Origin: Sphingomonas echinoides ATCC 14820 | GTDB taxonomy: Bacteria; Pseudomonadota; Alphaproteobacteria; Sphingomonadales; Sphingomonadaceae | Assembly (NCBI RefSeq): GCF_000241465.1 | Contig: NZ_JH584235.1 | Location: forward strand, 356,305 to 420,304 | Direction of reading: 5' to 3' | DNA length: 64,000 bases | Part shown: piece after piece, positions 1-64,000 of the stretch | Numbering within the stretch: the first letter of the stretch is position 1 | How the letters are laid out: every line of letters begins with the position of its first letter | Position numbers and translations under genes: made by a program | Notes under the pieces: generated by a model | Databases searched by the model: none | What the model was told of the DNA's origin: nothing | Seen by the model: the letters and a program-made list of their open reading frames with translations, nothing else

Positions 1-99
1 CATCTGCCCCAAAGCACCGCCGCGCGGGTCGCCTGCATTGAAGAATGCGACTGCTTCTGGCACGGAATGCCATCACGAAGGCTTACGGAGTGCCGCTGC

Positions 100-630
100 A
101 TGGAACAACCCAACACGCTGGTGGCACTCACAGCGGAAATCGCCGCAAATTTCGTCGCGAATAATCACGTTGGCGCGAGTGAGATCGGCGAAGCGATTGC
201 AGCGATCCACAGCGCACTTGCCAGGCTGAGTGTCGCTTCGGCCGAGCAGCCGGTAACGGAGGCTTTCACGCCTGCGGTGTCGATCCGCAAAAGCCTTGCG
301 GACCCGGCCAAGATCATCTCAATGATCGACGGCAAGCCCTACAGTGTGCTCAAGCGCCATCTGACGACGCACGGGCTAACCCCTGCGGAATATCGCACGC
401 GCTATCATCTGCCTGCCGACTATCCGATGACCGCGCCTGCGTATTCGCAAGCGCGCAAGGCGATGGCGTTGAATCTTGGTTTGGGCCGGAAAAGCACTGC
501 ACGGCCCAAGCTCGGCGTGGTGACGCCTCACAGCGACGCAGCTTCGCCCGTGACGAAAGCACCGCGCAAGCCGCGCGCCCTCAGCAGTAAAGCCACAGCG
601 GCAAAGGTGTCCCCGGAGTCGAAGGGATAG
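100..630 (+). CDS. MucR/Ros-family transcriptional regulator with a degenerate zinc finger
   Basis: Predicted 176-residue DNA-binding regulator of the MucR/Ros family. The N-terminal half has the usual helical segment (LTAEIAANFVANNHV) and an acidic/proline stretch. The C-terminal half carries the family core KRHLTTHG followed by LTPAEYRTRYHLPADYPM. In family members a Cys-x2-Cys or Cys-x2-Asp element precedes this core as part of a zinc site; here the segment reads ISMIDGKPY with no cysteine. The tail after residue about 135 is basic and rich in Lys, Ala and Pro. The ATG at 100 is preferred over one at 67 because GGAG lies 9 nt upstream and the shorter protein matches family length. Targets are unknown; it is carried on the element. 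Confidence 0.8.
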   Translation: MEQPNTLVALTAEIAANFVANNHVGASEIGEAIAAIHSALARLSVASAEQPVTEAFTPAVSIRKSLADPAKIISMIDGKPYSVLKRHLTTHGLTPAEYRTRYHLPADYPMTAPAYSQARKAMALNLGLGRKSTARPKLGVVTPHSDAASPVTKAPRKPRALSSKATAAKVSPESKG

Positions 631-847
631 GAAGACCGGCCTGCTGATCGCTCAAGATTGCCAGCGGCAAAGCGACCAACCTGCCGGAAGACGCGATCAT
701 GGGGGTGCTACGGGCCGGGCGCACCTGATTCCCACGCCCGCTTTGGGCCGAATTCACAAACGAGGAGCGCCAGCGGCGCTTTGTGATTTCGGCAACGCCA
801 GCGTCAATGCATCGGCCATCGAACTCGACGGCTGACCCGATGCGCCG

Positions 848-994
848 CTAGCGTTTGGTACGGGACGGCTTCACGGGCTGCTTCGCCTTGATCGACTGTA
901 CGGCTTTTGCCGTCGCTTCCTGCTTGTCGATCTCGGGTGTGCATGGCATCCCATCCGCCGATGCGAACGCCGCAGAAATTTCGGTGATCGTCAT
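848..994 (-). CDS. Small 48-residue hypothetical protein coupled to the upstream gene
   Basis: An ATG at 994 overlaps the stop codon of the upstream gene by ATGA and opens a 48-codon frame ending in TAG at 848. The product begins MTITEISAAFASADG and ends in a very basic tail (KPSRTKR). I recognise no family. The overlap is the main reason to take it seriously, because the same coupling is used by many real gene pairs in this window. It would be co-transcribed with the 282-residue gene. It could also be a chance frame. Confidence 0.4.
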   Translation of the reverse strand: MTITEISAAFASADGMPCTPEIDKQEATAKAVQSIKAKQPVKPSRTKR

Positions 995-1839
995 GCTGGT
1001 TTAATTGTGCCGTCTTCGTCGAGATATTCGTTCAAGCCGGGTTCCCGGTAATGGTCGGGAGGTGTGTCTAACACCGAAGGCGGCGACGGGCGAAGCGGGT
1101 CCAGGCGATCAGCTTGATCGTAGGCCCAAGCGATCCACTCGGCGTTGTCATCCAGTGTGCTCGCACGGGTAGCCGATGCTGTGAATGCCGCCAAATACGC
1201 GCGGATGACTCTGGCCTTCTGCCAGCCTTCGGCCTCTCCGACCAACTCGTTTACGGCCTCGCGTTCATATGCGATCGCATCGCGAAGTTCTGAACGCATC
1301 CGTGCGAACTCAGCGGTTTTGCGATCACTCTCTTCCCAAGCGGCCCGAGTGGCAATGCGCGTGGCGGCTTTGGTGCGCAGGTCGATCATAATCTTATTAA
1401 GGCGCTTTTCGAGCGGCCTAAGCGGACTGTCCCTCCACGACTTCCGCCCATAATCTGCATCGCTTTCCAGCAACAGATAGGTGACGCGCGTTCCGCGCTC
1501 AACAAGGCGTAGCGGAAGAGATTCCTTGTTCACGAAAACGGAAATGACCCCGACGGAGTCGTCGGAATTGCTTCGCAATTCGAAACCTCGCGCCTCGCAC
1601 GCTTTGACCAGCGCATCCACGAGACGCAAGGCGCGTGCTTTGTTCCGTTCACTCACGTGAACGCTGAAGCGGCCGACAGGCGGAAACAGCGATGGCATCG
1701 TATTGGATGCTTGCTTTAGCGGCCAGCCGATTGCCGCTGCAGTGCATTGGGTGATTGGATGGGGCTCATCCAACTCCATTGGGACAACGATTGGATGGGA
1801 TTTCTCGTATGCTTCCCAGGCTGGATTGTTCGATTTCAT
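991..1839 (-). CDS. Hypothetical island protein with coiled-coil C-terminal half
   Basis: Predicted 282-residue protein of unknown function. The middle resembles a family I know from genomic islands, with a segment like RFSVHVSERNKARALRLVDALVKACEARG split across about residues 55-85. A charged helical region (residues about 160-235, many Glu, Arg and Ala) and a closing WAYDQADRLDPL motif follow. Longer members of that family carry an N-terminal helix-turn-helix-like part that is absent here, so this may be a shortened copy. The ATG at 1839 is preferred because the protein becomes family-like just after it. The frame stays open to 2001, which would place a start almost against the tRNA gene at 2010. 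Function is not inferred. Confidence 0.55.
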   Translation of the reverse strand: MKSNNPAWEAYEKSHPIVVPMELDEPHPITQCTAAAIGWPLKQASNTMPSLFPPVGRFSVHVSERNKARALRLVDALVKACEARGFELRSNSDDSVGVISVFVNKESLPLRLVERGTRVTYLLLESDADYGRKSWRDSPLRPLEKRLNKIMIDLRTKAATRIATRAAWEESDRKTAEFARMRSELRDAIAYEREAVNELVGEAEGWQKARVIRAYLAAFTASATRASTLDDNAEWIAWAYDQADRLDPLRPSPPSVLDTPPDHYREPGLNEYLDEDGTIKPA

Positions 1840-2009
1840 GGACGACCTATTGCGCGCCGTGCGACGCGGATGGGTTATCGGCGATGGCCGCGCCCTGTTC
1901 AGTTCGCTGACGGCCACCATGCTGCCGGTGCTGGCAGCATTTCGCGGGAAGAGCGCTAGCAGGTTCCCGCAGCGCGCTGCCCTTGCGCCAAACGTGTTCA
2001 CTTCATGGC

Positions 2010-2325
2010 TGGTGCGGGCGGGGGGACTCGAACCCCCACAGGCCTTGCGGCCCTACGGATTTTCTTACCAGCTACGGCTTTCGCCGCCGCCCGATGGGCG
2101 TTTGTGGTCTGGACTATCCCTTCACCGTACCTCGTCGGGGCGAGGGGTAGGTGCTGCCCGTCTAGTCTCTACACCTTCCCGGTAGCGAGGTGCCGCCGGG
2201 CTTGGCTCGGGATTGCCATTTCACAGGGTTCCCCGAATTTGAGCAGTTCTACAGCGTGGGTTTCCCCACGAGCACTCAAGTCATTTGTCTAAGTCCGGTG
2301 CGTCTACCAATTTCGCCACGCCCGC
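2010..2325 (-). tRNA. tRNA-Leu(UAA) split by a group I intron
   Basis: The gene reads on the minus strand. The 5' exon (2325-2291) has acceptor GCGGGCG, the leucine D-arm (GCGAAATTGGTAGACGC) and the anticodon-stem start ending CCGGACTT. The 3' exon (2063-2010) starts AAAATCCG and continues through a GGCC-GCAA-GGCC variable arm, a T-arm with TTCGAGT, the acceptor partner CGCCCGC and an encoded ACCA end. Joined, the anticodon loop reads CTTAAAA, giving anticodon UAA. The acceptor strands pair perfectly with each other. One blemish is a C-U mismatch at the outer anticodon-stem pair (27-43). The splice point lies between the first and second anticodon bases. Confidence 0.9.
2064..2290 (-). ncRNA. 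Group I intron in tRNA-Leu(UAA), IC3-like, 227 nt, no ORF
   Basis: The intron interrupts the anticodon after U34, the position known for cyanobacterial and plastid trnL(UAA) introns. The last intron base is G (2064), as group I introns require. The guide GAGT (2277-2274) pairs with the exon end ACTT and leaves the expected U-G wobble at the splice site. Core strands match the trnL intron pattern: a Q-like GGCAATCCCGAGCCAAG, an R-like GGTGTAGAGACTAG and an S-like GGATAGTCC. GACTA (2167-2163) and TAGTC (2116-2112) form P7. It has no room for a homing endonuclease, so it would rely on its own ribozyme activity. Confidence 0.88.
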
Positions 2326-2398
2326 ACAGCCGAGCGTAGCTATAGTCGGGCAAAAATTCTGCGCCAAGGAAGATATGCGATCTGTCCGCAGGCTTCGA

Positions 2399-3619
2399 TC
2401 AATTCGCCGGTTTGTCACGCTTTTGAGAGGCGGTCAGGGGCCGCCGAACGTTGATCGCCTCTGCATCGAGCATGTTTTTGATGTGGGAGGCGTAGAATTT
2501 TTCGATCATTTCGACGCTGGTGCGGCAGTTTTTCGCGATCTGGTAGATGTCGGCCCCCTCAAGGAGGCGGAGCGAAATGTAGGTGTGTCTCAAGCTGTAG
2601 GTCGTGCGGGCGTTGCCCTCGCGATCCTTTTTCAAGCCAAGCTCATCAAGGATCGCATTGAAAAGCTCGCGTTGGATCGTTGGGAAAAGCAGGTCGGTCG
2701 GGCCGAGATTGTGGCGTTTCTTCATGCGGGTGAAAGGCATGACAGCGCCCGGCATGGATTTTGCCCAACCCGTTCCACGCTTGCCGCGTACCGCGATGTG
2801 CAGGATGCGTTCCTTGGCCGGGCCATCGGAGACGATCTCGATGTCACGCACTTCTAGCCGCCGTGTCTCGTCGGGCCGAAGGCCCGTGTTCACCTGAAAG
2901 AGAACATAGTCGTGCAGATCTTCGCACGCGGTGCGCCAGCGCTCTTTTTTCGGGTTCTTCGCCCGCGCGCTCGTCGCCTTGTAAAGTTTCTTGTACTCGG
3001 CGAGTGAGAACCATGCGCGATGAGAGATTTTGCTGGAGCCCCGATACGGGGCCGACATGTCTGGCATAAAGGGAAGCCAACCATGTCGATTGGCAAACTT
3101 TAGCGTCTGACGAAGGCAGACCAGTTCCTGGTGAAGGGTGCTCCGAGACGGCGTCTTGCCATTTCGTTCTTTGGGCTTTTTGGGTTCGCCAGGCTTTGGC
3201 TTGTCGAAACCACCATTTTTGATTCGGTCGATTCGGTAGTCCTGAATCATGCCGGAAGTGATCTCGCTTATCACTTTGTCGCCAAAGAAGGGGATCAGGT
3301 AGAGGTTGAGTCGACGGCGGTGCCCGTCAACGTAGACCTTGCTGCGCTCGCCCTGCGTCACGATCTCGAATTCATTGATGAAGCGTTCGGCTACCTGCTT
3401 GAAGGTCTTGCCTGCTTTTATCTCACCACGAGCGGCCTTGCCCTTCAGAGTGAGGAACCAGTCCTCGGCCACGTCTTTCGCGAGTGCCAAACTTTCCTGC
3501 TTGGTGCTGTGCCGGAACTGCTTTTTTCCGATGCTTGCGCGGCACTGCCAGTAGCTGCTGCGCGGGCGACGAAAGAGCTGCACCTTGCCGCCAAGAATCT
3601 CGTGGACTGCCTCAGCCAT
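2399..3619 (-). CDS. Tyrosine-type site-specific integrase
   Basis: A 406-residue phage-type integrase. Residues about 1-60 form an Arm/DUF4102-like region with basic residues, about 70-200 a SAM-like core-binding domain, and about 215-395 the catalytic domain. Catalytic landmarks are Arg in NTGLRPDE, Lys in RGKRGTGW, SLRHTY (box II, with Tyr at the usual first-His position) and the nucleophile Tyr in EKFYASH. The ATG at 3619 has a GAGAGGG element about 10 nt upstream. The gene lies 100 bp from the split tRNA-Leu fragment, which implicates tRNA-Leu(UAA) as its target. It is full length and intact, so the element may still be able to move. Confidence 0.93.
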   Translation of the reverse strand: MAEAVHEILGGKVQLFRRPRSSYWQCRASIGKKQFRHSTKQESLALAKDVAEDWFLTLKGKAARGEIKAGKTFKQVAERFINEFEIVTQGERSKVYVDGHRRRLNLYLIPFFGDKVISEITSGMIQDYRIDRIKNGGFDKPKPGEPKKPKERNGKTPSRSTLHQELVCLRQTLKFANRHGWLPFMPDMSAPYRGSSKISHRAWFSLAEYKKLYKATSARAKNPKKERWRTACEDLHDYVLFQVNTGLRPDETRRLEVRDIEIVSDGPAKERILHIAVRGKRGTGWAKSMPGAVMPFTRMKKRHNLGPTDLLFPTIQRELFNAILDELGLKKDREGNARTTYSLRHTYISLRLLEGADIYQIAKNCRTSVEMIEKFYASHIKNMLDAEAINVRRPLTASQKRDKPAN

Positions 3620-3636
3620 GGGTAGCGCCCTCTCAC

Positions 3637-3668
3637 TGCGCTAAAATGCGCTAGGGATGTGCTAGCGC
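3637..3668. promoter_or_regulatory. Repeated GCGCTA boxes upstream of the integrase
   Basis: Two direct TGCGCTA copies (3637-3643 and 3647-3653) are followed by an inverted CTAGCGC (3662-3668). The second copy and the inverted one form a perfect 7-bp palindrome with a 7-nt gap. The boxes lie 18-50 nt before the integrase start, inside its leader. They could be an operator for the integrase gene or arm-type sites for the recombinase. A weak sigma70-like pair (TTGATT, 16 nt, TACTTT) lies further upstream. Function is inferred from position only. Confidence 0.4.
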
Positions 3669-3721
3669 TCCATGGGCCTTAAAGTACTATAAACACAAGA
3701 AAAATCAAGCCTATTTTATGC

Positions 3722-3760
3722 TTTTAAGTCCCGTGCGTCTACCAATTTCGCCACGTCCGC
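3722..3760 (-). pseudogene. 5' half of a split, intronless tRNA-Leu(UAA); probable attachment-site junction
   Basis: Read on the minus strand from 3760, this is acceptor GCGGACG, a D-arm identical to the complete gene at 2325, stem CGGGA and the whole anticodon loop CTTAAAA. Homology stops exactly after the loop, where stem TCCCG should follow but GCATAAAATAGG is found. Over the first 35 nt it differs from the intron-bearing copy at two positions only. Because the loop is uninterrupted, the original gene had no intron. It cannot make a tRNA as it stands. The break point marks the likely crossover site of the integrase. Confidence 0.8.
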
Positions 3761-3805
3761 ATGTGCGGAAATTCCAAGCGTACCGCGCGGGTTGCGTCAA
3801 GTCGC

Positions 3806-4084
3806 TTAGACGTTGAGACGCGCGCGCATTTCCTTGCCAGGCTTGAAATACGGGACGCGCTTCGCGCCGACATCGACCAATTCGCCAGTGCGGGGATTGC
3901 GTCCAGTGCGCGCATCGCGCGCGCGGGTCGAAAAGGCCCCGAAGCCGCGGAGCTCAACACGTCCGCCCAGTGCCAGTCGCTTCGTGATCTCGTCGAAAAA
4001 GGTGGTCACCAGCGCCTCGATGTCGCGCATCGACAGATCGGGATTTTCGGCAGCCAGTGTCTGTACCAGTTCTGATCGGATCAT
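3806..4084 (-). CDS. ihfB: Integration host factor subunit beta
   Basis: A 92-residue DNA-bending protein that pairs with IHF-alpha to shape promoters, origins and recombination sites. It starts [11 protein letters not shown] and contains the HU/IHF DNA-binding arm with the NPRTGE turn and the closing [11 protein letters not shown]. The frame is open for 33 codons further upstream, but the ATG at 4084 gives the family length and has GGGGGA 9 nt upstream. It follows rpsA on the same strand, the common alphaproteobacterial arrangement. IHF is also a usual helper of tyrosine integrases such as the one next door, though any link here is inference. Confidence 0.95.
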
Positions 4085-4246
4085 CGTGTCGTTTCCCCCT
4101 GCCGTCGTGGCCATGCCCTTGCGGTACAAAAAGGCCGCTTCGGTCATGTTTTTTATCGCAATTCTGTCATTTACGATAGCCACGAAACGACGGGGAAAGA
4201 CAGGGCAGGGCTACTCCATTTGGATGAATAACCCCGCCCTTTACGC

Positions 4247-5974
4247 TTACTTCTTGCTGTCGGCACCCTGCGCCTTGAGCGCTGCACCGAGGATGTCGCC
4301 CAGCGACGCGCCCGAGTCGGACGAGCCATATTGTGCAACGGCCTGCTTCTCTTCGGAGATCTGCATCGCCTTGATCGAGAAGGTCGGCTTCTTCGAACGG
4401 TCGAAACCGGTGACCATGGCGTCGAACTTCTGACCGGTCTGGAACCGCTCCGGACGCTGCTCGTCGCGATCGCGGCCGAGGTCGGTGCGCTTGATGAAGC
4501 CGGTCGCGCCGTCGTCGCCGACCTGCACTTCGAGACCCGCATCGCGGACTTCGAGCACGGTGACCGTGACGATGGCATTCTTGTTGAGGCCCGACGAAGC
4601 GTTGCCGCCTGCCGCTGCCGCACCGGCTGCCGGAGCACCACGCTCAAGCTGCTTCATGCCCAGCGAAATGCGCTCCTTCTCGGCATCGATGTCGAGCACG
4701 ATCGCCTGAACGACCTCGCCCTTGCGATGCAGGTTGAGCGCATCCTCGCCCGACACGCCCCAGGCGATGTCCGACATGTGGACCATGCCGTCGACATCGT
4801 TGTCGAGGCCGATGAACAGACCGAATTCGGTCGCGTTCTTGACTTCGCCTTCAACGGTCGACCCGATCGGATGCGCTTCGGCGAAGGCTTCCCACGGGTT
4901 GCTGATCGCCTGCTTGAGGCCGAGCGAGATGCGGCGCTTGTCGGGATCGACCTCGATGACCACGACGTCGACTTCTTGGCTCGTCGACACGATCTTGCCG
5001 GGATGGACGTTCTTCTTGGTCCACGACATTTCGGACACGTGGACCAGGCCTTCGATGCCCGGCTCGAGCTCGACGAACGCACCATATTCGGTGATGTTCG
5101 TGACGCGGCCCGACAGCTTCGCGCCGACCGGATACTTGGCGGCGGCACCTTCCCACGGATCGCTCTCGAGCTGCTTCATGCCGAGCGAAATGCGCTGCGT
5201 GTCCTTATTGATGCGGATGATCTGGACGCGGACGGTATCGCCGATGTTCAGCACTTCCGACGGATGACCGACGCGCTTGTAGCTGAGGTCGGTGACGTGC
5301 AGCAGGCCGTCAATGCCGCCCAGGTCGACGAACGCACCGTAATCGGTGATGTTCTTGACGACGCCGTCGATGATCTGGCCTTCAGCGAGGCTGAGGATCA
5401 GGCCGGAACGCTGCTCGGCGCGGGTTTCTTCGAGGATCGCACGACGCGACACGACGATGTTGCCGCGCTTGCGGTCCATCTTGAGGATCTGGAACGGCTG
5501 CGGGATGTCCATCAGCGGGGTGACGTCGCGCACGGGGCGGATGTCGACCTGCGAACCCGGCAGGAAGGCGACGGCACCGTTGAGGTCGACCGTGAAGCCA
5601 CCCTTGACGCGGCCGAAGATGACGCCCTCGACGCGGGCAGTCTTGGCGAATTCGGTTTCGAGCGTGTCCCATGCGGCTTCGCGGCGGGCGCGGTCGCGCG
5701 ACAGCATCGCTTCGCCGTGCACGTTCTCGACGCGGTCGACGAACACTTCAACTTCGTCACCGACCTTCAGGTCTGCCTTCTGGCCCGGCATCGCGAATTC
5801 GCGCAGCGGAACGCGGCCTTCCGACTTCAAGCCGACGTCGATGACGGCGAGGTCGTTTTCAATCGCGGTGACGGTGCCCTTGACGACGCGGCCTTCGAAG
5901 CTGTCGGCACCGCCGAGAGTCATTTCGAGAAGGGCGGCGAAATCGTCGCGGGTTGGGTTTGCCTGAGTGGCCAT
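4247..5974 (-). CDS. rpsA: 30S ribosomal protein S1
   Basis: A 575-residue ribosomal protein that brings mRNA to the 30S subunit. Six S1/OB repeats are visible at about residues 25-90, 110-175, 195-265, 280-350, 368-440 and 458-525. Repeats 3-5 carry the classic YGAFV, LHVTDLSY and VHVSEMSW type motifs. The ATG at 5974 starts MATQANPTRDDF, the usual alphaproteobacterial N-terminus. An open frame continues upstream for about 130 codons but is low-complexity and unlike S1. An AGGA lies 12 nt before the start. An Ala/Gly linker before repeat 6 is longer than usual. Confidence 0.96.
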   Translation of the reverse strand: MATQANPTRDDFAALLEMTLGGADSFEGRVVKGTVTAIENDLAVIDVGLKSEGRVPLREFAMPGQKADLKVGDEVEVFVDRVENVHGEAMLSRDRARREAAWDTLETEFAKTARVEGVIFGRVKGGFTVDLNGAVAFLPGSQVDIRPVRDVTPLMDIPQPFQILKMDRKRGNIVVSRRAILEETRAEQRSGLILSLAEGQIIDGVVKNITDYGAFVDLGGIDGLLHVTDLSYKRVGHPSEVLNIGDTVRVQIIRINKDTQRISLGMKQLESDPWEGAAAKYPVGAKLSGRVTNITEYGAFVELEPGIEGLVHVSEMSWTKKNVHPGKIVSTSQEVDVVVIEVDPDKRRISLGLKQAISNPWEAFAEAHPIGSTVEGEVKNATEFGLFIGLDNDVDGMVHMSDIAWGVSGEDALNLHRKGEVVQAIVLDIDAEKERISLGMKQLERGAPAAGAAAAGGNASSGLNKNAIVTVTVLEVRDAGLEVQVGDDGATGFIKRTDLGRDRDEQRPERFQTGQKFDAMVTGFDRSKKPTFSIKAMQISEEKQAVAQYGSSDSGASLGDILGAALKAQGADSKK

Positions 5975-6275
5975 AAAGTCTTGTATTCCTAAATCATGTT
6001 CCGGCCAGCCGGTTGTCTCCGGCGGTCTTGGCCTATGGTGTCGGGCTGGCCGTATGCGCAACCCGACATCCGTCGATCGGAGTGGATGGAGGGGCAAGTC
6101 GCGCGAATGCGAAAAGGGCGCGAGAGGACATGCCTGTCGCGCCAGCCTCCGTGAACACCGCTCACCGGACCGCAGCCCTATAGCGGGATATGCGGCAGCG
6201 GGCAAGCCGTAGGAGGGCGTTGAAGCCACGGTGCCGGTGGCTATACCAGATAAGGAAAGATCATAGGGGGGCGAT
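5975..6275. other. Intergenic region between rpsA and the beta-lactamase remnant
   Basis: This 301-nt gap holds the leader and promoter of rpsA on the minus strand and the upstream region of the divergent beta-lactamase-like gene. I see no further gene, no tRNA and no strong hairpin. No promoter could be assigned with confidence by eye. Confidence 0.5.
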
Positions 6276-6893
6276 ATGCGGAAGTACCGATCGGCGATGG
6301 GAATGAGCGCGGTATTGATGATCGGCGGCAGCGCCGCCGCGCAAGCCGTCGACGACCCGCTGACCCGCCCGATCGCCACCGATTATGCCGCGCGCTGGCT
6401 GGCCCCACAGCCGCCCAAGCGGATCTATGGCAACACCTATCTGGTCGGCTTCCGCAAGATGAACGTCGCGCTGATCGATACCATCCGGCTGGGCAAAGTC
6501 GGCGTCATTGCGGTGGCCACGCCCGGCCATACCGCCGGAAGCACGAGCTGGCGGTGGCGCTCGTGCGAGGCCGGACGCTGTTTGAACATGGTGTTCGCCT
6601 CCAGCATCAACCCGGTCTCGGTCGACGGCTACCGCTTTTCCGATCCGGCGCACCGCGCGATCGTCGCCACCTTCCGGCACACGATTGCGCGGGTCGGGGC
6701 ATTGCCGTGCGACATCCTGTTTACGGCGCATCCCGACAATTCCGGCGGCGACGTGACGTTTGCGCGGTTCGAGCAGTACCCGACGCCCAATCCGTTTATC
6801 GATCCGGCCGCCTGTCGAAAACTGAGTGTCAGCTATACGGGGATCGTCGACGCCCGGCTGGCCAAGGAAGCGCAGCCTGCCGTCGTTCAATGA
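6276..6893 (+). pseudogene. Class B3 metallo-beta-lactamase-like gene with an internal in-frame deletion
   Basis: The 205-residue product starts with a signal peptide ending near SAAAQA. The C-terminal half matches subclass B3 enzymes: TPGHTAGSTSW, RSCEAGRCLNMVFASS, LPCDILFTAHPDNSG. The N-terminal part also fits (IYGNTYLVGFR). The roughly 110 residues expected between them, which carry the HxHxDH zinc ligands, are missing; the sequence passes from FRKMNVALID straight to TIRLGKVGVIA around residues 60-71. The two later zinc histidines (PGH and AHP) remain. The enzyme should not bind two zincs or hydrolyse beta-lactams. It sits between cmk and rpsA, which normally adjoin, so it interrupts a conserved cluster. 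Confidence 0.75.
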
Positions 6894-6924
6894 GCACGAG
6901 CGACCACCCTTCCGCCTGGGCCGA

Positions 6925-7548
6925 TTACGCCTGGAGCCTAGCCTCCACAATCGCGATCGCGCGCTGCACGCTGGCTTCGATCGAGAGGAAGCTGGTGTCG
7001 AGCAACGCCGCATCGTTGGCGGGAACCAGCGGGGCGTTGGAGCGGGTGGAATCGCGTAAGTCGCGCGCGCGAATGTCGGCCAGCACCTTGTCGAGGCTGA
7101 TCGTCGAGCCGTGCGCGCGCAGCTCGGCATGGCGGCGCTTCGCGCGGATATTGGGCGTTGCACGGATGAACAGCTTCGCGTCGGCATCAGGTGCAATCAC
7201 CGTGCCGATGTCGCGGCCATCGAGCACTGCACCACCGGGTTGATAGGCGAAGCGTTTCTGCCGGTGAAACAACGCCGCACGCACCAGCGGATGCGCCGAC
7301 ACCACCGAGGCGAGCGAACCGATCGCGTCGCTGCGCAGGATCGGGTCGTCGAGCAGCGCCTCGTCAAAATCGCATGCGGCGACCGCGTCTGCCTCGATCG
7401 CGCCGTCCAGTTCGAGCCGCGCAACGTTCGCGGCGACGGCGCGATACAGCAGCCCCGTGTCAAGATGCGGCAGGCCATAATGCTGGGCGAGCGCCCGCGC
7501 GATCGTGCCCTTGCCGGAGGCGGCGGGACCATCGACAGCAATAATCAT
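6925..7548 (-). CDS. cmk: Cytidylate kinase
   Basis: A 207-residue (d)CMP kinase that transfers phosphate from ATP to CMP or dCMP. The P-loop is DGPAASGKGT at residues about 5-14. The CMP-binding motifs HLDTGLLYRA and LDGRDIGTVI, and the lid-region Arg pair in RARDLRDSTRS, are present. The ATG at 7548 overlaps the stop codon of the upstream membrane-protein gene (ATGA), so translation is probably coupled. This start gives the standard family length although the frame is open further upstream. It belongs to the aroA-cmk-rpsA-ihfB cluster. Confidence 0.96.
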   Translation of the reverse strand: MIIAVDGPAASGKGTIARALAQHYGLPHLDTGLLYRAVAANVARLELDGAIEADAVAACDFDEALLDDPILRSDAIGSLASVVSAHPLVRAALFHRQKRFAYQPGGAVLDGRDIGTVIAPDADAKLFIRATPNIRAKRRHAELRAHGSTISLDKVLADIRARDLRDSTRSNAPLVPANDAALLDTSFLSIEASVQRAIAIVEARLQA

Positions 7549-7793
7549 CGGCGAACACTCAAAGTACGTACCAATCCAAGGAGCGCGATCACCGCCCAGG
7601 CCAATTCGAGGGCGAGCGCGGGGAGGTTGTAGTTGACCATCAACGATATCGCCAGCAGCGATGCGCCAAGAAAATTCAGACCGTTCGACAAAAGGTTGGG
7701 CGCGGCATTTCGCAGCGTTTGATACGCGAAGCCGGCGAGAATGGTCAGGGCACCCACAAAGCCGATGATATCGGCCGCATGCGAATCGATCAC
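7545..7793 (-). CDS. Small integral membrane protein between aroA and cmk (CBU_0592-like)
   Basis: An 82-residue protein with three hydrophobic segments (about residues 8-24, 35-52 and 58-76). The pattern, including a FAYQTLRNAAPN-like stretch and a LNFLGASLLAISL helix, resembles the small CBU_0592-type membrane family; the assignment is from memory. The GTG at 7793 overlaps the aroA stop by GTGA, and its own stop overlaps the cmk start by ATGA. The gene is thus locked into the aroA-cmk translation unit. Function is unknown. Confidence 0.75.
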   Translation of the reverse strand: MIDSHAADIIGFVGALTILAGFAYQTLRNAAPNLLSNGLNFLGASLLAISLMVNYNLPALALELAWAVIALLGLVRTLSVRR

Positions 7794-9139
7794 CGGGCGT
7801 CGCCCTGCAATTGCCGGATCTGCGAGAAGAACGCGGGGTAACTGGTCGCGACCGGGCTCGCATCGTCGAGCGTCAGCGCGGCACCGGCATTGGTTTTGCG
7901 GCAATGGAGCGCCGCCACCGCCATGCTCATCGCAATACGGTGATCGAGCAAGGTCGCCACCGTGCCCCCGCCGGGAAGCGGATCGCCGCCGCTGCCGTCG
8001 ATGATCATGCCGTCCTCGACCTCTTCGACGCGCGCGCCGATCACGCCGAGCGCGGCGGCCATCGCCGCGATCCGGTCCGATTCCTTGACACGCAATTCGT
8101 CAGCCCCGCGTGCGATCGTCCGACCGGAGGCGTAGGCGGCGGCGACGAACAGCACAGGATATTCATCGATCATGCTCGGGGCGAGATCGGGCGGGATTTC
8201 GATGCCGGTGAGTGCGGCATGACGCACGCGCAAATCGGCGACGGGCTCGCCACCAACCTCGCGCCGGTCGAGTTCCTCGATGCTGGCACCCATCATGCGG
8301 AGCGCCGTGAAGAGACCCGCGCGGGTGGGGTTGAGGCCGACATTTTCGACGACGATGTCCGACCCTGGCACGATCGTCGCCGCCACCACCAGGAAGGCGG
8401 CGGAGGAGGGGTCCCCGGGCACGACGATCTCCTGAGGAAGCAGTTCAGCCTCCCCAGTGATCGCGATGATCCGACCTTGCGGTGATGGCTCGACCGTCAC
8501 CTTCGCGCCGAAGCCGCGCAGCATCCGCTCGCTATGGTCGCGGGTCGCCACCGGTTCGATCACGCGGGTGATCCCCGGCGTGTTGAGCCCGGCCAGCAAC
8601 ACCGCCGACTTCACTTGCGCCGAGGCGACGGGCAGGGTGTAGGTGATTGGAATGGCGGGGCAGATCCCGCGCAGCATCAGCGGCAACCGTCCGCCGGGGC
8701 TCGACGTGAACTCCGCGCCCATTTGCGACAGCGGCGTGATCACGCGGCCCATCGGACGCTTCGACAAGGAGGCATCGCCAATAAAGGTGGCGATAATCGG
8801 ATGGCTGGCGACCAGCCCCATCAGCAGCCGCGTCGAAGTTCCGGAATTGCCCATGTCGAGCGCGTTCGCCGGTTGCAGCAAGCCGCCCACTCCGACGCCG
8901 TCGATCGTCCACACGCCGTCATCACCCCGGACGATGCTCGCGCCCATTGCGCGCAAGGCGGCGGCGGTGGCGAGGACGTCCTCGCCCTCCAGCAGGCCGG
9001 TGACCCGGCTGGTGCCGACCGCGAGCGCCGAAAACATCAGCGAGCGGTGGCTGATCGATTTGTCGCCCGGCACGCGGACGCGGCCGGTGAGCGGACCGGA
9101 AGGTTGGATTTCAAGCGGAGCGGGTGTAGGATGTGCCAT
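7790..9139 (-). CDS. aroA: 3-phosphoshikimate 1-carboxyvinyltransferase (EPSP synthase), class II type
   Basis: A 449-residue enzyme of the shikimate pathway, joining phosphoenolpyruvate to shikimate-3-phosphate. Motifs include PGDKSISHRS near residue 24, GDASLSKRPMGRV, SAQVKSAVLLAGLNTPG, RDHSE, NPTR and ELRVKESDR. SAQxK, RDHSE and NPTR resemble the class II (CP4-like) enzymes. At the residue that is Ala100 in the glyphosate-tolerant CP4 enzyme, this protein has Gly (GNSGTSTRL). That predicts ordinary inhibitor sensitivity, as inference. It heads the cluster with the small membrane gene and cmk, each overlapping the next by 4 nt. Confidence 0.96.
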   Translation of the reverse strand: MAHPTPAPLEIQPSGPLTGRVRVPGDKSISHRSLMFSALAVGTSRVTGLLEGEDVLATAAALRAMGASIVRGDDGVWTIDGVGVGGLLQPANALDMGNSGTSTRLLMGLVASHPIIATFIGDASLSKRPMGRVITPLSQMGAEFTSSPGGRLPLMLRGICPAIPITYTLPVASAQVKSAVLLAGLNTPGITRVIEPVATRDHSERMLRGFGAKVTVEPSPQGRIIAITGEAELLPQEIVVPGDPSSAAFLVVAATIVPGSDIVVENVGLNPTRAGLFTALRMMGASIEELDRREVGGEPVADLRVRHAALTGIEIPPDLAPSMIDEYPVLFVAAAYASGRTIARGADELRVKESDRIAAMAAALGVIGARVEEVEDGMIIDGSGGDPLPGGGTVATLLDHRIAMSMAVAALHCRKTNAGAALTLDDASPVATSYPAFFSQIRQLQGDAR

Positions 9140-9247
9140 CGGCCCCGCGCTTTGACAGTGCGCTTGCGCTATGGCAAGGCGCGCCCCACTTTGCGGCGTC
9201 GCGGTCGCAAGATCTCATTATCATCTTGAAGAAGGTCAACTCGGCAT

Positions 9248-9565
9248 ATGATCCAGCCGGAATGGGGCACGAAGCGTACGTGCCCGAAATGCGCCACCCG
9301 TTTTTATGACCTGGGCAAGGACGATCCCGTCACGTGCATCAATTGCGGTGCGCATTGGGAGCCGGAGCCGATCCTGAAGTCGAAGCAGCCGCTGCCGTTC
9401 GAGCAGGCCAAGCCCGAATTGATCAAGAAGGACGACGATCTCGCCGGTGACGACGAGGATCTGGACACCGGTGAAGACGAAGAGCCCTCGCCCGACGACG
9501 AGGTCGATCTCGGCGGTGATGACGATCTCGGCGTGGAAGCGCCGACCAATGACGACGATCATTGA
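9248..9565 (+). CDS. TIGR02300-type FYDLN acidic zinc-ribbon protein
   Basis: A 105-residue protein with an N-terminal zinc-ribbon-like part (CPKCATRFYDLGKDDP, then CINCG) and a C-terminal half made almost entirely of Asp, Glu, Gly and Pro. FYDL and the acidic tail are the hallmark of the alphaproteobacterial FYDLN-acid family, whose function is not known. Four cysteines in two CxxC pairs suggest one bound zinc. It is transcribed away from aroA and has GAAGG 12 nt before the ATG. Confidence 0.85.
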   Translation: MIQPEWGTKRTCPKCATRFYDLGKDDPVTCINCGAHWEPEPILKSKQPLPFEQAKPELIKKDDDLAGDDEDLDTGEDEEPSPDDEVDLGGDDDLGVEAPTNDDDH

Positions 9566-9590
9566 TTTTCACGTGTAATCGATGATTTTT

Positions 9591-9620
9591 TTGGCAAGCG
9601 GCGCATTGGCCGCTTGCCAA
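9591..9620. terminator. Strong hairpin after the FYDLN gene
   Basis: A perfect 12-bp inverted repeat (TTGGCAAGCGGC and its complement) with a 6-nt loop lies between the FYDLN gene and tRNA-Ala. On the plus strand it is preceded by a T-run rather than followed by one, so it lacks the U-tract of a standard intrinsic terminator. It may still end or protect the upstream transcript. Confidence 0.35.
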
Positions 9621-9692
9621 GGGCGCGCCGCCTCGGTAGGGGCGACGCCTTCCCGCTGAAGGGCCGGTTTTACGGACCTTCAAAAACGAGAT

Positions 9693-9768
9693 GGGGCCGT
9701 AGCTCAGCTGGGAGAGCGTTCGCATGGCATGCGAAAGGTCAGGGGTTCGATCCCCCTCGGCTCCACCA
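9693..9768 (+). tRNA. tRNA-Ala(GGC)
   Basis: A 76-nt cloverleaf with acceptor GGGGCCG paired to CGGCTCC (one G-U pair), D-arm AGCTCAGCTGGGAGAGC, anticodon stem TTCGC/GCGAA around loop ATGGCAT (anticodon GGC), T-arm GGGGTTCGATCCCC and an encoded ACCA 3' end. It stands alone between the FYDLN gene and the alcohol dehydrogenase gene. Confidence 0.96.
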
Positions 9769-9795
9769 TTTTCCATATAAATCCTGAATGGTGTG

Positions 9796-10779
9796 TCACG
9801 GGACTAGAACCGCGGCACCGTCGAACCGGCCATGCCGCAAATCGTCCAATGCCGTATTGGCGTTTTGGAGCGGGTAGACCGTGGTCTTTACGGCGATCCC
9901 GATTTTGGGGACGAGGCCGAGGAACTCGATTCCATCCTGCCGCGTGAGATTGGCGACCGAGACGAGTTGCCGTTCTTCCCAGAGAATGTCGTAGGGGAAG
10001 CTCGGGATATCGCTCATATGGATCCCGGCGCACACCACGCGGCCACCTTTGCGGACCGCCTTTAGCGCCATCGGTACAAGGTCCCCGGCCGTCGCGTAAA
10101 TGATCGCGGCGTCCAGCCTCTCCGGCGGGCTTTCATCCGACCCGCCCGCCCACACTACCCCTAGGCTTCGCGCAAAGTCCTGCGTTCGGGTGTCGCCTGG
10201 CCGGGTGAAGGCGTAGACCGCGCGTCCCTGCCATTTGGCGACTTGCGCGACGATATGGCCAGCGGCACCAAAACCATAGATCCCGAGGCGCTTGCCGTCG
10301 CCCGCGATCTTGAGCGACCGCCAGCCGATCAGCCCAGCGCACAGGAGCGGTGCCAAGGACACGTCGCTACCTGTTTCTCCAAGCGGGAAGGCAAAACGCG
10401 CATCGGCGACCACCGACGTCGCAAACCCGCCATCGCGGGTATATCCGGTAAATTGCGGTGCATCGCACAGGTTTTCGCGCTGCTCCTGGCAATAGGGGCA
10501 CACGCCGCAGGTGTGGCCGAGCCAAGGAATGCCGACACGTTCCCCGATCTGCAAGCCAGCAACGCCCGCGCCGATCGCGTCGATGCGGCCGACGATCTCA
10601 TGACCGGGAATGATCGGCGATTTCGGATTGGGCAATTCGCCATCGACAACGTGCAAATCTGTGCGGCAAACCCCGCAGGCGAGCACCTTCACCCGGACCT
10701 CGCCGGGGCCGGGCGCCCGATCGGGCAGTTCGGTCCATTCGAGCGGCGTTCCCGGGCGGTTCAGTACCATTGCCTTCAT
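9796..10779 (-). CDS. Zinc-dependent alcohol dehydrogenase family protein
   Basis: A 327-residue medium-chain dehydrogenase. The catalytic zinc site is visible as ACGVCRTDLH (Cys near residue 36) and GHE (about 59-61). The structural zinc lobe has four cysteines in CGVCPYCQEQRENLC (about 91-105). The Rossmann motif GIYGFGAAGHIVAQ lies near residue 166. The pattern is that of single-chain zinc alcohol dehydrogenases (AdhP/AdhA-like) that oxidise primary alcohols with NAD; the substrate is not certain. It is divergent from guaB and convergent with tRNA-Ala. Confidence 0.9.
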   Translation of the reverse strand: MKAMVLNRPGTPLEWTELPDRAPGPGEVRVKVLACGVCRTDLHVVDGELPNPKSPIIPGHEIVGRIDAIGAGVAGLQIGERVGIPWLGHTCGVCPYCQEQRENLCDAPQFTGYTRDGGFATSVVADARFAFPLGETGSDVSLAPLLCAGLIGWRSLKIAGDGKRLGIYGFGAAGHIVAQVAKWQGRAVYAFTRPGDTRTQDFARSLGVVWAGGSDESPPERLDAAIIYATAGDLVPMALKAVRKGGRVVCAGIHMSDIPSFPYDILWEERQLVSVANLTRQDGIEFLGLVPKIGIAVKTTVYPLQNANTALDDLRHGRFDGAAVLVP

Positions 10780-12521
<1,742 letters not shown>

Positions 12522-12527
12522 TTTTCT

Positions 12528-12646
12528 CCCTCTCCCCTTCAGGGGAGAGGGTCGGGGAGAGGGGCAGTGTTGCGCGCCCTTCGTTACTACCCCTCTCCCG
12601 CGCTTCGCTTCGCTCGCTTGCCCTCTCCCCGCAAGCGGGGAGAGGG
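12528..12646. repeat. Palindromic repeat doublet (REPIN-like) ahead of rsmB
   Basis: Left palindrome: CCCTCTCCCC-TTCA-GGGGAGAGGG (12528-12551). Right palindrome: CCCTCTCCCC-GCAAGC-GGGGAGAGGG (12621-12646). Between them are inverted GGGGAGAGGGG and CCCCTCTCC arms, so the whole forms two REP units facing each other. The right unit ends 9 nt before the rsmB start, and its GGAGAGGG is well placed to act as the Shine-Dalgarno sequence. The same fold could terminate the guaB transcript. Confidence 0.85.
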
Positions 12647-12655
12647 ATAAAAAGA

Positions 12656-13828
12656 ATGACCCCATCTGCCCGCACCCAAGCCGCGATCGAACTGCTCGAC
12701 CAGATCATCGCGGGCGCACGCGATTCGGGGGCGGCGGCGGATACGATCGTCGCGCGCTACTTTGCGACGCGGCGGTATGCCGGATCCAAGGACCGGCGCG
12801 CGGTGCGCGAATTGGTCTATGCCGCGATCCGGGCACTCGGTGAACGTCCGGCCTCGGGCCGCGCGGCGGTGCTGGCGCTGGCCAAGGCGGACCCGGAACT
12901 GGCCGCGACCTTTGACGGCGTCGGCCACGGCCCGGCGGTGATCGGACCGAGCGAGACCCCGGCCAAGACCGGTATCGCGCCCAACTGGATCCTCGATCGC
13001 TTGCGGCAATCGGGGCTCGACGACGCCGAATTCCCGGCCTTGATCGACCGCGCGCCGCTTGATGCGCGGATCAACCGCGCGATCCACGAAGCGATCGAGA
13101 TTGAGGGCGCGGAACCGATTGCCGGGCTGGCCGACGGGTTGCGCCTGCCTTCGGGCACGCAAGTCGAGCAACTCCCCGCCTATAATCATGGCGCGATCGA
13201 GGTGCAGGATGCGGGCAGCCAGTTCGTCACGCTTGCCGCGCGCGCGCAAGCCGGGCAGCGCATCGTCGATCTGTGCGCGGGGGCGGGCGGCAAGACGCTG
13301 GCGCTGGCGGCGGCGATGGGCGGGCAGGGCGTGGTGCTCGCCACCGATACCGACCGTGCGCGGTTGTCCCGTCTGGCGCCGCGCGCCGAACGCGCGCGCG
13401 CAGGGATCATCGAGACGCGGTTGCTCAATCCGGGGCGCGAAGTCGAGATGCTCGACGACTGGGTCGGCAGCGCAGATTGCGTGCTGATCGATGCCCCCTG
13501 TTCGGGCACCGGCACCTGGCGGCGCAATCCCGAGGCGCGCTGGCGGCTGACCCCCGACCGGATCGAACGGCTGGTCGAGACGCAGCGCCATCTCCTCGAA
13601 GTCGGCGCGACACTGGTCAAGCCCGGCGGTGCCCTTGTCTACATCGTCTGTTCGCTGCTCGATGAAGAGGGGGCGGGGCAAGTTGCGACGTTCCTCGCGG
13701 CCAATCCGGGGTGGCGGGCGCAGCCGCTCGATCTGGGCGCAGGACGCGCGCAGGGTGCGGGCACGCGGCTGACACCAGCGCATGATGCAACCGACGGGTT
13801 TTTTGTCGCGCGATTGCAACACGCGTGA
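12656..13828 (+). CDS. rsmB: RsmB/NOP-family RNA (cytosine-C5) methyltransferase
   Basis: A 390-residue SAM-dependent rRNA methyltransferase, probably 16S m5C967. The N-terminal NusB-like region (about 5-60) is followed by the Rossmann fold with [17 protein letters not shown] near residue 205. The catalytic pair is Cys in [14 protein letters not shown] and Cys in VCSLLDEEG. The second motif starts with V rather than the usual T or Y before CS, which is a mild variant. The Shine-Dalgarno (GAGAGGG, 9 nt before ATG) is the arm of the palindromic repeat just upstream. Confidence 0.9.
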
Positions 13829-13862
13829 TAGCTCTGTCGCCGTGCCAAAGCTGGAGTATCTC

Positions 13863-14369
13863 ATGCGCTATACGTCTGTCGCCGTCGCCGCTGCGCTGAC
13901 GCTGCTCACCGTTGCGACTGCGGTGCAGGGGCAGCGCGGTGAGGATACGATCGATGGCCGCTCGATGGCGCTGCTCGCGCGTGGCCGTGCGCTGCAGGCG
14001 GCGGGCAATCTTGATGCCGCGACCGATACGCTGGAAAGCGCGCTGGCGGTCGACCCGCGCAATCGCGGTGCATTCGTGACGCTGGCCGAAGTTGCCCAAA
14101 CCCGTGGATTGCCGGGCAAGGCGATCCGCCTGTATCGGGAAGCGCTGTCGCTCGATCCCAATGACGTGGCGGCGCTCAGCGGGCAGGGCGAGGCGCTGGT
14201 CGCGAAGGGCGCGGTTGCGCGCGCGCGCGACAATCTGGCGCGGATCAAGACGGTGTGCGCCAAGCGCGCCTGCCCGGAAATCGCGGCGCTTTCCGCGTCG
14301 ATCGCCAAGGGGCCGCCAGTGGTCACTGCCTCTACGACGGTTGCCGGGGCGACCGTAAAGAAGGACTGA
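13863..14369 (+). CDS. Exported tetratricopeptide-repeat protein
   Basis: A 168-residue protein with a signal peptide ([20 protein letters not shown], cleavage near residue 22) and two TPR-like helical pairs at about residues 40-75 and 76-110 ([38 protein letters not shown]). It is probably periplasmic and binds a protein or peptide partner. It lies 34 nt after rsmB on the same strand, with GGAG 7 nt before the ATG. No specific family is recognised. Confidence 0.75.
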
Positions 14370-14380
14370 GAGCGGTTTAT

Positions 14381-14518
14381 CCTCACCGGAACGGGGAGGG
14401 ACCCTTTTGCCTATTCGGCAAAGGGGTGGAGAGGGCTATCTGTCAGGCATTACGCTTGAGGCGCGCCCCCTCCACCATTCGCTGAATGCTCATGGTCCCC
14501 CTCCCCGTGCCGGGGAGG
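14381..14518. repeat. Palindromic repeat doublet between converging genes
   Basis: Left unit: CCTCACCG-GAA-CGGGGAGG (14381-14399, one mismatch). Right unit: CCTCCCCG-TGC-CGGGGAGG (14500-14518, perfect). A further imperfect hairpin lies at 14402-14426 (CCCTTTTGCC with GGCAAAGGG). The outer units face each other. The block fills the gap between the TPR gene and the end of rsmA, a position suited to two-way termination or 3' end protection. Confidence 0.75.
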
Positions 14519-14519
14519 A

Positions 14520-15362
14520 TCAGGACAGCGCGTGCGCCAGGGCGACGAACTCGGTAACGCTGACGGTCTCGGCACGGCGGGTCGGGTCTATGCCCACGCG
14601 CTCAAGTGCATCAAGCGCGCCTGCCACACCCTTCAGGCTTTGCCGTAACATCTTGCGCCGTTGCCCGAACGCCGCTGCGGTCAGCCGCTCCAGCGTTGCA
14701 AAACGCACGCCTTCGGGCGCATCAGCGGGCACGATATGCACGACCGCCGACATCACCTTGGGCGGAGGGGTGAAGGCCGAGCGATGCACCGGCATCGCCA
14801 GCGTGGCGCGCGACCGCCACTGCGCCAGCACCGCAAGCCGCCCATAGGCCTCGCCATCGGTCGGCGCGACGATGCGATCGGCGACCTCCCGCTGGAACAT
14901 CAAGGTCAGGCTCTGCCACCACGGTGCCCATTCCGCCGACAGCCAGCGCACCAGCAACGCCGTGCCGATATTGTACGGCAGGTTCGAGGCGATATGCGGC
15001 TTGCCGTCGAACAGCGACGCAGCGTCGATTTCCAAGGCGTCGCCTTCGATCACGCGCAGCTTGCCCGGAAACGCCTCGCCCAGTTCAGCGAGCGCAGGGA
15101 TACAGCGATGGTCGCGCTCGATCGCGGTGACGCGTGCGCCCGCCGCCAGCAAGGCGCGGGTCAAGCCGCCGGGGCCGGGGCCAATCTCCAGCACCTCGGC
15201 GTCGTTCAAGTCGCCGGGAATGCGCGCGATCCGCGCCAGCAATTGCGCGTCGAGCAGGAAATTTTGCCCCAGCGCCTTGCTCGCATTCAGGCCATAACGC
15301 GCGATGACGTCGCGCAGCGGGGGCAGGTCGGGGCGTGGTGGTACCAAAATGGGCTGGCTCAC
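14520..15362 (-). CDS. rsmA: 16S rRNA (A1518/A1519) dimethyltransferase
   Basis: A 280-residue KsgA/Dim1 enzyme that dimethylates two adenines near the 3' end of 16S rRNA. Motifs are [10 protein letters not shown] (residues about 29-38), [14 protein letters not shown] for SAM, and the catalytic SNLPYNIGT, followed by [12 protein letters not shown] and [13 protein letters not shown]. The GTG at 15362 overlaps the pdxA stop (GTGA), so the two are translationally coupled. It ends the lptD-surA-pdxA-rsmA operon. Confidence 0.95.
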
Positions 15363-16354
15363 GCGTCGGCGGCGGCGCGGCGATCGGCGGCCTCGCCCGC
15401 CAGCCGGATCGCGGCGATCGTCGCGCCGGGCTCGGCAATGTTCTGGCCCGCGATGTTGAACGCAGTCCCGTGATCGGGCGACGTGCGCACGATCGGCAGC
15501 CCGAGCGTAATATTCACGCCGGAGTCGAAATACAGCGTCTTGATCGGGATGAGCGCCTGATCGTGATAGCAGCACATCGCCGCGTCATAGGTTGCGCGGG
15601 CACGGGCATGGAACATCGTGTCCGCAGCAAACGGCCCGGTCGCGTCGATCCCCTCGCTTTGCAGGATCTCGATTGCAGGGGCGATCAGGTCGATTTCCTC
15701 GCGACCGATCGCGCCGCTCTCGCCCGCATGGGGGTTGAAACCGGCAAAGGCGATGCGGGGCTTGAGAATTCCGAAATTGCGCATCAGCCCGCGCGCCGTC
15801 GCCCGCGCTTTCGAAACGAGCAAATCGATCGACAGTAGCCCGCTGACCGCAGCGAGCGGAACGTGGGTGGTAATTGGAACCACGCGCAAATCGGGGCCGG
15901 CCAGCATCATCACCGCGTTTTCGCCGGCAATGCCACAGCGTTCGGCCACGAACTCGGTCTGCCCCGGATGGTTGAAGCCGATCTTGTAGAGTTGTGCCTT
16001 CGACACCGGCCCCGTGACCAACGCGCGCGCCGCGCCCGAGCGGACCAGCCCGGCGGCAAGCTCGAGCGCACGCAGCGCACAGCGCGCGCCCTCGACATCG
16101 GGCACGCCAGGCATGATCTCGCCGCCATCCTCCACCGTCAGTACCGGCAACGCGGTCTCGAACACACGGTTGGTGTCTTCGGGGTGCGAAATGGGCTCGA
16201 CCGGGCCATCCCACACCGCCGCGATCGCGCGAGCGTCGCCCGTCGTGAAAAACGGCGGCAACCCTTCCGCGACGCGTTGCGCCCAGGCTTTGGCGATGAT
16301 CTCGGGGCCGATCCCGGCCGGATCCCCCATCGATATGGCGAGCGGCGCGAGCAT
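15359..16354 (-). CDS. pdxA: 4-hydroxythreonine-4-phosphate dehydrogenase
   Basis: A 331-residue enzyme of pyridoxal phosphate synthesis that oxidises 4-phosphohydroxy-L-threonine. It starts [19 protein letters not shown]. It has the divalent-metal and substrate motifs [21 protein letters not shown] (metal-binding His) and [14 protein letters not shown]. The ATG at 16354 is preceded by AGGGGA at good spacing and lies 16 nt after the surA stop. The lptD-surA-pdxA-rsmA order matches that of enteric and alphaproteobacteria. Confidence 0.95.
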
Positions 16355-16370
16355 GGCGTTGATCCCCTGG

Positions 16371-17774
16371 TCAGCGATATTCGATGATCGCGTCGCGTCG
16401 CAAATCGCGGAGCAACTGGTTCGCACGCAGGTTCACGCGCGAATTTTCCATCGACGTTCGCACTTGCTCGACGCCCGGAATGCGCGGGCCCGTCGCTTCG
16501 TCGCGACCGCACAGCACCAGCGAGCGAATGCCATCCTTGGCCGAGCCGAATGGCGGGGTCGATTCGCCGACCTGCAGTTTCAGCATGATCTCGCGCAGCG
16601 GCCCCGGCAGATCCTTGATCCGCACCGAATCATTGTCGACCACATCGGCACCGAGCGCGGTCGCGACCTTGGCGACTTCACCGCAACCATGGATCGTCTG
16701 GCTCAATTTGGCGAATTCGGTCACGCGCGCATCGGCCTGGGCCTGCGTGGTGCCTTCGGCAAAGCGCACGCTGAGCTGCTTGAGCGTGAGCTTGGCATCC
16801 ATCGGATCGGCGACGCCGACCTTGCGCGTGTCGACCAGATAGATGATCGAGAAACCGCCCGGCACCTCGATCGGGCCAGCCAGATGCTCGGGCGTCATCG
16901 ATTTGATCGCCTCGACCAGCGTCGGCGGCAATTGCGACAATTGCGTTTCGCTCAGCCAGTCGAGATCGCCGTCGGTCGCGCGGGTGGTGGCGTCGGACAG
17001 GCGGGCATAATAGCCGAACGTGTCCTCGCCCTTTTCGCGCTTCTGGATCGATCCGATGATCTGTTGCGCCTGGTTGAACACTTCCTGCGCGCGATCGGGG
17101 TCGGCCTTCAGATAGATTTCGCGGACGTGATACTCGGTCGTGCCTTGCTGCTTCTTCAGCTTCTCGATGATCGCATTGACCTCTTCGTCGCCGACATTGA
17201 TGTCGACCTTGCGCCGCAAATAGCGGTTCCACGACAGCTCGGCCTCGATCTGGCGCTTCAGCGACCGCTCGGACGAGCCGATCCCGCGCAAATAGACCCG
17301 CATCTCGGCGACCGACTTGCCGAAGTTGCGCGCGACGGTCTCATAGCTCTTGTTGATCTCGTCGGGTGCCAGCTTGACCTCGGCGGTCTTGGCCTGCTGG
17401 ATCTGCAGCGTTTCGTCGATCAGCTGCCGCGCGATCAGCAGCTTGTACTGCGCCATTTCCTCGGGCGACAGCTTCAGGTCGCGCGCTGCCACCAGCAAGG
17501 CGACGCGTTGGTCGATGTCGGTGCCGGTGATCACCGCGCCGTTGACGATCGCGGTTGGCTTGCGGATGTTGGGATCGACCTTGCCGAAAATCTGCAGGTT
17601 CTTCGGAATGTCGAGCCCCACGGCGGGCGTCGCATCGTCGGGAACGGTCTGCGCGATCGAACCGCCGCTGGTCGAAACAAGCGCGACGAGCGCGGCACCG
17701 AGCGCCAGACGGCGGCCGAGCGAAGCCAGGCCGGTGGTGGTTGCGCCGGTCTTCTTGGTGATGTCAGTCTTCAC
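16371..17774 (-). CDS. surA: Periplasmic peptidyl-prolyl isomerase/chaperone SurA
   Basis: A 467-residue periplasmic chaperone for outer-membrane proteins. A twin-arginine-looking but ordinary signal region (GRRLALGAALVALVSTSGGS) is followed by the SurA N-terminal chaperone domain (about 50-200). Two parvulin-like domains follow (about 200-310 and 310-420). The first carries YHVREIYLKADP and GDLDWLSETQLSQLPP, while the second is more degenerate. GTG at 17774 is chosen because the signal peptide follows directly; an ATG lies 24 codons upstream. It sits downstream of lptD, one of its clients. Confidence 0.9.
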   Translation of the reverse strand: MKTDITKKTGATTTGLASLGRRLALGAALVALVSTSGGSIAQTVPDDATPAVGLDIPKNLQIFGKVDPNIRKPTAIVNGAVITGTDIDQRVALLVAARDLKLSPEEMAQYKLLIARQLIDETLQIQQAKTAEVKLAPDEINKSYETVARNFGKSVAEMRVYLRGIGSSERSLKRQIEAELSWNRYLRRKVDINVGDEEVNAIIEKLKKQQGTTEYHVREIYLKADPDRAQEVFNQAQQIIGSIQKREKGEDTFGYYARLSDATTRATDGDLDWLSETQLSQLPPTLVEAIKSMTPEHLAGPIEVPGGFSIIYLVDTRKVGVADPMDAKLTLKQLSVRFAEGTTQAQADARVTEFAKLSQTIHGCGEVAKVATALGADVVDNDSVRIKDLPGPLREIMLKLQVGESTPPFGSAKDGIRSLVLCGRDEATGPRIPGVEQVRTSMENSRVNLRANQLLRDLRRDAIIEYR

Positions 17775-17866
17775 GTAGTTAAAATCCCATCCCGCGCGGT
17801 CTGCGTTTCTGCTCAGCCCAACGAGCCCTTGGAAAGGTCCGTGCAACAGACCGCCTGAACCAGTGC

Positions 17867-20104
17867 TTAGCGGCCAAGATTTTTGAATGCCAGCGTCAAC
17901 AGGAAGCTGTTGCCCGCGCGCGCGTCACCAGTGTCCTGATAATCGCGTTTCCAGGTGCCCCCGAGGCGGAGACAATCATCCTCATATTGGAAGCCCAGGC
18001 GGTGCCGCACGGGGTCGAACCCGTTGGCGAGCGACAGCGGATCTTCGTTGCGGTCGGTGAGATCGATCACGGTCGAGCCGAAGACCGACCAGAATTTGGT
18101 GACCTGCACGCGCGCGCCCAGGCGCACCTCCTCGCGATCGCGCAGATCCTCAAGCGTCGGGTCGATGTTGCGGTTGAGCCTTAGATAGCCGACGAGAATG
18201 TAGGTGCTGCGCGAGCCAACGCTCGCATCCACTTCGTTACGGCGAATCGCCAGGTTGCTCTTGTCGAGCCGGTAGCGATGCGTGATCGAAACGAAATCAT
18301 GATAGCGGATTTCGGTACGCCCGACGATGTCGGAGACACGCCCCGAAAGCCCTGTCCCATCCGGGAACAGCGTTTCGCGATTGTTCAGGCGGTAGCTTTG
18401 GCCGACATTTGTCGAAATCGAAAAGCCGGGCAGGTCGGCTGCCCAATCGACGCCATAGGTGAAACGCGTCGAATCCTCGAACCGGTCATAGCCCGGGAAG
18501 CGGTTCAGGGCGAACAGGTTCGAATCTTCAAGATCGACGGCGCGCGCATCTTCATTGGGCACGGCAAGATTGGTCGTTTGCGGCGACGCGACCACTTGGA
18601 AGCGTGGCGTGAGCCGCTGCGTACCGCCCAGGAAGGTGCCGATAAACGGCCACTTCACGTCGATCGCAAACGCGCCGATCGCGCGCGCGCTGATCCCTTC
18701 ATTGCCGCGATAGCTCGCCACCGTCGTGGCCAGCGTGTCCTTGGCATTGTACACATCGCCGCGACCGAAGGCGGTGAACGTCACCTCCTGGCCCCATGGC
18801 GTCAATTTGCGCAGATCCCAGCGCGCGCTGGCAAAGGCGCGCTGCGTATCCTGACCAGCGGGACGCGAAATGGCGAGGCTGTTGGCCTGCAATTCGAAGG
18901 TACCGCCCAGCAAACTGTCGGTGAAACGGTGCCGATAATCGATTTCGGGCAGCGCAATCGGTTGGAGGCCCTGCCGATCGGCGACGCGCAATGTTTGCAC
19001 GTACCAACCGGTGATCGCGAAATAGCTGTCGGTGTCGATGCGCTGCAAGCTGGCGGTGGTGCGCAGGCGGTCGTCGCGCGAAATGTCGTAGCGGCGTAGG
19101 AAGGTGCGATCGGTGGTCAGCCGCAGCGATCCGCTGAGGCTCCAATTGGGGCTGAGCTGAAACCGGCCGACGCCATCCAGATAGCCACGAAACGAATCGG
19201 GCGTGCCGGGCGGGGTGGGGGTGAGCAAATCGACGCTGCGCGGGCTCGCCGTGGCATAGCCGGTGATCGTATAGGCCCCGAGCGTATTGAGCTCCTGATA
19301 CTCCGCCTTCAGCATCGGCAGCACGGCCGTGAAGAAGCGCGGCGTGATCGTCAGCCCGCGATTGGGGGCCAAAGCAAAGTGATAAGGCTGCGCGAATTCG
19401 AAACCGTTCACCCGGCCATAGCGGAAGTCCGGGGTGAGCAAGCCGCTGTTATTGCCGCCCCCAACCGGGTTGGAAAAGGCGGGCAGGGGCAGCGTCGGCA
19501 AGCCAAACAGATTGATGCGCGCGCCGGTATAATAAATGCGTTCGCGATCGGGGCGATACAGCACGCGCACCGCCGTGATCTTCCACGACGGTTCTTTCGG
19601 GCAGTTGCTCGACGCGGTCACGGCGCACGGCGTGTAGGCGGCATCCTCGAGCACGACGACTTCATCAAGCGAGCGCGTGCCCTTGCGCGCCGCCAGACGC
19701 CCGCCCTTTTCGAGCACCAGCAGCATATTGTCGACGACGCCATCCTTCAGCGCATCGGTCAGTTCGATCGAATCGCCATAAGCGGTGTCGCCGCCAGGGT
19801 TGACCACCGCGATATTGCCGCTCGCATGGACTTTCCCGGTCTTGCGGTTCCACACGACCGTGTCGGCGCGCAAGCGGTCGCCCGAGCGATACATGCGGAC
19901 ATCGCCCGTTGCGGTGACGATATCCTCCTTGCTGTCATATTCCAGGTTGGTCGCGGTGAACTGGACCTGGTCATCGGGCGCGCTCGGCGTGGCGGAGGGC
20001 GGTGGCGGGGTTACTGGGCGTGTCTGCAGATCCTGCGCCAACGCCGGATTGGCGAGCAGCACAGCGGGGAACACACAAGTGACAAGGAGAACGGCACGCT
20101 TCAC
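17867..20104 (-). CDS. lptD: LPS-assembly outer-membrane protein LptD
   Basis: A 745-residue outer-membrane barrel that inserts lipopolysaccharide (in sphingomonads, glycosphingolipid may take its place). A signal peptide (MKRAVLLVTCVFPAVLLANPALA) precedes a proline-rich stretch. The OstA/LptA-like jellyroll is at about residues 45-150 and the LptD barrel at about 270-740. Only three mature cysteines are visible (TPCAV, SNCP near 155-165 and DDCLRLG near the end), so the disulfide pattern differs from E. coli. It starts with GTG. The partner genes surA, pdxA and rsmA follow. Confidence 0.93.
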   Translation of the reverse strand: MKRAVLLVTCVFPAVLLANPALAQDLQTRPVTPPPPSATPSAPDDQVQFTATNLEYDSKEDIVTATGDVRMYRSGDRLRADTVVWNRKTGKVHASGNIAVVNPGGDTAYGDSIELTDALKDGVVDNMLLVLEKGGRLAARKGTRSLDEVVVLEDAAYTPCAVTASSNCPKEPSWKITAVRVLYRPDRERIYYTGARINLFGLPTLPLPAFSNPVGGGNNSGLLTPDFRYGRVNGFEFAQPYHFALAPNRGLTITPRFFTAVLPMLKAEYQELNTLGAYTITGYATASPRSVDLLTPTPPGTPDSFRGYLDGVGRFQLSPNWSLSGSLRLTTDRTFLRRYDISRDDRLRTTASLQRIDTDSYFAITGWYVQTLRVADRQGLQPIALPEIDYRHRFTDSLLGGTFELQANSLAISRPAGQDTQRAFASARWDLRKLTPWGQEVTFTAFGRGDVYNAKDTLATTVASYRGNEGISARAIGAFAIDVKWPFIGTFLGGTQRLTPRFQVVASPQTTNLAVPNEDARAVDLEDSNLFALNRFPGYDRFEDSTRFTYGVDWAADLPGFSISTNVGQSYRLNNRETLFPDGTGLSGRVSDIVGRTEIRYHDFVSITHRYRLDKSNLAIRRNEVDASVGSRSTYILVGYLRLNRNIDPTLEDLRDREEVRLGARVQVTKFWSVFGSTVIDLTDRNEDPLSLANGFDPVRHRLGFQYEDDCLRLGGTWKRDYQDTGDARAGNSFLLTLAFKNLGR

Positions 20105-20300
20105 GTCGGAACAAGCACCCTGTTGCGAGAAGGCCCCGGTTGAACCCCGGTTGCCGCTGGTCGATCCCGCCCTATCGCATCGACGCCGCTTTGCTGCAAT
20201 CGTGCTGCGGTGAATTCGGCGTGGCCGCTTTGCCAGCGACGCGTCGCTGTCCTAAGAACACGCGACTCATCGCATTTTTCGTAACCGAGGCCTCCCCGTA

Positions 20301-21776
20301 ATGCAGATCGAATTTTCCAGCGCCGCGCCCGCGTCGGCCGCCGCCATTGCCCTTCTTGTCGAAAAAGACGGGCTCGCGCGTCTCGCGACCACACTGATCG
20401 ACGCCGCTGCGCTGGATCTGGTGAAGGCGGCGGCGCAGGCAAGCCGGTTTGAGGGCGAAGCGGCCGCTGTGGTGGAAACCTTCGTGGCGGATGGGGCCGG
20501 TGGCGTGCGCCGCGTCCTGCTGCTGGGCACCGGCGCGGCCGGCGAGGCCGAGTATGAACGGGCAGGCGGCGCATTGACCGCGCGCTTGCTCACTTCGGGC
20601 GTTAAGACCGCGAGCGTCGATTTCGCCAGCGCAGGCACCACGCCCAAGGCGGCTGCGCGTTTCGCAGCGGCGGCCGCGCAGCGCGGCTGGCGGCATGACG
20701 TCTATCGCACCAAGCTGCCCGAGAAATCCAAGCCGACGCTCAGCACGATCGTGCTGCATGGCGTGCCCGAGGGCACCGATGCGGCGTGGAGCAAGCAGAA
20801 GGCGCTGACCGAGGGGCTGGAGCTGACGCGCACGCTGGTGGCCGAGCCGCCAAACGTGATCTATCCCGAAACCTTCGTCGCCAAGGTGCGCGCCGAGGTC
20901 GAGGGGCTGGGCCTGGAGATCACCGTGCTGGGGGAAGCCGAGATGCGCGAACTGGGCATGGGCTCGCTGCTCGGCGTGTCGCAGGGTTCGGCCAAGCAGG
21001 CGCAGTTGCTGGCGCTCAAATGGAATGGAGCAGGCGAGGGCGATCCCGCGCTGGCGCTGGTCGGCAAGGGCGTGACTTTCGACACCGGCGGCATTTCGCT
21101 GAAGCCCGGGCCCGGCATGGAAGACATGAAGTGGGACATGGGCGGCGCGGGCGCGGTGGTCGGCGCGATGAAGGCGCTGGCCGGGCGCAAGGCCAAGGCG
21201 AACGTCATCGGCGTGTGCGGCCTGGTCGAGAACATGCCCGATGGCGATGCGATCCGCCCGGGCGACGTGCTCACCTCCATGTCGGGCCAGACGATCGAAG
21301 TGCTCAACACCGATGCCGAAGGGCGGCTGGTCTTGTGCGACGTCATCACCTGGGTGCAGCGCACGCACCGCCCCAAGACGATCGTCGATCTCGCCACGCT
21401 GACCGGCGCGATGATCATCAGCCTGGGCAATGAACATGCCGGCTGCTTCGCCAATGACGATGCGCTGGCCGATCAATTGCTGGCAGCGGGCAAGGCCTCG
21501 GGCGACCTGTTGTGGCGCTTCCCGCTGTCGGATGCCTATAACAAGCTGATCGACAGCCCGATCGCCGACATGAAGAATGTGGGGCCGCGCGGGGCAGGGT
21601 CGATCACCGCGGCGCAGTTCATCCAGCGCTTCGTGGAACCCGGCGTGAAATGGGCGCATCTCGACATTGCCGGCATGGTGTGGGCCGATAAGCCGGGTGC
21701 GACCTATGACAAGGGCGCTACGGGCTATGGCGTGCGCTTGCTCGACCGGTTCGTGGCGGACACGTTCGAGGGCTAA
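20301..21776 (+). CDS. pepA: Leucyl aminopeptidase (M17)
   Basis: A 491-residue cytosolic aminopeptidase of family M17. The C-terminal catalytic domain shows KGVTFDTGGISLKPG (metal Lys and Asp), DMGGAGAVVGAM, and the signature NTDAEGRLVL near residue 335. The N-terminal domain (about 1-150) is variable. The ATG at 20301 has GAGG about 10 nt upstream. It is divergent from lptD and followed by holC and ndk; pepA-holC is a widely conserved pair. Confidence 0.96.
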   Translation: MQIEFSSAAPASAAAIALLVEKDGLARLATTLIDAAALDLVKAAAQASRFEGEAAAVVETFVADGAGGVRRVLLLGTGAAGEAEYERAGGALTARLLTSGVKTASVDFASAGTTPKAAARFAAAAAQRGWRHDVYRTKLPEKSKPTLSTIVLHGVPEGTDAAWSKQKALTEGLELTRTLVAEPPNVIYPETFVAKVRAEVEGLGLEITVLGEAEMRELGMGSLLGVSQGSAKQAQLLALKWNGAGEGDPALALVGKGVTFDTGGISLKPGPGMEDMKWDMGGAGAVVGAMKALAGRKAKANVIGVCGLVENMPDGDAIRPGDVLTSMSGQTIEVLNTDAEGRLVLCDVITWVQRTHRPKTIVDLATLTGAMIISLGNEHAGCFANDDALADQLLAAGKASGDLLWRFPLSDAYNKLIDSPIADMKNVGPRGAGSITAAQFIQRFVEPGVKWAHLDIAGMVWADKPGATYDKGATGYGVRLLDRFVADTFEG

Positions 21777-21785
21777 GCGCGTGTT

Positions 21786-21886
21786 CCCCTCCCGCTGTGC
21801 GGGAGGGGTTAGGGGAGGGGTGTTTCGGGGCGAGCGGGTGCCAGCAATGGATTTCCCTCCCCCAACCCCTCCGCAAGCGGGAGGGG
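21786..21886. repeat. Palindromic repeat doublet between pepA and holC
   Basis: Left unit: CCCCTCCCGC-TGT-GCGGGAGGGG (21786-21808, perfect 10 bp). Right unit: CCCCTCCGC-AA-GCGGGAGGGG (21866-21886, one bulge). The flanks GGTTAGGGGAGGGG and CCTCCCCCAACC are also complementary, so the units face each other. The right arm ends 5 nt before the holC GTG and provides its Shine-Dalgarno sequence. It may also end pepA transcripts. Confidence 0.85.
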
Positions 21887-21891
21887 AGTGA

Positions 21892-22332
21892 GTGCAAGTC
21901 GATTTCTATCACCTTACGCTCCAGCCGCTCGACCGCGTGCTGCCGCGGATTGCCGAGCGCGTGGTCGAGGGGGGCGGGCGGTTGCTGGTGGTGGCGGAGA
22001 GCCTGGACCAGCGCGCCGCGCTCGATCGCTTGTTGTGGACCTATACCCCTGACAGTTTCCTGCCGCATGCGCAGGCCGAGGGTGAGGGCGATGCGGCGCA
22101 ACCGATCCTGATTGCCGAGCAGCCGGTGGCGGCGAACACCGCGCGCAACATCGCGATTGCCGATGGCCTGTGGCGCGAGGAAGCGCTGGAGTTCGACCGC
22201 GCCTTTCATTTTTTCGACGAAGACCGCATCGGCGCAGCGCGGGTGGCGTGGAAGGCGCTGGCCGACCGTCCCGGGATCGAACGCCGCTACTGGAAGCAGA
22301 ATGACAATGGCCGCTGGGAGCAAGCCGCCTAG
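21892..22332 (+). CDS. holC: DNA polymerase III subunit chi
   Basis: A 146-residue subunit that links the clamp loader to single-strand binding protein. It has the family features FYHLTLQPLDRVLPRIAERV at the N-terminus, LLVVAESLDQRAALDRLLWTYTPDSFLPHA, and DRAFHFFDEDRI towards the end. The start is GTG at 21892. GGAGGGGAGTGA, the edge of the palindromic repeat, stands directly before it as ribosome-binding site. It follows pepA, as in many proteobacteria. Confidence 0.9.
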   Translation: MQVDFYHLTLQPLDRVLPRIAERVVEGGGRLLVVAESLDQRAALDRLLWTYTPDSFLPHAQAEGEGDAAQPILIAEQPVAANTARNIAIADGLWREEALEFDRAFHFFDEDRIGAARVAWKALADRPGIERRYWKQNDNGRWEQAA

Positions 22333-22410
22333 ACTTGCATCGCGATCGCGCGAAGACTAGGGACACGCGACTTTCCACATCCCATCATTCAACACAGGAG
22401 CTTCACGGTC

Positions 22411-22833
22411 ATGGCCGCGAACCGCACGTTTTCGATCATCAAGCCCGACGCCACGCGCCGCAACCTGACGGGTGCCGTCACCAAGATGCTCGAGGAAGCC
22501 GGCCTGCGCGTCGTCGCCTCCAAGCGCATCCACATGACCCGCGAGCAGGCCGAGGGCTTCTACGCGGTGCACAAGGAACGCCCGTTCTTCGGCGAACTGG
22601 TCGAGTTCATGATCTCGGGCCCGGTCGTCGTGCAGGTGCTCGAAGGCAAGAATGCGATGCAGCGCAACCGCGACATCATGGGCGCGACCAACCCCGCCAA
22701 TGCCGAGCCGGGCACGATCCGCAAGGAACTGGCCGAATCGATCGAAGCCAACACCGTGCATGGTTCGGATTCGGACGAGAATGCGGCGATCGAAATCGCC
22801 TATTTCTTCAAGCCCGAAGAAATCGTCGGCTGA
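22411..22833 (+). CDS. ndk: Nucleoside diphosphate kinase
   Basis: A 140-residue enzyme that equilibrates nucleoside di- and triphosphates. It shows [38 protein letters not shown] and the active-site block [20 protein letters not shown], in which the His is phosphorylated. AGGAG lies 11 nt before the ATG. It is full length and unremarkable. Confidence 0.97.
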
Positions 22834-22840
22834 TCAGCTG

Positions 22841-23383
22841 ATGCAATGGCGCGTGCGACAGGCAGGGATGGCGGATGCCGACCTGCTGTCGCTCGTCGCC
22901 AATGCGACCTTTCTGGATACCTATGCGCCGTCTTTGGAGGGTGCCGATTTGCTTGCGCATTGTCTCAAGAACAATCGCGCTGAGGCTTTTGCGACGTGGC
23001 TCGCCGACCCCGCGACCATCGTGACCGTTGCCGAGATCGAGCCGGGCCATGCCCCGCTTGGCTATGCGGTTCTTACCACCCCCCATTTTCCGATCGCGCT
23101 GGAGCCGACCGATGTCGAACTCCGCCGCATCTATGCGCTACGCCAGGCGCATGGGACCGGCCTTGGGCCTGCGCTGATGGCGCGCGCGATCGAAGACGCG
23201 ACCCGGATCGGCGCGCACCGACTGTTGCTCGGCGTGTGGGAGCACAATGTGCGGGCGCGTGCTTTCTACGAACGCCACGGCTTCCGCGTGATCGGCACGC
23301 GCGAATTCCAGGTCGGCAGCGAAGTGCATATCGACCCGATCTACGCGCTCGACCTTCCGGTTAGGGTTTCGGCTTCGGCTTGA
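22841..23383 (+). CDS. GNAT-family N-acetyltransferase
   Basis: A 180-residue acetyltransferase of the GNAT fold. The acetyl-CoA loop is RQAHGTGLGPALMARAI (Q/RxxGxG/A type) near residue 105, followed by LLLGVWEHNVRARAFYERHGFR, the usual C-terminal motif B. The substrate is unknown. It starts 7 nt after ndk and is probably co-transcribed with it. Its 3' end overlaps the converging membrane-protein gene by 23 nt. Confidence 0.88.
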   Translation: MQWRVRQAGMADADLLSLVANATFLDTYAPSLEGADLLAHCLKNNRAEAFATWLADPATIVTVAEIEPGHAPLGYAVLTTPHFPIALEPTDVELRRIYALRQAHGTGLGPALMARAIEDATRIGAHRLLLGVWEHNVRARAFYERHGFRVIGTREFQVGSEVHIDPIYALDLPVRVSASA

Positions 23384-24023
23384 CGCTGGCCCATACGGCA
23401 TCGAGACGGGCTTGCGCGCCGCCGAGTTCGTGCAGGTGCAAACTTTCCAGCTTGAGCGAACGGCCGAACGGGAAACCGCCCTCCGCCTTCCAGCCAATAT
23501 CGTATATGCCGCGCGTCTTGCGTGGGGTATCGCCGTCCCAATAAGTGAGCGTGATCAGGACGGGCAGGCGGCCGGTCCTCTTTTCCGCAGCGCCATCGGT
23601 CGCTTTGAGCATTTCATGTTCGAACCAGCCGCGCTCGATCGTGTCACCGACGGTGTCCTTGCTGCCGATGCCGAGCTCGCTCGGAAAGGTGACACTCGCG
23701 TCGCGAATGGGGTGACGGTCGTCATGCTGGAGCAGCAACGCCGCGCCGTTGGACGTCGGCACCGCGCGGATATCGAAGCGCGAGGAGTCGCGCTGCGCCT
23801 TGACAGCGGCGACCTGCTTGTCGGCTTGGTCGGCGCGGTGATCGGACCAATTGAGATACAGGCTGCCACCCGCGATCAGCAATCCGGCGACGGCGATGAA
23901 TTCGCCAAGGTTGATCCAGCGCCGCCGCGTTGCTGCGGCTTCCGCCTTGGCGACGGCTTCGGTCGCCGCGACCTGGATTGCGGGGTCGTGCTGGGGCGGG
24001 GTCTTTGGCATGTCGTCGCTCAT
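23361..24023 (-). CDS. Uncharacterised single-pass membrane protein downstream of purN
   Basis: A 220-residue protein. An N-terminal charged cytoplasmic segment (about 1-36, rich in Ala, Glu and Arg) is followed by one membrane helix (about 40-60, LGEFIAVAGLLIAGGSLYLNW). A soluble domain of about 150 residues comes after it, with beta-rich stretches (LPVLITLTYWDGD, GIYDIGWKAEGGFPFGRSL). I do not recognise the soluble domain. The ATG overlaps the purN stop by ATGA, so it belongs to the purM-purN unit. The C-terminus ends in a KPKPKP tail and overlaps the converging GNAT gene. Confidence 0.7.
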   Translation of the reverse strand: MSDDMPKTPPQHDPAIQVAATEAVAKAEAAATRRRWINLGEFIAVAGLLIAGGSLYLNWSDHRADQADKQVAAVKAQRDSSRFDIRAVPTSNGAALLLQHDDRHPIRDASVTFPSELGIGSKDTVGDTIERGWFEHEMLKATDGAAEKRTGRLPVLITLTYWDGDTPRKTRGIYDIGWKAEGGFPFGRSLKLESLHLHELGGAQARLDAVWASVKPKPKP

Positions 24024-24574
24024 CGCGTTACGAACTCCGCTAACATTATGGGGTAAAGACGATGCTCCGCCTTCAGGACGCGCGCGGCGAGCGTATCGGC
24101 GGTGTCGCCGGGGAGGATCGGCACTTCGGCTTGGCCGAGCACGTCGCCGCCATCGAGTTCCTCGGTGACGACATGAACCGAGCAGCCCGCCACCGCATCG
24201 CCCGCCGCGATCGCGCGGGCATGGGTGTCGAGGCCCTTATATTTGGGCAGCAGCGAGGGGTGGATGTTGATGATCCGCCCGCGCCAGCGCGCGACGAAAG
24301 CGTCCGACAGCAAGCGCATATAGCCAGCGAGCGCGATCACTTCGACCCCGGCGGCGCGCAGTGCAGCTTCGATCGCGGCTTCATAATCGGCCTTGGGCAT
24401 GCCCTTGGGCGATTGGGTGAAGGTGGCGAGACCGCGCTCGCGCGCCCAGGCGATGCCGGCGGCATCGGGCTTATCGGAGGCGACCAAAGTGACGTCATAG
24501 CCGCGTGCATGCTCGACCAGCGCCATCATGTTGGAGCCACGGCCCGAGAGCAGGATGCCGACTTTGCGGGTCAC
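24020..24574 (-). CDS. purN: Phosphoribosylglycinamide formyltransferase
   Basis: A 184-residue folate-dependent GART that formylates GAR in purine synthesis. The phosphate loop is LLSGRGSNMMAL. AGYMRLLSDAFV, IINIHPSLLPKYKG (catalytic His) and GCSVHVVTEELDGG with its Asp are present. GTG at 24574 is chosen because the protein begins directly with the beta strand RKVGILLSG. The upstream open frame is only the translated palindrome. GGAGGGGAGTC, the repeat arm, is the Shine-Dalgarno sequence. It lies 39 nt after purM. Confidence 0.95.
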   Translation of the reverse strand: MTRKVGILLSGRGSNMMALVEHARGYDVTLVASDKPDAAGIAWARERGLATFTQSPKGMPKADYEAAIEAALRAAGVEVIALAGYMRLLSDAFVARWRGRIINIHPSLLPKYKGLDTHARAIAAGDAVAGCSVHVVTEELDGGDVLGQAEVPILPGDTADTLAARVLKAEHRLYPIMLAEFVTR

Positions 24575-24578
24575 GACT

Positions 24579-24600
24579 CCCCTCCCGCCTGCGGGAGGGG
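24579..24600. repeat. Single palindromic repeat unit between purM and purN
   Basis: A perfect 10-bp palindrome CCCCTCCCGC-CT-GCGGGAGGGG fills most of the 39-nt purM-purN gap. It is the same unit as in the pepA-holC gap. Its left edge is 4 nt from the purN GTG (minus strand), so the GGAGGGG arm acts as ribosome-binding site. Folding of the hairpin would hide that site. Confidence 0.85.
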
Positions 24601-24613
24601 GAGCAGGCACGTG

Positions 24614-25723
24614 TCACCCATGATTGTGCGTCGCGGTCCAGGCGCTGCGGCCGCCCCAGGTTTCGAGCGAGCCGGTCACGGTGCAACCGCGCACGCCGGC
24701 TTCGACCGTGCCGATGGTGAACACGGTCTCGCCCGCTGCGGTCAGCGCGGCGGTGACCGCCGCGACCTGATCGGGCGCGACCGCTGCGACCATGCCGATG
24801 CCGCAATTGAAGGTGCGCGCCATTTCCTCGGGCTCGATATTGCCCTGCGCTTGCAGGAACGCCATCAGCCGCGGCTGCGGCCAGGCATCGGCGTCGATCC
24901 GCGCGTGCACACCTGCGGGGAGGACGCGCGGCACGTTTTCGAGCAGGCCGCCACCGGTGATGTGGGCGAGGCCCTTGATGCGGCGCTCGGCCAGCAAGGG
25001 CAGCAGCGATTTCACGTAAATGCGCGTCGGCGCCATCAGCGCGTCGATCAGCAGCACATCGGCATCGAACAAGGCCGGGCGATCGAGCTTCCAGCCTTTG
25101 TCGGCAGCAAGGCGGCGGACCAGCGAGAAGCCGTTGGAATGCACGCCCGACGAGGCGAGGCCGAGCAGCACGTCGCCCGGTGCAATGTCTTGCCCGGTCA
25201 GAACACGGTCGCGCTCGACCGCGCCGACGCAGAAGCCCGCGAGATCATAATCGTCGGCGGCGTACATGCCGGGCATTTCGGCGGTCTCGCCACCGATCAG
25301 CGCGCAGCCCGCCTGACGGCAGCCTTCGGCGATCGAGGCGATGACGCGCTCGGCCACGGCCGGGTCGATTTTTGCGGTGGCATAATAATCGAGGAAGAAG
25401 AGCGGTTCGGCCCCCTGCACGATCAGATCGTTGGCGCACATCGCGACGAGATCGATTCCGACTCCGTCATGCGCATTATGATCGATCGCGAGTTTCAGCT
25501 TGGTGCCGACGCCGTCATTGGCGGCGACCAGCAGGGGATCGACAAATCCCGCCGCCTTCAGATCAAAAAAGCCGCCAAAGCCGCCGAGTTCTGCATCCGC
25601 GCCCGATCGTCGGGTGGACTTGGCGAGCGGCGCAATCGCCCGGACCAGGGCATTGCCCGCTGCAATCGAGACGCCCGCTTGGGCATAGGTATAGGACGTC
25701 GCGTCCGGGTTCGTATCGCTCAT
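24614..25723 (-). CDS. purM: Phosphoribosylformylglycinamidine cyclo-ligase
   Basis: A 369-residue AIR synthetase of purine synthesis. It shows the PurM-family motifs [12 protein letters not shown] (about 78-89), [42 protein letters not shown], and [20 protein letters not shown], plus [15 protein letters not shown] in the C-terminal domain. It is divergent from the secreted-protein gene at 25786 and followed by purN. Confidence 0.96.
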
Positions 25724-25785
25724 GATGCCCGCCTAGCCATATCCTGCTTGGATTTCCACGCCTCCTTCGCCAAAAGGGCGCCGAC

Positions 25786-27048
25786 ATGTCGATCCGCCGC
25801 TTTTCCCGCCCCCTGCAGTTCGCCGCTGCGCTTGCCCTTGCGGCGACCGGCGGGCTTGTGCTCGCGCAAGTCGATGATCCCGATCAGGGCCTCGCGTCTG
25901 CCGACAGTTCGGGCAGCTATGAGGTCAGCGGCATCGCGGTCGACGTCACGGGCAAGACCGCCGAGGCCGCGCGCTATGCGGGCTGGCGGATCGCGCAGCG
26001 CAAGGGCTGGGCTATGCTGGCGCAGCGTATGGGGCAGAGCGCCACGGCGCTGTCCGACGGTGCGCTCGACGGGATGGTGTCGGGCATCGTCGTCGAGGAC
26101 GAGCAGATCGGCCCCAATCGCTATGTGGCGCGGCTCGGCGTGCTGTTCAGCCGCGCCAAGGCCGGGGCGATCCTGGGGATAGCCCCCGAAGCGGCGCGAT
26201 CGGCCCCGATGCTGACGATTCCGATCGAGATCAGCGGCGGCGTCGCCACCGGTTTCGAACAGAAGACGGCGTGGCAGGACGCCTGGCGGCGCTATCGCAC
26301 CGGCAACAGTTCGGTCGATTATGTTCGCCCAAGCGGTACTGGCGGCGATGCGCTATTGCTGACGCTTGGCCAGGTCGAACGGCCCGGTCGCGGCTGGTGG
26401 CGCGTGGTGCTCGATCAATATGGCGCGAACGACGTGCTCGTCCCTAAGGTCACGCTGCGCCGCGAGTGGCCGGGCGGGCCGATCATCGGCATGTTCGAGG
26501 CACGGCACGGCCCGGATAACCGGTTGCTCACGCAATTTTCGCTGCGCGTCGATCGCGGCGACGCGCTACCCGTGCTGCTCGATGCCGGGGTCAAGCGGAT
26601 CGACGATACCTATCAGGCGGCGCTGCAGGCCGGACTGCTCGGGACCGATCCCGGCCTCGCCTTCGTTGCGCCGACCGCCACGCCGACGCCAACCGACACG
26701 CCAAGCGATATTGGTGCCACCGACGCTGCGCTGGGTGCGCAAACGGGGGTGAGCGGCAGTGTCGTCACCATTCAGGTCGACACGCCCAGCGCAGGATCGG
26801 TCACCGCGACCGAATCGGCGTTGCAAGCGGTGCCGGGGGTCCGCTCGGCGGTCACCACCAGCCTGGCCATTGGCGGGGTGTCGGTGATGCGCGTCGGCTT
26901 CGATGCCGATCCGGCGGTGTTGCGCGCGGCACTGGAGGCGCGCGGCTGGACGGTCGTCGCCAGCGGCGCGACGCTGCGCATCCGGCGGTCGGGACAGCCC
27001 TCTGCGGGCGGGCAGGCCGCGCCTCCGGCCGATAACGCGACGGGCTGA
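25786..27048 (+). CDS. Secreted protein upstream of hda, DUF2066-like N-terminal part
   Basis: A 420-residue exported protein with a signal peptide (RPLQFAAALALAATGGLVLA). An N-terminal domain (about 40-290) has the pattern of DUF2066 proteins (EVSGIAVDVTGKTAEAARYAGWRIAQRKGW, then YVARLGVLFSRAKAGAILG). A Thr/Pro linker is followed by a C-terminal ferredoxin-like domain (about 325-405) resembling a heavy-metal-associated fold but without a CxxC metal site. A DUF2066 gene between purM and hda is a known arrangement in other proteobacteria, which supports the assignment. Function is unknown. Confidence 0.65.
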   Translation: MSIRRFSRPLQFAAALALAATGGLVLAQVDDPDQGLASADSSGSYEVSGIAVDVTGKTAEAARYAGWRIAQRKGWAMLAQRMGQSATALSDGALDGMVSGIVVEDEQIGPNRYVARLGVLFSRAKAGAILGIAPEAARSAPMLTIPIEISGGVATGFEQKTAWQDAWRRYRTGNSSVDYVRPSGTGGDALLLTLGQVERPGRGWWRVVLDQYGANDVLVPKVTLRREWPGGPIIGMFEARHGPDNRLLTQFSLRVDRGDALPVLLDAGVKRIDDTYQAALQAGLLGTDPGLAFVAPTATPTPTDTPSDIGATDAALGAQTGVSGSVVTIQVDTPSAGSVTATESALQAVPGVRSAVTTSLAIGGVSVMRVGFDADPAVLRAALEARGWTVVASGATLRIRRSGQPSAGGQAAPPADNATG

Positions 27049-27055
27049 CGCGATG

Positions 27056-27691
27056 CAGCCGGCCCAAATGGCGCTGCCGTTCGACTGGCCCGCCGATCCC
27101 CGCGATGACGAATTCCTGATTGGCCCTTCCAACGCCCGCGCGGTGCAGCAGCTTGAACGCTGGAGCACCTGGCCGGTGATGGCCGTCGTCGTCACCGGCC
27201 CGCGCAAATCGGGCCGCAGCCTGCTCGCCCGGATCTTCGCCGCGAAGACCGGTGGCGGTTTGATCGACGATGCCGAACGCCAGAACGAAACCGCGATTTT
27301 CCACGCCTGGAACCGCGCGCAGGAAGAGCGCCGCCCGGTGGTGATCGTCGCCGATGCACCGCCCCCGGAATGGTCGATCAAACTCCCCGATTTGCGCTCG
27401 CGTCTGGCCGCAAGCCCGACGATCCGGATCGGCGATCCCGACGAAACGCTGATGCGGGCGCTGTTTGAACGCCAGTTCCTGCGGCGCGGGCTCGACGCGC
27501 GGCCCGAGCTGATCCAATGGCTCGTGGTCCGGGTCGAACGCACGCACGTAGCCCTGCTGCGCGCGGTCGATTTGCTCGATCAAGTTGTGCTGGAAAGCCA
27601 CAAACGCTTGTCGATTCCGCTCGCACGGGCCACATTGGAAGAAGCGGGGTTGATCCCCGGTCGCCCACCCGAATCGATGGAAAACCCATGA
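27056..27691 (+). CDS. hda: DnaA-related regulatory inactivator (Hda-like)
   Basis: A 211-residue AAA+ protein related to DnaA domain III with no DNA-binding domain. At the N-terminus QMALPFDWP fits a beta-clamp-binding motif, the hallmark of Hda. The Walker A segment reads GPRKSGRS, with Arg in place of the nucleotide-binding Lys. Walker B is VVIVADAPP. In cells Hda stimulates hydrolysis of DnaA-bound ATP to prevent over-initiation. The stop codon overlaps the ppk start (ATGA). Confidence 0.82.
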   Translation, partial: QPAQMALPFDWPADPRDDEFLIGPSNARAVQQLERWSTWPVMAVVVTGPRKSGRSLLARIFAAKTGGGLIDDAERQNETAIFHAWNRAQEERRPVVIVADAPPPEWSIKLPDLRSRLAASPTIRIGDPDETLMRALFERQFLRRGLDARPELIQWLVVRVERTHVALLRAVDLLDQVVLESHKRLSIPLARATLEEAGLIPGRPPESMENP

Positions 27692-29865
27692 CCCGACCCG
27701 CCCATATCGCGAGCCTGGACCACGATGACGACCCCTTCGCAGGAAGCGAGGGGAGCGATCGCTATTTCAATCGCGAGCTGTCGTGGCTCGCCTTCAACCG
27801 GCGCGTGCTGGAGGAAGCATGCAACACGGCGCACCCGTTGCTGGAGCGGCTGCGGTTTCTGTCGATCTCAGGATCGAACCTCGACGAATTCTTCATGGTG
27901 CGCGTCGCCGGCCTGAAGGGGCAACAGCTGCAGGACGTCGCCCGCCTGTCGAGCGATGGGCTCACCTCGGGACAGCAATTGGCGGCGATCGTGGCCGAGG
28001 CCGATGCGCTGGTGACCAGCCAGCGTGATGTGTGGCGCGACCTGCGCCGTCAGCTCGCCGAGACGGGCATTGCCGTGCTCAGCTCGCGCACGATCGATGA
28101 AGCGCTGTCGGCCGAGGATCTGCACTGGCTGGAGACGCAGTTTCGCGAGCAACTGTTCCCGATCCTGACGCCGCAGGCGCTCGATCCGGCGCATCCCTTC
28201 CCGTTCATGCCCAATAAGGGGCTGGCGGTGATGTTCGATCTGGTGCGGATTTCGGATGACCAGCCGATCCGAGAATTGGTGATGATTCCGGCACCAATGC
28301 CGCGCTTCCTGCGCTTGCCGGGTGAAAAGGCGCGCTATGTCGCGGTCGAATCGCTGGTGAAGCGCTTCGCGCCCTTGGTGTTCCCTGGCTACCGCGTGAT
28401 CGGCGGTGCGGAATTCCGCGTGCTGCGCGACAGCGATATCGAGATCGAGGAAGAGGCGGAGGATCTCGTCCGCTATTTCGCCAATGCCATCAAGCGCCGC
28501 CGCCGTGGCCGCGTGATCCGGCTCGAGCTGGAAAGCGGGATGCCCGAGGGGCTGGGCGCGGTGCTGCGCGACGAGCTTGGCGGATCGGACGCGTTCGTCA
28601 CCGAAAGCGGTGCCTTCCTTGGCGTCGGCGATTTGGAGGCGATCGTCGATGAGGACCGCCCGGACCTGAAATTCACGCCCTTCTCGCCGCGTTTCCCCGA
28701 GCGCATCCGCGAATTTGGCGGGGATTGCTTTGCCGCGATCAGCGCCAAGGACATTGTCGTCCACCACCCGTATGAAACGTTCGACGTGGTGCTGGCCTTC
28801 CTGAAACAGGCCGCCGCCGACCCCGATGTGGTCGCGATCAAGCAGACGCTGTACCGCGCCGGCAAGCAGCCCGCCGTCATCAACGCACTGATCGCCGCCG
28901 CCGAAGCCGGCAAATCGGTGACTGCCGTCGTCGAGTTGAAGGCACGCTTCGACGAGGAGCAGAATCTGCTCTGGGCCTCCGCGCTGGAGCGCGCCGGGGT
29001 GCAAGTCGTCTATGGCTTTATCGATTGGAAGACCCACGCCAAGGTGTCGATGGTCGTCCGCCGCGAAAACGGCCAGTATCGCACCTACTGCCATTTCGGC
29101 ACCGGCAACTACCATCCGATCACCGCCAAGGTGTATACCGACCTCAGCTTCTTCACCGCCGATCCCCGCCTTGGGCGCGATGCCGCGCAGATGTTCAACT
29201 ACATCACCGGCTATGTCGAACCCGAGAATATGGCGCTGATCAGCCTTTCGCCGCGCGATTTGCGCCCGCGCCTGATGCGGTTGATCGACGCCGAAATCGC
29301 CAATGCGCGGGAGGGCAAGCCCGCCGCGATTTGGGCCAAGATGAATTCGGTGGTCGATCCCGCCGTGATCGAGAAATTGTACGAAGCCTCCAATGCCGGG
29401 GTCGAGATCGATTTGATCATCCGCGGCATTTGCTGCCTGAAACCCGGCGTTCCCGGCATGTCCGAGAATATCCGAGTCAAATCGGTGATCGGGCGCTTCC
29501 TTGAGCATAGCCGGATCTGGGCGTTCGGCAATGGCAAGGCCTTGCCCAATGATGGCGCGAAGCTGTTCATGTCCTCGGCCGACTGGATGCAGCGCAATTT
29601 CGATCGGCGGATCGAATATATGCTGCCGATCGAGAACCGCACCGTCCACAAGCAGATCCTCGACCAGGTGATGGTCGCCAATCTGATCGACAATGAACAG
29701 AGCTGGGATTTGCAGTCCGATGGCAGCTACGTTCGCGTCCAGCCGGGCGAGCGGCCGTTCAACCTGCACCGCTATTTCATGACCAATCCATCGCTGTCGG
29801 GTCGCGGTGCCTCGCTCGCCGCCAGCGGGTCGGTGCCGAAGCTGTCGCTGCGAAACCGGCGTTAG
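27688..29865 (+). CDS. ppk: Polyphosphate kinase 1
   Basis: A 725-residue PPK1 that makes inorganic polyphosphate from ATP. The N-terminal domain starts YFNRELSWLAFNRRVLEEA (about 28-46) with SGSNLDEFFMVRV. The head domain holds VHHPYETFDVVLAFL. The catalytic C domains hold DWKTHAKVSM, containing the phosphohistidine, CHFGTGNYHPITAKVYTD, and FLEHSRIWAFG with the second active-site His. The ATG at 27688 overlaps the hda stop (ATGA). ppx follows 7 nt later, giving a synthesis/breakdown pair. Confidence 0.96.
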   Translation: MTRPAHIASLDHDDDPFAGSEGSDRYFNRELSWLAFNRRVLEEACNTAHPLLERLRFLSISGSNLDEFFMVRVAGLKGQQLQDVARLSSDGLTSGQQLAAIVAEADALVTSQRDVWRDLRRQLAETGIAVLSSRTIDEALSAEDLHWLETQFREQLFPILTPQALDPAHPFPFMPNKGLAVMFDLVRISDDQPIRELVMIPAPMPRFLRLPGEKARYVAVESLVKRFAPLVFPGYRVIGGAEFRVLRDSDIEIEEEAEDLVRYFANAIKRRRRGRVIRLELESGMPEGLGAVLRDELGGSDAFVTESGAFLGVGDLEAIVDEDRPDLKFTPFSPRFPERIREFGGDCFAAISAKDIVVHHPYETFDVVLAFLKQAAADPDVVAIKQTLYRAGKQPAVINALIAAAEAGKSVTAVVELKARFDEEQNLLWASALERAGVQVVYGFIDWKTHAKVSMVVRRENGQYRTYCHFGTGNYHPITAKVYTDLSFFTADPRLGRDAAQMFNYITGYVEPENMALISLSPRDLRPRLMRLIDAEIANAREGKPAAIWAKMNSVVDPAVIEKLYEASNAGVEIDLIIRGICCLKPGVPGMSENIRVKSVIGRFLEHSRIWAFGNGKALPNDGAKLFMSSADWMQRNFDRRIEYMLPIENRTVHKQILDQVMVANLIDNEQSWDLQSDGSYVRVQPGERPFNLHRYFMTNPSLSGRGASLAASGSVPKLSLRNRR

Positions 29866-29872
29866 TCGCCCG

Positions 29873-31372
29873 ATGGCGACGCTTCTGTTCCGTAAGGCGA
29901 AACCCGAAGTCACGGGAGAACCGCGCACCGGCATCATCGATATCGGGTCCAACTCGATCCGCCTGGTCGTGTATCAGGGCCCGGAACGCTTGCCCGCGAT
30001 CCTGTTCAACGAAAAGGTCATGGCTGGCCTCGGTCGTGGCCTTGCCGAAACCGGGACGATCGCCGAATCGGGGCTCGCGGTGGCGAGCGATGCGCTGGCG
30101 CGCTTCGCCGCGGTCGCCCGCGAGATGGAGGTGACGCGACTGCGCACCGTCGCCACCGCTGCCGTGCGCGATGCGACCAATGGCAAGGTGCTGCTCGACA
30201 CCGCGCGCGACCTTGGGCTCGAGGTCGAACTCTTGTCGGGCGAACAGGAAGCGACGGCGGCCGGACACGGTGTCTTGTCGGCGATCCCCGCAGCCGATGG
30301 GATCGTCGGCGATCTTGGCGGGGGCAGCCTCGAGCTGATCCGCATCAGCGGCGGCAAGGTGGGCGAACGCGTCTCTTTCCCGCTCGGCGTGCTGCGGCTT
30401 GGCGCGCTGCGGGATAAAGGGCAGGGCGCGCTGCAACGGCAGGTAGCGCGCTTGCTTGATGCCGCCGGGTGGACGGGCAAAGGCGCGGGATTGCCGCTGT
30501 ATCTCGTCGGCGGATCATGGCGCGCGCTGGCGCGACTGGACATGCATCTGGGCAGTTATCCGCTGCCCGTCATCCACGAATATGCGATGTCGGCCGAAGC
30601 GGTCGCGCGCATGGGGCGCACGATCAGCCATGTGAACAAGGCGTGGCTCCGCGCGATCCCGGGCCTGTCGGCGGGGCGCGCGGCGACGCTGGGCGATGCG
30701 ACGGCGTTGCTGGTGGTGCTGCTGAAGCATTTGCAGATCGAGACCACCATCGTTTCGGCGTTCGGCTTGCGTGAAGGGCTACTGTACGGCGCGCTGGATG
30801 AGAGCGTGCGCGCGCAGGATCCGCTGATCGTCGCGACGCGTGACGAGGGGCGGCGGCATGGCCGCTTTGCCGAACATGGCGATTTGCTCGACGGCTGGAT
30901 CGCGCCGTTGTTCACGCGCGACGCGCCGGACCTGGCGCGGCTACGCCTCGCCGCATGCTTGCTCGCCGATGTCGGCTGGCGGGCGAACCCCGAATTTCGC
31001 GCCGAACGCGGGGTCGAGATCGCGCTGCACGGCAATTGGGTCGCGATCGACGCGCGGGGCCGCGCGCTGGTGGCGCAGGCGCTTTACACCAGCCTGGGGG
31101 GTGGCATCGAAACACCCGAGCCGCTGGGCGTGCTGGCGAGCCCGTCCGAGCTGCGCCATGCGGTGTTGTGGGGGCTGGCGATGCGGCTCGGGCAGCGCAT
31201 GAGCGGTGGCCTGGCTGGGCCGCTGCAGCGCTCGTCGATTGCCGATGATGGCACGACGCTCACGCTGAGCGTCGCGGCGAGCGATCTCGCTCTGTACAGC
31301 GAAACGGTGGAACGCCGCCACAACGCGCTGGCGACCGCCTTGGGGCGCAAGGCCCTGATCCTTGGGCGCTAG
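29873..31372 (+). CDS. ppx: Ppx/GppA-type exopolyphosphatase
   Basis: A 499-residue phosphatase of the ASKHA fold that releases phosphate from polyphosphate ends or converts pppGpp. Motifs are IIDIGSNSIRLVVY (about 20-33), TVATAAVRDATNG, LLSGEQEATAAGHGVLS and DLGGGSLELIRI (about 144-155). The C-terminal half (about 310-499) is an HD-like all-alpha domain. It follows ppk directly and is probably in one transcript with hda-ppk. Confidence 0.93.
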   Translation: MATLLFRKAKPEVTGEPRTGIIDIGSNSIRLVVYQGPERLPAILFNEKVMAGLGRGLAETGTIAESGLAVASDALARFAAVAREMEVTRLRTVATAAVRDATNGKVLLDTARDLGLEVELLSGEQEATAAGHGVLSAIPAADGIVGDLGGGSLELIRISGGKVGERVSFPLGVLRLGALRDKGQGALQRQVARLLDAAGWTGKGAGLPLYLVGGSWRALARLDMHLGSYPLPVIHEYAMSAEAVARMGRTISHVNKAWLRAIPGLSAGRAATLGDATALLVVLLKHLQIETTIVSAFGLREGLLYGALDESVRAQDPLIVATRDEGRRHGRFAEHGDLLDGWIAPLFTRDAPDLARLRLAACLLADVGWRANPEFRAERGVEIALHGNWVAIDARGRALVAQALYTSLGGGIETPEPLGVLASPSELRHAVLWGLAMRLGQRMSGGLAGPLQRSSIADDGTTLTLSVAASDLALYSETVERRHNALATALGRKALILGR

Positions 31373-31393
31373 CGCATAGCGTTTGCGGACATT

Positions 31394-31732
31394 TCAGTCC
31401 GGCGTGACGCCCGTGCTCGATTGGAGCGCGGTTTCGGCGGCCTGCATCGCGGTTTTGATCGCGGCATCGGCCGCTGCCATCGCGGCCTGGACCGCGCTTT
31501 GGGCCTGCTCTAGCGACTTTTGCATCGTGGTGTTTGCGGCCGCCTGGGCCGCCTCCATTGCGGCATAATGCTGCTGCTGCGCCTCGTTCACATTGTGCGC
31601 GGCATTCGCCAGCGCCTGAGCGCTCGCCTGATACAGGTTTCTGGCCATCGCCGGAGCGCCCGTCAGAACCTTGACGTTGGCTTGCGTCACAGCATCGGTG
31701 ATCTGGTCGTTGATAGCGGTTGGAAAGGCCAT
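31394..31732 (-). CDS. RebB-family R-body protein, single copy
   Basis: A 112-residue protein. Residues 1-50 match the RebB family: INDQITDAVTQANVKVLTGAPAMARNLYQ followed by ALANAAHNVNEAQQQ (split here at Gln30). RebB proteins are the structural units of R-bodies, coiled protein ribbons first known from Caedibacter, and similar genes occur singly or in clusters in many proteobacteria. The rest (about 55-105) is an Ala/Gln-rich helix predicted to form a coiled coil. No other reb gene is seen nearby. It lies 108 nt downstream of rnd on the same strand and converges on ppx. Confidence 0.8.
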   Translation of the reverse strand: MAFPTAINDQITDAVTQANVKVLTGAPAMARNLYQASAQALANAAHNVNEAQQQHYAAMEAAQAAANTTMQKSLEQAQSAVQAAMAAADAAIKTAMQAAETALQSSTGVTPD

Positions 31733-31840
31733 GAGCGTTCTCCGTCTGCGAGCACGTTTCTTTGTCGAAACTTTGCACGCGCAACCTTGGCCGTCAACGA
31801 TCGGATAAACGCCAAGAAACGCGGCGGATTTTCTGTCGGT

Positions 31841-33028
31841 TTACTCGGGATAGACGGGGACATCCTCGGTGCGGGTCATCTTCAACTTGCCCTTCACGAC
31901 CGCAAAGGCCAGGCGCCCCTCGACCAGATCGAGCGCATCGCGGCCGAACTGGTCAAAGCGCCAGCCCTCCAGGATCGACAGGCCGCTGCGCTGCCCGGCG
32001 GCGAGCGCGTCGAGATCGTCGGTGCGGGCGAGCAAACGCGCCGCCACGTCGATTTCCTTGGAGCGGATCTTGAGCAGCAGCTTGAGCAAATCGGCGACCA
32101 GCGCGCCATCCTTGCCCATGCCGGGCTTGCGGTCGTCGCGCGAGGGCAGTTCCTCAGGCGACATCGGCTGCGCATGTTCGAGTGCCGCCATCAGGCGCGC
32201 GCCGATATCGTTCTGCGCCCAGGTGGCGGAAAGCCCGCGGACCTTGGCGAGATCGGCCTGTTTGCGCGGGGCGTGGCCCGCCAAGTCGGCGATCGTCTCA
32301 TCCTTGACGATGCGGCCGCGCGGCAAATCCTTGCTACGCGCCTCGATCTCACGCCAGCGTGCGAGCGCCTTCAGGCGGCCGAGCACTTCGGGCTTGCGGC
32401 TTGGCACCTTGATCCGGCGCCAGGCTTCCTCGGGGTCGTTGGCGTAATTTTTGGGGTCGCCGAGGCGCTCCATTTCCTGGTCGAGCCACGCGCCACGCCC
32501 GGTGCGGCGGAGCCGTTCGAGCATCTTGGGGAAGATCTTGGCGAGATGGGTCACGTCGCCAATCGCATATTCGATCTGCCGCGCATCAAGCGGACGACGG
32601 CTCCAGTCGGTGAAGCGCGCGCCCTTGTCGACGGTGATGCCGAGATAGGCATCGACCAGATTGGAATAGCCGACCTGCTCGCCTTGCCCCAGCGCCATCG
32701 CGGCGACCTGTGTGTCGAACAGCGGGTGCGGGGTGGTGCCGGTGAGGTTGTAGACGATTTCGAGATCCTGCCCGCCGGCGTGGAAGACCTTCAGCACGTC
32801 CTCATTGTTGACCAGCAATTGCAGTAGCGGCGTCATGTCGAGGCCGGGGGCGAGCGGATCGATCGCGGCGGCCTCGTTCACGTCGGCGATCTGGATCAGG
32901 CAGAGTTCGGGCCAGAAGGTGTTCTCGCGCATGAACTCGGTATCGACGCAGACGAAGTCGGCTTCGGCCAGTCGGGTGCAGAGATTGGCGAGGGTGGCAC
33001 TATCGGTGATGAGCGGATGGATATGCAT
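31841..33028 (-). CDS. rnd: Ribonuclease D
   Basis: A 395-residue 3'-5' exonuclease that trims tRNA precursors. DEDD motifs are present: CVDTEFMRENTF (about 23-34), VFHAGGQDLEIVYN, and YAIGDVTHLAKIFP. A HRDC domain lies at about 205-290. The ATG at 33028 has GGGGGG directly upstream. A start 4 codons earlier is possible. It is divergent from aspS. Confidence 0.94.
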   Translation of the reverse strand: MHIHPLITDSATLANLCTRLAEADFVCVDTEFMRENTFWPELCLIQIADVNEAAAIDPLAPGLDMTPLLQLLVNNEDVLKVFHAGGQDLEIVYNLTGTTPHPLFDTQVAAMALGQGEQVGYSNLVDAYLGITVDKGARFTDWSRRPLDARQIEYAIGDVTHLAKIFPKMLERLRRTGRGAWLDQEMERLGDPKNYANDPEEAWRRIKVPSRKPEVLGRLKALARWREIEARSKDLPRGRIVKDETIADLAGHAPRKQADLAKVRGLSATWAQNDIGARLMAALEHAQPMSPEELPSRDDRKPGMGKDGALVADLLKLLLKIRSKEIDVAARLLARTDDLDALAAGQRSGLSILEGWRFDQFGRDALDLVEGRLAFAVVKGKLKMTRTEDVPVYPE

Positions 33029-33103
33029 ACAGCCCCCCATAGCGAGCGCCGGGCGGGTTGACAAAGGTGGGTGAGGGAGGGAAGCGCAGCGGCTATATTC
33101 GCC

Positions 33104-33186
33104 GTCACCCCGGCGGAGGCCGGGGCCGCTGCGTTGTCAGGCGTTGCGCTTCGATACACAGCGGCCCCGGCCTTCGCCGGGGCGAC
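33104..33186. repeat. Inverted repeat upstream of aspS
   Basis: Two 28-nt arms face each other: GTCACCCCGGCGGAGGCCGG and on (33104-33131), and its near-perfect complement ending GGCCTTCGCCGGGGCGAC (33159-33186), with a 27-nt spacer. Each arm is itself a GC-rich palindrome around CCCCGGC...GCCGGGG. The block ends 4 nt before an alternative aspS start (33191) and 16 nt before the preferred one. It differs in sequence from the CCCCTCCC family. Confidence 0.85.
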
Positions 33187-33202
33187 GAACATGAGAAGAT
33201 TT

Positions 33203-35005
33203 ATGCACGCCTATCGCACTCATACCTGCGCCCAGCTTCGCGCCGCCGATGTCGGGGCCTCGGTCAAGCTTTCCGGCTGGATCCACCGCAAGCGCGACCA
33301 CGGAAACCTGCTGTTCGTCGATCTGCGTGATCATTATGGCATCACCCAGATCGTCACCGACAGCGACAGCCCGACGCATGCGGTGCTCGACAAATTGCGG
33401 CCCGAGTCGGTCGTTACCATCACCGGCGACGTGGTCGCGCGCTCGCCCGAGACGCTGAACGCAGCGCTGCCCTCGGGCGAGATCGAGCTGCGCGCGCGCG
33501 ATGTCGTGGTGCAGTCGGCAGCGCAGGAATTGCCGATGCCGGTGTTCGGCGAGAATGAATATCCCGAGGAAATCCGCCTTAAATATCGCTATCTCGATTT
33601 GCGGCGCGAGCGGCTGCACGCCAACGTGCTGCTGCGCTCCAACGTCATTTCGTCGCTGCGCCAGCGCATGATCGGCCAGGGCTTCACCGAATTCCAGACG
33701 CCGATCCTGACCGCTTCGTCGCCCGAAGGCGCGCGCGATTATCTGGTGCCGAGCCGCGTGCATCCGGGCAAATTCTATGCGCTGCCGCAGGCCCCGCAGA
33801 TGTTCAAGCAGCTGCTGATGGTGGCGGGCTTCGACCGTTATTTCCAGATCGCGCCGTGCTTCCGCGACGAAGATGCGCGTGCCGACCGTTCGCCAGGTGA
33901 ATTCTACCAGCTCGATTTCGAGATGAGCTATGTCACCCAGGACGACGTGTTCGCCGCGATCGAGCCGGTGCTGCACGGCGTGTTTGAGGAATTTGCAAAC
34001 TGGCAGGGCAAGGGCCGCACCGTCTCCCCGCTGCCATTCAAGCGCATTCCCTACCGCGAATCGATGCTGAAATACGGCAATGACAAGCCCGATCTGCGCA
34101 ACCCGATCGTGATCAGCGACGTGTCCGAGCATTTCAAGGGTTCGGGCTTCGGCCGCTTCGCGTCGATGGTCGAGGCAGGCGATGTCGTCCGCGCGATCCC
34201 GGCGCCCGGTACCGCCGAGAAGAGTCGCAAATTCTTCGACGATATGAACAGTTGGGCGCAGTCCGAGGGCTTCCCGGGTCTGGGCTATGCGACGCAGAAG
34301 GACGGCGTGTTCGGCGGGCCGATCGCCAACAACCATGGGCAAGAGGGCATGCAGGCGATTGCCGCTGCGCTCGGCATCGGGCCGAATGACGGCATCTTCT
34401 TCTCGGCGGGCAAGGCAGCGCAGGCGGCCAAGCTGGCGGGGCTGGCGCGCACGCGCGTTGCCGAGCAGCTCGAGTTGATCGACCAGAAGCGCTTCGAATT
34501 CTGCTGGATCGTCGATTTCCCGATGTTCGAATATGATGAGGACGCCAAGAAGGTCGATTTCAGCCACAACCCCTTCTCGATGCCGCAGGGCGAGATGGAA
34601 GCGCTGGAGACGAAGGACCCGCTCGACATCCTGGCGTACCAATATGACATCGTCTGCAACGGCATCGAATTGTCGTCGGGCGCGATCCGCAACCATCGCC
34701 CCGAGATCATGTACAAGGCGTTCGAGATTGCGGGCTATACCCAGGCCGATGTCGACACCAATTTCGCGGGCATGATCAACGCCTTCAAGTTCGGCGCGCC
34801 GCCGCATGGCGGCTCGGCACCGGGTGTCGACCGTATCGTCATGCTGCTGGCCGATGAACCCAACATCCGCGAGGTCATCACCTTCCCGATGACGCAAAAG
34901 GCCGAGGATCTGATGATGGGCGCGCCCAATTTCGCCAGCCCCAAGCAGTTGAAGGAACTCAACATCCGCGTGACCGGTGACGGCGCGCGGGCACAAGAGG
35001 GCTGA
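33203..35005 (+). CDS. aspS: Aspartyl-tRNA synthetase
   Basis: A 600-residue class IIb synthetase of bacterial type. The N-terminal OB fold ([23 protein letters not shown]) is followed by the catalytic core with [34 protein letters not shown] (motif 2), a GAD insertion (about 290-420) and motif 3 [17 protein letters not shown]. The ATG at 33203 (MHAYRTHTC) has GAGAAG 5 nt upstream; an ATG at 33191 is 4 codons earlier. Whether it also charges tRNA-Asn cannot be judged from this sequence. Confidence 0.95.
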
Positions 35006-35007
35006 GC

Positions 35008-36057
35008 ATGCCCGCACGCGAGCCCATGCCCCAGTGGAACCGCCGCAGCGTGATCGGCGCGGGGCTTGGCTTGCTGGCCGCACCGGTGATCGGCGCGGGG
35101 GTGGCTTCGGCGGCGGAGGCCACGGTGACGCCGCAGATCGTGCGGCTGGCGCCGGGGCTCGACCGCTATCTGAGCGTCGACACGCCGATCGAAACGATCG
35201 CCACCGGCATCCGCTGGGCCGAAGGGCCGGTGTGGGTGCCGCATGGGGACTATCTGCTGTTCTCGGACCCGCCCGCCAATGTTATCCGGCGCTGGTCGCG
35301 CGCGAAGGGGACCGAGCTTTTCCTCTCGCCTTCCGATGCGGTCGCGCCTGACCCCGCGACGGTGCGCGAGGGTGGATCGAACGGCCTGACGCTCGATCAT
35401 TCCGGGAACCTGCTGATCGCCGGCAGCGGGTCGCGCGCGGTGGTGCGGCTCGATCTCAAGACCAAGCGCCGCACGGTGCTGGTCGATCGCTATCAGGGCA
35501 AGCGCTTCAACAGCGTCAACGATCTGTGCGTGGCGGCAGACGGCGCGATCTATTTCACCGATCCGCCTTATGGGCTGGTCGGGGGCGACCAATCGGCGCT
35601 GAAGGAACAGCCGCATAACGGCGTCTATCGCTGGACGCCCGGTGGCGCGGTGGAGTTGGTCGACGGCACGCTCTCCCGGCCCAACGGCATTGCGCTGTCG
35701 GGCGATGGCAAGACGCTGTTCGTCTCGGTTTCGGACGAGCAGGAGCCGCGCATCATGGCCTATGCGCTCGACGCGCACGGACTGCCGACCGCGCGCACGC
35801 TGTGGCTGGATGCCAAGCCGATGCTCGCCAAGGCCGCGCCCGGCCTGCCCGATGGTATGAAGATCGCGCGCGATGGCACGCATTTCAACAGTGTGCCGGG
35901 CGGGATGATGCTGCTCACCCCCGAGGCCGAGCCGCTCGGCCTGATCGCCACCGGCGCGCCGATCCCCAATTGCGCCTTTGGCGAAGACGGGCGCACGCTG
36001 TTCCTGACCGCGAACGACCGCGTGCTGCGGCTGCGGCTGAAGGTTTCCGCGCTGTGA
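35008..36057 (+). CDS. SMP-30/gluconolactonase-family protein with signal peptide
   Basis: A 349-residue beta-propeller protein. The N-terminus NRRSVIGAGLGLLAAPVIGAG looks like a Tat-type signal (twin Arg and hydrophobic stretch) with cleavage near ASAAEA. Propeller motifs of the SMP-30/gluconolactonase family follow: AEGPVWVPHGDYLLFSD, SNGLTLDHSGNLL, FNSVNDLCVAADGAIYFTDPPYG and RPNGIALSGDGKTLFV. Such enzymes hydrolyse sugar lactones with a bound divalent metal. It starts 2 nt after aspS and overlaps ppk2 by GTGA. Confidence 0.88.
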   Translation: MPAREPMPQWNRRSVIGAGLGLLAAPVIGAGVASAAEATVTPQIVRLAPGLDRYLSVDTPIETIATGIRWAEGPVWVPHGDYLLFSDPPANVIRRWSRAKGTELFLSPSDAVAPDPATVREGGSNGLTLDHSGNLLIAGSGSRAVVRLDLKTKRRTVLVDRYQGKRFNSVNDLCVAADGAIYFTDPPYGLVGGDQSALKEQPHNGVYRWTPGGAVELVDGTLSRPNGIALSGDGKTLFVSVSDEQEPRIMAYALDAHGLPTARTLWLDAKPMLAKAAPGLPDGMKIARDGTHFNSVPGGMMLLTPEAEPLGLIATGAPIPNCAFGEDGRTLFLTANDRVLRLRLKVSAL

Positions 36058-36845
36058 CGATCTCTCTGTCCGATTATGAGGCCGGCAAACCGTATGTCGG
36101 CGATTACGAAGCCGATCTGCTCGCGCTGCAGACCCGGCTCGCGCATATCCAGGTCGCGCATATCGTCCACCGCAAGCGTGCGATCGTGCTGTTCGAAGGC
36201 TGGGATGCGGCGGGGAAGGGCGGGATCATCCAGCGCATGTGCGCCGATTGGGACCCACGCAATTTCGAGGTGTGGCCGATCAAGGCACCGACCGAGGAAG
36301 AGTTAGACCGGCATTTCCTCTGGCGCTTCTGGCAAAAGCTGCCTGCCAAGGGCGACATCGCGGTGTTCGATCGCAGCTGGTACGGGCGCGTGCTGGTCGA
36401 GCGGGTCGAGGGCTATGCCAGCGAGGCCGAGTGGAAGCGCGGCTATGACGAGATCAACGAGTTCGAAGCGCAGCAGGCGGATTCGGGCACGACGATCGTC
36501 AAGCTGTTCCTGCATGTAACGCAGGCTGAACAGGACAAACGGCTGAAGGACCGGCTCGATCATCCGTGGAAGCGCTGGAAAACCGGGCTGGAGGACTATC
36601 GCAACCGGGAAAAGCGCGCGGCCTATCAAGAGGCGATGCGCGATATGTTCAAGCGCACCGATACGCGCTGGGGCCGTTGGACGATCATCGACGGCAATGA
36701 CAAGAAGGCCGCGCGGATCGCGGCGCTTACCGCCATCGCCGAGCAGCTTGAGGCGCAAGTCGATATGACGCCACCGGTGCTCGATCCCGAAATCGAAAAG
36801 GTGGCGCGGGCGGCGCTGGGACTTCCGCCGACGCCCGCTCCCTGA
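36054..36845 (+). CDS. ppk2: Polyphosphate kinase 2
   Basis: A 263-residue PPK2 enzyme, which uses polyphosphate to phosphorylate nucleotides. Walker A is FEGWDAAGKGGIIQRM (about 44-59). Walker B-like DRSWYGRVLVERVEGYA and lid residues DRLDHPWKRWK are present. Single-domain length suggests class I or III (NDP or NMP kinase); the class cannot be fixed from motifs alone. GTG at 36054 overlaps the upstream stop (GTGA). A PPK1-Ppx pair lies 6 kb away, so the organism has both polyphosphate kinase types. Confidence 0.93.
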   Translation: MTISLSDYEAGKPYVGDYEADLLALQTRLAHIQVAHIVHRKRAIVLFEGWDAAGKGGIIQRMCADWDPRNFEVWPIKAPTEEELDRHFLWRFWQKLPAKGDIAVFDRSWYGRVLVERVEGYASEAEWKRGYDEINEFEAQQADSGTTIVKLFLHVTQAEQDKRLKDRLDHPWKRWKTGLEDYRNREKRAAYQEAMRDMFKRTDTRWGRWTIIDGNDKKAARIAALTAIAEQLEAQVDMTPPVLDPEIEKVARAALGLPPTPAP

Positions 36846-36852
36846 CCGTAGC

Positions 36853-37308
36853 TTAGATCCAGAGCAAAACGATCGGCACCACAGTGCCGAGTGCCAGCAG
36901 GATGATCGAAATCCGCCGCATGGCGCGGCTGGCAAGGGCGATCACGATGCCGGTGATGGTCGACAGGCTGAGCGCGATCGACAGCAACACGACGAAGATC
37001 TTGAGCGGCAGCGGCGAGGGGCGTTTGGCCGACCCCGCGCTGGCTTCGGCACGTGGCTTCTGCGCTTCGGCAGCGTCGCCTGCGGGCTTGGGCTTCTCCA
37101 CCTTGCGTTCGCGCGGCGGGCCCTGGTCCTTATGGACGCTGGCCAGCCACACGATCCAGTTGGGCGGCGTGCCGCCATACCCCTTGGCTTCCTGCAGCCG
37201 GAAAGTCTGCAGTGCGCCGCTGATCGCGAACAGCAGGATCATCGGGGCAAAGAACAGCCCGAGATAATGGTGATAGCGGCGAAGCAGCCGAAGCGTGTTG
37301 GGTCTCAT
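36853..37308 (-). CDS. PepSY-type membrane protein
   Basis: A 151-residue protein with three hydrophobic helices (about 15-33, 103-125 and 130-150). The N-terminal [24 protein letters not shown] is typical of PepSY-associated membrane proteins. A Lys/Pro/Glu/Ala-rich loop joins the first helix to the last two. The periplasmic PepSY domain itself is reduced to a short segment. It may take part in reductase or uptake systems, but no partner is near. Confidence 0.65.
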
Positions 37309-37397
37309 GCCGAACGGCTAGCGGACCGGCGCGACGGGAGCAACCGCAACCGGCACGCCGAAGCTATGGCGACCTATATGTTTTCCCAACGGACCGC

Positions 37398-38027
37398 TTA
37401 TGCGGCGGCGAATACGCCGTTATCGTCCATCACGTGCAGTACGCCGTCGGCGATTGCGAAATACGCGCCGCGAAGCTTCAGCTTACCTGCGGCCTCACGC
37501 TCGGGAATGCAGGGGAACGTCCGCAAATTGGCGATGCTGACGCGGACGGTTTCGAGCTCCAGTTCATGGATCGCGTCAGGCCCCGACCCGTGCTGCGCCA
37601 CGATCCGGTCGCGCGCTTCATCGAGCATGTCGACCCAGTGATCGATGAAGCCGCCTTCGCCGGGTGCCTTGCCCGCGAACGCCTGGGTCATCGCGGCGTG
37701 AACGCCGCCGCATTGGCCGTGCCCCATCACCACGATTTCGGACACTTCGAGCTGCGTCACCGCGAATTCGAGCGCAGCCGACACGCCGTGGCGTCGACCG
37801 TCGAGTTCGAACGGGGGTACAAGGTTAGCAACGTTGCGCACCACGAAGATTTCGCCGGGCGAGGTATCGAAGATCTGCGCGGGATCGACTCGACTGTCCG
37901 AACACGCGATCACCATTACCTTGGGGCTTTGGCCCTTGGACAAAGTGGACCACCGATCGCGCTGGCGCGGCCAATCCGTGTCGCGAAATCGGCGATAGCC
38001 GCCGAGCATATCGGTAAAATCACTCAT
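37398..38027 (-). CDS. Beta-class carbonic anhydrase
   Basis: A 209-residue zinc enzyme that interconverts CO2 and bicarbonate. The zinc motif ACSDSRVDP (Cys, with the Asp-Arg dyad) is near residue 42. His and Cys ligands lie in [10 protein letters not shown] near residue 102. These, with [12 protein letters not shown], place it in the beta class (Can/CynT). It is divergent from lipA. Confidence 0.94.
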
Positions 38028-38093
38028 GAGTGGCTCTTATCAGCGGACAACAGGGGGTGGCAAGCGGGCGCACCAGTCGCTATCTGCTCCGCC

Positions 38094-39011
38094 ATGAACG
38101 AGATGTCCCCGCTCGCCCGGCAGCGTCAACGCAAGCCCGACTGGATCCGCGTCAAGGCACCCGGTGGCGCTGCCTTTGGTGAAACCAAGGCGATGATGCG
38201 CCGCCTCAACCTCAACACCGTGTGCGAGGAAGCGGCTTGCCCCAATATCGGCGAGTGCTGGACCAAGAAACACGCGACGGTGATGATCCTGGGCGACACG
38301 TGCACGCGCGCCTGCGCCTTCTGCAATGTGAAGACCGGCATGCCGCGCGCGGTCGATCCGCTGGAGCCGCAGCACACCGCCGATGCCGCCGCCGAGCTGG
38401 GCCTCGAACATATCGTCATCACCTCGGTCGACCGCGATGATCTGCCCGATGGCGGCGCGTCGCAATTCGTGAAGGTGATCGAGGCGTTACGCCGCACCAC
38501 GCCCAACACGACGATCGAAATTTTGACACCGGACTTCCGCAACAAGACGCAGGCTGCCGTCGAATCGATCGTCGCGGCGCGGCCCGACGTGTACAATCAC
38601 AATCTTGAAACCGTCCCGCGCCTCTACCCGACGATCCGCCCCGGCGCGCGGTATTACGCGTCGCTCCGGCTGCTGGAGAGCGTGAAGCGGCATGATCCGT
38701 CGATCTTCACCAAATCGGGCGTGATGCTGGGGCTGGGCGAAGAGCGGCTCGAAGTGCATCAGGTGATGGACGACATGCGCTCGGCCGAGATCGATTTCCT
38801 GACTATGGGGCAATATCTGCAGCCGACCCCGCGCCATGCCAAGGTGATGGATTTCGTCACCCCCGCCGTGTTCGATGCCTATGCCGCGATCGCGCGCGCC
38901 AAGGGCTTCCTGCTGGTCGCCAGTTCGCCGCTGACGCGGTCGAGCTATCATGCCGGTGACGATTTCGCCCGCCTGCGCGCCGCGCGGGAGGCAAAGCTCG
39001 CCCAGCGCTAA
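38094..39011 (+). CDS. lipA: Lipoyl synthase
   Basis: A 305-residue radical-SAM enzyme that inserts two sulfurs into octanoyl groups. The auxiliary cluster cysteines are in [12 protein letters not shown] (about 44-55). The radical SAM CxxxCxxC is CTRACAFC. The end segment [15 protein letters not shown] includes the conserved Ser ligand region. The stop codon overlaps the ratA start by one base (TAATG). Confidence 0.96.
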
Positions 39012-39508
39012 TGCCACGCCATTCCGAAACGCGGCGGCTGCCCTATACGCCGGAGCAGATGTTCGATCTGGTCGCCGACGTTGCCCGTTATGCCGAGTTC
39101 CTGCCGTGGGTATCGGCAATCCGCGTGCGCTCGAACAGCGAAACGCAGATGGTCGCCGACATGATCGTCGGCTTTAAGGGCCTGCGCGAGACCTTCACGT
39201 CGAAGGTGGAGAAACACCGGCCCGATCGGATCGAGGTCGAATATCTCGACGGGCCGCTCAAATATCTGCGCAACGAATGGGTGTTCCGGCCCGATGGCAC
39301 TGGGTGCGCGGTCGACTTTACGGTCGACTTCGCCTTCAAGAACCGCGTGTTCGAGATGCTGGCAGGCCAGGTGTTCGGCACTGCGCTGCGCAAGATGATC
39401 GGCGCGTTCGAGGACCGCGCCGCCGTGCTTTATGGGGCTTCCTCGGCCTCAGGCGCGGTATCGTCTTCGGATGGCAGCAGCAGTTCCAGCGCGCACAACG
39501 CGGCCTGA
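39011..39508 (+). CDS. RatA/Coq10-like START-domain protein
   Basis: A 165-residue polyketide-cyclase/START-like protein. RRLPYTPEQMFDLVADVARYAEFLPW at the start and FKNRVFEMLAGQVFGTALRKMIGAFEDRA at the end are the family landmarks. Members are called RatA (ribosome association toxin) in E. coli and Coq10 (ubiquinone chaperone) in mitochondria; for this organism a ubiquinone role is as likely as the toxin name. The last 26 residues, rich in Ser, Ala and Gly, are encoded opposite the end of cinA, with a 79-nt convergent overlap. Confidence 0.88.
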   Translation: MPRHSETRRLPYTPEQMFDLVADVARYAEFLPWVSAIRVRSNSETQMVADMIVGFKGLRETFTSKVEKHRPDRIEVEYLDGPLKYLRNEWVFRPDGTGCAVDFTVDFAFKNRVFEMLAGQVFGTALRKMIGAFEDRAAVLYGASSASGAVSSSDGSSSSSAHNAA

Positions 39509-39969
39509 AGCCGCACGCCGCCACGCCCCAAATCGCCGAAATCCTTGCGATCGGCGACAACATGGCCGGGATCGGCACCGCGTTCGGCGCGCGCAAACAC
39601 GACCGTGCCGACCGGCTTCTTCTCGGTGCCGCCGCCGGGGCCGGCGACGCCGGTGATCGCCACGGCGACATCGGCCCCGCTCGCCTCCAGTGCGCCCTGC
39701 GCCATGCTCCACGCGGTCGCGACCGAAACCGCACCGAAGGTTTCCAGCACATCGGCACTGACGCCGAGCATCTCCAGCTTGGCGTCGTTGGAATAGGTCA
39801 CGAAACCGCTTTCAAACATTTCGGACGAACCGGCGATTTCGGTGATCGCGGCGGCGACCAGGCCACCGGTGCAGCTCTCGGCCAGCGCCACGCGCCGACC
39901 AGCGGCGAGATTGGCGGCAACCACCTTGCGGGCGGCCTCCACCAATTGGGCGGGCAGGATGGTATCCAT
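39430..39969 (-). CDS. cinA: CinA C-terminal-type (PncC) amidohydrolase
   Basis: A 179-residue single-domain CinA_C protein, matching PncC, the nicotinamide mononucleotide deamidase. Motifs are ALAESCTGGLVAAAIT (about 29-44), FESGFVTYSNDAKLEML and ITGVAGPGGGTEKKPVGTV. The N-terminal MoCF-like domain of full CinA is absent. The start has GGGGAG at good spacing, lying inside the ispDF end; the two genes are 2 nt apart. The last residues (SEDDTAPEAEEAP) are acidic and overlap ratA antisense. Confidence 0.92.
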   Translation of the reverse strand: MDTILPAQLVEAARKVVAANLAAGRRVALAESCTGGLVAAAITEIAGSSEMFESGFVTYSNDAKLEMLGVSADVLETFGAVSVATAWSMAQGALEASGADVAVAITGVAGPGGGTEKKPVGTVVFARAERGADPGHVVADRKDFGDLGRGGVRLQAALCALELLLPSEDDTAPEAEEAP

Positions 39970-39971
39970 CG

Positions 39972-41225
39972 TTATCGCTCCCCTGGAACCCGGACGGTGG
40001 CGGCGGCCTGCGCCGCAATCCCCTCGCCACGCCCGGTAAAGCCCAAACGCTCGGTCGTCGTCGCCTTGATGCTGACCTGATCGGCGTCGAGCCGCAAGAG
40101 CTCTGCGATACGGTCGCGCATCGCGATGCGGTGCGGGCCGATCTTGGGGGCCTCGCAGATCAGCGTCAGATCGATGAAATCGATGATCCCGCCGCGCGCC
40201 TCGATCAGCGAGGCAGCATGTTGCAGGAACTGCGCCGAGTCCGCGCCGCGCCATTGCGGGTCACTCGGCGGGAAATGCGTGCCGATATCGCCCGCCGCGA
40301 TCGTGCCGAGCAAGGCGTCCGTAATGGCGTGCAGCGCGACATCGGCATCGCTATGGCCGGATAAGCCCTTGTCATGCGGGATCAGCACGCCGCCAAGCCA
40401 CAATTCCTCGCCTGCTTCGAGACGGTGGACGTCGAAGCCGGTCGCTGTGCGCGAGCGCATCGTGGCGGCAAGGCGCGACTCGGCGGCGGCGAAATCGGTG
40501 GGATGGGTGATCTTTTCGAGCATGGGGTCTCCTTCGACCAGTGCGACCCGGCCACCGACCGCGCGCAGCATTTGCGCGTCGTCGGTGGGTTCGGCACCGG
40601 TCCAGCCGCGATGCGCGGCGAGTGCTGTGGCAAAGTGAAAGGCTTGCGGCGTCTGGATGCGGTGCAGGGCGTCGCGCGCGACGGTCTCGCCCAGCTCCGC
40701 TTCCCCGCGCGCCAGCGTATCGGCGACAGGCAGGGCAGGGACTGCGCCGTCCTGCGTATCGAGCGCCGCGAGCAACCGGTCGATCACGGCGGCGCTCAGG
40801 AACGGGCGCGCGGCGTCGTGGATAAGGACCCGCTCGACCCCAATCGTCTCCCCGGGCTCGTCCCGGGGCCCACTGGTATCCGCGCTTTCAGGCCGCTGGT
40901 CGCGCGGAACGGTAGACCCCGGGACGAGCCCGGGGTGACGATTGGAGGTCGTCAGTGCTTCAAGCCCAGCCAGCACCGAAAGCCGCCGAGTAGCGCCGCC
41001 GATCACATATTCGACCTCGCCAAGGGCTTCGTGCAAGGACGCTTCCTGTCCGGCACCGATCACCACGATCACGCGGTCGATCGCCGGATGCGCGCGCAGT
41101 GCGGCATAGCTGTGGGCGAGCACCGCCTTGCCGCCAAGGCGGGCATATTGCTTTGGAACGGCGCTGCCCGAGCGGACGCCGGTGCCGGCGGCGACGATGA
41201 TGGCGGCGGTCTTGGTCGAAGTCAT
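39972..41225 (-). CDS. ispDF: Bifunctional IspD/IspF isoprenoid enzyme with repeat insertion
   Basis: A 417-residue fusion of two MEP-pathway enzymes. IspD (about 1-255) starts AAIIVAAGTGVRSGSAVPKQY and has VLIHDAARPF. IspF (about 258-415) starts TATGFDVHRLEAGEELWLGG and has SDADVALHAITDALLGTIA and KATTTERLGFTGRGEGIAAQA. The fusion is typical of Alphaproteobacteria. About 36 residues around 93-129 (HPGLVPGSTV ... GPRDEPGE) have no counterpart in IspD. They are encoded by a palindromic repeat in the loop before the DAARPF motif. The frame is kept, so the protein is probably still made. Confidence 0.94.
   Translation of the reverse strand: MTSTKTAAIIVAAGTGVRSGSAVPKQYARLGGKAVLAHSYAALRAHPAIDRVIVVIGAGQEASLHEALGEVEYVIGGATRRLSVLAGLEALTTSNRHPGLVPGSTVPRDQRPESADTSGPRDEPGETIGVERVLIHDAARPFLSAAVIDRLLAALDTQDGAVPALPVADTLARGEAELGETVARDALHRIQTPQAFHFATALAAHRGWTGAEPTDDAQMLRAVGGRVALVEGDPMLEKITHPTDFAAAESRLAATMRSRTATGFDVHRLEAGEELWLGGVLIPHDKGLSGHSDADVALHAITDALLGTIAAGDIGTHFPPSDPQWRGADSAQFLQHAASLIEARGGIIDFIDLTLICEAPKIGPHRIAMRDRIAELLRLDADQVSIKATTTERLGFTGRGEGIAAQAAATVRVPGER
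40841..40944. repeat. Palindromic repeat inserted in frame within ispDF
   Basis: Two 28-nt arms, 40841-40868 and 40917-40944, are inverted complements with one mismatch. Each holds the smaller palindrome CCCCGGGCTCGTCCCGGGG. The 48-nt centre is unrelated. Translated in the ispDF frame it gives the PGLVPGS peptide, a signature I know from such repeats when they lie inside genes. It belongs to a third palindrome family in this window. Confidence 0.92.
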
Positions 41226-41267
41226 GCGGCGCGCCTAGCCCAAGCCGTGGCCGCCCGCCAGCCCGCC

Positions 41268-41296
41268 TTGCTGCAAGACGGGCTTTCGCTTATAGG
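41268..41296 (+). promoter_or_regulatory. Candidate sigma70 promoter of the dusB-ntr operon
   Basis: TTGCTG (41268-41273) and TATAGG (41291-41296) are separated by exactly 17 nt in the ispDF-dusB divergent gap. A transcript would start about 22 nt before the dusB GTG at 41326. Assigned by eye only. Confidence 0.5.
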
Positions 41297-41325
41297 CTGC
41301 CCGTTTTTCAGGCAGATTCCATCCC

Positions 41326-42330
41326 GTGACTTCGCGTACTCTTGCCCCCCTGCACGTCGGCCCCGTGACGATCGCGAGTCCCGTGATCCTCGCGCCAATG
41401 ACCGGCGTCACCGACATGCCGTTCCGCACTTTGGTGCGGCGCTATGGCTCGGGCCTCAACGTGACCGAGATGGTGGCGAGCCAGGCGGCGATTCGCGAAA
41501 CGCGCCAGTCGCTGCAAAAGGCGGCGTGGCACCCGATCGAGGATCCGGTCTCGATGCAGCTCGTTGGCTGCACGCCTTATGAAATGGGCGAAGCGGCCAA
41601 ATTGAGCGAGGATCGCGGCGCGGCGATCATCGACATCAACATGGGCTGCCCGGTGCGCAAGGTCACCAATGGCGATGCCGGTTCGGCGCTGATGCGCGAT
41701 CTCGACACTGCCGGTGCGATCATCAAGGGCGTGGTCGAGGCGGTCAGCGTGCCGGTGACGCTGAAGATGCGGATGGGTTGGGATCATAGCAGCCTCAACG
41801 CGCCGCAACTGGCGAAGATCGCACAGGATCTGGGCGTGAAGCTCGTCACCGTCCACGGCCGCACGCGCAACCAGATGTATAAGGGCAATGCCGATTGGGC
41901 GTTCATCCGCTCGGTAAAGGATGCGGTGACGATCCCGGTGATCGCCAATGGCGACATCTGCTCGATCGAGGATGCCGAGGCGGCACTCGACCAGTCGGGC
42001 GCGGACGGCGTGATGATCGGGCGCGGTTCCTATGGTCGCCCATGGCTGCTCGGCCAGGTGATGGAGTGGTTCGCCAGCGGCCGCCGCGTTGCCGATCCCT
42101 CGATCGAGGAACAATATACCGTGATCGCAGAGCATTATGATGCAATGCTTAGTCATTATGGTAATGAGACCGGCGTCAATATGGCGCGCAAGCATATCGG
42201 TTGGTACACGCGTGGCCTGCATGGATCGGCCGAGTTCCGTAACCGTGTGAACCAGATTGCCGACCCCAAGGTCGTCAAGGCGATGCTCGCCGAATTTTAT
42301 GCGCCCTGGTGCAGTCGCGCCGCCGCGTGA
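41326..42330 (+). CDS. dusB: tRNA dihydrouridine synthase B (NifR3)
   Basis: A 334-residue FMN enzyme that reduces uridines in the tRNA D-loop. It has [13 protein letters not shown] near the start, the active-site Cys in [19 protein letters not shown] (about 105-123), [15 protein letters not shown] and NGDICS with [10 protein letters not shown]. It starts with GTG. As nifR3 it classically precedes ntrBC in Alphaproteobacteria, and it does so here, overlapping ntrB. Confidence 0.95.
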
Positions 42331-43388
42331 ACGCGCCAGAGGGTCCCGATTTCGCAGAACTGTTCGCCGCGCTGCCGGTGGCGGTGCTGGTTGTCGACCC
42401 CGAGTCGCGCGTTGCCCACGCTAATGCCGAGTGCGAGGCGCTGCTCAATCTGTCCGAGCGGGCAATGCTCGGCCAGCCCTTGGCCTCAATCCTGAAAGCC
42501 CCCGAAGACGAGAACCCGCGCGACAATCACGGTTTCGCGGCGTTCGATATCGAAATCGAGCTGCGCCGCGGCGGCAAGGTGCGCGTCGATTATGTCGAAT
42601 CGCGGGTCGCCGATCATCCCGGCTGGCAGACCATCACGCTGCATCATGCCGCCGCCTCGCGCCGGATGGGCCACAATGCCGATCGTGCCTCGGCCGCGCG
42701 CGCGGCGATCGGCGCGGCGGCGATGCTGGCACATGAAATTAAGAACCCACTATCGGGCATTCGCGGCGCGGCGCAATTGCTGTCCAAGGGCAAGGGCGCG
42801 GCAGAACTGACCACGCTGATCACCACCGAAGTCGACCGGATCGCGGCGTTGATCGACCGGATGCAGGACTTCACCGACACGCGGCCGTTGCAGCTCGCGC
42901 CCGAGAATATCTATCCCCTGCTGGATCATGCCCGCCGTGTCGCGCTGGCCGGTTTCGGGCGGCACGTCGTGATCGAGGAACGCTTCGACCCCTCGCTGCC
43001 GCCGGTGCAGATCGACCGTGATGCGACGCTGCAAGTGGTGCTCAACCTGCTCAAAAATGCCAGCGAAGCGGTGCGCGATCAGGCCGATGCGCGGATCACG
43101 CTCGCCACTGCCTATCGCCACGGCATGGCGATCGCGCCGGGTCCCGGCAAACCACGCCGTCCACTGCCAATCGAGATTTGCGTGATCGACAATGGCCCCG
43201 GGCCGCCCGCCGATATTGCCGAGCACCTGTTCGACCCGTTCATTTCGGGCAAACCCGAGGGGCAGGGGCTTGGTCTCGCGCTGGTCGACAAATTGGTGCG
43301 CGACATGGGCGGGATCATCCAATTTGCCCGGGAAGGAACCCCGCCAATGACCGTGTTTCGCATCATGCTGCCGCGTGGGGGCGCATGA
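42327..43388 (+). CDS. ntrB: Nitrogen-regulation sensor kinase NtrB
   Basis: A 353-residue cytosolic histidine kinase. An N-terminal PAS domain (about 8-110) is followed by the phospho-acceptor motif [20 protein letters not shown] (His near residue 135). The HATPase has N box [12 protein letters not shown]1 DNGPGPP and G2 GQGLGLALV. It controls NtrC by phosphorylation in response to nitrogen status through PII. GTG at 42327 gives a GTGA overlap with dusB; a GTG at 42309 is an alternative. Its stop overlaps the ntrC start. Confidence 0.94.
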
Positions 43389-44803
43389 CTCGCACCGGAC
43401 GAATCCTGGTCGTCGACGACGATGCCGCCATCCGCACCGTGGTCGGGCAAGCGCTGAAGCGCGATGGCCACCGCGTGATCGTCGTGGCGACGATCGCCGA
43501 GGCCGAAATGCAGCTTGCCGCGACCGCCCCCGACGTGCTGGTTACCGATGTGGTGCTGCCCGACGGTAACGGACTGGATCTGGTCGAGCGCGTCGTCCGG
43601 GCGCATCCGGGTTTGCCGGTGATCGTGTTGTCGGCGCAGAACACGCTGACGACGGCGGTACGCTCAACCGAGGTCGGCGCGTTCGATTATCTCCCCAAGC
43701 CGTTCGATCTCGACGTGCTGTCGCGCACCGTCCAGAGCGCGCTCGCGCGAGGGGCAGGGGCTGTCGCCGATCCGATCGAGGCCGAAGATCGCGCTCTGCC
43801 GCTGATCGGCCGCTCGCCCGCGATGCAGGATGTCTATCGCATCATCGCGCGCGTCGTTTCGAATGACCTCACGGTGCTGATCTCGGGCGAATCGGGTACC
43901 GGCAAGGAACTGGTCGCGCGCGCGATCCATGATTTGGGGCCGCGCCGCCGTTCGCCCTTCCTTGCGCTCAACATGGCCGCGATCCCGCGCGAACTGATTG
44001 AGGCGGAATTGTTCGGCCATGAACGCGGTGCCTTTACCGGCGCGCAGGCGCGCTCAGCCGGGCGGTTCGAACAAGCGGCGGGGGGCACGCTGTTCCTCGA
44101 CGAAATCGGCGACATGCCGATGGAGGCGCAGACGCGGCTGCTGCGCGTGCTGCAATCGGGCGAGTTCACCACCGTTGGCGGCGCGCGCACAATCCGCGCC
44201 GATGTGCGCATCGTCGCCGCGACCAATCGCGATCTGGCGCAGCTGGTGGCGGTCGGCCAGTTTCGCGAGGATCTGTTTTATCGCCTGAATGTCGTGCCGG
44301 TGCTGCTGCCCGCGCTGCGCGCGCGGCGGCAGGACATCCCATTGCTCGCCCGCCACTTTCTTGACCGCGCCGCCGAAGACGGTTTGCCGCGCAAGCAACT
44401 CGATCCCGACGCGATTGCGGTGATCGAGGCCTATGACTGGCCGGGCAATGTCCGCGAGCTGGAAAATATGATGCGCCGCATCGCGGTGCTGGCGCGCGAT
44501 GAGCGGATCGATGCCGACGAGATGCGCGCGATGCTGGGTGGCGCGTTGCCATCGACGCCGATGATCGGCGACGCCGGGATCGAGGCCGCGATTCGCGCGC
44601 GAATCGATCGGCTGGCGATCGAGGAACCCGCCGCGCTCGACGATGGCACGCTGTACGATCGGATCATCGCCGAGGTGGAGCGACCGCTGATCGAGGCGCT
44701 GCTGGCCCGCCATGGCCAGAACCAGTTGCGCGCGGCACGCGCCCTGGGAATCAACCGCAATACGCTGCGCAAGCGCCTGGATATGCTGGGCATCGATCCC
44801 TGA
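43385..44803 (+). CDS. ntrC: Nitrogen response regulator NtrC
   Basis: A 472-residue sigma54 activator. The receiver domain (about 1-120) has DDD at 11-13 and the phospho-acceptor in VTDVVLPDGNG. The AAA+ domain has Walker A GESGTGKELVARAIH, the sigma54-contact loop GAFTGA intact in FGHERGAFTGAQ, and Walker [14 protein letters not shown]. The Fis-type helix-turn-helix at the end reads ARALGINRNTLRKRL. Translationally coupled to ntrB (ATGA). Confidence 0.96.
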   Translation: MTRTGRILVVDDDAAIRTVVGQALKRDGHRVIVVATIAEAEMQLAATAPDVLVTDVVLPDGNGLDLVERVVRAHPGLPVIVLSAQNTLTTAVRSTEVGAFDYLPKPFDLDVLSRTVQSALARGAGAVADPIEAEDRALPLIGRSPAMQDVYRIIARVVSNDLTVLISGESGTGKELVARAIHDLGPRRRSPFLALNMAAIPRELIEAELFGHERGAFTGAQARSAGRFEQAAGGTLFLDEIGDMPMEAQTRLLRVLQSGEFTTVGGARTIRADVRIVAATNRDLAQLVAVGQFREDLFYRLNVVPVLLPALRARRQDIPLLARHFLDRAAEDGLPRKQLDPDAIAVIEAYDWPGNVRELENMMRRIAVLARDERIDADEMRAMLGGALPSTPMIGDAGIEAAIRARIDRLAIEEPAALDDGTLYDRIIAEVERPLIEALLARHGQNQLRAARALGINRNTLRKRLDMLGIDP

Positions 44804-44832
44804 TCGAGGCACCGCACACGATCATCCGGGCC

Positions 44833-44855
44833 GGGTTTGGGACCAACCCATTTTT
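44833..44855 (+). terminator. Weak hairpin with T-run after ntrC
   Basis: GGGTT and AACCC (44833-44849) flank a 7-nt loop and are followed by ATTTTT. The stem is short. The 93-nt ntrC-ntrY gap also holds CAACGC-AG-GCGTTG (44870-44883) just before the ntrY ribosome-binding site. Together they may partly separate ntrBC from ntrYX. Confidence 0.3.
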
Positions 44856-44896
44856 GTGTGTTTTCCTTGCAACGCAGGCGTTGTAGGAATGTCACG

Positions 44897-47113
44897 ATGA
44901 GTGAGTCTTTGCTTTCGGTACCGGGATCTGGCGGCATGCCGCCGCGTTTCCGTATCGCGCGCTTTCTGGAACTCGCTGTTCTCGCGGTTGCCCTTATCGT
45001 TGCCGGGGTAAGCTATTGGTTCATAGCCCGCGACAAGGTGGATGCTTTGCTCAGCCCGGCGCTGGTCGCATCGTTGCTGCTGGCCAATCTGTTGCCTTGG
45101 ATCGCGCTGCTGGTGTTGCTGGGACGGCGCATCGCAATGCGCCGCGCCGCACTCCTTCCGATCGGGGGACGCGGCCGTTTGCACGTGCAGCTGGTCGCCC
45201 TATTTTCGATCATCGCCGCAGTCCCGACGCTGTTGGTGGTGATCTTCGCCTCGCTCTTGTTCCAATACGGCGTGCAATTTTGGTATTCCGACCAAGCTCG
45301 TAGCATGATCGAAAATGCGACCGGGGTTGCGAAGACCTCGTACCAACAAATGCTTCAACGCTGGCAAGAAGCAACCGTTACGGCCGCGTCCGATATTGGA
45401 GAGAACTTTTCCGATAAGATCCGGTCACCGAGTTTTCCAGAATATTTTGGGAAATATCAGATATTTTATCGAAGCTTTTCGGATGGTTTCCTTTTTATTG
45501 CGTCTCCCGATGGAAAATTTCATGAGATCATCAATTTAAATCCCGACAAGCTGGAGCTTGCGCGGGAGGTTTCGCCCGCCGACCTTTCCGACGTCCAGAC
45601 AAAGGTCCCCAGTATCACGACTGTCAAAGGCGATCGGATCAAGACCCTGGCCCCGATCCCCGGCACGACGAACGTGTATCTCCTGACCGTTGCCAGATCG
45701 GATGTGCGGGTGATGGAGGTACAATCCCAACGGAGCGCCGCAGTCTTGTCGAGCTATCGCGACTTTCTGGCGCGCTCTCGATCTCTGCAGTTGAAATTCA
45801 ATGCAGCGCTGCTCGGGATCTCACTGCTTATCATTGCGATTGCGGTGTGGATCGCGCTGGAAGTAGCAGATCGCATTGTGCGCCCGCTGGGGGATCTGGT
45901 GGCAGCCGCCGACCGTGTCTCGACCGGGGACTTTACCGCGCGCGTGCCCGCACCAAAGACCGACGACGAAATCGGCACGCTGACCAGCGCCTTCAACCAG
46001 ATGACCGAGCGCCTGCAGGCGCAGACCGGTGCGCTGGAAAGCCGTCGCGCGTTGATCGAGGCGGTGATGTCGGGGGTGACGGCAGGGGTCATTTCGGTCG
46101 CGCCCGATGGCACGATCCGCCTGATCAATCGCTCGGCGATCACGCTGCTGGACGGCGCTGACGATATGCCGGTCGGCAAACCGCTGAAGCTGATCGCACC
46201 CGAATTGGCGGCGCTGCTCGATGGTCAGGATCGCGAGGCGATCATCGAAACCGGCACCGGCAACGACGCGCGTACGCTGGCGGTAAAGGTCACGCGCGCC
46301 GTCGAGGGGCCGATCCTGACCTTCGACGACATTACCGGCCAATTGCTGGATCAACGCCGTGCCGCCTGGTCCGATGTCGCGCGCCGCATCGCGCACGAAA
46401 TCAAGAATCCGCTGACCCCGATCCAGCTCGCGGCGGAACGGCTCCAGCGGCGCTATGGCAAGCAGATCGACCCAGAGGACACCACATTCGCGCGGCTGAC
46501 CGACACGATCGTCCGCCAGGTCGGCGACCTGCGCCGCATGGTCGATGAATTTTCCTCCTTCGCGCGAATGCCCAAGCCCGTCTTCCGCGAGGAATCGCTC
46601 GTCGATCTCGCACGCCAGACGCTGTTCCTGCACGAGGTTGCGCATCCGGGCGTGGTTTTCAGCCTCACCCACGAAGCCCCCGGCCCGATGCTGGTGTGCG
46701 ACCGCCGCCAGATCGGCCAGGCGCTGACCAACATCGTCAAGAACGCGGTCGAGGCGGTCGAGGCCAATCCGGGTGCGGCGGAGGCGAGCGTCACGATGTC
46801 GCTCGACGAAACCCCCGAACGCACCACGATTACCGTCGCTGACACCGGCATTGGCCTGCCCGCCGCGCGCGATCGCATCGTCGAGCCCTATGTCACGACC
46901 CGCGCGCGCGGCACCGGCCTTGGCCTGGCGATCGTCAAGAAGATCGTCGAGGAGCATTTCGGCACGATGACCTTTGCCGATCGCCCCGGCGGCGGCACCA
47001 TCGTAACCGTCAGCTTCGACACCGCGATGCTCGCCAATCTCGACGCCGGCGATGGAGGCGATGGGGGCATCGCCGAAACGCCACCCCAGCAACTTTTGCA
47101 GAACCGGACCTGA
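44897..47113 (+). CDS. ntrY: Membrane sensor kinase NtrY
   Basis: A 738-residue histidine kinase. Membrane helices lie at about 25-45, 55-75 and 85-115, and another at about 300-320 after the extracytoplasmic sensor (about 120-295). HAMP (about 322-375, IVRPLGDLVAAADRVSTGDF), PAS (about 385-490) and the kinase core follow. The core holds [23 protein letters not shown] box NIVKNAVEAVE, DTGIGLP and GTGLGLAIVKKIVEEH. TAGGA lies 9 nt before the ATG. Within the sensor part the DNA turns AT-rich (45421-45540, 43 of 120 bases G or C), unlike the rest of the gene. Confidence 0.95.
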   Translation: MSESLLSVPGSGGMPPRFRIARFLELAVLAVALIVAGVSYWFIARDKVDALLSPALVASLLLANLLPWIALLVLLGRRIAMRRAALLPIGGRGRLHVQLVALFSIIAAVPTLLVVIFASLLFQYGVQFWYSDQARSMIENATGVAKTSYQQMLQRWQEATVTAASDIGENFSDKIRSPSFPEYFGKYQIFYRSFSDGFLFIASPDGKFHEIINLNPDKLELAREVSPADLSDVQTKVPSITTVKGDRIKTLAPIPGTTNVYLLTVARSDVRVMEVQSQRSAAVLSSYRDFLARSRSLQLKFNAALLGISLLIIAIAVWIALEVADRIVRPLGDLVAAADRVSTGDFTARVPAPKTDDEIGTLTSAFNQMTERLQAQTGALESRRALIEAVMSGVTAGVISVAPDGTIRLINRSAITLLDGADDMPVGKPLKLIAPELAALLDGQDREAIIETGTGNDARTLAVKVTRAVEGPILTFDDITGQLLDQRRAAWSDVARRIAHEIKNPLTPIQLAAERLQRRYGKQIDPEDTTFARLTDTIVRQVGDLRRMVDEFSSFARMPKPVFREESLVDLARQTLFLHEVAHPGVVFSLTHEAPGPMLVCDRRQIGQALTNIVKNAVEAVEANPGAAEASVTMSLDETPERTTITVADTGIGLPAARDRIVEPYVTTRARGTGLGLAIVKKIVEEHFGTMTFADRPGGGTIVTVSFDTAMLANLDAGDGGDGGIAETPPQQLLQNRT

Positions 47114-47117
47114 ACCC

Positions 47118-48491
47118 ATGCCCCTGGACATTCTTGTCGTTGATGACGAACGCGATATTCGCGACCTGGTCGCCGGTGTGCTCGAAGACGAGGGCTATGG
47201 TGCGCGCGTCGCGGCCGATAGCGATTCGGCGCTGGAAGCGATTTCGGTGCGGCGGCCCTCCCTGGTGCTGCTCGACGTGTGGCTGCACGGCTCGCGGCTC
47301 GATGGGCTGGAACTGCTCGACGAGATCAAGCGGCGGGACCCGTCGATTCCGGTGCTGATGATTTCCGGGCACGGCAATCTCGATACCGCCGTCGCCGCGA
47401 TCCGGCGCGGTGCCGCCGATTTCATCGAAAAACCGTTCGAAGCGGAGCGGCTGTTGCTGATGGTCGCGCGCGCGACCGAGACCGAGAGCCTGCGCCGCGA
47501 AATTGCCAGCCTGCGCGCGGTGGTCGGCCGCGACACCGATCTGACCGGCAATTCCGGCGCGATCAATGGCGTGCGCGCCACGCTGAAACGCGTCGCCGCG
47601 ACGGGCAGCCGCGTGCTGATCATGGGCGCGGCGGGCGTCGGCAAGGAAGTGGCCGCCCGGCTGCTGCACGGCTGGAGCCAGCGGGCGGATGCGCCCTTCG
47701 TCGTTGTCAGTGCGGCGCGGATGACGCCGGAGCGGGTCGAGGAGGAACTGTTTGGCATTGAGGAGGGGGGGCAGCTCGTCCGCTCCGGCCTGCTCGAACA
47801 GGCGCATGGCGGCACGTTGTTCCTCGACGAAATCGCCGACATGCCGCTGGCGACGCAAGGCCGCATCCTGCGCGTGCTGACCGACCAGAGCTTCAGCCGC
47901 GTCGGCGGGCAGCGCGTGGTCAAGGTCGACGTGCGCGTGGTATCCGCCACCGCGCGCGATCTGACGCATGAAATCGCGGAAGGGCGCTTCCGCGAAGACC
48001 TCTATTACCGGCTCAACGTCGTGCCGGTGACCATTCCGGGGCTGGCCGAGCGGCGCGAGGATATTCCCGCGCTGGTCGATCATTTCATGGCGCATTACGC
48101 GTCTGAGCGGCGCGTTCCTACGCCCGCCGTGGCTGCTGACGCCATGGTGGCGCTGCAATCCTACGAATGGCCCGGCAATGTGCGCCAGCTCCGCAATATC
48201 GTGGAGCGCACGATCATCATGGCACCGGGCGACCGGATCGGGCAGATTGATCTCGATATGCTGCCGCCCGATGTGCTTGGCGATCCGGGTGAACTGGGCG
48301 GCGGGGCGACCGCGATCATGGGCGCGCCGCTGCGCGAAGCGCGTGAAACCTTCGAGCGCGAATATCTGCGGGTGCAGATCCGCCGCTTCTCGGGCAACAT
48401 CTCGCGCACCGCCAATTTCATCGGGATGGAGCGGTCTGCGCTACACCGGAAGCTGAAGTTGCTCGGCATTACCGAGGTGCGCGAGGATTAA
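47118..48491 (+). CDS. ntrX: Response regulator NtrX lacking the GAFTGA loop
   Basis: A 457-residue partner of NtrY. The receiver domain has DDE at 9-11 and Asp in [13 protein letters not shown]. The AAA+ domain has Walker [16 protein letters not shown] and Walker [14 protein letters not shown]. Between them [18 protein letters not shown] replaces the GAFTGA segment found in the NtrC next door. A Fis-type helix-turn-helix closes the protein ([16 protein letters not shown]). Without GAFTGA it should not activate sigma54 RNA polymerase and more likely acts on sigma70 promoters, as reported for other alphaproteobacterial NtrX. It lies 4 nt after ntrY. Confidence 0.94.
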
Positions 48492-48612
48492 TCGACTGGA
48501 TCGGTGGACGAAACGATCGCGCATCCCTAGATTAGGGACGGGTACATCACCTAACTCGACGCCGGAACCGGCGCGCCGCGGGCACCCCCCGCCAAGAACA
48601 AAGGATCGACCG

Positions 48613-49104
48613 ATGGCCGACAAGCACACCTCTCTCCAAGACCTGTTCCTCAACGCCCTGCGCCGCACCAAGACCCCGATCACGATGTTCCTCGTGAAGG
48701 GCGTCAAGCTCCAGGGGATCGTCACCTGGTTCGACAATTTCTCGGTGCTGCTGCGCCGGGATGGCCAGTCGCAGCTGATCTACAAGCACGCCATTTCGAC
48801 GATCATGCCGGCCAATACGGTCGATATCGACGCGATCGTCAACGCGATCGGTGAAGCGCAGAAGAAGCAGCCGTTGCTGCAGGAAATCTTCCTCAACGCG
48901 GTGCGCAAGTCCGAAGACAATGTCACCATGTTCCTGGTCAATGGCGTGATGCTGCAGGGGCAGATTGCGGCGTTCGATCTGTTCTGCATGTTGCTCCAGC
49001 GCGACGGCATGGCGCAGCTCGTCTACAAGCATGCGGTCTCCACCATTCAGCCCGCACATCCCCTTAATTTGGCTGATGAAACAGCAGGTTCGGACAACGA
49101 TTGA
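48613..49104 (+). CDS. hfq: RNA chaperone Hfq, tandem two-domain form
   Basis: A 163-residue protein made of two complete Hfq/Sm-like domains. Domain 1 (about 5-72) has [38 protein letters not shown] and YKHAIST. Domain 2 (about 84-150) has [38 protein letters not shown] and YKHAVST. A short linker joins them and an acidic tail ends the protein. Both keep the YKHA RNA-binding motif. Ordinary Hfq is a hexamer of single domains; this form would make a ring from three chains. hflX follows with a TTGA overlap. Confidence 0.95.
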
Positions 49105-50387
49105 CCACAGGTTTTGAACGGGACCGCGACGATGTCGCGCGGGGTGCCAAGGCCGTTGTCGTCTATCCCGACACCGGCATTTCGTCGCGGGATGCCGATG
49201 CCCGGCTGGCCGAAACCGCCGGGCTGGCCATGGCGATCCATGTCGAAGTGGTCGATCGCGTCGCGATCAAGGTGCGCGCGCTCCAGCCTTCGACGCTGAT
49301 CGGCAAAGGGCAGCTCGAGGCGCTGGCTGCCACCGTCCGGATGGCCGAGGCCGAGTTGGTCGTGTTCGACGCCAGTCTGACGCCGGTGCAGCAGCGCAAC
49401 CTCGAAAAGGCGCTGTCGGCCAAGGTGATCGACCGTACCGGGCTGATCCTCGAAATCTTCGGCGAACGTGCGGCGACCGCCGAGGGGCGCTTGCAAGTCG
49501 AACTGGCGCATCTCGATTATCAGGCGGGACGGCTCGTGCGGAGCTGGACCCATTTGGAGCGCCAGCGCGGCGGCTTCGGCTTCCTCGGCGGCCCGGGGGA
49601 AACGCAGATCGAGGCCGATCGGCGCTTGATCCGCGATCGCATGGCGCGGTTGAAGAAGGAATTGGAGCAGGTTTCGCGCACGCGCGGGCTGCACCGCGAC
49701 CGGCGCCAGCGCGCGCCGTGGCCGGTAATTGCGCTGGTCGGCTATACCAACGCCGGAAAATCCACGCTGTTCAACCGCATGACCGGTGCTGACGTCATGG
49801 CGGAGGATCTGCTGTTCGCCACGCTCGATCCGACGCTGCGGCAGATCGCGCTGCCGGGGATCGATAAGGCGATCCTGTCGGACACCGTCGGGTTCGTCTC
49901 CGAACTGCCGACCCAGCTCGTCGCGGCGTTCAAGGCGACGCTCGAGGAAGTGGTGTCGGCCGATTTGCTGATCCATGTCCGCGACATCGCGCACCCGGAT
50001 ACGATTGCGCAGAAGGACGATGTCGAGGCGGTGCTGCGCGATATCGGTGTCGACCTCTCGGTTCCGCGGATCGAGGCGTGGAACAAGCTCGACATGCTCG
50101 ATGCCGATGATCGCGCCGAATTGCTGGGCGAAGCCGCGCGGCGCGACGATGTCGCGGCGATTTCGGCGCTGAGCGGGGAAGGGGTGTCCGCCTTGCTCGA
50201 CACCGTCGCCGCGCTGCTGACGTCGAGCCATCGCCGCTACACCATTTTGCTCGATGCCGGTGATGGTGCCGGTGCCGCCTGGCTCCACGCGCATGGCGAG
50301 GTGCTGGAACAATCGGTCGAGGGCGAACAAGCCATCTATGAAGTCCGCATGGCCGAGCGCGATTATGAACGGTTCTGCCAGCGCTGA
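49101..50387 (+). CDS. hflX: GTPase HflX
   Basis: A 428-residue ribosome-associated GTPase that can split stalled ribosomes. The HflX N-terminal domain contains [14 protein letters not shown] and [19 protein letters not shown] coiled-coil linker with the glycine-rich [19 protein letters not shown] follows. The G domain has G1 [10 protein letters not shown]3 [10 protein letters not shown] and G4 NKLD. The TTG at 49101 overlaps the hfq stop. hfq-hflX is a conserved pair. Confidence 0.94.
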
Positions 50388-51024
50388 CGCCGTCGATCGC
50401 GCGCTGATCGCAGGCTGGCTCCATGCCCGCTCGATCGCGCGGGCTTTGCCGATGCCAGTGGCCGAGCATGGTGGCTGGCGGGTGGACACGCGGTCGGAGC
50501 AGGAATGGTGCCGCTATGTCTTCGCCGATCCGACCCCGGCGATTGCCGAGCTGGCGCAGGGCATCACGCAGCCTAGACTCTATATAAAACTTTGCCAGGA
50601 TGATGCTGTTTTAAGAGCGCTTTTGCCGTCGCGTTGGCAAATCTGTGCGCCTTCCTGGATGATGACAGCGGTGGCTACACCCCTTGCAGAAACGCGGCTG
50701 CCCGACGGCTATCTCCCGAAGGTGGAAAGCATCGGCGGGGTCGTTCGCGTTGCGATCACCTCCCCGGACGGCGCGCTCGCGGCCAGCGGCTATGCGGCGG
50801 AAGCGTCGGGCGTATTCGTCTATGATCGCATCGTCGCCAACCCAGATCATCAGCGGCGCGGGTTGGGCCGGGCGGTGATGGGCCTGTTGCAAGCGCAGCG
50901 CCGCTCAAGCGCGTCGCGCGAAGTGCTGGTCGCGACCGCGCAAGGCCGCGCGCTTTATACCAGCCTCGGCTGGTCGGTGCATTGCCCCTATGCGACCGCG
51001 GTCATTCCTGACGCGGTGCCTTGA
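50365..51024 (+). CDS. GNAT-family N-acetyltransferase downstream of hflX
   Basis: A 219-residue protein. The C-terminal half (about 120-215) is a GNAT fold with VYDRIVANPDHQRRGLGRAVMGLL as acetyl-CoA motif and ATAQGRALYTSLGWSVHCPYATAV at the end. The N-terminal half (about 1-110) is a less conserved all-alpha and beta region that may bind the substrate. The ATG at 50365 overlaps hflX by 23 nt. Its end overlaps converging mazG by 23 nt. The substrate is unknown. Confidence 0.8.
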   Translation: MNGSASADAVDRALIAGWLHARSIARALPMPVAEHGGWRVDTRSEQEWCRYVFADPTPAIAELAQGITQPRLYIKLCQDDAVLRALLPSRWQICAPSWMMTAVATPLAETRLPDGYLPKVESIGGVVRVAITSPDGALAASGYAAEASGVFVYDRIVANPDHQRRGLGRAVMGLLQAQRRSSASREVLVATAQGRALYTSLGWSVHCPYATAVIPDAVP

Positions 51025-51760
51025 TTGCTTGCCACAAGGCTTCCTTGTTGGCGAGCGGCAGGCCGGGAAAGGCATCGCCAGCTTCGGCTTCCATCGCCTT
51101 GAAACGGCGCTCGAATTTGGCATTGGCACCGCGTAGCGCCGCCTCCGGGTCGACGCCCAGCTTGCGCGCCCAATTGACCACCGAGAAGAGCAGATCGCCG
51201 ATCTCGTCCTCGGTCTCGGCCGGAGTAGTGGCCGCTTCGATCTCGGCGATTTCCTCGTCAATTTTGGCGCGCGGTCCTTCCTGGTCCGGCCAGTCGAACC
51301 CCACGCGCGCCGCGCGATTCTGGAGCTTTTCGGCGCGGAGCAAAGCGGGCAGGCCCAATGCTACGCCGTCCAGCGCGCCCGGCGGGATATCGGCCTGGCC
51401 CTTGGCGGCGCGTTCGGCGGCCTTGATCTGTTCCCACAGATGATGGCCGCCCTCAGCGACATCGCCGAAGATATGCGGATGGCGGCGCTCCATCTTGTCG
51501 CTGATCGCCGCCACGACGTCAGGCAGCGCGAAATGACCGGCTTCCTCGGCCATGCGCGCATGGAACACGACCTGGAGCAGAAGATCGCCAAGCTCGTCCT
51601 TGAGCTCGACCATGTCGTCGCGCGCGATCGCGTCTGCGACTTCATAGGCTTCCTCGATCGTATAGGGCGCGATGCTGGCGAAATCCTGCGAGACATCCCA
51701 TTCGCAACCCGACACCGGATCGCGCAACCGCGCCATGATCGCGACCAGCCGTTCGATCAT
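51002..51760 (-). CDS. mazG: Nucleoside triphosphate pyrophosphohydrolase MazG
   Basis: A 252-residue enzyme that hydrolyses NTPs to NMP and pyrophosphate. It has two MazG repeats: PYTIEEAYEVADAI with DELGDLLLQVVFHA in the first, and KIDEEIAEIEAA with DEIGDLLFSVVNWARKLG in the second, each giving the EExxE...ExxD metal site. The ATG at 51760 is preferred because GGAG lies 7 nt upstream; a GTG two codons earlier is possible. It is the last gene of the minus-strand series from mltB, after a 91-nt gap. Confidence 0.94.
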   Translation of the reverse strand: MIERLVAIMARLRDPVSGCEWDVSQDFASIAPYTIEEAYEVADAIARDDMVELKDELGDLLLQVVFHARMAEEAGHFALPDVVAAISDKMERRHPHIFGDVAEGGHHLWEQIKAAERAAKGQADIPPGALDGVALGLPALLRAEKLQNRAARVGFDWPDQEGPRAKIDEEIAEIEAATTPAETEDEIGDLLFSVVNWARKLGVDPEAALRGANAKFERRFKAMEAEAGDAFPGLPLANKEALWQAIKAPRQE

Positions 51761-51851
51761 CGACACGCTCCGTTTAGGGCGGGGATCTGGCTCCCGCTGC
51801 CCATCGCCATCAATCCGATAATATACATTATGTTAAATGGGAGCCATTTCA

Positions 51852-52055
51852 TCAGAGCAAGCCCCCCAACACCGATCCAGCCCCGAAAGCGCCCTGCCAC
51901 AGCACCACCAGCACGAACAGCACGCCGAAGATCGCCACCCAGGCCAGCGCCATCTTGATCGTATCGCCCAGCGGCAAACGGCGCGCCGCGAGCGCGCTGA
52001 CCGGCAGGATCAGGACCAGCGCGTAAAACACCAGATCCATGCTGGTGTCGGTCAT
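51852..52055 (-). CDS. Small 67-residue membrane protein
   Basis: A 67-residue protein with two hydrophobic helices (about 8-24 and 34-53) and an arginine pair between them. The end (GAFGAGSVLGGLL) is glycine-rich. The ATG overlaps the stop of the metallo-hydrolase gene (ATGA), so it is probably translated with it. I do not recognise a family. Confidence 0.7.
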   Translation of the reverse strand: MTDTSMDLVFYALVLILPVSALAARRLPLGDTIKMALAWVAIFGVLFVLVVLWQGAFGAGSVLGGLL

Positions 52056-52816
52056 ACGTGCAGTTCCAGCCCGTCATAGGCCGGCTCGACGCCCGGCGGC
52101 AGTTCGGCCAGCAGGCTCGCATAATCCATCGACTGGTCCATATGCGCCAGCACCGCATGACGCGGCTTCAGCATCTCGATCCAGCCCAGCGCCATGTTCA
52201 ACGTCGGGTGCGACGGATGCGGCTTGCGGCGCAGCGCATCGACGATCCACAGGTCGAGACCTTCATATAGGCTCGCCATATCCGGCGTCATCGCACTGAG
52301 ATCGGTCGCATATCCAATCGATCCAGCGATGCTGTCAAAGCGCAAGCCGGCCGATTGGAACGGCCCGTGCGGCTGATCGACCACGCCAACCGTGATGTCG
52401 CCGATGACGACGCTGTCGGGCAGCGCCTCGATCGCGACGGTCGGCGGATAATCATCCCAGCCATGGAAAACATAGCCGAAACGCCGCTTCAACGTCTCCA
52501 TCAGATCGGGCCGCGCCAGCCCGCGCACCGGCCGCCCCATCGCATGAAACACCTGGCGCAAATCATCGATGCCATGCGTGTGATCGGCATGATCATGCGT
52601 CCAGATCACCGCATCCAGCGTCGACACACCCGCCGCCAGCAACTGCTCACGCATATCCGGGCCGGTATCGACCAGAATGCGCGTCGTCTGCGTCTCGACC
52701 AGGATCGACGCGCGCATCCGCCGATTGCGCGGGTTGCTCGGGTCGCACGCGCCCCAATCATTGCCGATCCGCGGCACACCGGACGAGGTGCCCGATCCCA
52801 GGATCCGCACCTTCAT
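52052..52816 (-). CDS. PhnP-like MBL-fold metallo-hydrolase
   Basis: A 254-residue metallo-beta-lactamase-fold enzyme. It starts MKVRILGSGTSSGVPRIG, has the metal motif WTHDHADHTHGIDDLR (HxHxDH, about 78-90) and later PSHPT and LAHMDQSMDY ligands. This is the PhnP/cyclic phosphodiesterase group. No phn genes are nearby. It overlaps tatD by ATGA, and tatD with this gene is a common neighbour pair in Alphaproteobacteria. Confidence 0.9.
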   Translation of the reverse strand: MKVRILGSGTSSGVPRIGNDWGACDPSNPRNRRMRASILVETQTTRILVDTGPDMREQLLAAGVSTLDAVIWTHDHADHTHGIDDLRQVFHAMGRPVRGLARPDLMETLKRRFGYVFHGWDDYPPTVAIEALPDSVVIGDITVGVVDQPHGPFQSAGLRFDSIAGSIGYATDLSAMTPDMASLYEGLDLWIVDALRRKPHPSHPTLNMALGWIEMLKPRHAVLAHMDQSMDYASLLAELPPGVEPAYDGLELHV

Positions 52817-53589
52817 GCGCGCGTCTTGGTAAACAGTGCGTGAAAGTTCTCCGCCGTCGCCGCTGCCAGCGTTTCCAGCGGCTCGCCGCGGAGCTTCGCC
52901 AGGAACGCGGCGGTATCGGCCACGAAGGCCGGCTCACCCGTTTTCCCGCGATGCGGCACCGGTGCCAGGAACGGTGCATCGGTTTCGATCAGCAGCCGGT
53001 CGAGCGGCAGCCGCGCGGCGGTGTCCTGCAGATCCTTGGCGTTCTTGAAGGTCACGATGCCCGAGATCGAGATATAGAAACCAAGCTCCAGCGCGATATC
53101 GGCAAACGCCCCGCTCGCGGTGAAGCAATGGATGACGCCGGGATAGGCCCCCTTCCCCATTTCCTCGCGCAGGATCGCGGCGGTATCGTCCTCGGCATCG
53201 CGCGTGTGCACCACGATCGGCAGTTGCGTTTCGCGCGCGGCGGCAATGTGCGCGCGAAAGCTCGCGCGCTGGCGCTCACGGTCGCTATGTTCGTAGAAAT
53301 AATCGAGCCCACTTTCGCCGATTCCGACGACGCGCGGATGCTGCGCGCGTTCCACCAGCCGCGCGGTGCCGATATCGGGATGCTCATCGGCTTCATTGGG
53401 GTGGATGCCGACGGTCGCCCAGACATCGGGCTCGCGCTCAGCGGTGGCGAGCACAGCATCCCACTCGCTTTCGCGCGTCGCGATGTTGAGCATGGCATGG
53501 ACGCCGCGCGCGCGGGCACGGGCGAGAACCGCGTCCTGCTGCTCGCCCAGCCCCTTATAATTGAGGTGGCAATGGCTGTCGGCGAACAT
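52813..53589 (-). CDS. tatD: TatD-family metal-dependent hydrolase
   Basis: A 258-residue deoxyribonuclease-type TIM-barrel hydrolase. Metal ligands are in DSHCHLNYKG (about 4-13), GESGLDYFYEHS, PIVVHTRDAEDD, VIHCFTASG and ETDAPFLAPVPHRGK, all family signatures. It overlaps metG by one base (TGATG) and the next gene by ATGA. metG-tatD is a widely conserved pair. Confidence 0.94.
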   Translation of the reverse strand: MFADSHCHLNYKGLGEQQDAVLARARARGVHAMLNIATRESEWDAVLATAEREPDVWATVGIHPNEADEHPDIGTARLVERAQHPRVVGIGESGLDYFYEHSDRERQRASFRAHIAAARETQLPIVVHTRDAEDDTAAILREEMGKGAYPGVIHCFTASGAFADIALELGFYISISGIVTFKNAKDLQDTAARLPLDRLLIETDAPFLAPVPHRGKTGEPAFVADTAAFLAKLRGEPLETLAAATAENFHALFTKTRA

Positions 53590-55127
53590 CAGGCTTCGAC
53601 CGGCGCTTCGAGCCGTGGGAACACGCCGACCGGTGCCGGCAGCGTCAGGCCCGGTGCCAGCGGGTGGCCCAGCGCTTCGAAGCAGCGCGCATCGCCGTGC
53701 TGCCCCAGCAGATCGAGCAGTTTGTCCGCCCCATTGGGGATCGCCCAGCGCGCCAGAATCGCGATCCGCCGCACCGCATCGGCGGCATGATAGAGGATGG
53801 TGTCGGCGCGTGCGGGATCGGTCTTGCGCACGCTCCATGGGGCCTGATCGGCGAAATATTGGTTGGCATCGCGCGCTGCCGACCAGATCGCGTCGAGCGC
53901 GGTGTGCAACGCGAGATCGCCCATCGCATCGTGCATTCCGGCCTCGGCCGCAGCGACGCTGGCGAGCAGCGCGTCTTCGGCCTCGGTGCGGTCCCCGGCC
54001 TCCGGCACTACGCCACCGCATGCCTTGGCGATGATCGACAGGCAGCGTTGAGCGAGATTGCCGAGGTTGTTGGCAAGGTCTGCATTACAACGTGTTACGA
54101 TCGCTTCTTCCGAGTAACTCCCATCCTGCCCGAAGCTGACTTCGCGCAGCAGGAAATAGCGCAGCGCATCGACACCGAAGCGATCGGCCAGTTCCATCGG
54201 GTCGGTGACGTTGCCCACCGACTTCGACATCTTCTCACCGCGGTTGAGCAAAAAGCCATGGCCGAACACGGCGCGCGGCAGCGGAATGTTCGCACTCATC
54301 AGGAAGGCTGGCCAGTAAACCGCATGAAAACGAACGATATCCTTGCCGATCACATGCAGATGCGCAGGCCAGAAGGTTTCGTACAGTTCGACATCGTCGG
54401 GATAGCCGACGCCGGTCAGATAATTGGTCAGCGCATCGACCCACACATACATGACATGGCCCGGGCTGCCTGGTACCGGCACGCCCCAGTCAAAGCTGGT
54501 GCGCGACACCGAGAGGTCGGACAGGCCGCCCTCGACGAAGCGCAAAATCTCATTGCGGCGCGCCTCGGGCAGGATGAAATCGGGTTGCGCGGCGTACAGG
54601 TCGAGCAAGGGCTGCTGATATTTGGAGAGGCGGAAGAACCAGGTCTCCTCGGCGGTCCATTCGACCGGCGTGCCCTGCGGCGAAAGCTTGGCACCGCCCT
54701 CGCCTTCGACCAGCTCCTTTTCGTCGTAAAAGGCTTCGTCGCGAACCGAATACCAGCCTTCATAGCGATCGAGATACAGGTCGCCCGCGGCTTCCATCGC
54801 TTGCCAGATCGCCTGGCTGGCGCGGTAATGATCGGCGTCGCTGGTGCGAATGAAGCGATCGCACGAAATCTCCAGTTTCTCGGCCATTGCCTTGAAATAG
54901 CCGCTCATTTCATCGGCCAGCGCGCGCGGGGTCAAGTCGCGCTTGCGCGCTTCCTGGACCATTTTCAGGCCATGTTCGTCGGTCCCGGTCTGGAAGCGGA
55001 CTTCGCGGCCCAATTGGCGTTGATAGCGCGCGATCGCATCGGTCGCGATCGCCTCATAGGCATGCCCGATATGCGGGCGTCCATTGGGATAGCTGATTGC
55101 GGTGGTGATATAATAAGGGTCGGCCAT
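53589..55127 (-). CDS. metG: Methionyl-tRNA synthetase
   Basis: A 512-residue class I synthetase. HIGH is seen in GRPHIGHAYEAIATD (about 17-31). KMSKS lies in RGEKMSKSVGNVTDP, near residue 297. The anticodon-binding helical domain fills about 360-490. The zinc-knuckle cysteines of the E. coli type are absent, so this is the zinc-free short form without the C-terminal dimer domain. The ATG at 55127 has a full AGGAGG nearby upstream. Confidence 0.96.
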   Translation of the reverse strand: MADPYYITTAISYPNGRPHIGHAYEAIATDAIARYQRQLGREVRFQTGTDEHGLKMVQEARKRDLTPRALADEMSGYFKAMAEKLEISCDRFIRTSDADHYRASQAIWQAMEAAGDLYLDRYEGWYSVRDEAFYDEKELVEGEGGAKLSPQGTPVEWTAEETWFFRLSKYQQPLLDLYAAQPDFILPEARRNEILRFVEGGLSDLSVSRTSFDWGVPVPGSPGHVMYVWVDALTNYLTGVGYPDDVELYETFWPAHLHVIGKDIVRFHAVYWPAFLMSANIPLPRAVFGHGFLLNRGEKMSKSVGNVTDPMELADRFGVDALRYFLLREVSFGQDGSYSEEAIVTRCNADLANNLGNLAQRCLSIIAKACGGVVPEAGDRTEAEDALLASVAAAEAGMHDAMGDLALHTALDAIWSAARDANQYFADQAPWSVRKTDPARADTILYHAADAVRRIAILARWAIPNGADKLLDLLGQHGDARCFEALGHPLAPGLTLPAPVGVFPRLEAPVEA

Positions 55128-55177
55128 GGCCGCCTCCTAGAGCATCGGTCGCCGCAATTGAAGCCTTGGCGCCGCTT

Positions 55178-56155
55178 TCAGCGCGCAAGCCGCGCGACGA
55201 TCCCCGCCATCTCATACACGGTCGCCTGCGCATCGAGCGTCAGCGCGCGCGCGGTCGCAGCGAGCGTGCGCGCGGCGTCATACCCGTCGAGCGCGATGCG
55301 CAGGCGTTCGCCCTGCCGCTCCGGGGCCACGCCCGCGATAAAGGCGGGGGCACGGTCAAGGAACGCCTCGTAGCGCGCCTGCGCGGCCTTCAGCGCCAGC
55401 GACTTGGCCAGCCGGACGCGGCGACCATTGCCGGGATCGCCATCCCGCGCGATCGCCGCCAGCGCCTGGTCGATCGCGGCAAGGTCCAATCCGGCGAAAC
55501 CGAGCGCGCGACCCGGCGATCCATGCGCGACGCGGATCAATGCAGCCACTTCCGCCGGGTCCGCAGAAGGAAGCTGTTCGCGCAGCACGGACGTCATGGT
55601 GGCATCATCGAGCGGATCGAAACGCAATTGCCGACAACGGGACCGGATCGTCGGCAGCAAACGTCCTGGCGCATGGCTGATGAGCAGGAAGATCGTGCCC
55701 TCGGGCGGCTCCTCCAAATTCTTGAGCAAGGCGTTGGAGGCCCCCGGCCGTTCCAGATCGTCGACCGCATCGATGATGACGACCCGCCTGCTCGACATCG
55801 ACGGGCGCGTCGCAAACATCGGCCCAAGCGCGCGCACCTGCGCGATCGGGATGCTGCGCGCGAGATCGAGTCCGGTCTTGTCGCCTTCCTTCGGCTGGCG
55901 CGTGAGCACCCGGTAATCGGGGTGCGATCCCGCCGCGATCAATTTGCGTTGCGGGTTGCTCTCGGGCACGTCGAAGCCCGGCGGCAGGTCGCCCCCCGCC
56001 CCTTCGGCCAGCATCCGCAGCGCTGCGGCGCGCGCGAAGGTCGCCTTGCCGATGCCTTCCGGGCCCGCGAACAGCCACGCATGATGCAGCGATCCGCTCG
56101 CCATTGCGGCGGCGAAGGCCTGGTGCGCGGCATCATTTCCGAGCGGCAGCGTCAT
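55178..56155 (-). CDS. holB: DNA polymerase III subunit delta prime
   Basis: A 325-residue clamp-loader subunit of the AAA+ group. Walker A-like FAGPEGIGKATFARAAA is near residue 30, and a DAVDDLERPGASNALLKNLEEPP stretch (Walker B and SRC-like region) near 130-152. LLISHAPGRLLPTIRSRC marks the sensor region. The four zinc cysteines seen in E. coli delta prime are not apparent. It overlaps tmk by ATGA, the usual tmk-holB order. Confidence 0.93.
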   Translation of the reverse strand: MTLPLGNDAAHQAFAAAMASGSLHHAWLFAGPEGIGKATFARAAALRMLAEGAGGDLPPGFDVPESNPQRKLIAAGSHPDYRVLTRQPKEGDKTGLDLARSIPIAQVRALGPMFATRPSMSSRRVVIIDAVDDLERPGASNALLKNLEEPPEGTIFLLISHAPGRLLPTIRSRCRQLRFDPLDDATMTSVLREQLPSADPAEVAALIRVAHGSPGRALGFAGLDLAAIDQALAAIARDGDPGNGRRVRLAKSLALKAAQARYEAFLDRAPAFIAGVAPERQGERLRIALDGYDAARTLAATARALTLDAQATVYEMAGIVARLAR

Positions 56156-56784
56156 GGCAGCAGGTCGGCCACTGCGGCAAACACCGCGTCCGCGACATCG
56201 TCGATCCCGGCAGTCGCCCCGACCAGGCGGAAGCGCTCAGGTTCCTGCTTCGCAAACCGGCGAAAAGCGGCCGCGACATCGGCATGGAACGTATCGCCGC
56301 GCGCCGCGAACCGATCCGCTGCAGCGCCGTCACGGACCGCCGCGCGTCTGCGTCCAAGCTCGGGCGATAGTTCCAGCACAAGCGTCCGGTCCGGCAGCAA
56401 CCCGCGTGAACCAAAGGCATGCAGCGCCAGCACGGCAGCGTCGTCGATCCCGCCCGCTACGCCCTGATAGGCACGGCTGCTGTCGAGAAAGCGGTCGCAA
56501 ATCACCCAGCGTCCAGCCCCTAGTGCCGGGCGGATCGTCTTTTCAACATGGTCAGCGCGGGCGGCGGCGAACAACAAGGCTTCGCTATGCGGGCTCCACC
56601 GCGCGACCTCGCCCTGCATCAGCAAGGCGCGGATCGCCTCCGCACCCTCACTGCCACCGGGTTCGCGCGTGACCAGTGTTTCGATCCCGCGCATCGCCAG
56701 CGCATCGGCAAGCAAGCGCGCCTGGGTCGATTTGCCCGCCCCCTCGCCCCCTTCCAGCGAGATGAAGCGCCCGATCGCCGTCAT
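56152..56784 (-). CDS. tmk: Thymidylate kinase
   Basis: A 210-residue dTMP kinase. The P-loop is EGGEGAGKSTQARLL (about 10-24). VTREPGGSEGAEAIR is the DRX-like motif region. CDRFLDSSRAYQGVAGGID binds dTMP. The lid stretch is short and moderately basic. It starts 4 nt after dacA and overlaps holB by ATGA. Confidence 0.95.
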   Translation of the reverse strand: MTAIGRFISLEGGEGAGKSTQARLLADALAMRGIETLVTREPGGSEGAEAIRALLMQGEVARWSPHSEALLFAAARADHVEKTIRPALGAGRWVICDRFLDSSRAYQGVAGGIDDAAVLALHAFGSRGLLPDRTLVLELSPELGRRRAAVRDGAAADRFAARGDTFHADVAAAFRRFAKQEPERFRLVGATAGIDDVADAVFAAVADLLP

Positions 56785-56788
56785 CGGC

Positions 56789-57961
56789 TCACGCGCCGAA
56801 CAGGCTCAGCAAGCCAGCCCAGGCACGCCCGAAAAAGCCAGCCTGCGGCACATCATTGGCGGCGACCAGCGGCAGCCGCTCGGCCGGCATCCCCGGCGTT
56901 ACCACCACCAGATCGGCAATATGCTGCCCGGCCTTGATCGGGGCCTTGATCGGGCCGTCATAGCTGACCGTCAGGCGCATTTCGCCTGCGGTGCCCGCAG
57001 GTACGGTCGCGGAGAGATCGCTCGGCGCGACGAGCCCGACCTTGTTGGAGGTGCCGAGTTGCACCTCGGCGGTTTCGATCTGCTTGCCCTTGGCGAGGAT
57101 CGGCTTGGCCTGCCACGCGCGAAAACCCCATTCCATGAACTTGACCGATTCCTCGGCGCGCTGGCCCGACGTGCCAAGACCCGCCAGCACCATCACCAGC
57201 CGACGGCCATTTTGCTGCGCCGACCCGGTGAAGCCGAAACCGGCTTCATCGGTGTGCCCGGTCTTGAGCCCGTCGGCACCGCTCACCCGGCCCAGCAACG
57301 GGTCGCGATTGGCCTGGTCGATTGGCTTTTCCCCACCGAGCGTCTTGCCCCAGGTGAAGCTGCGCAGCGAGTAGAAGCGCTTGTAGAGATCGGGATAATC
57401 CTGGATCGTCGCGCTCGCCAGCTTGGCGAGATCGCGCGCGGTCACATACGTCACGCCATTGTCGGGCCAGCCATTGGCCGTGCCGAAATGGCTGTTGCTG
57501 AGGCCGAGCTTCGCCGCCGCGCGGTTCATCCGCTCGGTAAAGGCCGATTCGGTGCCCGAAATCCCCTCGGCCAGCACGACGCACGCATCGTTGCCCGACA
57601 GCGTGACGATGCCCTTGAGCAGATCCTCGACGCTGACATTCTCGCCCGAGGACAGGAACATGGTCGAGCCTTGCGAATGCCATGCGCGCCACGTTTCGGG
57701 GCGCACCGGGAATTTTGTGTCGAGCTTCAACTCGCCCGATTTGATCATCTGAAACGCGACATAGACCGTCATCATCTTGGCCATCGACGCGGGCGGCATT
57801 CGGCGGTCGGCATCCTTCGAATACAGGATCGCGCCGGAGGACAGATCCTGCAAATAGGCGACCGGCGCCGGCGTCTGGAACTCGGGTGCGGCCACGGCCG
57901 GACAGGTCGCGGCGACGGCGATGAGGGCTGAGGCGGCGATCAGTTTTTGGCGGGAAAGCAT
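56789..57961 (-). CDS. dacA: D-alanyl-D-alanine carboxypeptidase (PBP5/6 type)
   Basis: A 390-residue penicillin-binding protein that trims peptidoglycan stem peptides. It has a signal peptide (LIAASALIAVAATCPAVA), catalytic SxxK as SMAK (about 59-62), SxN as SGN in TLSGNDACVV and KTG as LKTGHTDEAG. The PBP5_C domain fills about 275-370. The C-terminus ends in a hydrophobic helix (WAGLLSLFGA), the usual membrane anchor. The symbol dacA versus dacC cannot be settled. It lies 18 nt after the RlpA-like gene. Confidence 0.94.
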   Translation of the reverse strand: MLSRQKLIAASALIAVAATCPAVAAPEFQTPAPVAYLQDLSSGAILYSKDADRRMPPASMAKMMTVYVAFQMIKSGELKLDTKFPVRPETWRAWHSQGSTMFLSSGENVSVEDLLKGIVTLSGNDACVVLAEGISGTESAFTERMNRAAAKLGLSNSHFGTANGWPDNGVTYVTARDLAKLASATIQDYPDLYKRFYSLRSFTWGKTLGGEKPIDQANRDPLLGRVSGADGLKTGHTDEAGFGFTGSAQQNGRRLVMVLAGLGTSGQRAEESVKFMEWGFRAWQAKPILAKGKQIETAEVQLGTSNKVGLVAPSDLSATVPAGTAGEMRLTVSYDGPIKAPIKAGQHIADLVVVTPGMPAERLPLVAANDVPQAGFFGRAWAGLLSLFGA

Positions 57962-57979
57962 CAGGTCCGGTCTCGTTTT

Positions 57980-58861
57980 TTAGTCGGTGTGGAGGATTTG
58001 CGCGTCACCATAACCGTGCCGGGCGGCCCCGTCACGCGCGCGCTGTGCGCTGGCTTTGTCGCCAAAGGGGCCCAATTGCACGCGAAAAAGGCGTCCGAGC
58101 GGAACAACATGGCCGCCCAGGGCGTGCGCCATCGCAGCGGCGCGCTCCGCCGACGATAAAGCGGCGACCTGCACGACAAAACCGCCAGCCGTCGGCGGAA
58201 CCGGTGGCGATGGAACCAGTGACGGCTTTGGCTTGGCGAGCGGCTTGGGCGCTGGCGCTTTGGGTATCGGTGCTCTGGGTATCGGTGCTTTGGCGGGGGC
58301 CGCACGCGGCACCGCTGGGGCCACTTGCTGCATCGGGACTTTGCGACGCAGCGCCGTGAGCAAAGCCGGCGGCGCATCCAGCCGCGCAGAGGCCGCCTGC
58401 CCCGCGCGCAATGCCGTCTGATCCTGTGGGCCGGCCACCACCGCCCGCACCCGCACCGGTGCCCGGTCGCCAACCCCCAATGCCTGGGCGGTCGCTGGCG
58501 ACAGCGAGACCACCGCCCCGCTGGTCTCGCGCGCGACCACTAGCGCCAGGATCGTGCGGCCAGTGTCGAGCGCGGTGATCTCGACCGGTGTGCCCGGCGG
58601 GACATTCGGATGCGCGACCGTCATCGTCACCGCGCTCCACTGCGGATCGAGCGACAGCGATGAAACCGCCGCAAAACCGACGCTATCGTCCCGCACTTCG
58701 CCCGAGGTGCCGCGCGGCCCGTCGCCCGGCGGCAAATCGCTGGCGGCGGCGATCGCGGGAGGCGAGGAGACCTCGTGGATCTTGGGCGTACCGCGTTGCT
58801 GACGCGGCGGCATCGCCTGACCGCCGCCGCTTGCCAGCACCAGCGCCACCAGCAGGCTCAT
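57980..58861 (-). CDS. RlpA-like protein with C-terminal SPOR domain
   Basis: A 293-residue exported protein. A short hydrophobic N-terminus (MSLLVALVLASGG) is followed by a double-psi beta-barrel-like region (about 70-135, AVTMTVAHPNVPPGTPVEIT), a long Pro/Ala/Lys linker (about 170-215) and a SPOR domain (about 220-290, GGFVVQVAALSSAERAAAMA). SPOR binds denuded peptidoglycan at the division septum. The RlpA catalytic Asp/His motif is not clearly kept. It lies 1 nt after mltB, fitting a cell-wall role. Confidence 0.8.
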   Translation of the reverse strand: MSLLVALVLASGGGQAMPPRQQRGTPKIHEVSSPPAIAAASDLPPGDGPRGTSGEVRDDSVGFAAVSSLSLDPQWSAVTMTVAHPNVPPGTPVEITALDTGRTILALVVARETSGAVVSLSPATAQALGVGDRAPVRVRAVVAGPQDQTALRAGQAASARLDAPPALLTALRRKVPMQQVAPAVPRAAPAKAPIPRAPIPKAPAPKPLAKPKPSLVPSPPVPPTAGGFVVQVAALSSAERAAAMAHALGGHVVPLGRLFRVQLGPFGDKASAQRARDGAARHGYGDAQILHTD

Positions 58862-58862
58862 C

Positions 58863-59909
58863 TCAGCGCTCCACGGCATCGGCGAGCAGGCCGACCGACA
58901 AGGCATAGAAATTGGAGCAATTATAATCGAGGATCACGCGGTAATTGCCCGTCAGCAAATAGGCCGTGCGTCCGGGGCCATCGGGCTCCAGCAACGTCGC
59001 CAGCACCGAATCGCCCGGCCAGTCGCGCGTCAGCGGGACGAGCCCCAGCCTGCGCCATTCGGCCATGGTTTTCCACGCGCTGTGCCGCGCGAACACCTTG
59101 AGACAGCGCGGCGACAGCAAGCGGTTGGTCACCTGGCTGCGGTCGAACGTCGCCGGTACGGAGACTGCGAGGCCCCACGGTTGGCCGGGTCGCCACCCGG
59201 CATTCGCGAAATAATTGCCGATGGAGGCGAGCGTGTCGGCCCGGCTCGCCCAAATGTCCACCCGGCCGTCGCCGTCGCCGTCGCGGGCGAGCCGCAGATA
59301 GACTGAGGGCAGAAATTGCGGCCCACCCGTTGCCCCCGCCCAACTGCCGACGAGTTGCGCGCGCGACACGCCGCGATCCATCATTTGCAGCGCGGCGATG
59401 AACTCGTCTGCGAACAGCTCGCGCCGCCGCCCCTCATAAGCGAGCGTCGCCAGCGCGCGTGGGAGATCGAAGCCGCCCATCACCCGACCATAGCTCGTCT
59501 CATGGCCCCAGATCGCGACCATGATCGATTCGGGAACGCCGATCTGCTGCTCGATCCGTTGCAGGCGCGACCGCTCGGCTTGATAGGCGTTGCGACCGTT
59601 GGCGATCAGCGCAGCGGTAAGGTGCTGCGCCTGATACGGCGCGAAATTGGGAACCCCGGCATTCGGATTGGCCCCCGGCTGCGCCCGATCCAGATCGATC
59701 ACGCGCTGGTTGAGCGTCAGCGTCGGCATCACCGCATCCAGCGTCGCCCGGCTCACGCCGCGCGCTGCGGCCTGCGCGCGGAGCGTCTGTAAATAGGCCT
59801 GAAACCCGGCCTCATCCTGCGCCGCCGCCGGCCCGATCATCGCAAAGCACGCCGCCAGGACGGCCAACGCCATGCCAATGGGACGCCCTAAAATACTGGT
59901 TCCTCGCAT
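58863..59909 (-). CDS. Lytic murein transglycosylase (MltB family)
   Basis: A 348-residue periplasmic transglycosylase. A signal peptide (MALAVLAACFAMIGPAAA) precedes the catalytic region with Glu in AIWGHETSYGRVMGGF (about 130-145), followed by GATGGPQFLPSVYLR. A DGDGDGRVDIW loop resembles the calcium site of Slt35/MltB. The chosen ATG (59909) places the signal peptide near the N-terminus; the frame is open 20 codons further. It heads the run mltB, RlpA-like, dacA, tmk, holB, metG, tatD. Confidence 0.92.
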   Translation of the reverse strand: MRGTSILGRPIGMALAVLAACFAMIGPAAAQDEAGFQAYLQTLRAQAAARGVSRATLDAVMPTLTLNQRVIDLDRAQPGANPNAGVPNFAPYQAQHLTAALIANGRNAYQAERSRLQRIEQQIGVPESIMVAIWGHETSYGRVMGGFDLPRALATLAYEGRRRELFADEFIAALQMMDRGVSRAQLVGSWAGATGGPQFLPSVYLRLARDGDGDGRVDIWASRADTLASIGNYFANAGWRPGQPWGLAVSVPATFDRSQVTNRLLSPRCLKVFARHSAWKTMAEWRRLGLVPLTRDWPGDSVLATLLEPDGPGRTAYLLTGNYRVILDYNCSNFYALSVGLLADAVER

Positions 59910-60063
59910 CGTCCGACCTTGGCACACCGGCTTGTCCACATGAACCCCAAAAGGCCGGACGCTGACCACAAACCTTGCACATCTCGTCCCGTGGCCGCTA
60001 AGCGGGGCACCGCTGCACGGCTGGCCGCGTTAGAGTCGGCTGCCCGATGTTGCTGAGCCGATG

Positions 60064-60153
60064 GGAAGAGTGTCCGAGTGGTTTAAGGAACCGGTCTTGA
60101 AAACCGGCGAGGGTGCAAGCTCTCCGTGGGTTCGAATCCCACCTCTTCCGCCA
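60064..60153 (+). tRNA. tRNA-Ser(UGA)
   Basis: A 90-nt class II tRNA. Acceptor GGAAGAG pairs with CTCTTCC. The anticodon stem CCGGT/ACCGG encloses loop CTTGAAA, giving anticodon TGA. A long variable arm (GAGGGTGCAAGCTCTC), a T-arm with TTCGAAT, discriminator G and encoded CCA follow. It stands between mltB and a gene that looks foreign (see the methyltransferase at 60325). Confidence 0.96.
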
Positions 60154-60324
60154 CGGCGTTGTGCCGGATTGTCTTATTCGATCCTCTTGATTGTCCATTT
60201 GGCAGGGACTTGCTTTGCTTACCTCCAAAAAGAGTCAGTTCTGTCTGTCGGGGGTTAAGTACCGAAAAGCAGCGAGAATCTGGGGCATAGGCAATCCAAA
60301 GCAGCGTCCGCGCGATTTGTAGCT

Positions 60325-61206
60325 TCAGAGTATCCCCACGATCGGCGCGCCGAAACAGAGTGGGATCGATCGGTCAAACAGGCCGTAACGCGCGAACGGT
60401 CGCGCGCGCGCGCCAGTCAGCGGAACAAAGAGAGCTGCCCCTAAGGAACAGCGCGCGACGCTTCCGTCGGCATTTTTTGTAAAGCGTAATAATTGCGTGC
60501 TGCTATCACTTAGACCGATCGGCATTACAAGTTTGCCGCCGGGTTTGAGCTGGGCAAGCAACGGGGCCGGAACCTCTGACGCGCTCGCGGCGACGATGAT
60601 GCCGTCGAACGGTGCGAACTCCGGCCAGCCAAGAAAACCGTCGCCGGTGCGAACCTCGACATTGGCAAAGCCAAGTCGGCGGAGCCGCTCCGACGCGGAT
60701 GTCGCCAAAGGCGGAACGATCTCGATCGATGAGACACGTTTAGCAATTCGTGCCAGAACCGCCGCCTGATACCCCGACCCAGTCCCTACATCCAGCACGT
60801 TGGCACCCGTGGGCAAGTCTAGCGCTGCCGTCATGATCGCGACGACATACGGATCGGAGATCGTCTGACCGTAACCGATGTCCTGCGGAAGGTCGACATA
60901 GGCGGCGCTGCGACGGTCTTCGCGCACGAACTCTTCACGCGGAATTACGCTAACGATGCTTAGAGCCGTCTCAAACGCAGGGGTGTCCGCCTTTGGAGCA
61001 AGGGCGCGTAGCTCGGCACGGATGGTATCAACCATCGCCTTGCGCTGGGCGGATGGGCTTCCGCCCGGCAGCCGCTTAGCCAACACAGTCAGGATGTCGA
61101 CCGGCTCAGGCTGCGTTTTCCGGTGAACGCACGCGACCACCAGAAGCGCGCCGAGCATGACCAGGAACGAAGGGATACGCACACACGGTAAGGGGCGGAT
61201 GGCCAT
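60325..61206 (-). CDS. Lipoprotein-type protein-L-isoaspartate O-methyltransferase
   Basis: A 293-residue protein. The C-terminal 210 residues match PCMT enzymes that methylate isoaspartyl residues: QDIGYGQTISDPYVVAIMTAAL, VLDVGTGSGYQAAVLARI, DGFLGWPEFAPFDGIIVAAS and LKPGGKLVMPIG. The first 26 residues form a lipoprotein signal (LVMLGALLVVAC, lipobox VVAC with Cys26), followed by a Lys/Pro linker and a helical spacer. Known bacterial Pcm is cytosolic because SAM is cytosolic, so an exported form is unusual. An upstream GTG at 61224 is an alternative start. Confidence 0.82.
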   Translation of the reverse strand: MAIRPLPCVRIPSFLVMLGALLVVACVHRKTQPEPVDILTVLAKRLPGGSPSAQRKAMVDTIRAELRALAPKADTPAFETALSIVSVIPREEFVREDRRSAAYVDLPQDIGYGQTISDPYVVAIMTAALDLPTGANVLDVGTGSGYQAAVLARIAKRVSSIEIVPPLATSASERLRRLGFANVEVRTGDGFLGWPEFAPFDGIIVAASASEVPAPLLAQLKPGGKLVMPIGLSDSSTQLLRFTKNADGSVARCSLGAALFVPLTGARARPFARYGLFDRSIPLCFGAPIVGIL

Positions 61207-61503
61207 CTGTGGGGCGGGTCCCACGTTTTATGGTGCTCGGCAAGTTGGGATCCGCCAAGGATGTCGGCGGGGGGCGGATCTGCGTGGCGGCATGCCTCTC
61301 CTTGCACGCCATGCCGACGCTGGGGCAGCGGCCAAACCAACGGCACGGCCTTGAAGGCGGATAAATATCCCTGAAATTCAGTATCTTGTTCGGTTAGCGC
61401 AGGCGTAACGATCAAAATTTCCGCAGGTTTCGCGTTACCGCCAAATTGCTTCCTAGAATGGAGATGGGGAAGGCGAAGCACTGGCAACGGGAAGTCTGGC
61501 ATC
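61207..61503. other. Intergenic region between the methyltransferase and the 130-residue gene
   Basis: About 300 nt between divergent genes. No tRNA, strong hairpin or convincing further frame was seen. It should contain promoters for both neighbours, but none could be assigned by eye. Confidence 0.4.
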
Positions 61504-61896
61504 ATGGGCACCTGCACGGGCGTAAGCGCGATATCGTCGGCATCGCCGACCTCGTCGACCGCGTCGAGCAACCAAATGGCGGCATTGCGACAACGCAGGC
61601 AGGATTATCTGAAAATGATGACCGCCGCCCAATCGGGTGACGTAACGGCGGCCAAAACGGCGTATGCGCGGATGACCGCCAACCGGACGCCCCCCGCCAA
61701 AAGCCCGCTCGCCGCGCTGGGAACCGCGCTACAAAATGGCGACACGGCGGCAATCCAGAAAGCTGCGGAGGCGTTGCAGCAAGCGCGTGACGCCCAGGCC
61801 AGCATCTCGGCCGATCCGAATGCGCCGCCACCGCCAAAGCCCATCCCCGCCGCCGCTTACGGATCGAGCCAGACCGACATCAATGTTCTCGCGTGA
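61504..61896 (+). CDS. Small Ala/Gln-rich hypothetical protein
   Basis: A 130-residue protein. Residues about 24-95 form predicted helices with two related units, LKMMTAAQSGDVTAAKTAYARM and LGTALQNGDTAAIQKAAEAL, reminiscent of short helical repeats. A Pro-rich end (NAPPPPKPIPAAAYG) follows. GGGAAG lies 12 nt upstream of the ATG. No family is recognised. The repeated GD-T/V-AA pattern argues for a real protein. Confidence 0.5.
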   Translation: MGTCTGVSAISSASPTSSTASSNQMAALRQRRQDYLKMMTAAQSGDVTAAKTAYARMTANRTPPAKSPLAALGTALQNGDTAAIQKAAEALQQARDAQASISADPNAPPPPKPIPAAAYGSSQTDINVLA

Positions 61897-62063
61897 TCGC
61901 GAGGTCAAACGCCTTTCCCGAACGGGCAAAGGGCTGATCCGGACCATGCCGTGCTGATCTTGCACACCATGCCTTGGCGGCGCGGCTGTGGAAGGTCGGG
62001 CCCGGACGCCGCGTCCCCTTACGCCGCTGCGCGCCTTGGCGCAGCAGATGCGACGCTGTGGTG

Positions 62064-63587
62064 ATGTTCGATCCCGCCGTTCCGGTCGCGTCCGATTGTG
62101 GGGAGTCGGCGAGCCCCGGCTTCGAAACTGTGCGCGCGCCACGCCGCGCGCCGACATCGCTCGATCCGGCAGAATGGTCGAGCCTGCGCGCGCAGGGGCA
62201 CCAGATGCTCGATGACATGATCGATCATCTCGAAGGGCTCTCGGGCGAACCGGTGTGGCGACCGGCCCCCGCGCACGTCCGCGCGGTGGCGCGCGAAGCA
62301 CTGCCGGTAGCCCCCACCGATCTTTCGAGCGTGCACGCAACCTTCATGGAGGCGATCCTCCCTTATGCAGGCGGCAATCTGCATTCCGGTTTCATGGGAT
62401 GGGTGCAGGGCGCTGGAACCCCGGTTGGCATGCTGGCCGAAATGCTGAGCGGCGGCCTCAACGCCAATCTGGGCGGACGCGACCATATGCCGATCCTGAT
62501 CGAGCGGCAGATCCGCGACTGGGTGCGCGAGATCTTCGCCTTTCCGGAGGGAGCCGATGGCCTGTTCCTGACCGGAACGTCGCAAGCCAATTTCGTCGCG
62601 CTGCTGGTCGCGCGCACGCGGACATGCGGCATGGCGGTGCGACAGAGCGGCGTGGCCAAGGCAGCGCGCCTGGTCGCTTATGCTTCGAACGAAGTTCACG
62701 GCTGCGTTCCCCGCGCGCTGGAAATGGCGGGGCTTGGCTCCGACGCGCTCACCCGCGTCGCCACCGATGATGCAGGGCGGATCGATGTGGCCGCGCTGCG
62801 TGCGTTCATCCGGGCCGATCGCGCCGCCGGGCTGACGCCGTTCCTGCTGATCGGCACCGCCGGTACGGTGAATAGCGGCGCGATCGACGACTTGGATGCG
62901 CTGGCGGACCTTGCCAGCGAAGAAGGTCTGCACTTCCATATCGATGGCGCGCTCGGCGCGCTTGGCATGCTGTCGCCAGAAATCGCGCCGCTGCTGCGGG
63001 GGATCGAACGCGCCGATAGCGTGGCGTTCGATTTCCACAAATGGGGCCATGTCCCGTACGATGCCGGCTTCCTGCTTGTCCGCGAAGGCGGATGGCTGAA
63101 AGACACTTTCGCGTCGCCAGCCGCCTATTTAACCCGCGCCGAGACCGGCCTGGCAGCGGGCGGGGACTGGCCCTGCGATATCGGCCCCGATCTCTCGCGC
63201 AGCTTCCGCGCGCTCAAGACCTGGTTCACGCTCAAAACCTATGGCACCGAGGCATTGGGTGCCTCGATCGCCGAAAACTGCCGGATCGCACGAGGGTTGG
63301 CCGAACGGATCGCGGTTGAGCCCGACCTCGAACTCCTTGCGCCCGTCGCGCTCAACATCGTTTGCTTCGGCTACGCGCCCGGCGGCGTTGGCGGAGACGG
63401 CGTGATCAACCGCGCGATCGTCGAGGATCTGCACGCGGCCGGTCGGGTCGCGCCCTCGCTCACGCTGATCAAGGGTCGGCCAGCGATCCGCGCCGCCTTC
63501 GTCAATCACCGCACCACCGCCGACGACCTCGACGCGCTTGTCGAGGGCGTGTTGCGTTTTGGTGCCCGTCATTCGCCCCGGCGCTGA
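62064..63587 (+). CDS. Group II PLP-dependent decarboxylase (aromatic-amino-acid type)
   Basis: A 507-residue fold-type I decarboxylase. It has FMGWVQGAGTPVGMLAEML, LTGTSQANFVALLVART (PLP phosphate), SNEVHGCVPRALEMAGL with the His that stacks on the cofactor, GTAGTVNSGAIDDLDALADLA, HIDGALGALGML and the PLP Lys in DFHKWGHVPYDAGF. These place it with aromatic-L-amino-acid decarboxylases and related Glu/diaminobutyrate enzymes; the substrate cannot be told. The ATG at 62064 has a poor ribosome-binding site, so the start is uncertain. The partial gene after it lies 10 nt downstream. Confidence 0.87.
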   Translation: MFDPAVPVASDCGESASPGFETVRAPRRAPTSLDPAEWSSLRAQGHQMLDDMIDHLEGLSGEPVWRPAPAHVRAVAREALPVAPTDLSSVHATFMEAILPYAGGNLHSGFMGWVQGAGTPVGMLAEMLSGGLNANLGGRDHMPILIERQIRDWVREIFAFPEGADGLFLTGTSQANFVALLVARTRTCGMAVRQSGVAKAARLVAYASNEVHGCVPRALEMAGLGSDALTRVATDDAGRIDVAALRAFIRADRAAGLTPFLLIGTAGTVNSGAIDDLDALADLASEEGLHFHIDGALGALGMLSPEIAPLLRGIERADSVAFDFHKWGHVPYDAGFLLVREGGWLKDTFASPAAYLTRAETGLAAGGDWPCDIGPDLSRSFRALKTWFTLKTYGTEALGASIAENCRIARGLAERIAVEPDLELLAPVALNIVCFGYAPGGVGGDGVINRAIVEDLHAAGRVAPSLTLIKGRPAIRAAFVNHRTTADDLDALVEGVLRFGARHSPRR

Positions 63588-63597
63588 GGATCTATCA

Positions 63598-64000
63598 ATG
63601 TCCGTCACCATCCCCCTTCCCCGCCGCCCGGTGGTGAACCCACGCACCGAGACGCAGGGCATGCATCGGCTTTTGCCAATCGCGTTTGAGCGGCGCGACA
63701 TGACCGCGCTTTGGCAGACTGCGATCGAGCGGATCACGGCGGATGCAAGCGACGCGGCGGCGATGATCGACTTGTCGATGATGCTCTACTGCCATTTCCG
63801 CGCGGAGGAAGCGCGCACGCTGCTCGACCAGGCGGTGGCGATCCAGCGCGACTATTGCGTCGTCCATGGTGATGGCTCGGGCCTGAGGGTGCTGGCCTTT
63901 GTGACGCCGGGCGATTTCATGGCCAACACGCCGGTCGATTTCCTGCTGAACGGTTCCAATGCCGTGCTCTGGCTGCGCTATGTCGATGGCGACACCACCG
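63598..64000 (+). CDS. 5' part of an unidentified gene next to the decarboxylase
   Basis: An open frame runs from ATG at 63598 to the end of the window (134 codons, no stop). The product starts MSVTIPLPRRPVVN. An acidic helical segment (AIERITADASDAAAMIDLSM, AEEARTLLDQAVAIQRDY) resembles one TPR pair. A strand-rich part (LRVLAFVTPGDFMANTPVDFLL, AVLWLRYVDGDT) then begins. I have a faint recollection of similar starts in TPR/ATP-grasp proteins, not enough to assign it. The 10-nt gap suggests co-transcription with the decarboxylase. Confidence 0.6.
   Translation, partial: MSVTIPLPRRPVVNPRTETQGMHRLLPIAFERRDMTALWQTAIERITADASDAAAMIDLSMMLYCHFRAEEARTLLDQAVAIQRDYCVVHGDGSGLRVLAFVTPGDFMANTPVDFLLNGSNAVLWLRYVDGDTT

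Follow-up and report, generated by a model that had tools for sequence, protein, structure and literature searches.

A putative integrative element that breaks a host tRNA-Leu(UAA) gene and brings a replacement possibly shielded by an intron

The window, the whole stretch of 64,000 nucleotides analysed here (G000:C1:356305-420304), begins inside an integrative element whose integrase-side junction lies beside a host gene. The preliminary description placed an intact intron-bearing tRNA-Leu(UAA) gene, an integrase gene and the cut 5' half of an intronless tRNA-Leu(UAA) gene at 2010-3760, and all three are real. The features of the locus are the following.

1-3734, no strand: in-window part of the element of about 13.1 kb, whose remainder runs left to G000:C1 ~346887.
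67-630, plus strand: element ORF for a ROS/MucR-type regulator (Pfam PF05443, E 2.2e-37).
991-2001, minus strand: element ORF of 336 aa without family match.
2010-2325, minus strand: replacement tRNA-Leu(UAA) gene, CCA encoded, group I intron inside (ARAGORN with introns, c[2010,2325]).
2010-2063, minus strand: exon 2, starting AAAATCC and with CCA at its end; boundary from relatives.
2064-2290, minus strand: group I intron of 227 nt between U34 and A35, splitting the 9-bp att core.
2291-2325, minus strand: exon 1, ending ...GGACTT (U34); boundary from relatives.
2339-2367, minus strand: candidate promoter of the replacement tRNA, TTGGCG-17-TATAGC, from box comparison among relatives.
2399-3619, minus strand: tyrosine integrase of 406 aa (PHROG_1, E 2.6e-32; Pfam Phage_integrase, E 2e-4, below that model's cut-off).
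3722-3734, minus strand: 13-bp common core ACGGGACTTAAAA at the integrase-side junction; the same 13 bp stand at the far end by the 3' half.
3722-3760, minus strand: orphan 5' half of the native intronless tRNA-Leu(UAA), reading GCGGACG...ACGGGACTTAAAA and then non-tRNA sequence.
3806-4183, minus strand: ihfB-like DNA-binding protein gene of the host flank (Pfam PF00216), the usual tRNA-Leu(UAA) neighbour in the genus.
G000:C1:346840-346899, minus strand: orphan 3' half with the far core, outside the window to its left.

The integrase has RPDE at about residue 246, LRHTY at about 342 and a tyrosine within IEKFYAS at about 372, which we take to be catalytic-type motifs; its activity is inferred. 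A search of 50,697 phage records with this type of integrase gave no match, and IMG/VR gave a match at a single locus; part of the element is unreadable. The idea that the element is a known phage was rejected on these results.

The missing 3' half had been predicted to lie to the left of the window and was found there, at a core-to-core distance of ~13.14 kb. The acceptor strands of the two halves pair at 7/7 positions, and the halves, when joined, are identical to the uninterrupted tRNA-Leu(UAA) of the same-genus genome G224. This identical empty site rules out that the 5' half resembles a tRNA by chance, and elements of other taxa show the same geometry. For relatives lacking the element, an intronless tRNA-Leu(UAA) next to ihfB had also been foreseen; it adjoins ihfB in 25 of 29 other same-genus loci examined, and two further loci have an intron-bearing copy there (tRNA-Leu(UAA) as neighbour in 27/29). 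The intron-bearing tRNA of the window sits between the integrase gene and the far att core, within the two orphan halves. The first proposal, an element that breaks its target while carrying a whole replacement tRNA, is supported.

Group I introns occur in cyanobacterial tRNA-Leu(UAA), at a position after U34, and a gammaproteobacterial case was reportedly described by Vepritskiy et al. in 2002; the window copy shares with these known bacterial introns the tRNA and, judging by its RF00028 match, the intron class. We know of no description of such introns as cargo of an integrase-bearing element. The archaeal tRNA intron at 24/25, taken up below, is not a group I intron. ARAGORN detects the window tRNA (2325-2010, minus strand) only in intron mode and prints it as Ser(AGA), because it places the splice site ~2 nt off. 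With the junction U|A...G|A, as in relatives that ARAGORN types as Leu(UAA), the joined exons read CUUAAAA, which makes the tRNA a Leu(UAA). Over its full length the intron matches RF00028 with 46 bits (E 4.9e-10), a little short of the curated 50-bit cut-off, and several related introns score 50-56 bits. All 24 aligned introns keep the U-G pair at the 5' splice site and a G at the intron end, and their common fold is supported by compensated changes in 23 of 65 predicted pairs; folded alone and compared with shuffles, the window intron is not notable (z -1.5). Its splicing, and hence a spliced tRNA product, is inferred in the absence of RNA data. The replacement tRNA probably carries its own promoter: a TTGNNN-16..18-TATNNN pair precedes 25 of 27 element-borne intron tRNAs, compared with 9 of 17 without an integrase nearby. 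A sigma-70 consensus scan called no promoter at 2339-2367, the boxes being too weak.

No other intact tRNA-Leu(UAA) was found in the genome, in keeping with what the preliminary description supposed; the remaining tRNA-Leu genes are CAA, CAG, GAG and TAG. A second Leu(UAA) was sought among the 43 Rfam tRNAs, where all nine of at least 82 nt were typed and none is Leu(UAA). The window intron is the sole RF00028 match of the genome, and the one intronless Leu(CAA/UAA) pattern among the matches listed for it was shown to be CAA. Dependence of the cell on the intron-bearing copy is an inference.

The integrase family was surveyed at 81 related-integrase loci, the relatives being the best 80 of 174. 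Within that selection, a replacement tRNA-Leu is present in 61 of the 81 loci (24 UAA with intron, 36 CAA and one UAA without intron), so that the predicted linkage of related integrases to intron-bearing tRNA-Leu genes holds in 24/81; an upstream core is found in 64/81, in 61 of these 64 within a tRNA-Leu 5' half and in L038, L043 and L057 without a surrounding tRNA half; 14/81 have neither upstream core nor replacement tRNA-Leu. At several of those 14 loci a tRNA-Met, Arg or Trp lies upstream of the integrase gene instead. Target and replacement agree in isotype in 51 of 52 script-scored pairs (22 UAA, 29 CAA), L018 being discordant. This scoring missed the replacements of L019, L022, L032 and L159. 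L019, L022, L038, L043, L057 and L159 were added manually to the comparison of tRNA positions 30-32 given below, and the same loci plus L032, whose base at position 30 is assumed, to the 81-locus tally; L027, part of whose tRNA reads N, was omitted from the comparison.

Both orphan halves could be traced in 15 of 22 elements (the window, L055 and 20 further genomes, 13/20 in the latter), the 3' half of L060 being read by eye. Acceptor pairing is 7/7 in 14 of these closed elements and 6/7 in L027. Their common core measures 9 to 29 bp, lies in the anticodon arm and includes GACTYAAAA in every one; the search pattern for closed elements itself demanded ACTYAAAA. In the unclosed L049, L040, L073, L031 and L051 the 3' match is on another contig, preceded in L051 by part of a 5' arm. 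The orphan 3' half of L079 is on the same contig, ~700 kb away and on the side of the 5' half opposite to that expected, as a rearrangement would leave it, and the matches of L036 lie at contig ends that were not fetched. Element sizes range from 3.8 to 90 kb among those measured. What the sequences demonstrate is a split native tRNA-Leu(UAA) with both its halves, an empty site, a replacement, no further copy within the searches made, and the pattern across the family.

It is fairly probable that the locus holds an integrative element that breaks the host tRNA-Leu(UAA) and brings an intron-shielded replacement, a reading in which integrase activity, splicing, dependence and shielding are inferred. 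The tyrosine integrase would insert the element into the anticodon arm of the host gene; insertion within the core would leave two useless half-genes, and the element would supply a complete tRNA-Leu(UAA) adjoining the integrase gene. An unshielded replacement would itself be an attachment site: together with attP it would flank the integrase gene as a direct repeat, and through such a working site the integrase could excise its own gene or integrate again, into the replacement. The intron would split the site in DNA and be gone from the RNA, so that the copy may be shielded and still yield a tRNA. Sister elements that target tRNA-Leu(CAA) might gain the same protection, mostly through substitutions at positions 30-32 of the tRNA they carry. 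A wider proposition, which could as easily fail as hold, is that the intron is a DNA-level shield of the att site of the rescue tRNA, with splicing preserving the RNA; that it is one of two solutions within one integrase family for a rescue tRNA without its own att site, the intron for UAA and a changed anticodon stem or loop for CAA; and that decaying elements seed intron-bearing tRNA-Leu(UAA) genes, because a decaying element could not drop an indispensable tRNA.

The state of the core bears on this shielding. The 9-mer GACTTAAAA is intact in the DNA of none of 27 element-borne intron copies. The 9-mer of the own element is absent from 34 of 36 intronless replacements (best 80 of 174 relatives); L063 and L069 keep it, as does the replacement of L159 in the order set, and a changed core is therefore not strictly required. 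At positions 30-32 replacement and target differ in 32 of 35 CAA pairs and in none of 21 UAA-intron pairs. When replacements were drawn from the triplets of the targets, the mean was 10.3/35, and none of 20,000 draws reached 32. The pair rows are related; clustered at 80% integrase identity, the CAA set amounts to 19 clusters changed versus 3 unchanged. The lone intronless UAA replacement, in L057, has an altered core (G30 to C). Among the matches listed, 150 rows were counted by eye and 78 intronless tRNA-Leu(UAA) were classed by eye, with no core change seen. Shielding of the intron copy gains comparative support from these patterns and remains an inference from sequence.

The competing explanation that survives best, itself rather unlikely, is that the intron is a passenger without protective role, the donor copy having happened to hold the common group I intron of tRNA-Leu(UAA). 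It draws on the close similarity of the element introns and on the existence of intron copies away from integrases: in a class survey (34 RF00028 matches listed, 29 loci examined, flank up to 1.5 kb), 11 of 15 intron-bearing tRNA-Leu(UAA) loci looked at had no related integrase within the 1.5-kb flank, and one intron copy without integrase, L170, has the full 9-mer. The disruption of the core is also slight in many cases. The intron often begins with AA and therefore leaves 7/9 core bases contiguous, as in 16 of the 27 element copies, and 8/9 remain in two more (L034, L035); six stay contiguous in the window copy. Where 7 or 8 of the 9 bases remain, protection would have to come mainly from the 3' anticodon stem being moved by ~200 bp or more. 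The CAA differences at 30-32 could likewise mirror foreign origin. In two other families of the order (among the matches listed) resident copies usually have T32, which is also the change seen most often in CAA replacements, and foreign descent alone could therefore explain part of the 30-32 pattern; a Fisher test on the matches listed gave 10/12 vs 2/19 (p 8e-5), with relatedness ignored and with G130 left out, whose T32 copy is next to an integrase. The claim that T32 confers immunity universally in CAA elements was discarded as too strong, given those two families and L159, which has T32 in both target and replacement. Against a mere passenger speaks the frequency of the intron, which is present in 24 of 25 UAA replacements (best 80 of 174 relatives), compared with any RF00028 match in 6 of the 61 genus-set genomes and 8 of the 196 order-set ones. 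The UAA-intron state also recurs over the integrase tree, with 8 changes of which at least 7 are forced by well-supported branches, and the sole UAA replacement without intron is the one with a changed core.

It is very improbable that the intron-bearing tRNA belongs to the host in some members of the genus, the element having merely landed beside it. What speaks for it is that the intron tRNA is not confined to loci with the integrase, which in effect fulfils the first condition that the preliminary description had named as counting against its own reading: an ihfB-adjacent intron-bearing tRNA-Leu(UAA) whose flank, as far as read, lacks an intact related integrase was found in 5 of 61 genus-set genomes, and G125 and G065 are alike. 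G212, however, retains a C-terminal fragment of the integrase between ihfB and the intron-bearing tRNA. Because of this fragment we read these copies as leftovers of decayed elements, a reading backed by such a fragment in only one of the seven. Absence of the integrase genome-wide was checked for the order set only, and not for G212, G220, G227 and G231. The intron tree does not separate integrase-less introns from element introns; with 6 of 39 inner branches well supported it is poorly resolved and therefore gives no proof that the former descend from elements. A resident host gene is further contradicted by the position of the tRNA inside both orphan halves, on the far-core side of the integrase, and by the recurrence of the integrase-then-tRNA order in Caulobacteraceae, Nitrobacteraceae, Acidobacteriota and one gammaproteobacterial MAG. 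A classical tDNA island, in which one half would be an element-carried fragment that restored the tRNA, is excluded for this locus by its sequence in spite of the tyrosine integrase and anticodon-arm target typical of such islands (Islander, PMC4383910), both junction copies being orphan halves that pair mutually and, once joined, match a relative's intact gene, with a complete tRNA at neither junction.

The reading of a broken host tRNA with a carried, possibly shielded replacement has partial precedents, compared here with the parts of each source that were available. The Islander tDNA islands share with the present element a tyrosine integrase using the anticodon subsite, but restore their target with a carried fragment (PMC4383910), which the present element does not. 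The preliminary description knew of no account of the arrangement; for target breaking with a whole carried tRNA one exists, as tRNA-dependent lysogeny was described in 2024 for actinobacteriophages by Guerrero-Bustamante and Hatfull (PMC10865867), who showed dependence on the carried tRNA experimentally. Like the present elements, those phages have a tyrosine integrase, a short common core (about 10 bp there; 8 bp in tRNA-Leu(CAA) for Gaia in their table), a host tRNA that is split and not rebuilt, and an element-encoded tRNA of the same isotype. Unlike them, the present elements are mostly from Alphaproteobacteria and without match to phage records, mostly have the tRNA adjoining the integrase gene, use an intron tRNA for UAA targets and leave remnants. 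In PMC10865867 the word intron occurs in the reference list only, and shielding of the carried tRNA is not discussed in the sections consulted. In Sinorhizobium prophages and islands, integration inactivates a tRNA-Leu (UAG), for which the prophage supplies a foreign isoacceptor (PMC11476347, main text); there too an alphaproteobacterial tRNA-Leu is broken and replaced, with a different isoacceptor, and the word intron is absent from that main text.

The part of the novelty claim that stands concerns the intron: in the literature searched, its use as a shield is undescribed for bacteria, and a comparable proposal has been published for archaea. In the passages concerned, PMC3293823, citing Randau and Soll, proposes that integration is blocked by an intron in the tRNA gene, which an element may itself introduce, thereby being protected from further invasion. 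That case differs from the present elements in having an archaeal tRNA intron at 24/25, inside attP, in one natural population, with no separate whole tRNA and, in those passages, no family-wide test.

With these elements, tRNA-dependent integration would reach beyond actinobacteriophages, into a broad and mostly alphaproteobacterial set of elements. A self-splicing intron would acquire a plausible selective use, acting in DNA rather than in RNA, and the archaeal idea of a protective tRNA intron becomes a test feasible on plasmids. The elements are also a possible vehicle for the scattered group I introns of proteobacterial tRNA-Leu(UAA), in that an element could go while its tRNA, if indispensable, could not. 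If true, such seeding would help explain the patchy spread of the intron in Proteobacteria without a homing enzyme.

The tRNA-Leu(UAA) locus of Sphingomonas echinoides has the following organization (window coordinates, minus-strand order):

4183-3806, minus strand: ihfB, the first gene in this order and the usual host neighbour of tRNA-Leu(UAA) in the genus
3760-3722, minus strand: orphan 5' half of a tRNA-Leu(UAA), after ihfB
3619-2399, minus strand: tyrosine integrase, after the 5' half
2325-2010, minus strand: complete tRNA-Leu(UAA) gene interrupted by a group I intron, after the integrase

Both tRNA-Leu(UAA) copies, the half and the intron-bearing gene, are missed by ordinary tRNA searches. 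The window intron scores 46 bits against RF00028, slightly below the family cut-off. ARAGORN with introns detects the gene but displaces the splice site and prints Ser; relatives in which it sets the site between U34 and A35 are read as Leu(UAA), and the window exons joined at this position give CUUAAAA. The other tRNA-Leu genes of the genome are CAA, TAG, CAG and GAG, so that the intron copy is the sole tRNA for UUA codons within the searches made.

The missing 3' half, whose existence had been predicted in the preliminary description, was found by a genome pattern search as a tRNA-like sequence at positions 346854-346889 of the contig. The region reads ACGGGACTTAAAATCCC...CGTCCGCACCA and has 13 bp, ACGGGACTTAAAA, in common with the 5' half ~13.1 kb apart. 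The acceptor strands of the two halves pair 7/7. In a second genome of the genus (G224) the uninterrupted gene adjoining ihfB corresponds exactly to both window halves joined (86 nt). At 29 other ihfB loci of the genus tRNA-Leu(UAA) is intronless in 25, intron-bearing in 2 and absent within 1.5 kb in 2. Besides several unknown ORFs, the visible cargo of the window element (contig positions about 346900-360030) comprises ArdA antirestriction, a MucR-type regulator and a Fic/DUF4172 protein. None of the ORFs searched was recognised as a conjugation or virion gene.

The window integrase drew 174 related loci from named genomes, the best 80 of which were analysed together with the window. Downstream of the integrase, these 81 loci carry an intron-bearing tRNA-Leu(UAA) (24 loci), an intronless tRNA-Leu(CAA) (36) or an intronless tRNA-Leu(UAA) (1). 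The target core lies upstream of the integrase in 64 of the 81, within a tRNA-Leu 5' half in 61 of these 64. The tRNA is found within ~150 bp of the integrase stop at 48 of the 58 loci with a scored distance, and target and replacement isotypes are concordant in 51 of 52 script-scored pairs. Of 22 elements searched for both halves, 15 were closed (the window, L055, L015, L039, L045, L044, L042, L030, L075, L020, L023, L077, L034, L027 and L060), with acceptor-strand pairing of 7/7 in fourteen and 6/7 in L027. The 14 spans measured by script range from 3.8 to 90 kb. The smallest, L055 from a Gammaproteobacteria MAG (about 5230-9095, 3.8 kb), contains a DUF6908/DUF1249 ORF in addition to the integrase, an intron tRNA-Leu(UAA) and the two tRNA halves. 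In the order set (196 genomes) the integrase (E <= 1e-60) is present in 13 genomes and RF00028 in 8.

Related integrases L072, L074, L086, L088, L091, L092, L107 and L110-L114 have an intact tRNA-Met(CAU) just upstream, and no tRNA-Leu replacement was seen at these loci. Its place is taken by tRNA-Arg(ACG) at L053, L056 and L106, and by tRNA-Trp at L093. In these cases one branch of the family seems to be using its target in the ordinary way. Three loci from Acidobacteria and Phycisphaerae MAGs (L038, L043, L057) display att-like cores upstream of the integrase without a tRNA half, perhaps unintegrated forms or other sites.

The shortest stretch common to both junctions is GACTTAAAA, and AGACTCAAAA in a CAA element. 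The common part of the cores is GACTYAAAA, tRNA positions 30-38. The search pattern demanded ACTYAAAA, so that only the G and the lack of any longer shared stretch count as findings. The part altered in the replacements is this same stretch. In tRNA-Leu(CAA), positions 30-32 differ between target and replacement in 32 of 35 pairs, mostly by C32 to T (the exceptions are L063, L069 and L159). Replacements drawn randomly from the target triplets would give 10.3 of 35, and 32 was reached in none of 20,000 draws; at 80% integrase identity 19 clusters are changed vs 3 unchanged. Only 2 of 36 intronless replacements retain the 9-mer of their own element.

In tRNA-Leu(UAA), positions 30-32 differ in 0 of 21 pairs, leaving the stem unchanged (the L041 and L067 replacements equal their targets throughout positions 27 to 33), and the intron is inserted between 34 and 35. 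The 9-mer is intact in none of the 27 intron copies borne by elements. Seven contiguous core bases remain in 16 of them and eight in two, because the intron often starts with AA; six remain in the window copy. All 27 have the 3' anticodon stem displaced by ~200 bp or more. Among the matches listed, all 78 intronless tRNA-Leu(UAA) have C32 (counted by eye), while tRNA-Leu(CAA) has C32 or T32. This difference suggests why UAA needs a route other than base change. That UAA is unable to change at the core is an inference, and the G30 change of L057 shows that such change is possible.

The 5' half upstream of the L018 integrase is tRNA-Leu(CAA)-like, but its position 31 is followed by CTTAAAA, which would fit a base 34 derived from attP; crossover before 34 or an assembly error could account for it. 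The resident tRNA-Leu(CAA) of families f5 and f8 of the order has T32 among the matches listed, the form of element replacements elsewhere, and might represent natural target loss or a very old replacement. In L170, an intron tRNA-Leu(UAA) without an integrase nearby, the intron begins with an A run, so that the DNA again contains the GACTTAAAA core in its entirety.

Intron-bearing tRNA-Leu(UAA) genes without a related integrase nearby do occur, which counts against the proposed reading; the preliminary description had named such genes at this locus as grounds for refuting it. RF00028 matches 6 of 61 genomes of the genus set; one is S. echinoides and the other five hits adjoin ihfB by coordinates. 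It also matches 31 of the 385 genomes of the class survey; tRNA-Leu(UAA) accounts for 15 of the 29 loci examined there, and the integrase adjoins 4 of these (1.5-kb flank). In G212, of the same genus, the space separating ihfB from the intron-bearing tRNA still contains integrase residues 365-397 at 76% identity, and the intron of this tRNA is the nearest to that of the window. We read the integrase-less genes as decayed elements unable to shed their tRNA, only G212 showing a remnant. The tRNA-Leu(UAA) introns of L115 and L116 (family f8) are AT-rich and form a separate lineage, distant in the tree from element introns. Group I introns at L173, L174 and L184 lie in tRNA-Arg(CCU) as read by ARAGORN, and their 1.5-kb flanks contain no related integrase.

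On the integrase tree (91 rows) the UAA-intron state requires 8 changes, 7 of them forced by well-supported branches, and the target type was thus switched repeatedly. The UAA and CAA cores are one base apart. The introns align closely, the U-G pair of the 5' splice site is kept in 24/24, and compensated changes affect 23 of 65 predicted intron pairs, as expected if splicing is under selection. A pair of TTG-type and TAT-type boxes at promoter spacing precedes the element-borne copies in 25 of 27 cases and the others in 9 of 17, suggesting that the copies have their own promoter.

Replacement of a broken tRNA by a carried one is already known. For mycobacteriophages, tRNA-dependent lysogeny has been shown experimentally, with cores near 10 bp (Guerrero-Bustamante and Hatfull, PMC10865867), a replaced tRNA-Leu(UAG) is reported in Sinorhizobium (PMC11476347), and a 2012 archaeal study proposes that an element could bring in an intron that guards it, once integrated, against further invasion (PMC3293823). 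Searches of open-licence PubMed Central returned no account of a replacement tRNA of this kind that contains a group I intron.

The split gene, its replacement and the core pattern are observed; integration, splicing and shielding are inferred. The integrase would insert at the anticodon arm and break an apparently single-copy tRNA gene, whose function the carried tRNA would take over. In the circular free form the integrase would lie between attP and the carried tRNA, both in direct orientation, so that a functional site in this tRNA would invite integrase deletion or repeated attack. The intron would interrupt this site in DNA and take itself out of the RNA.
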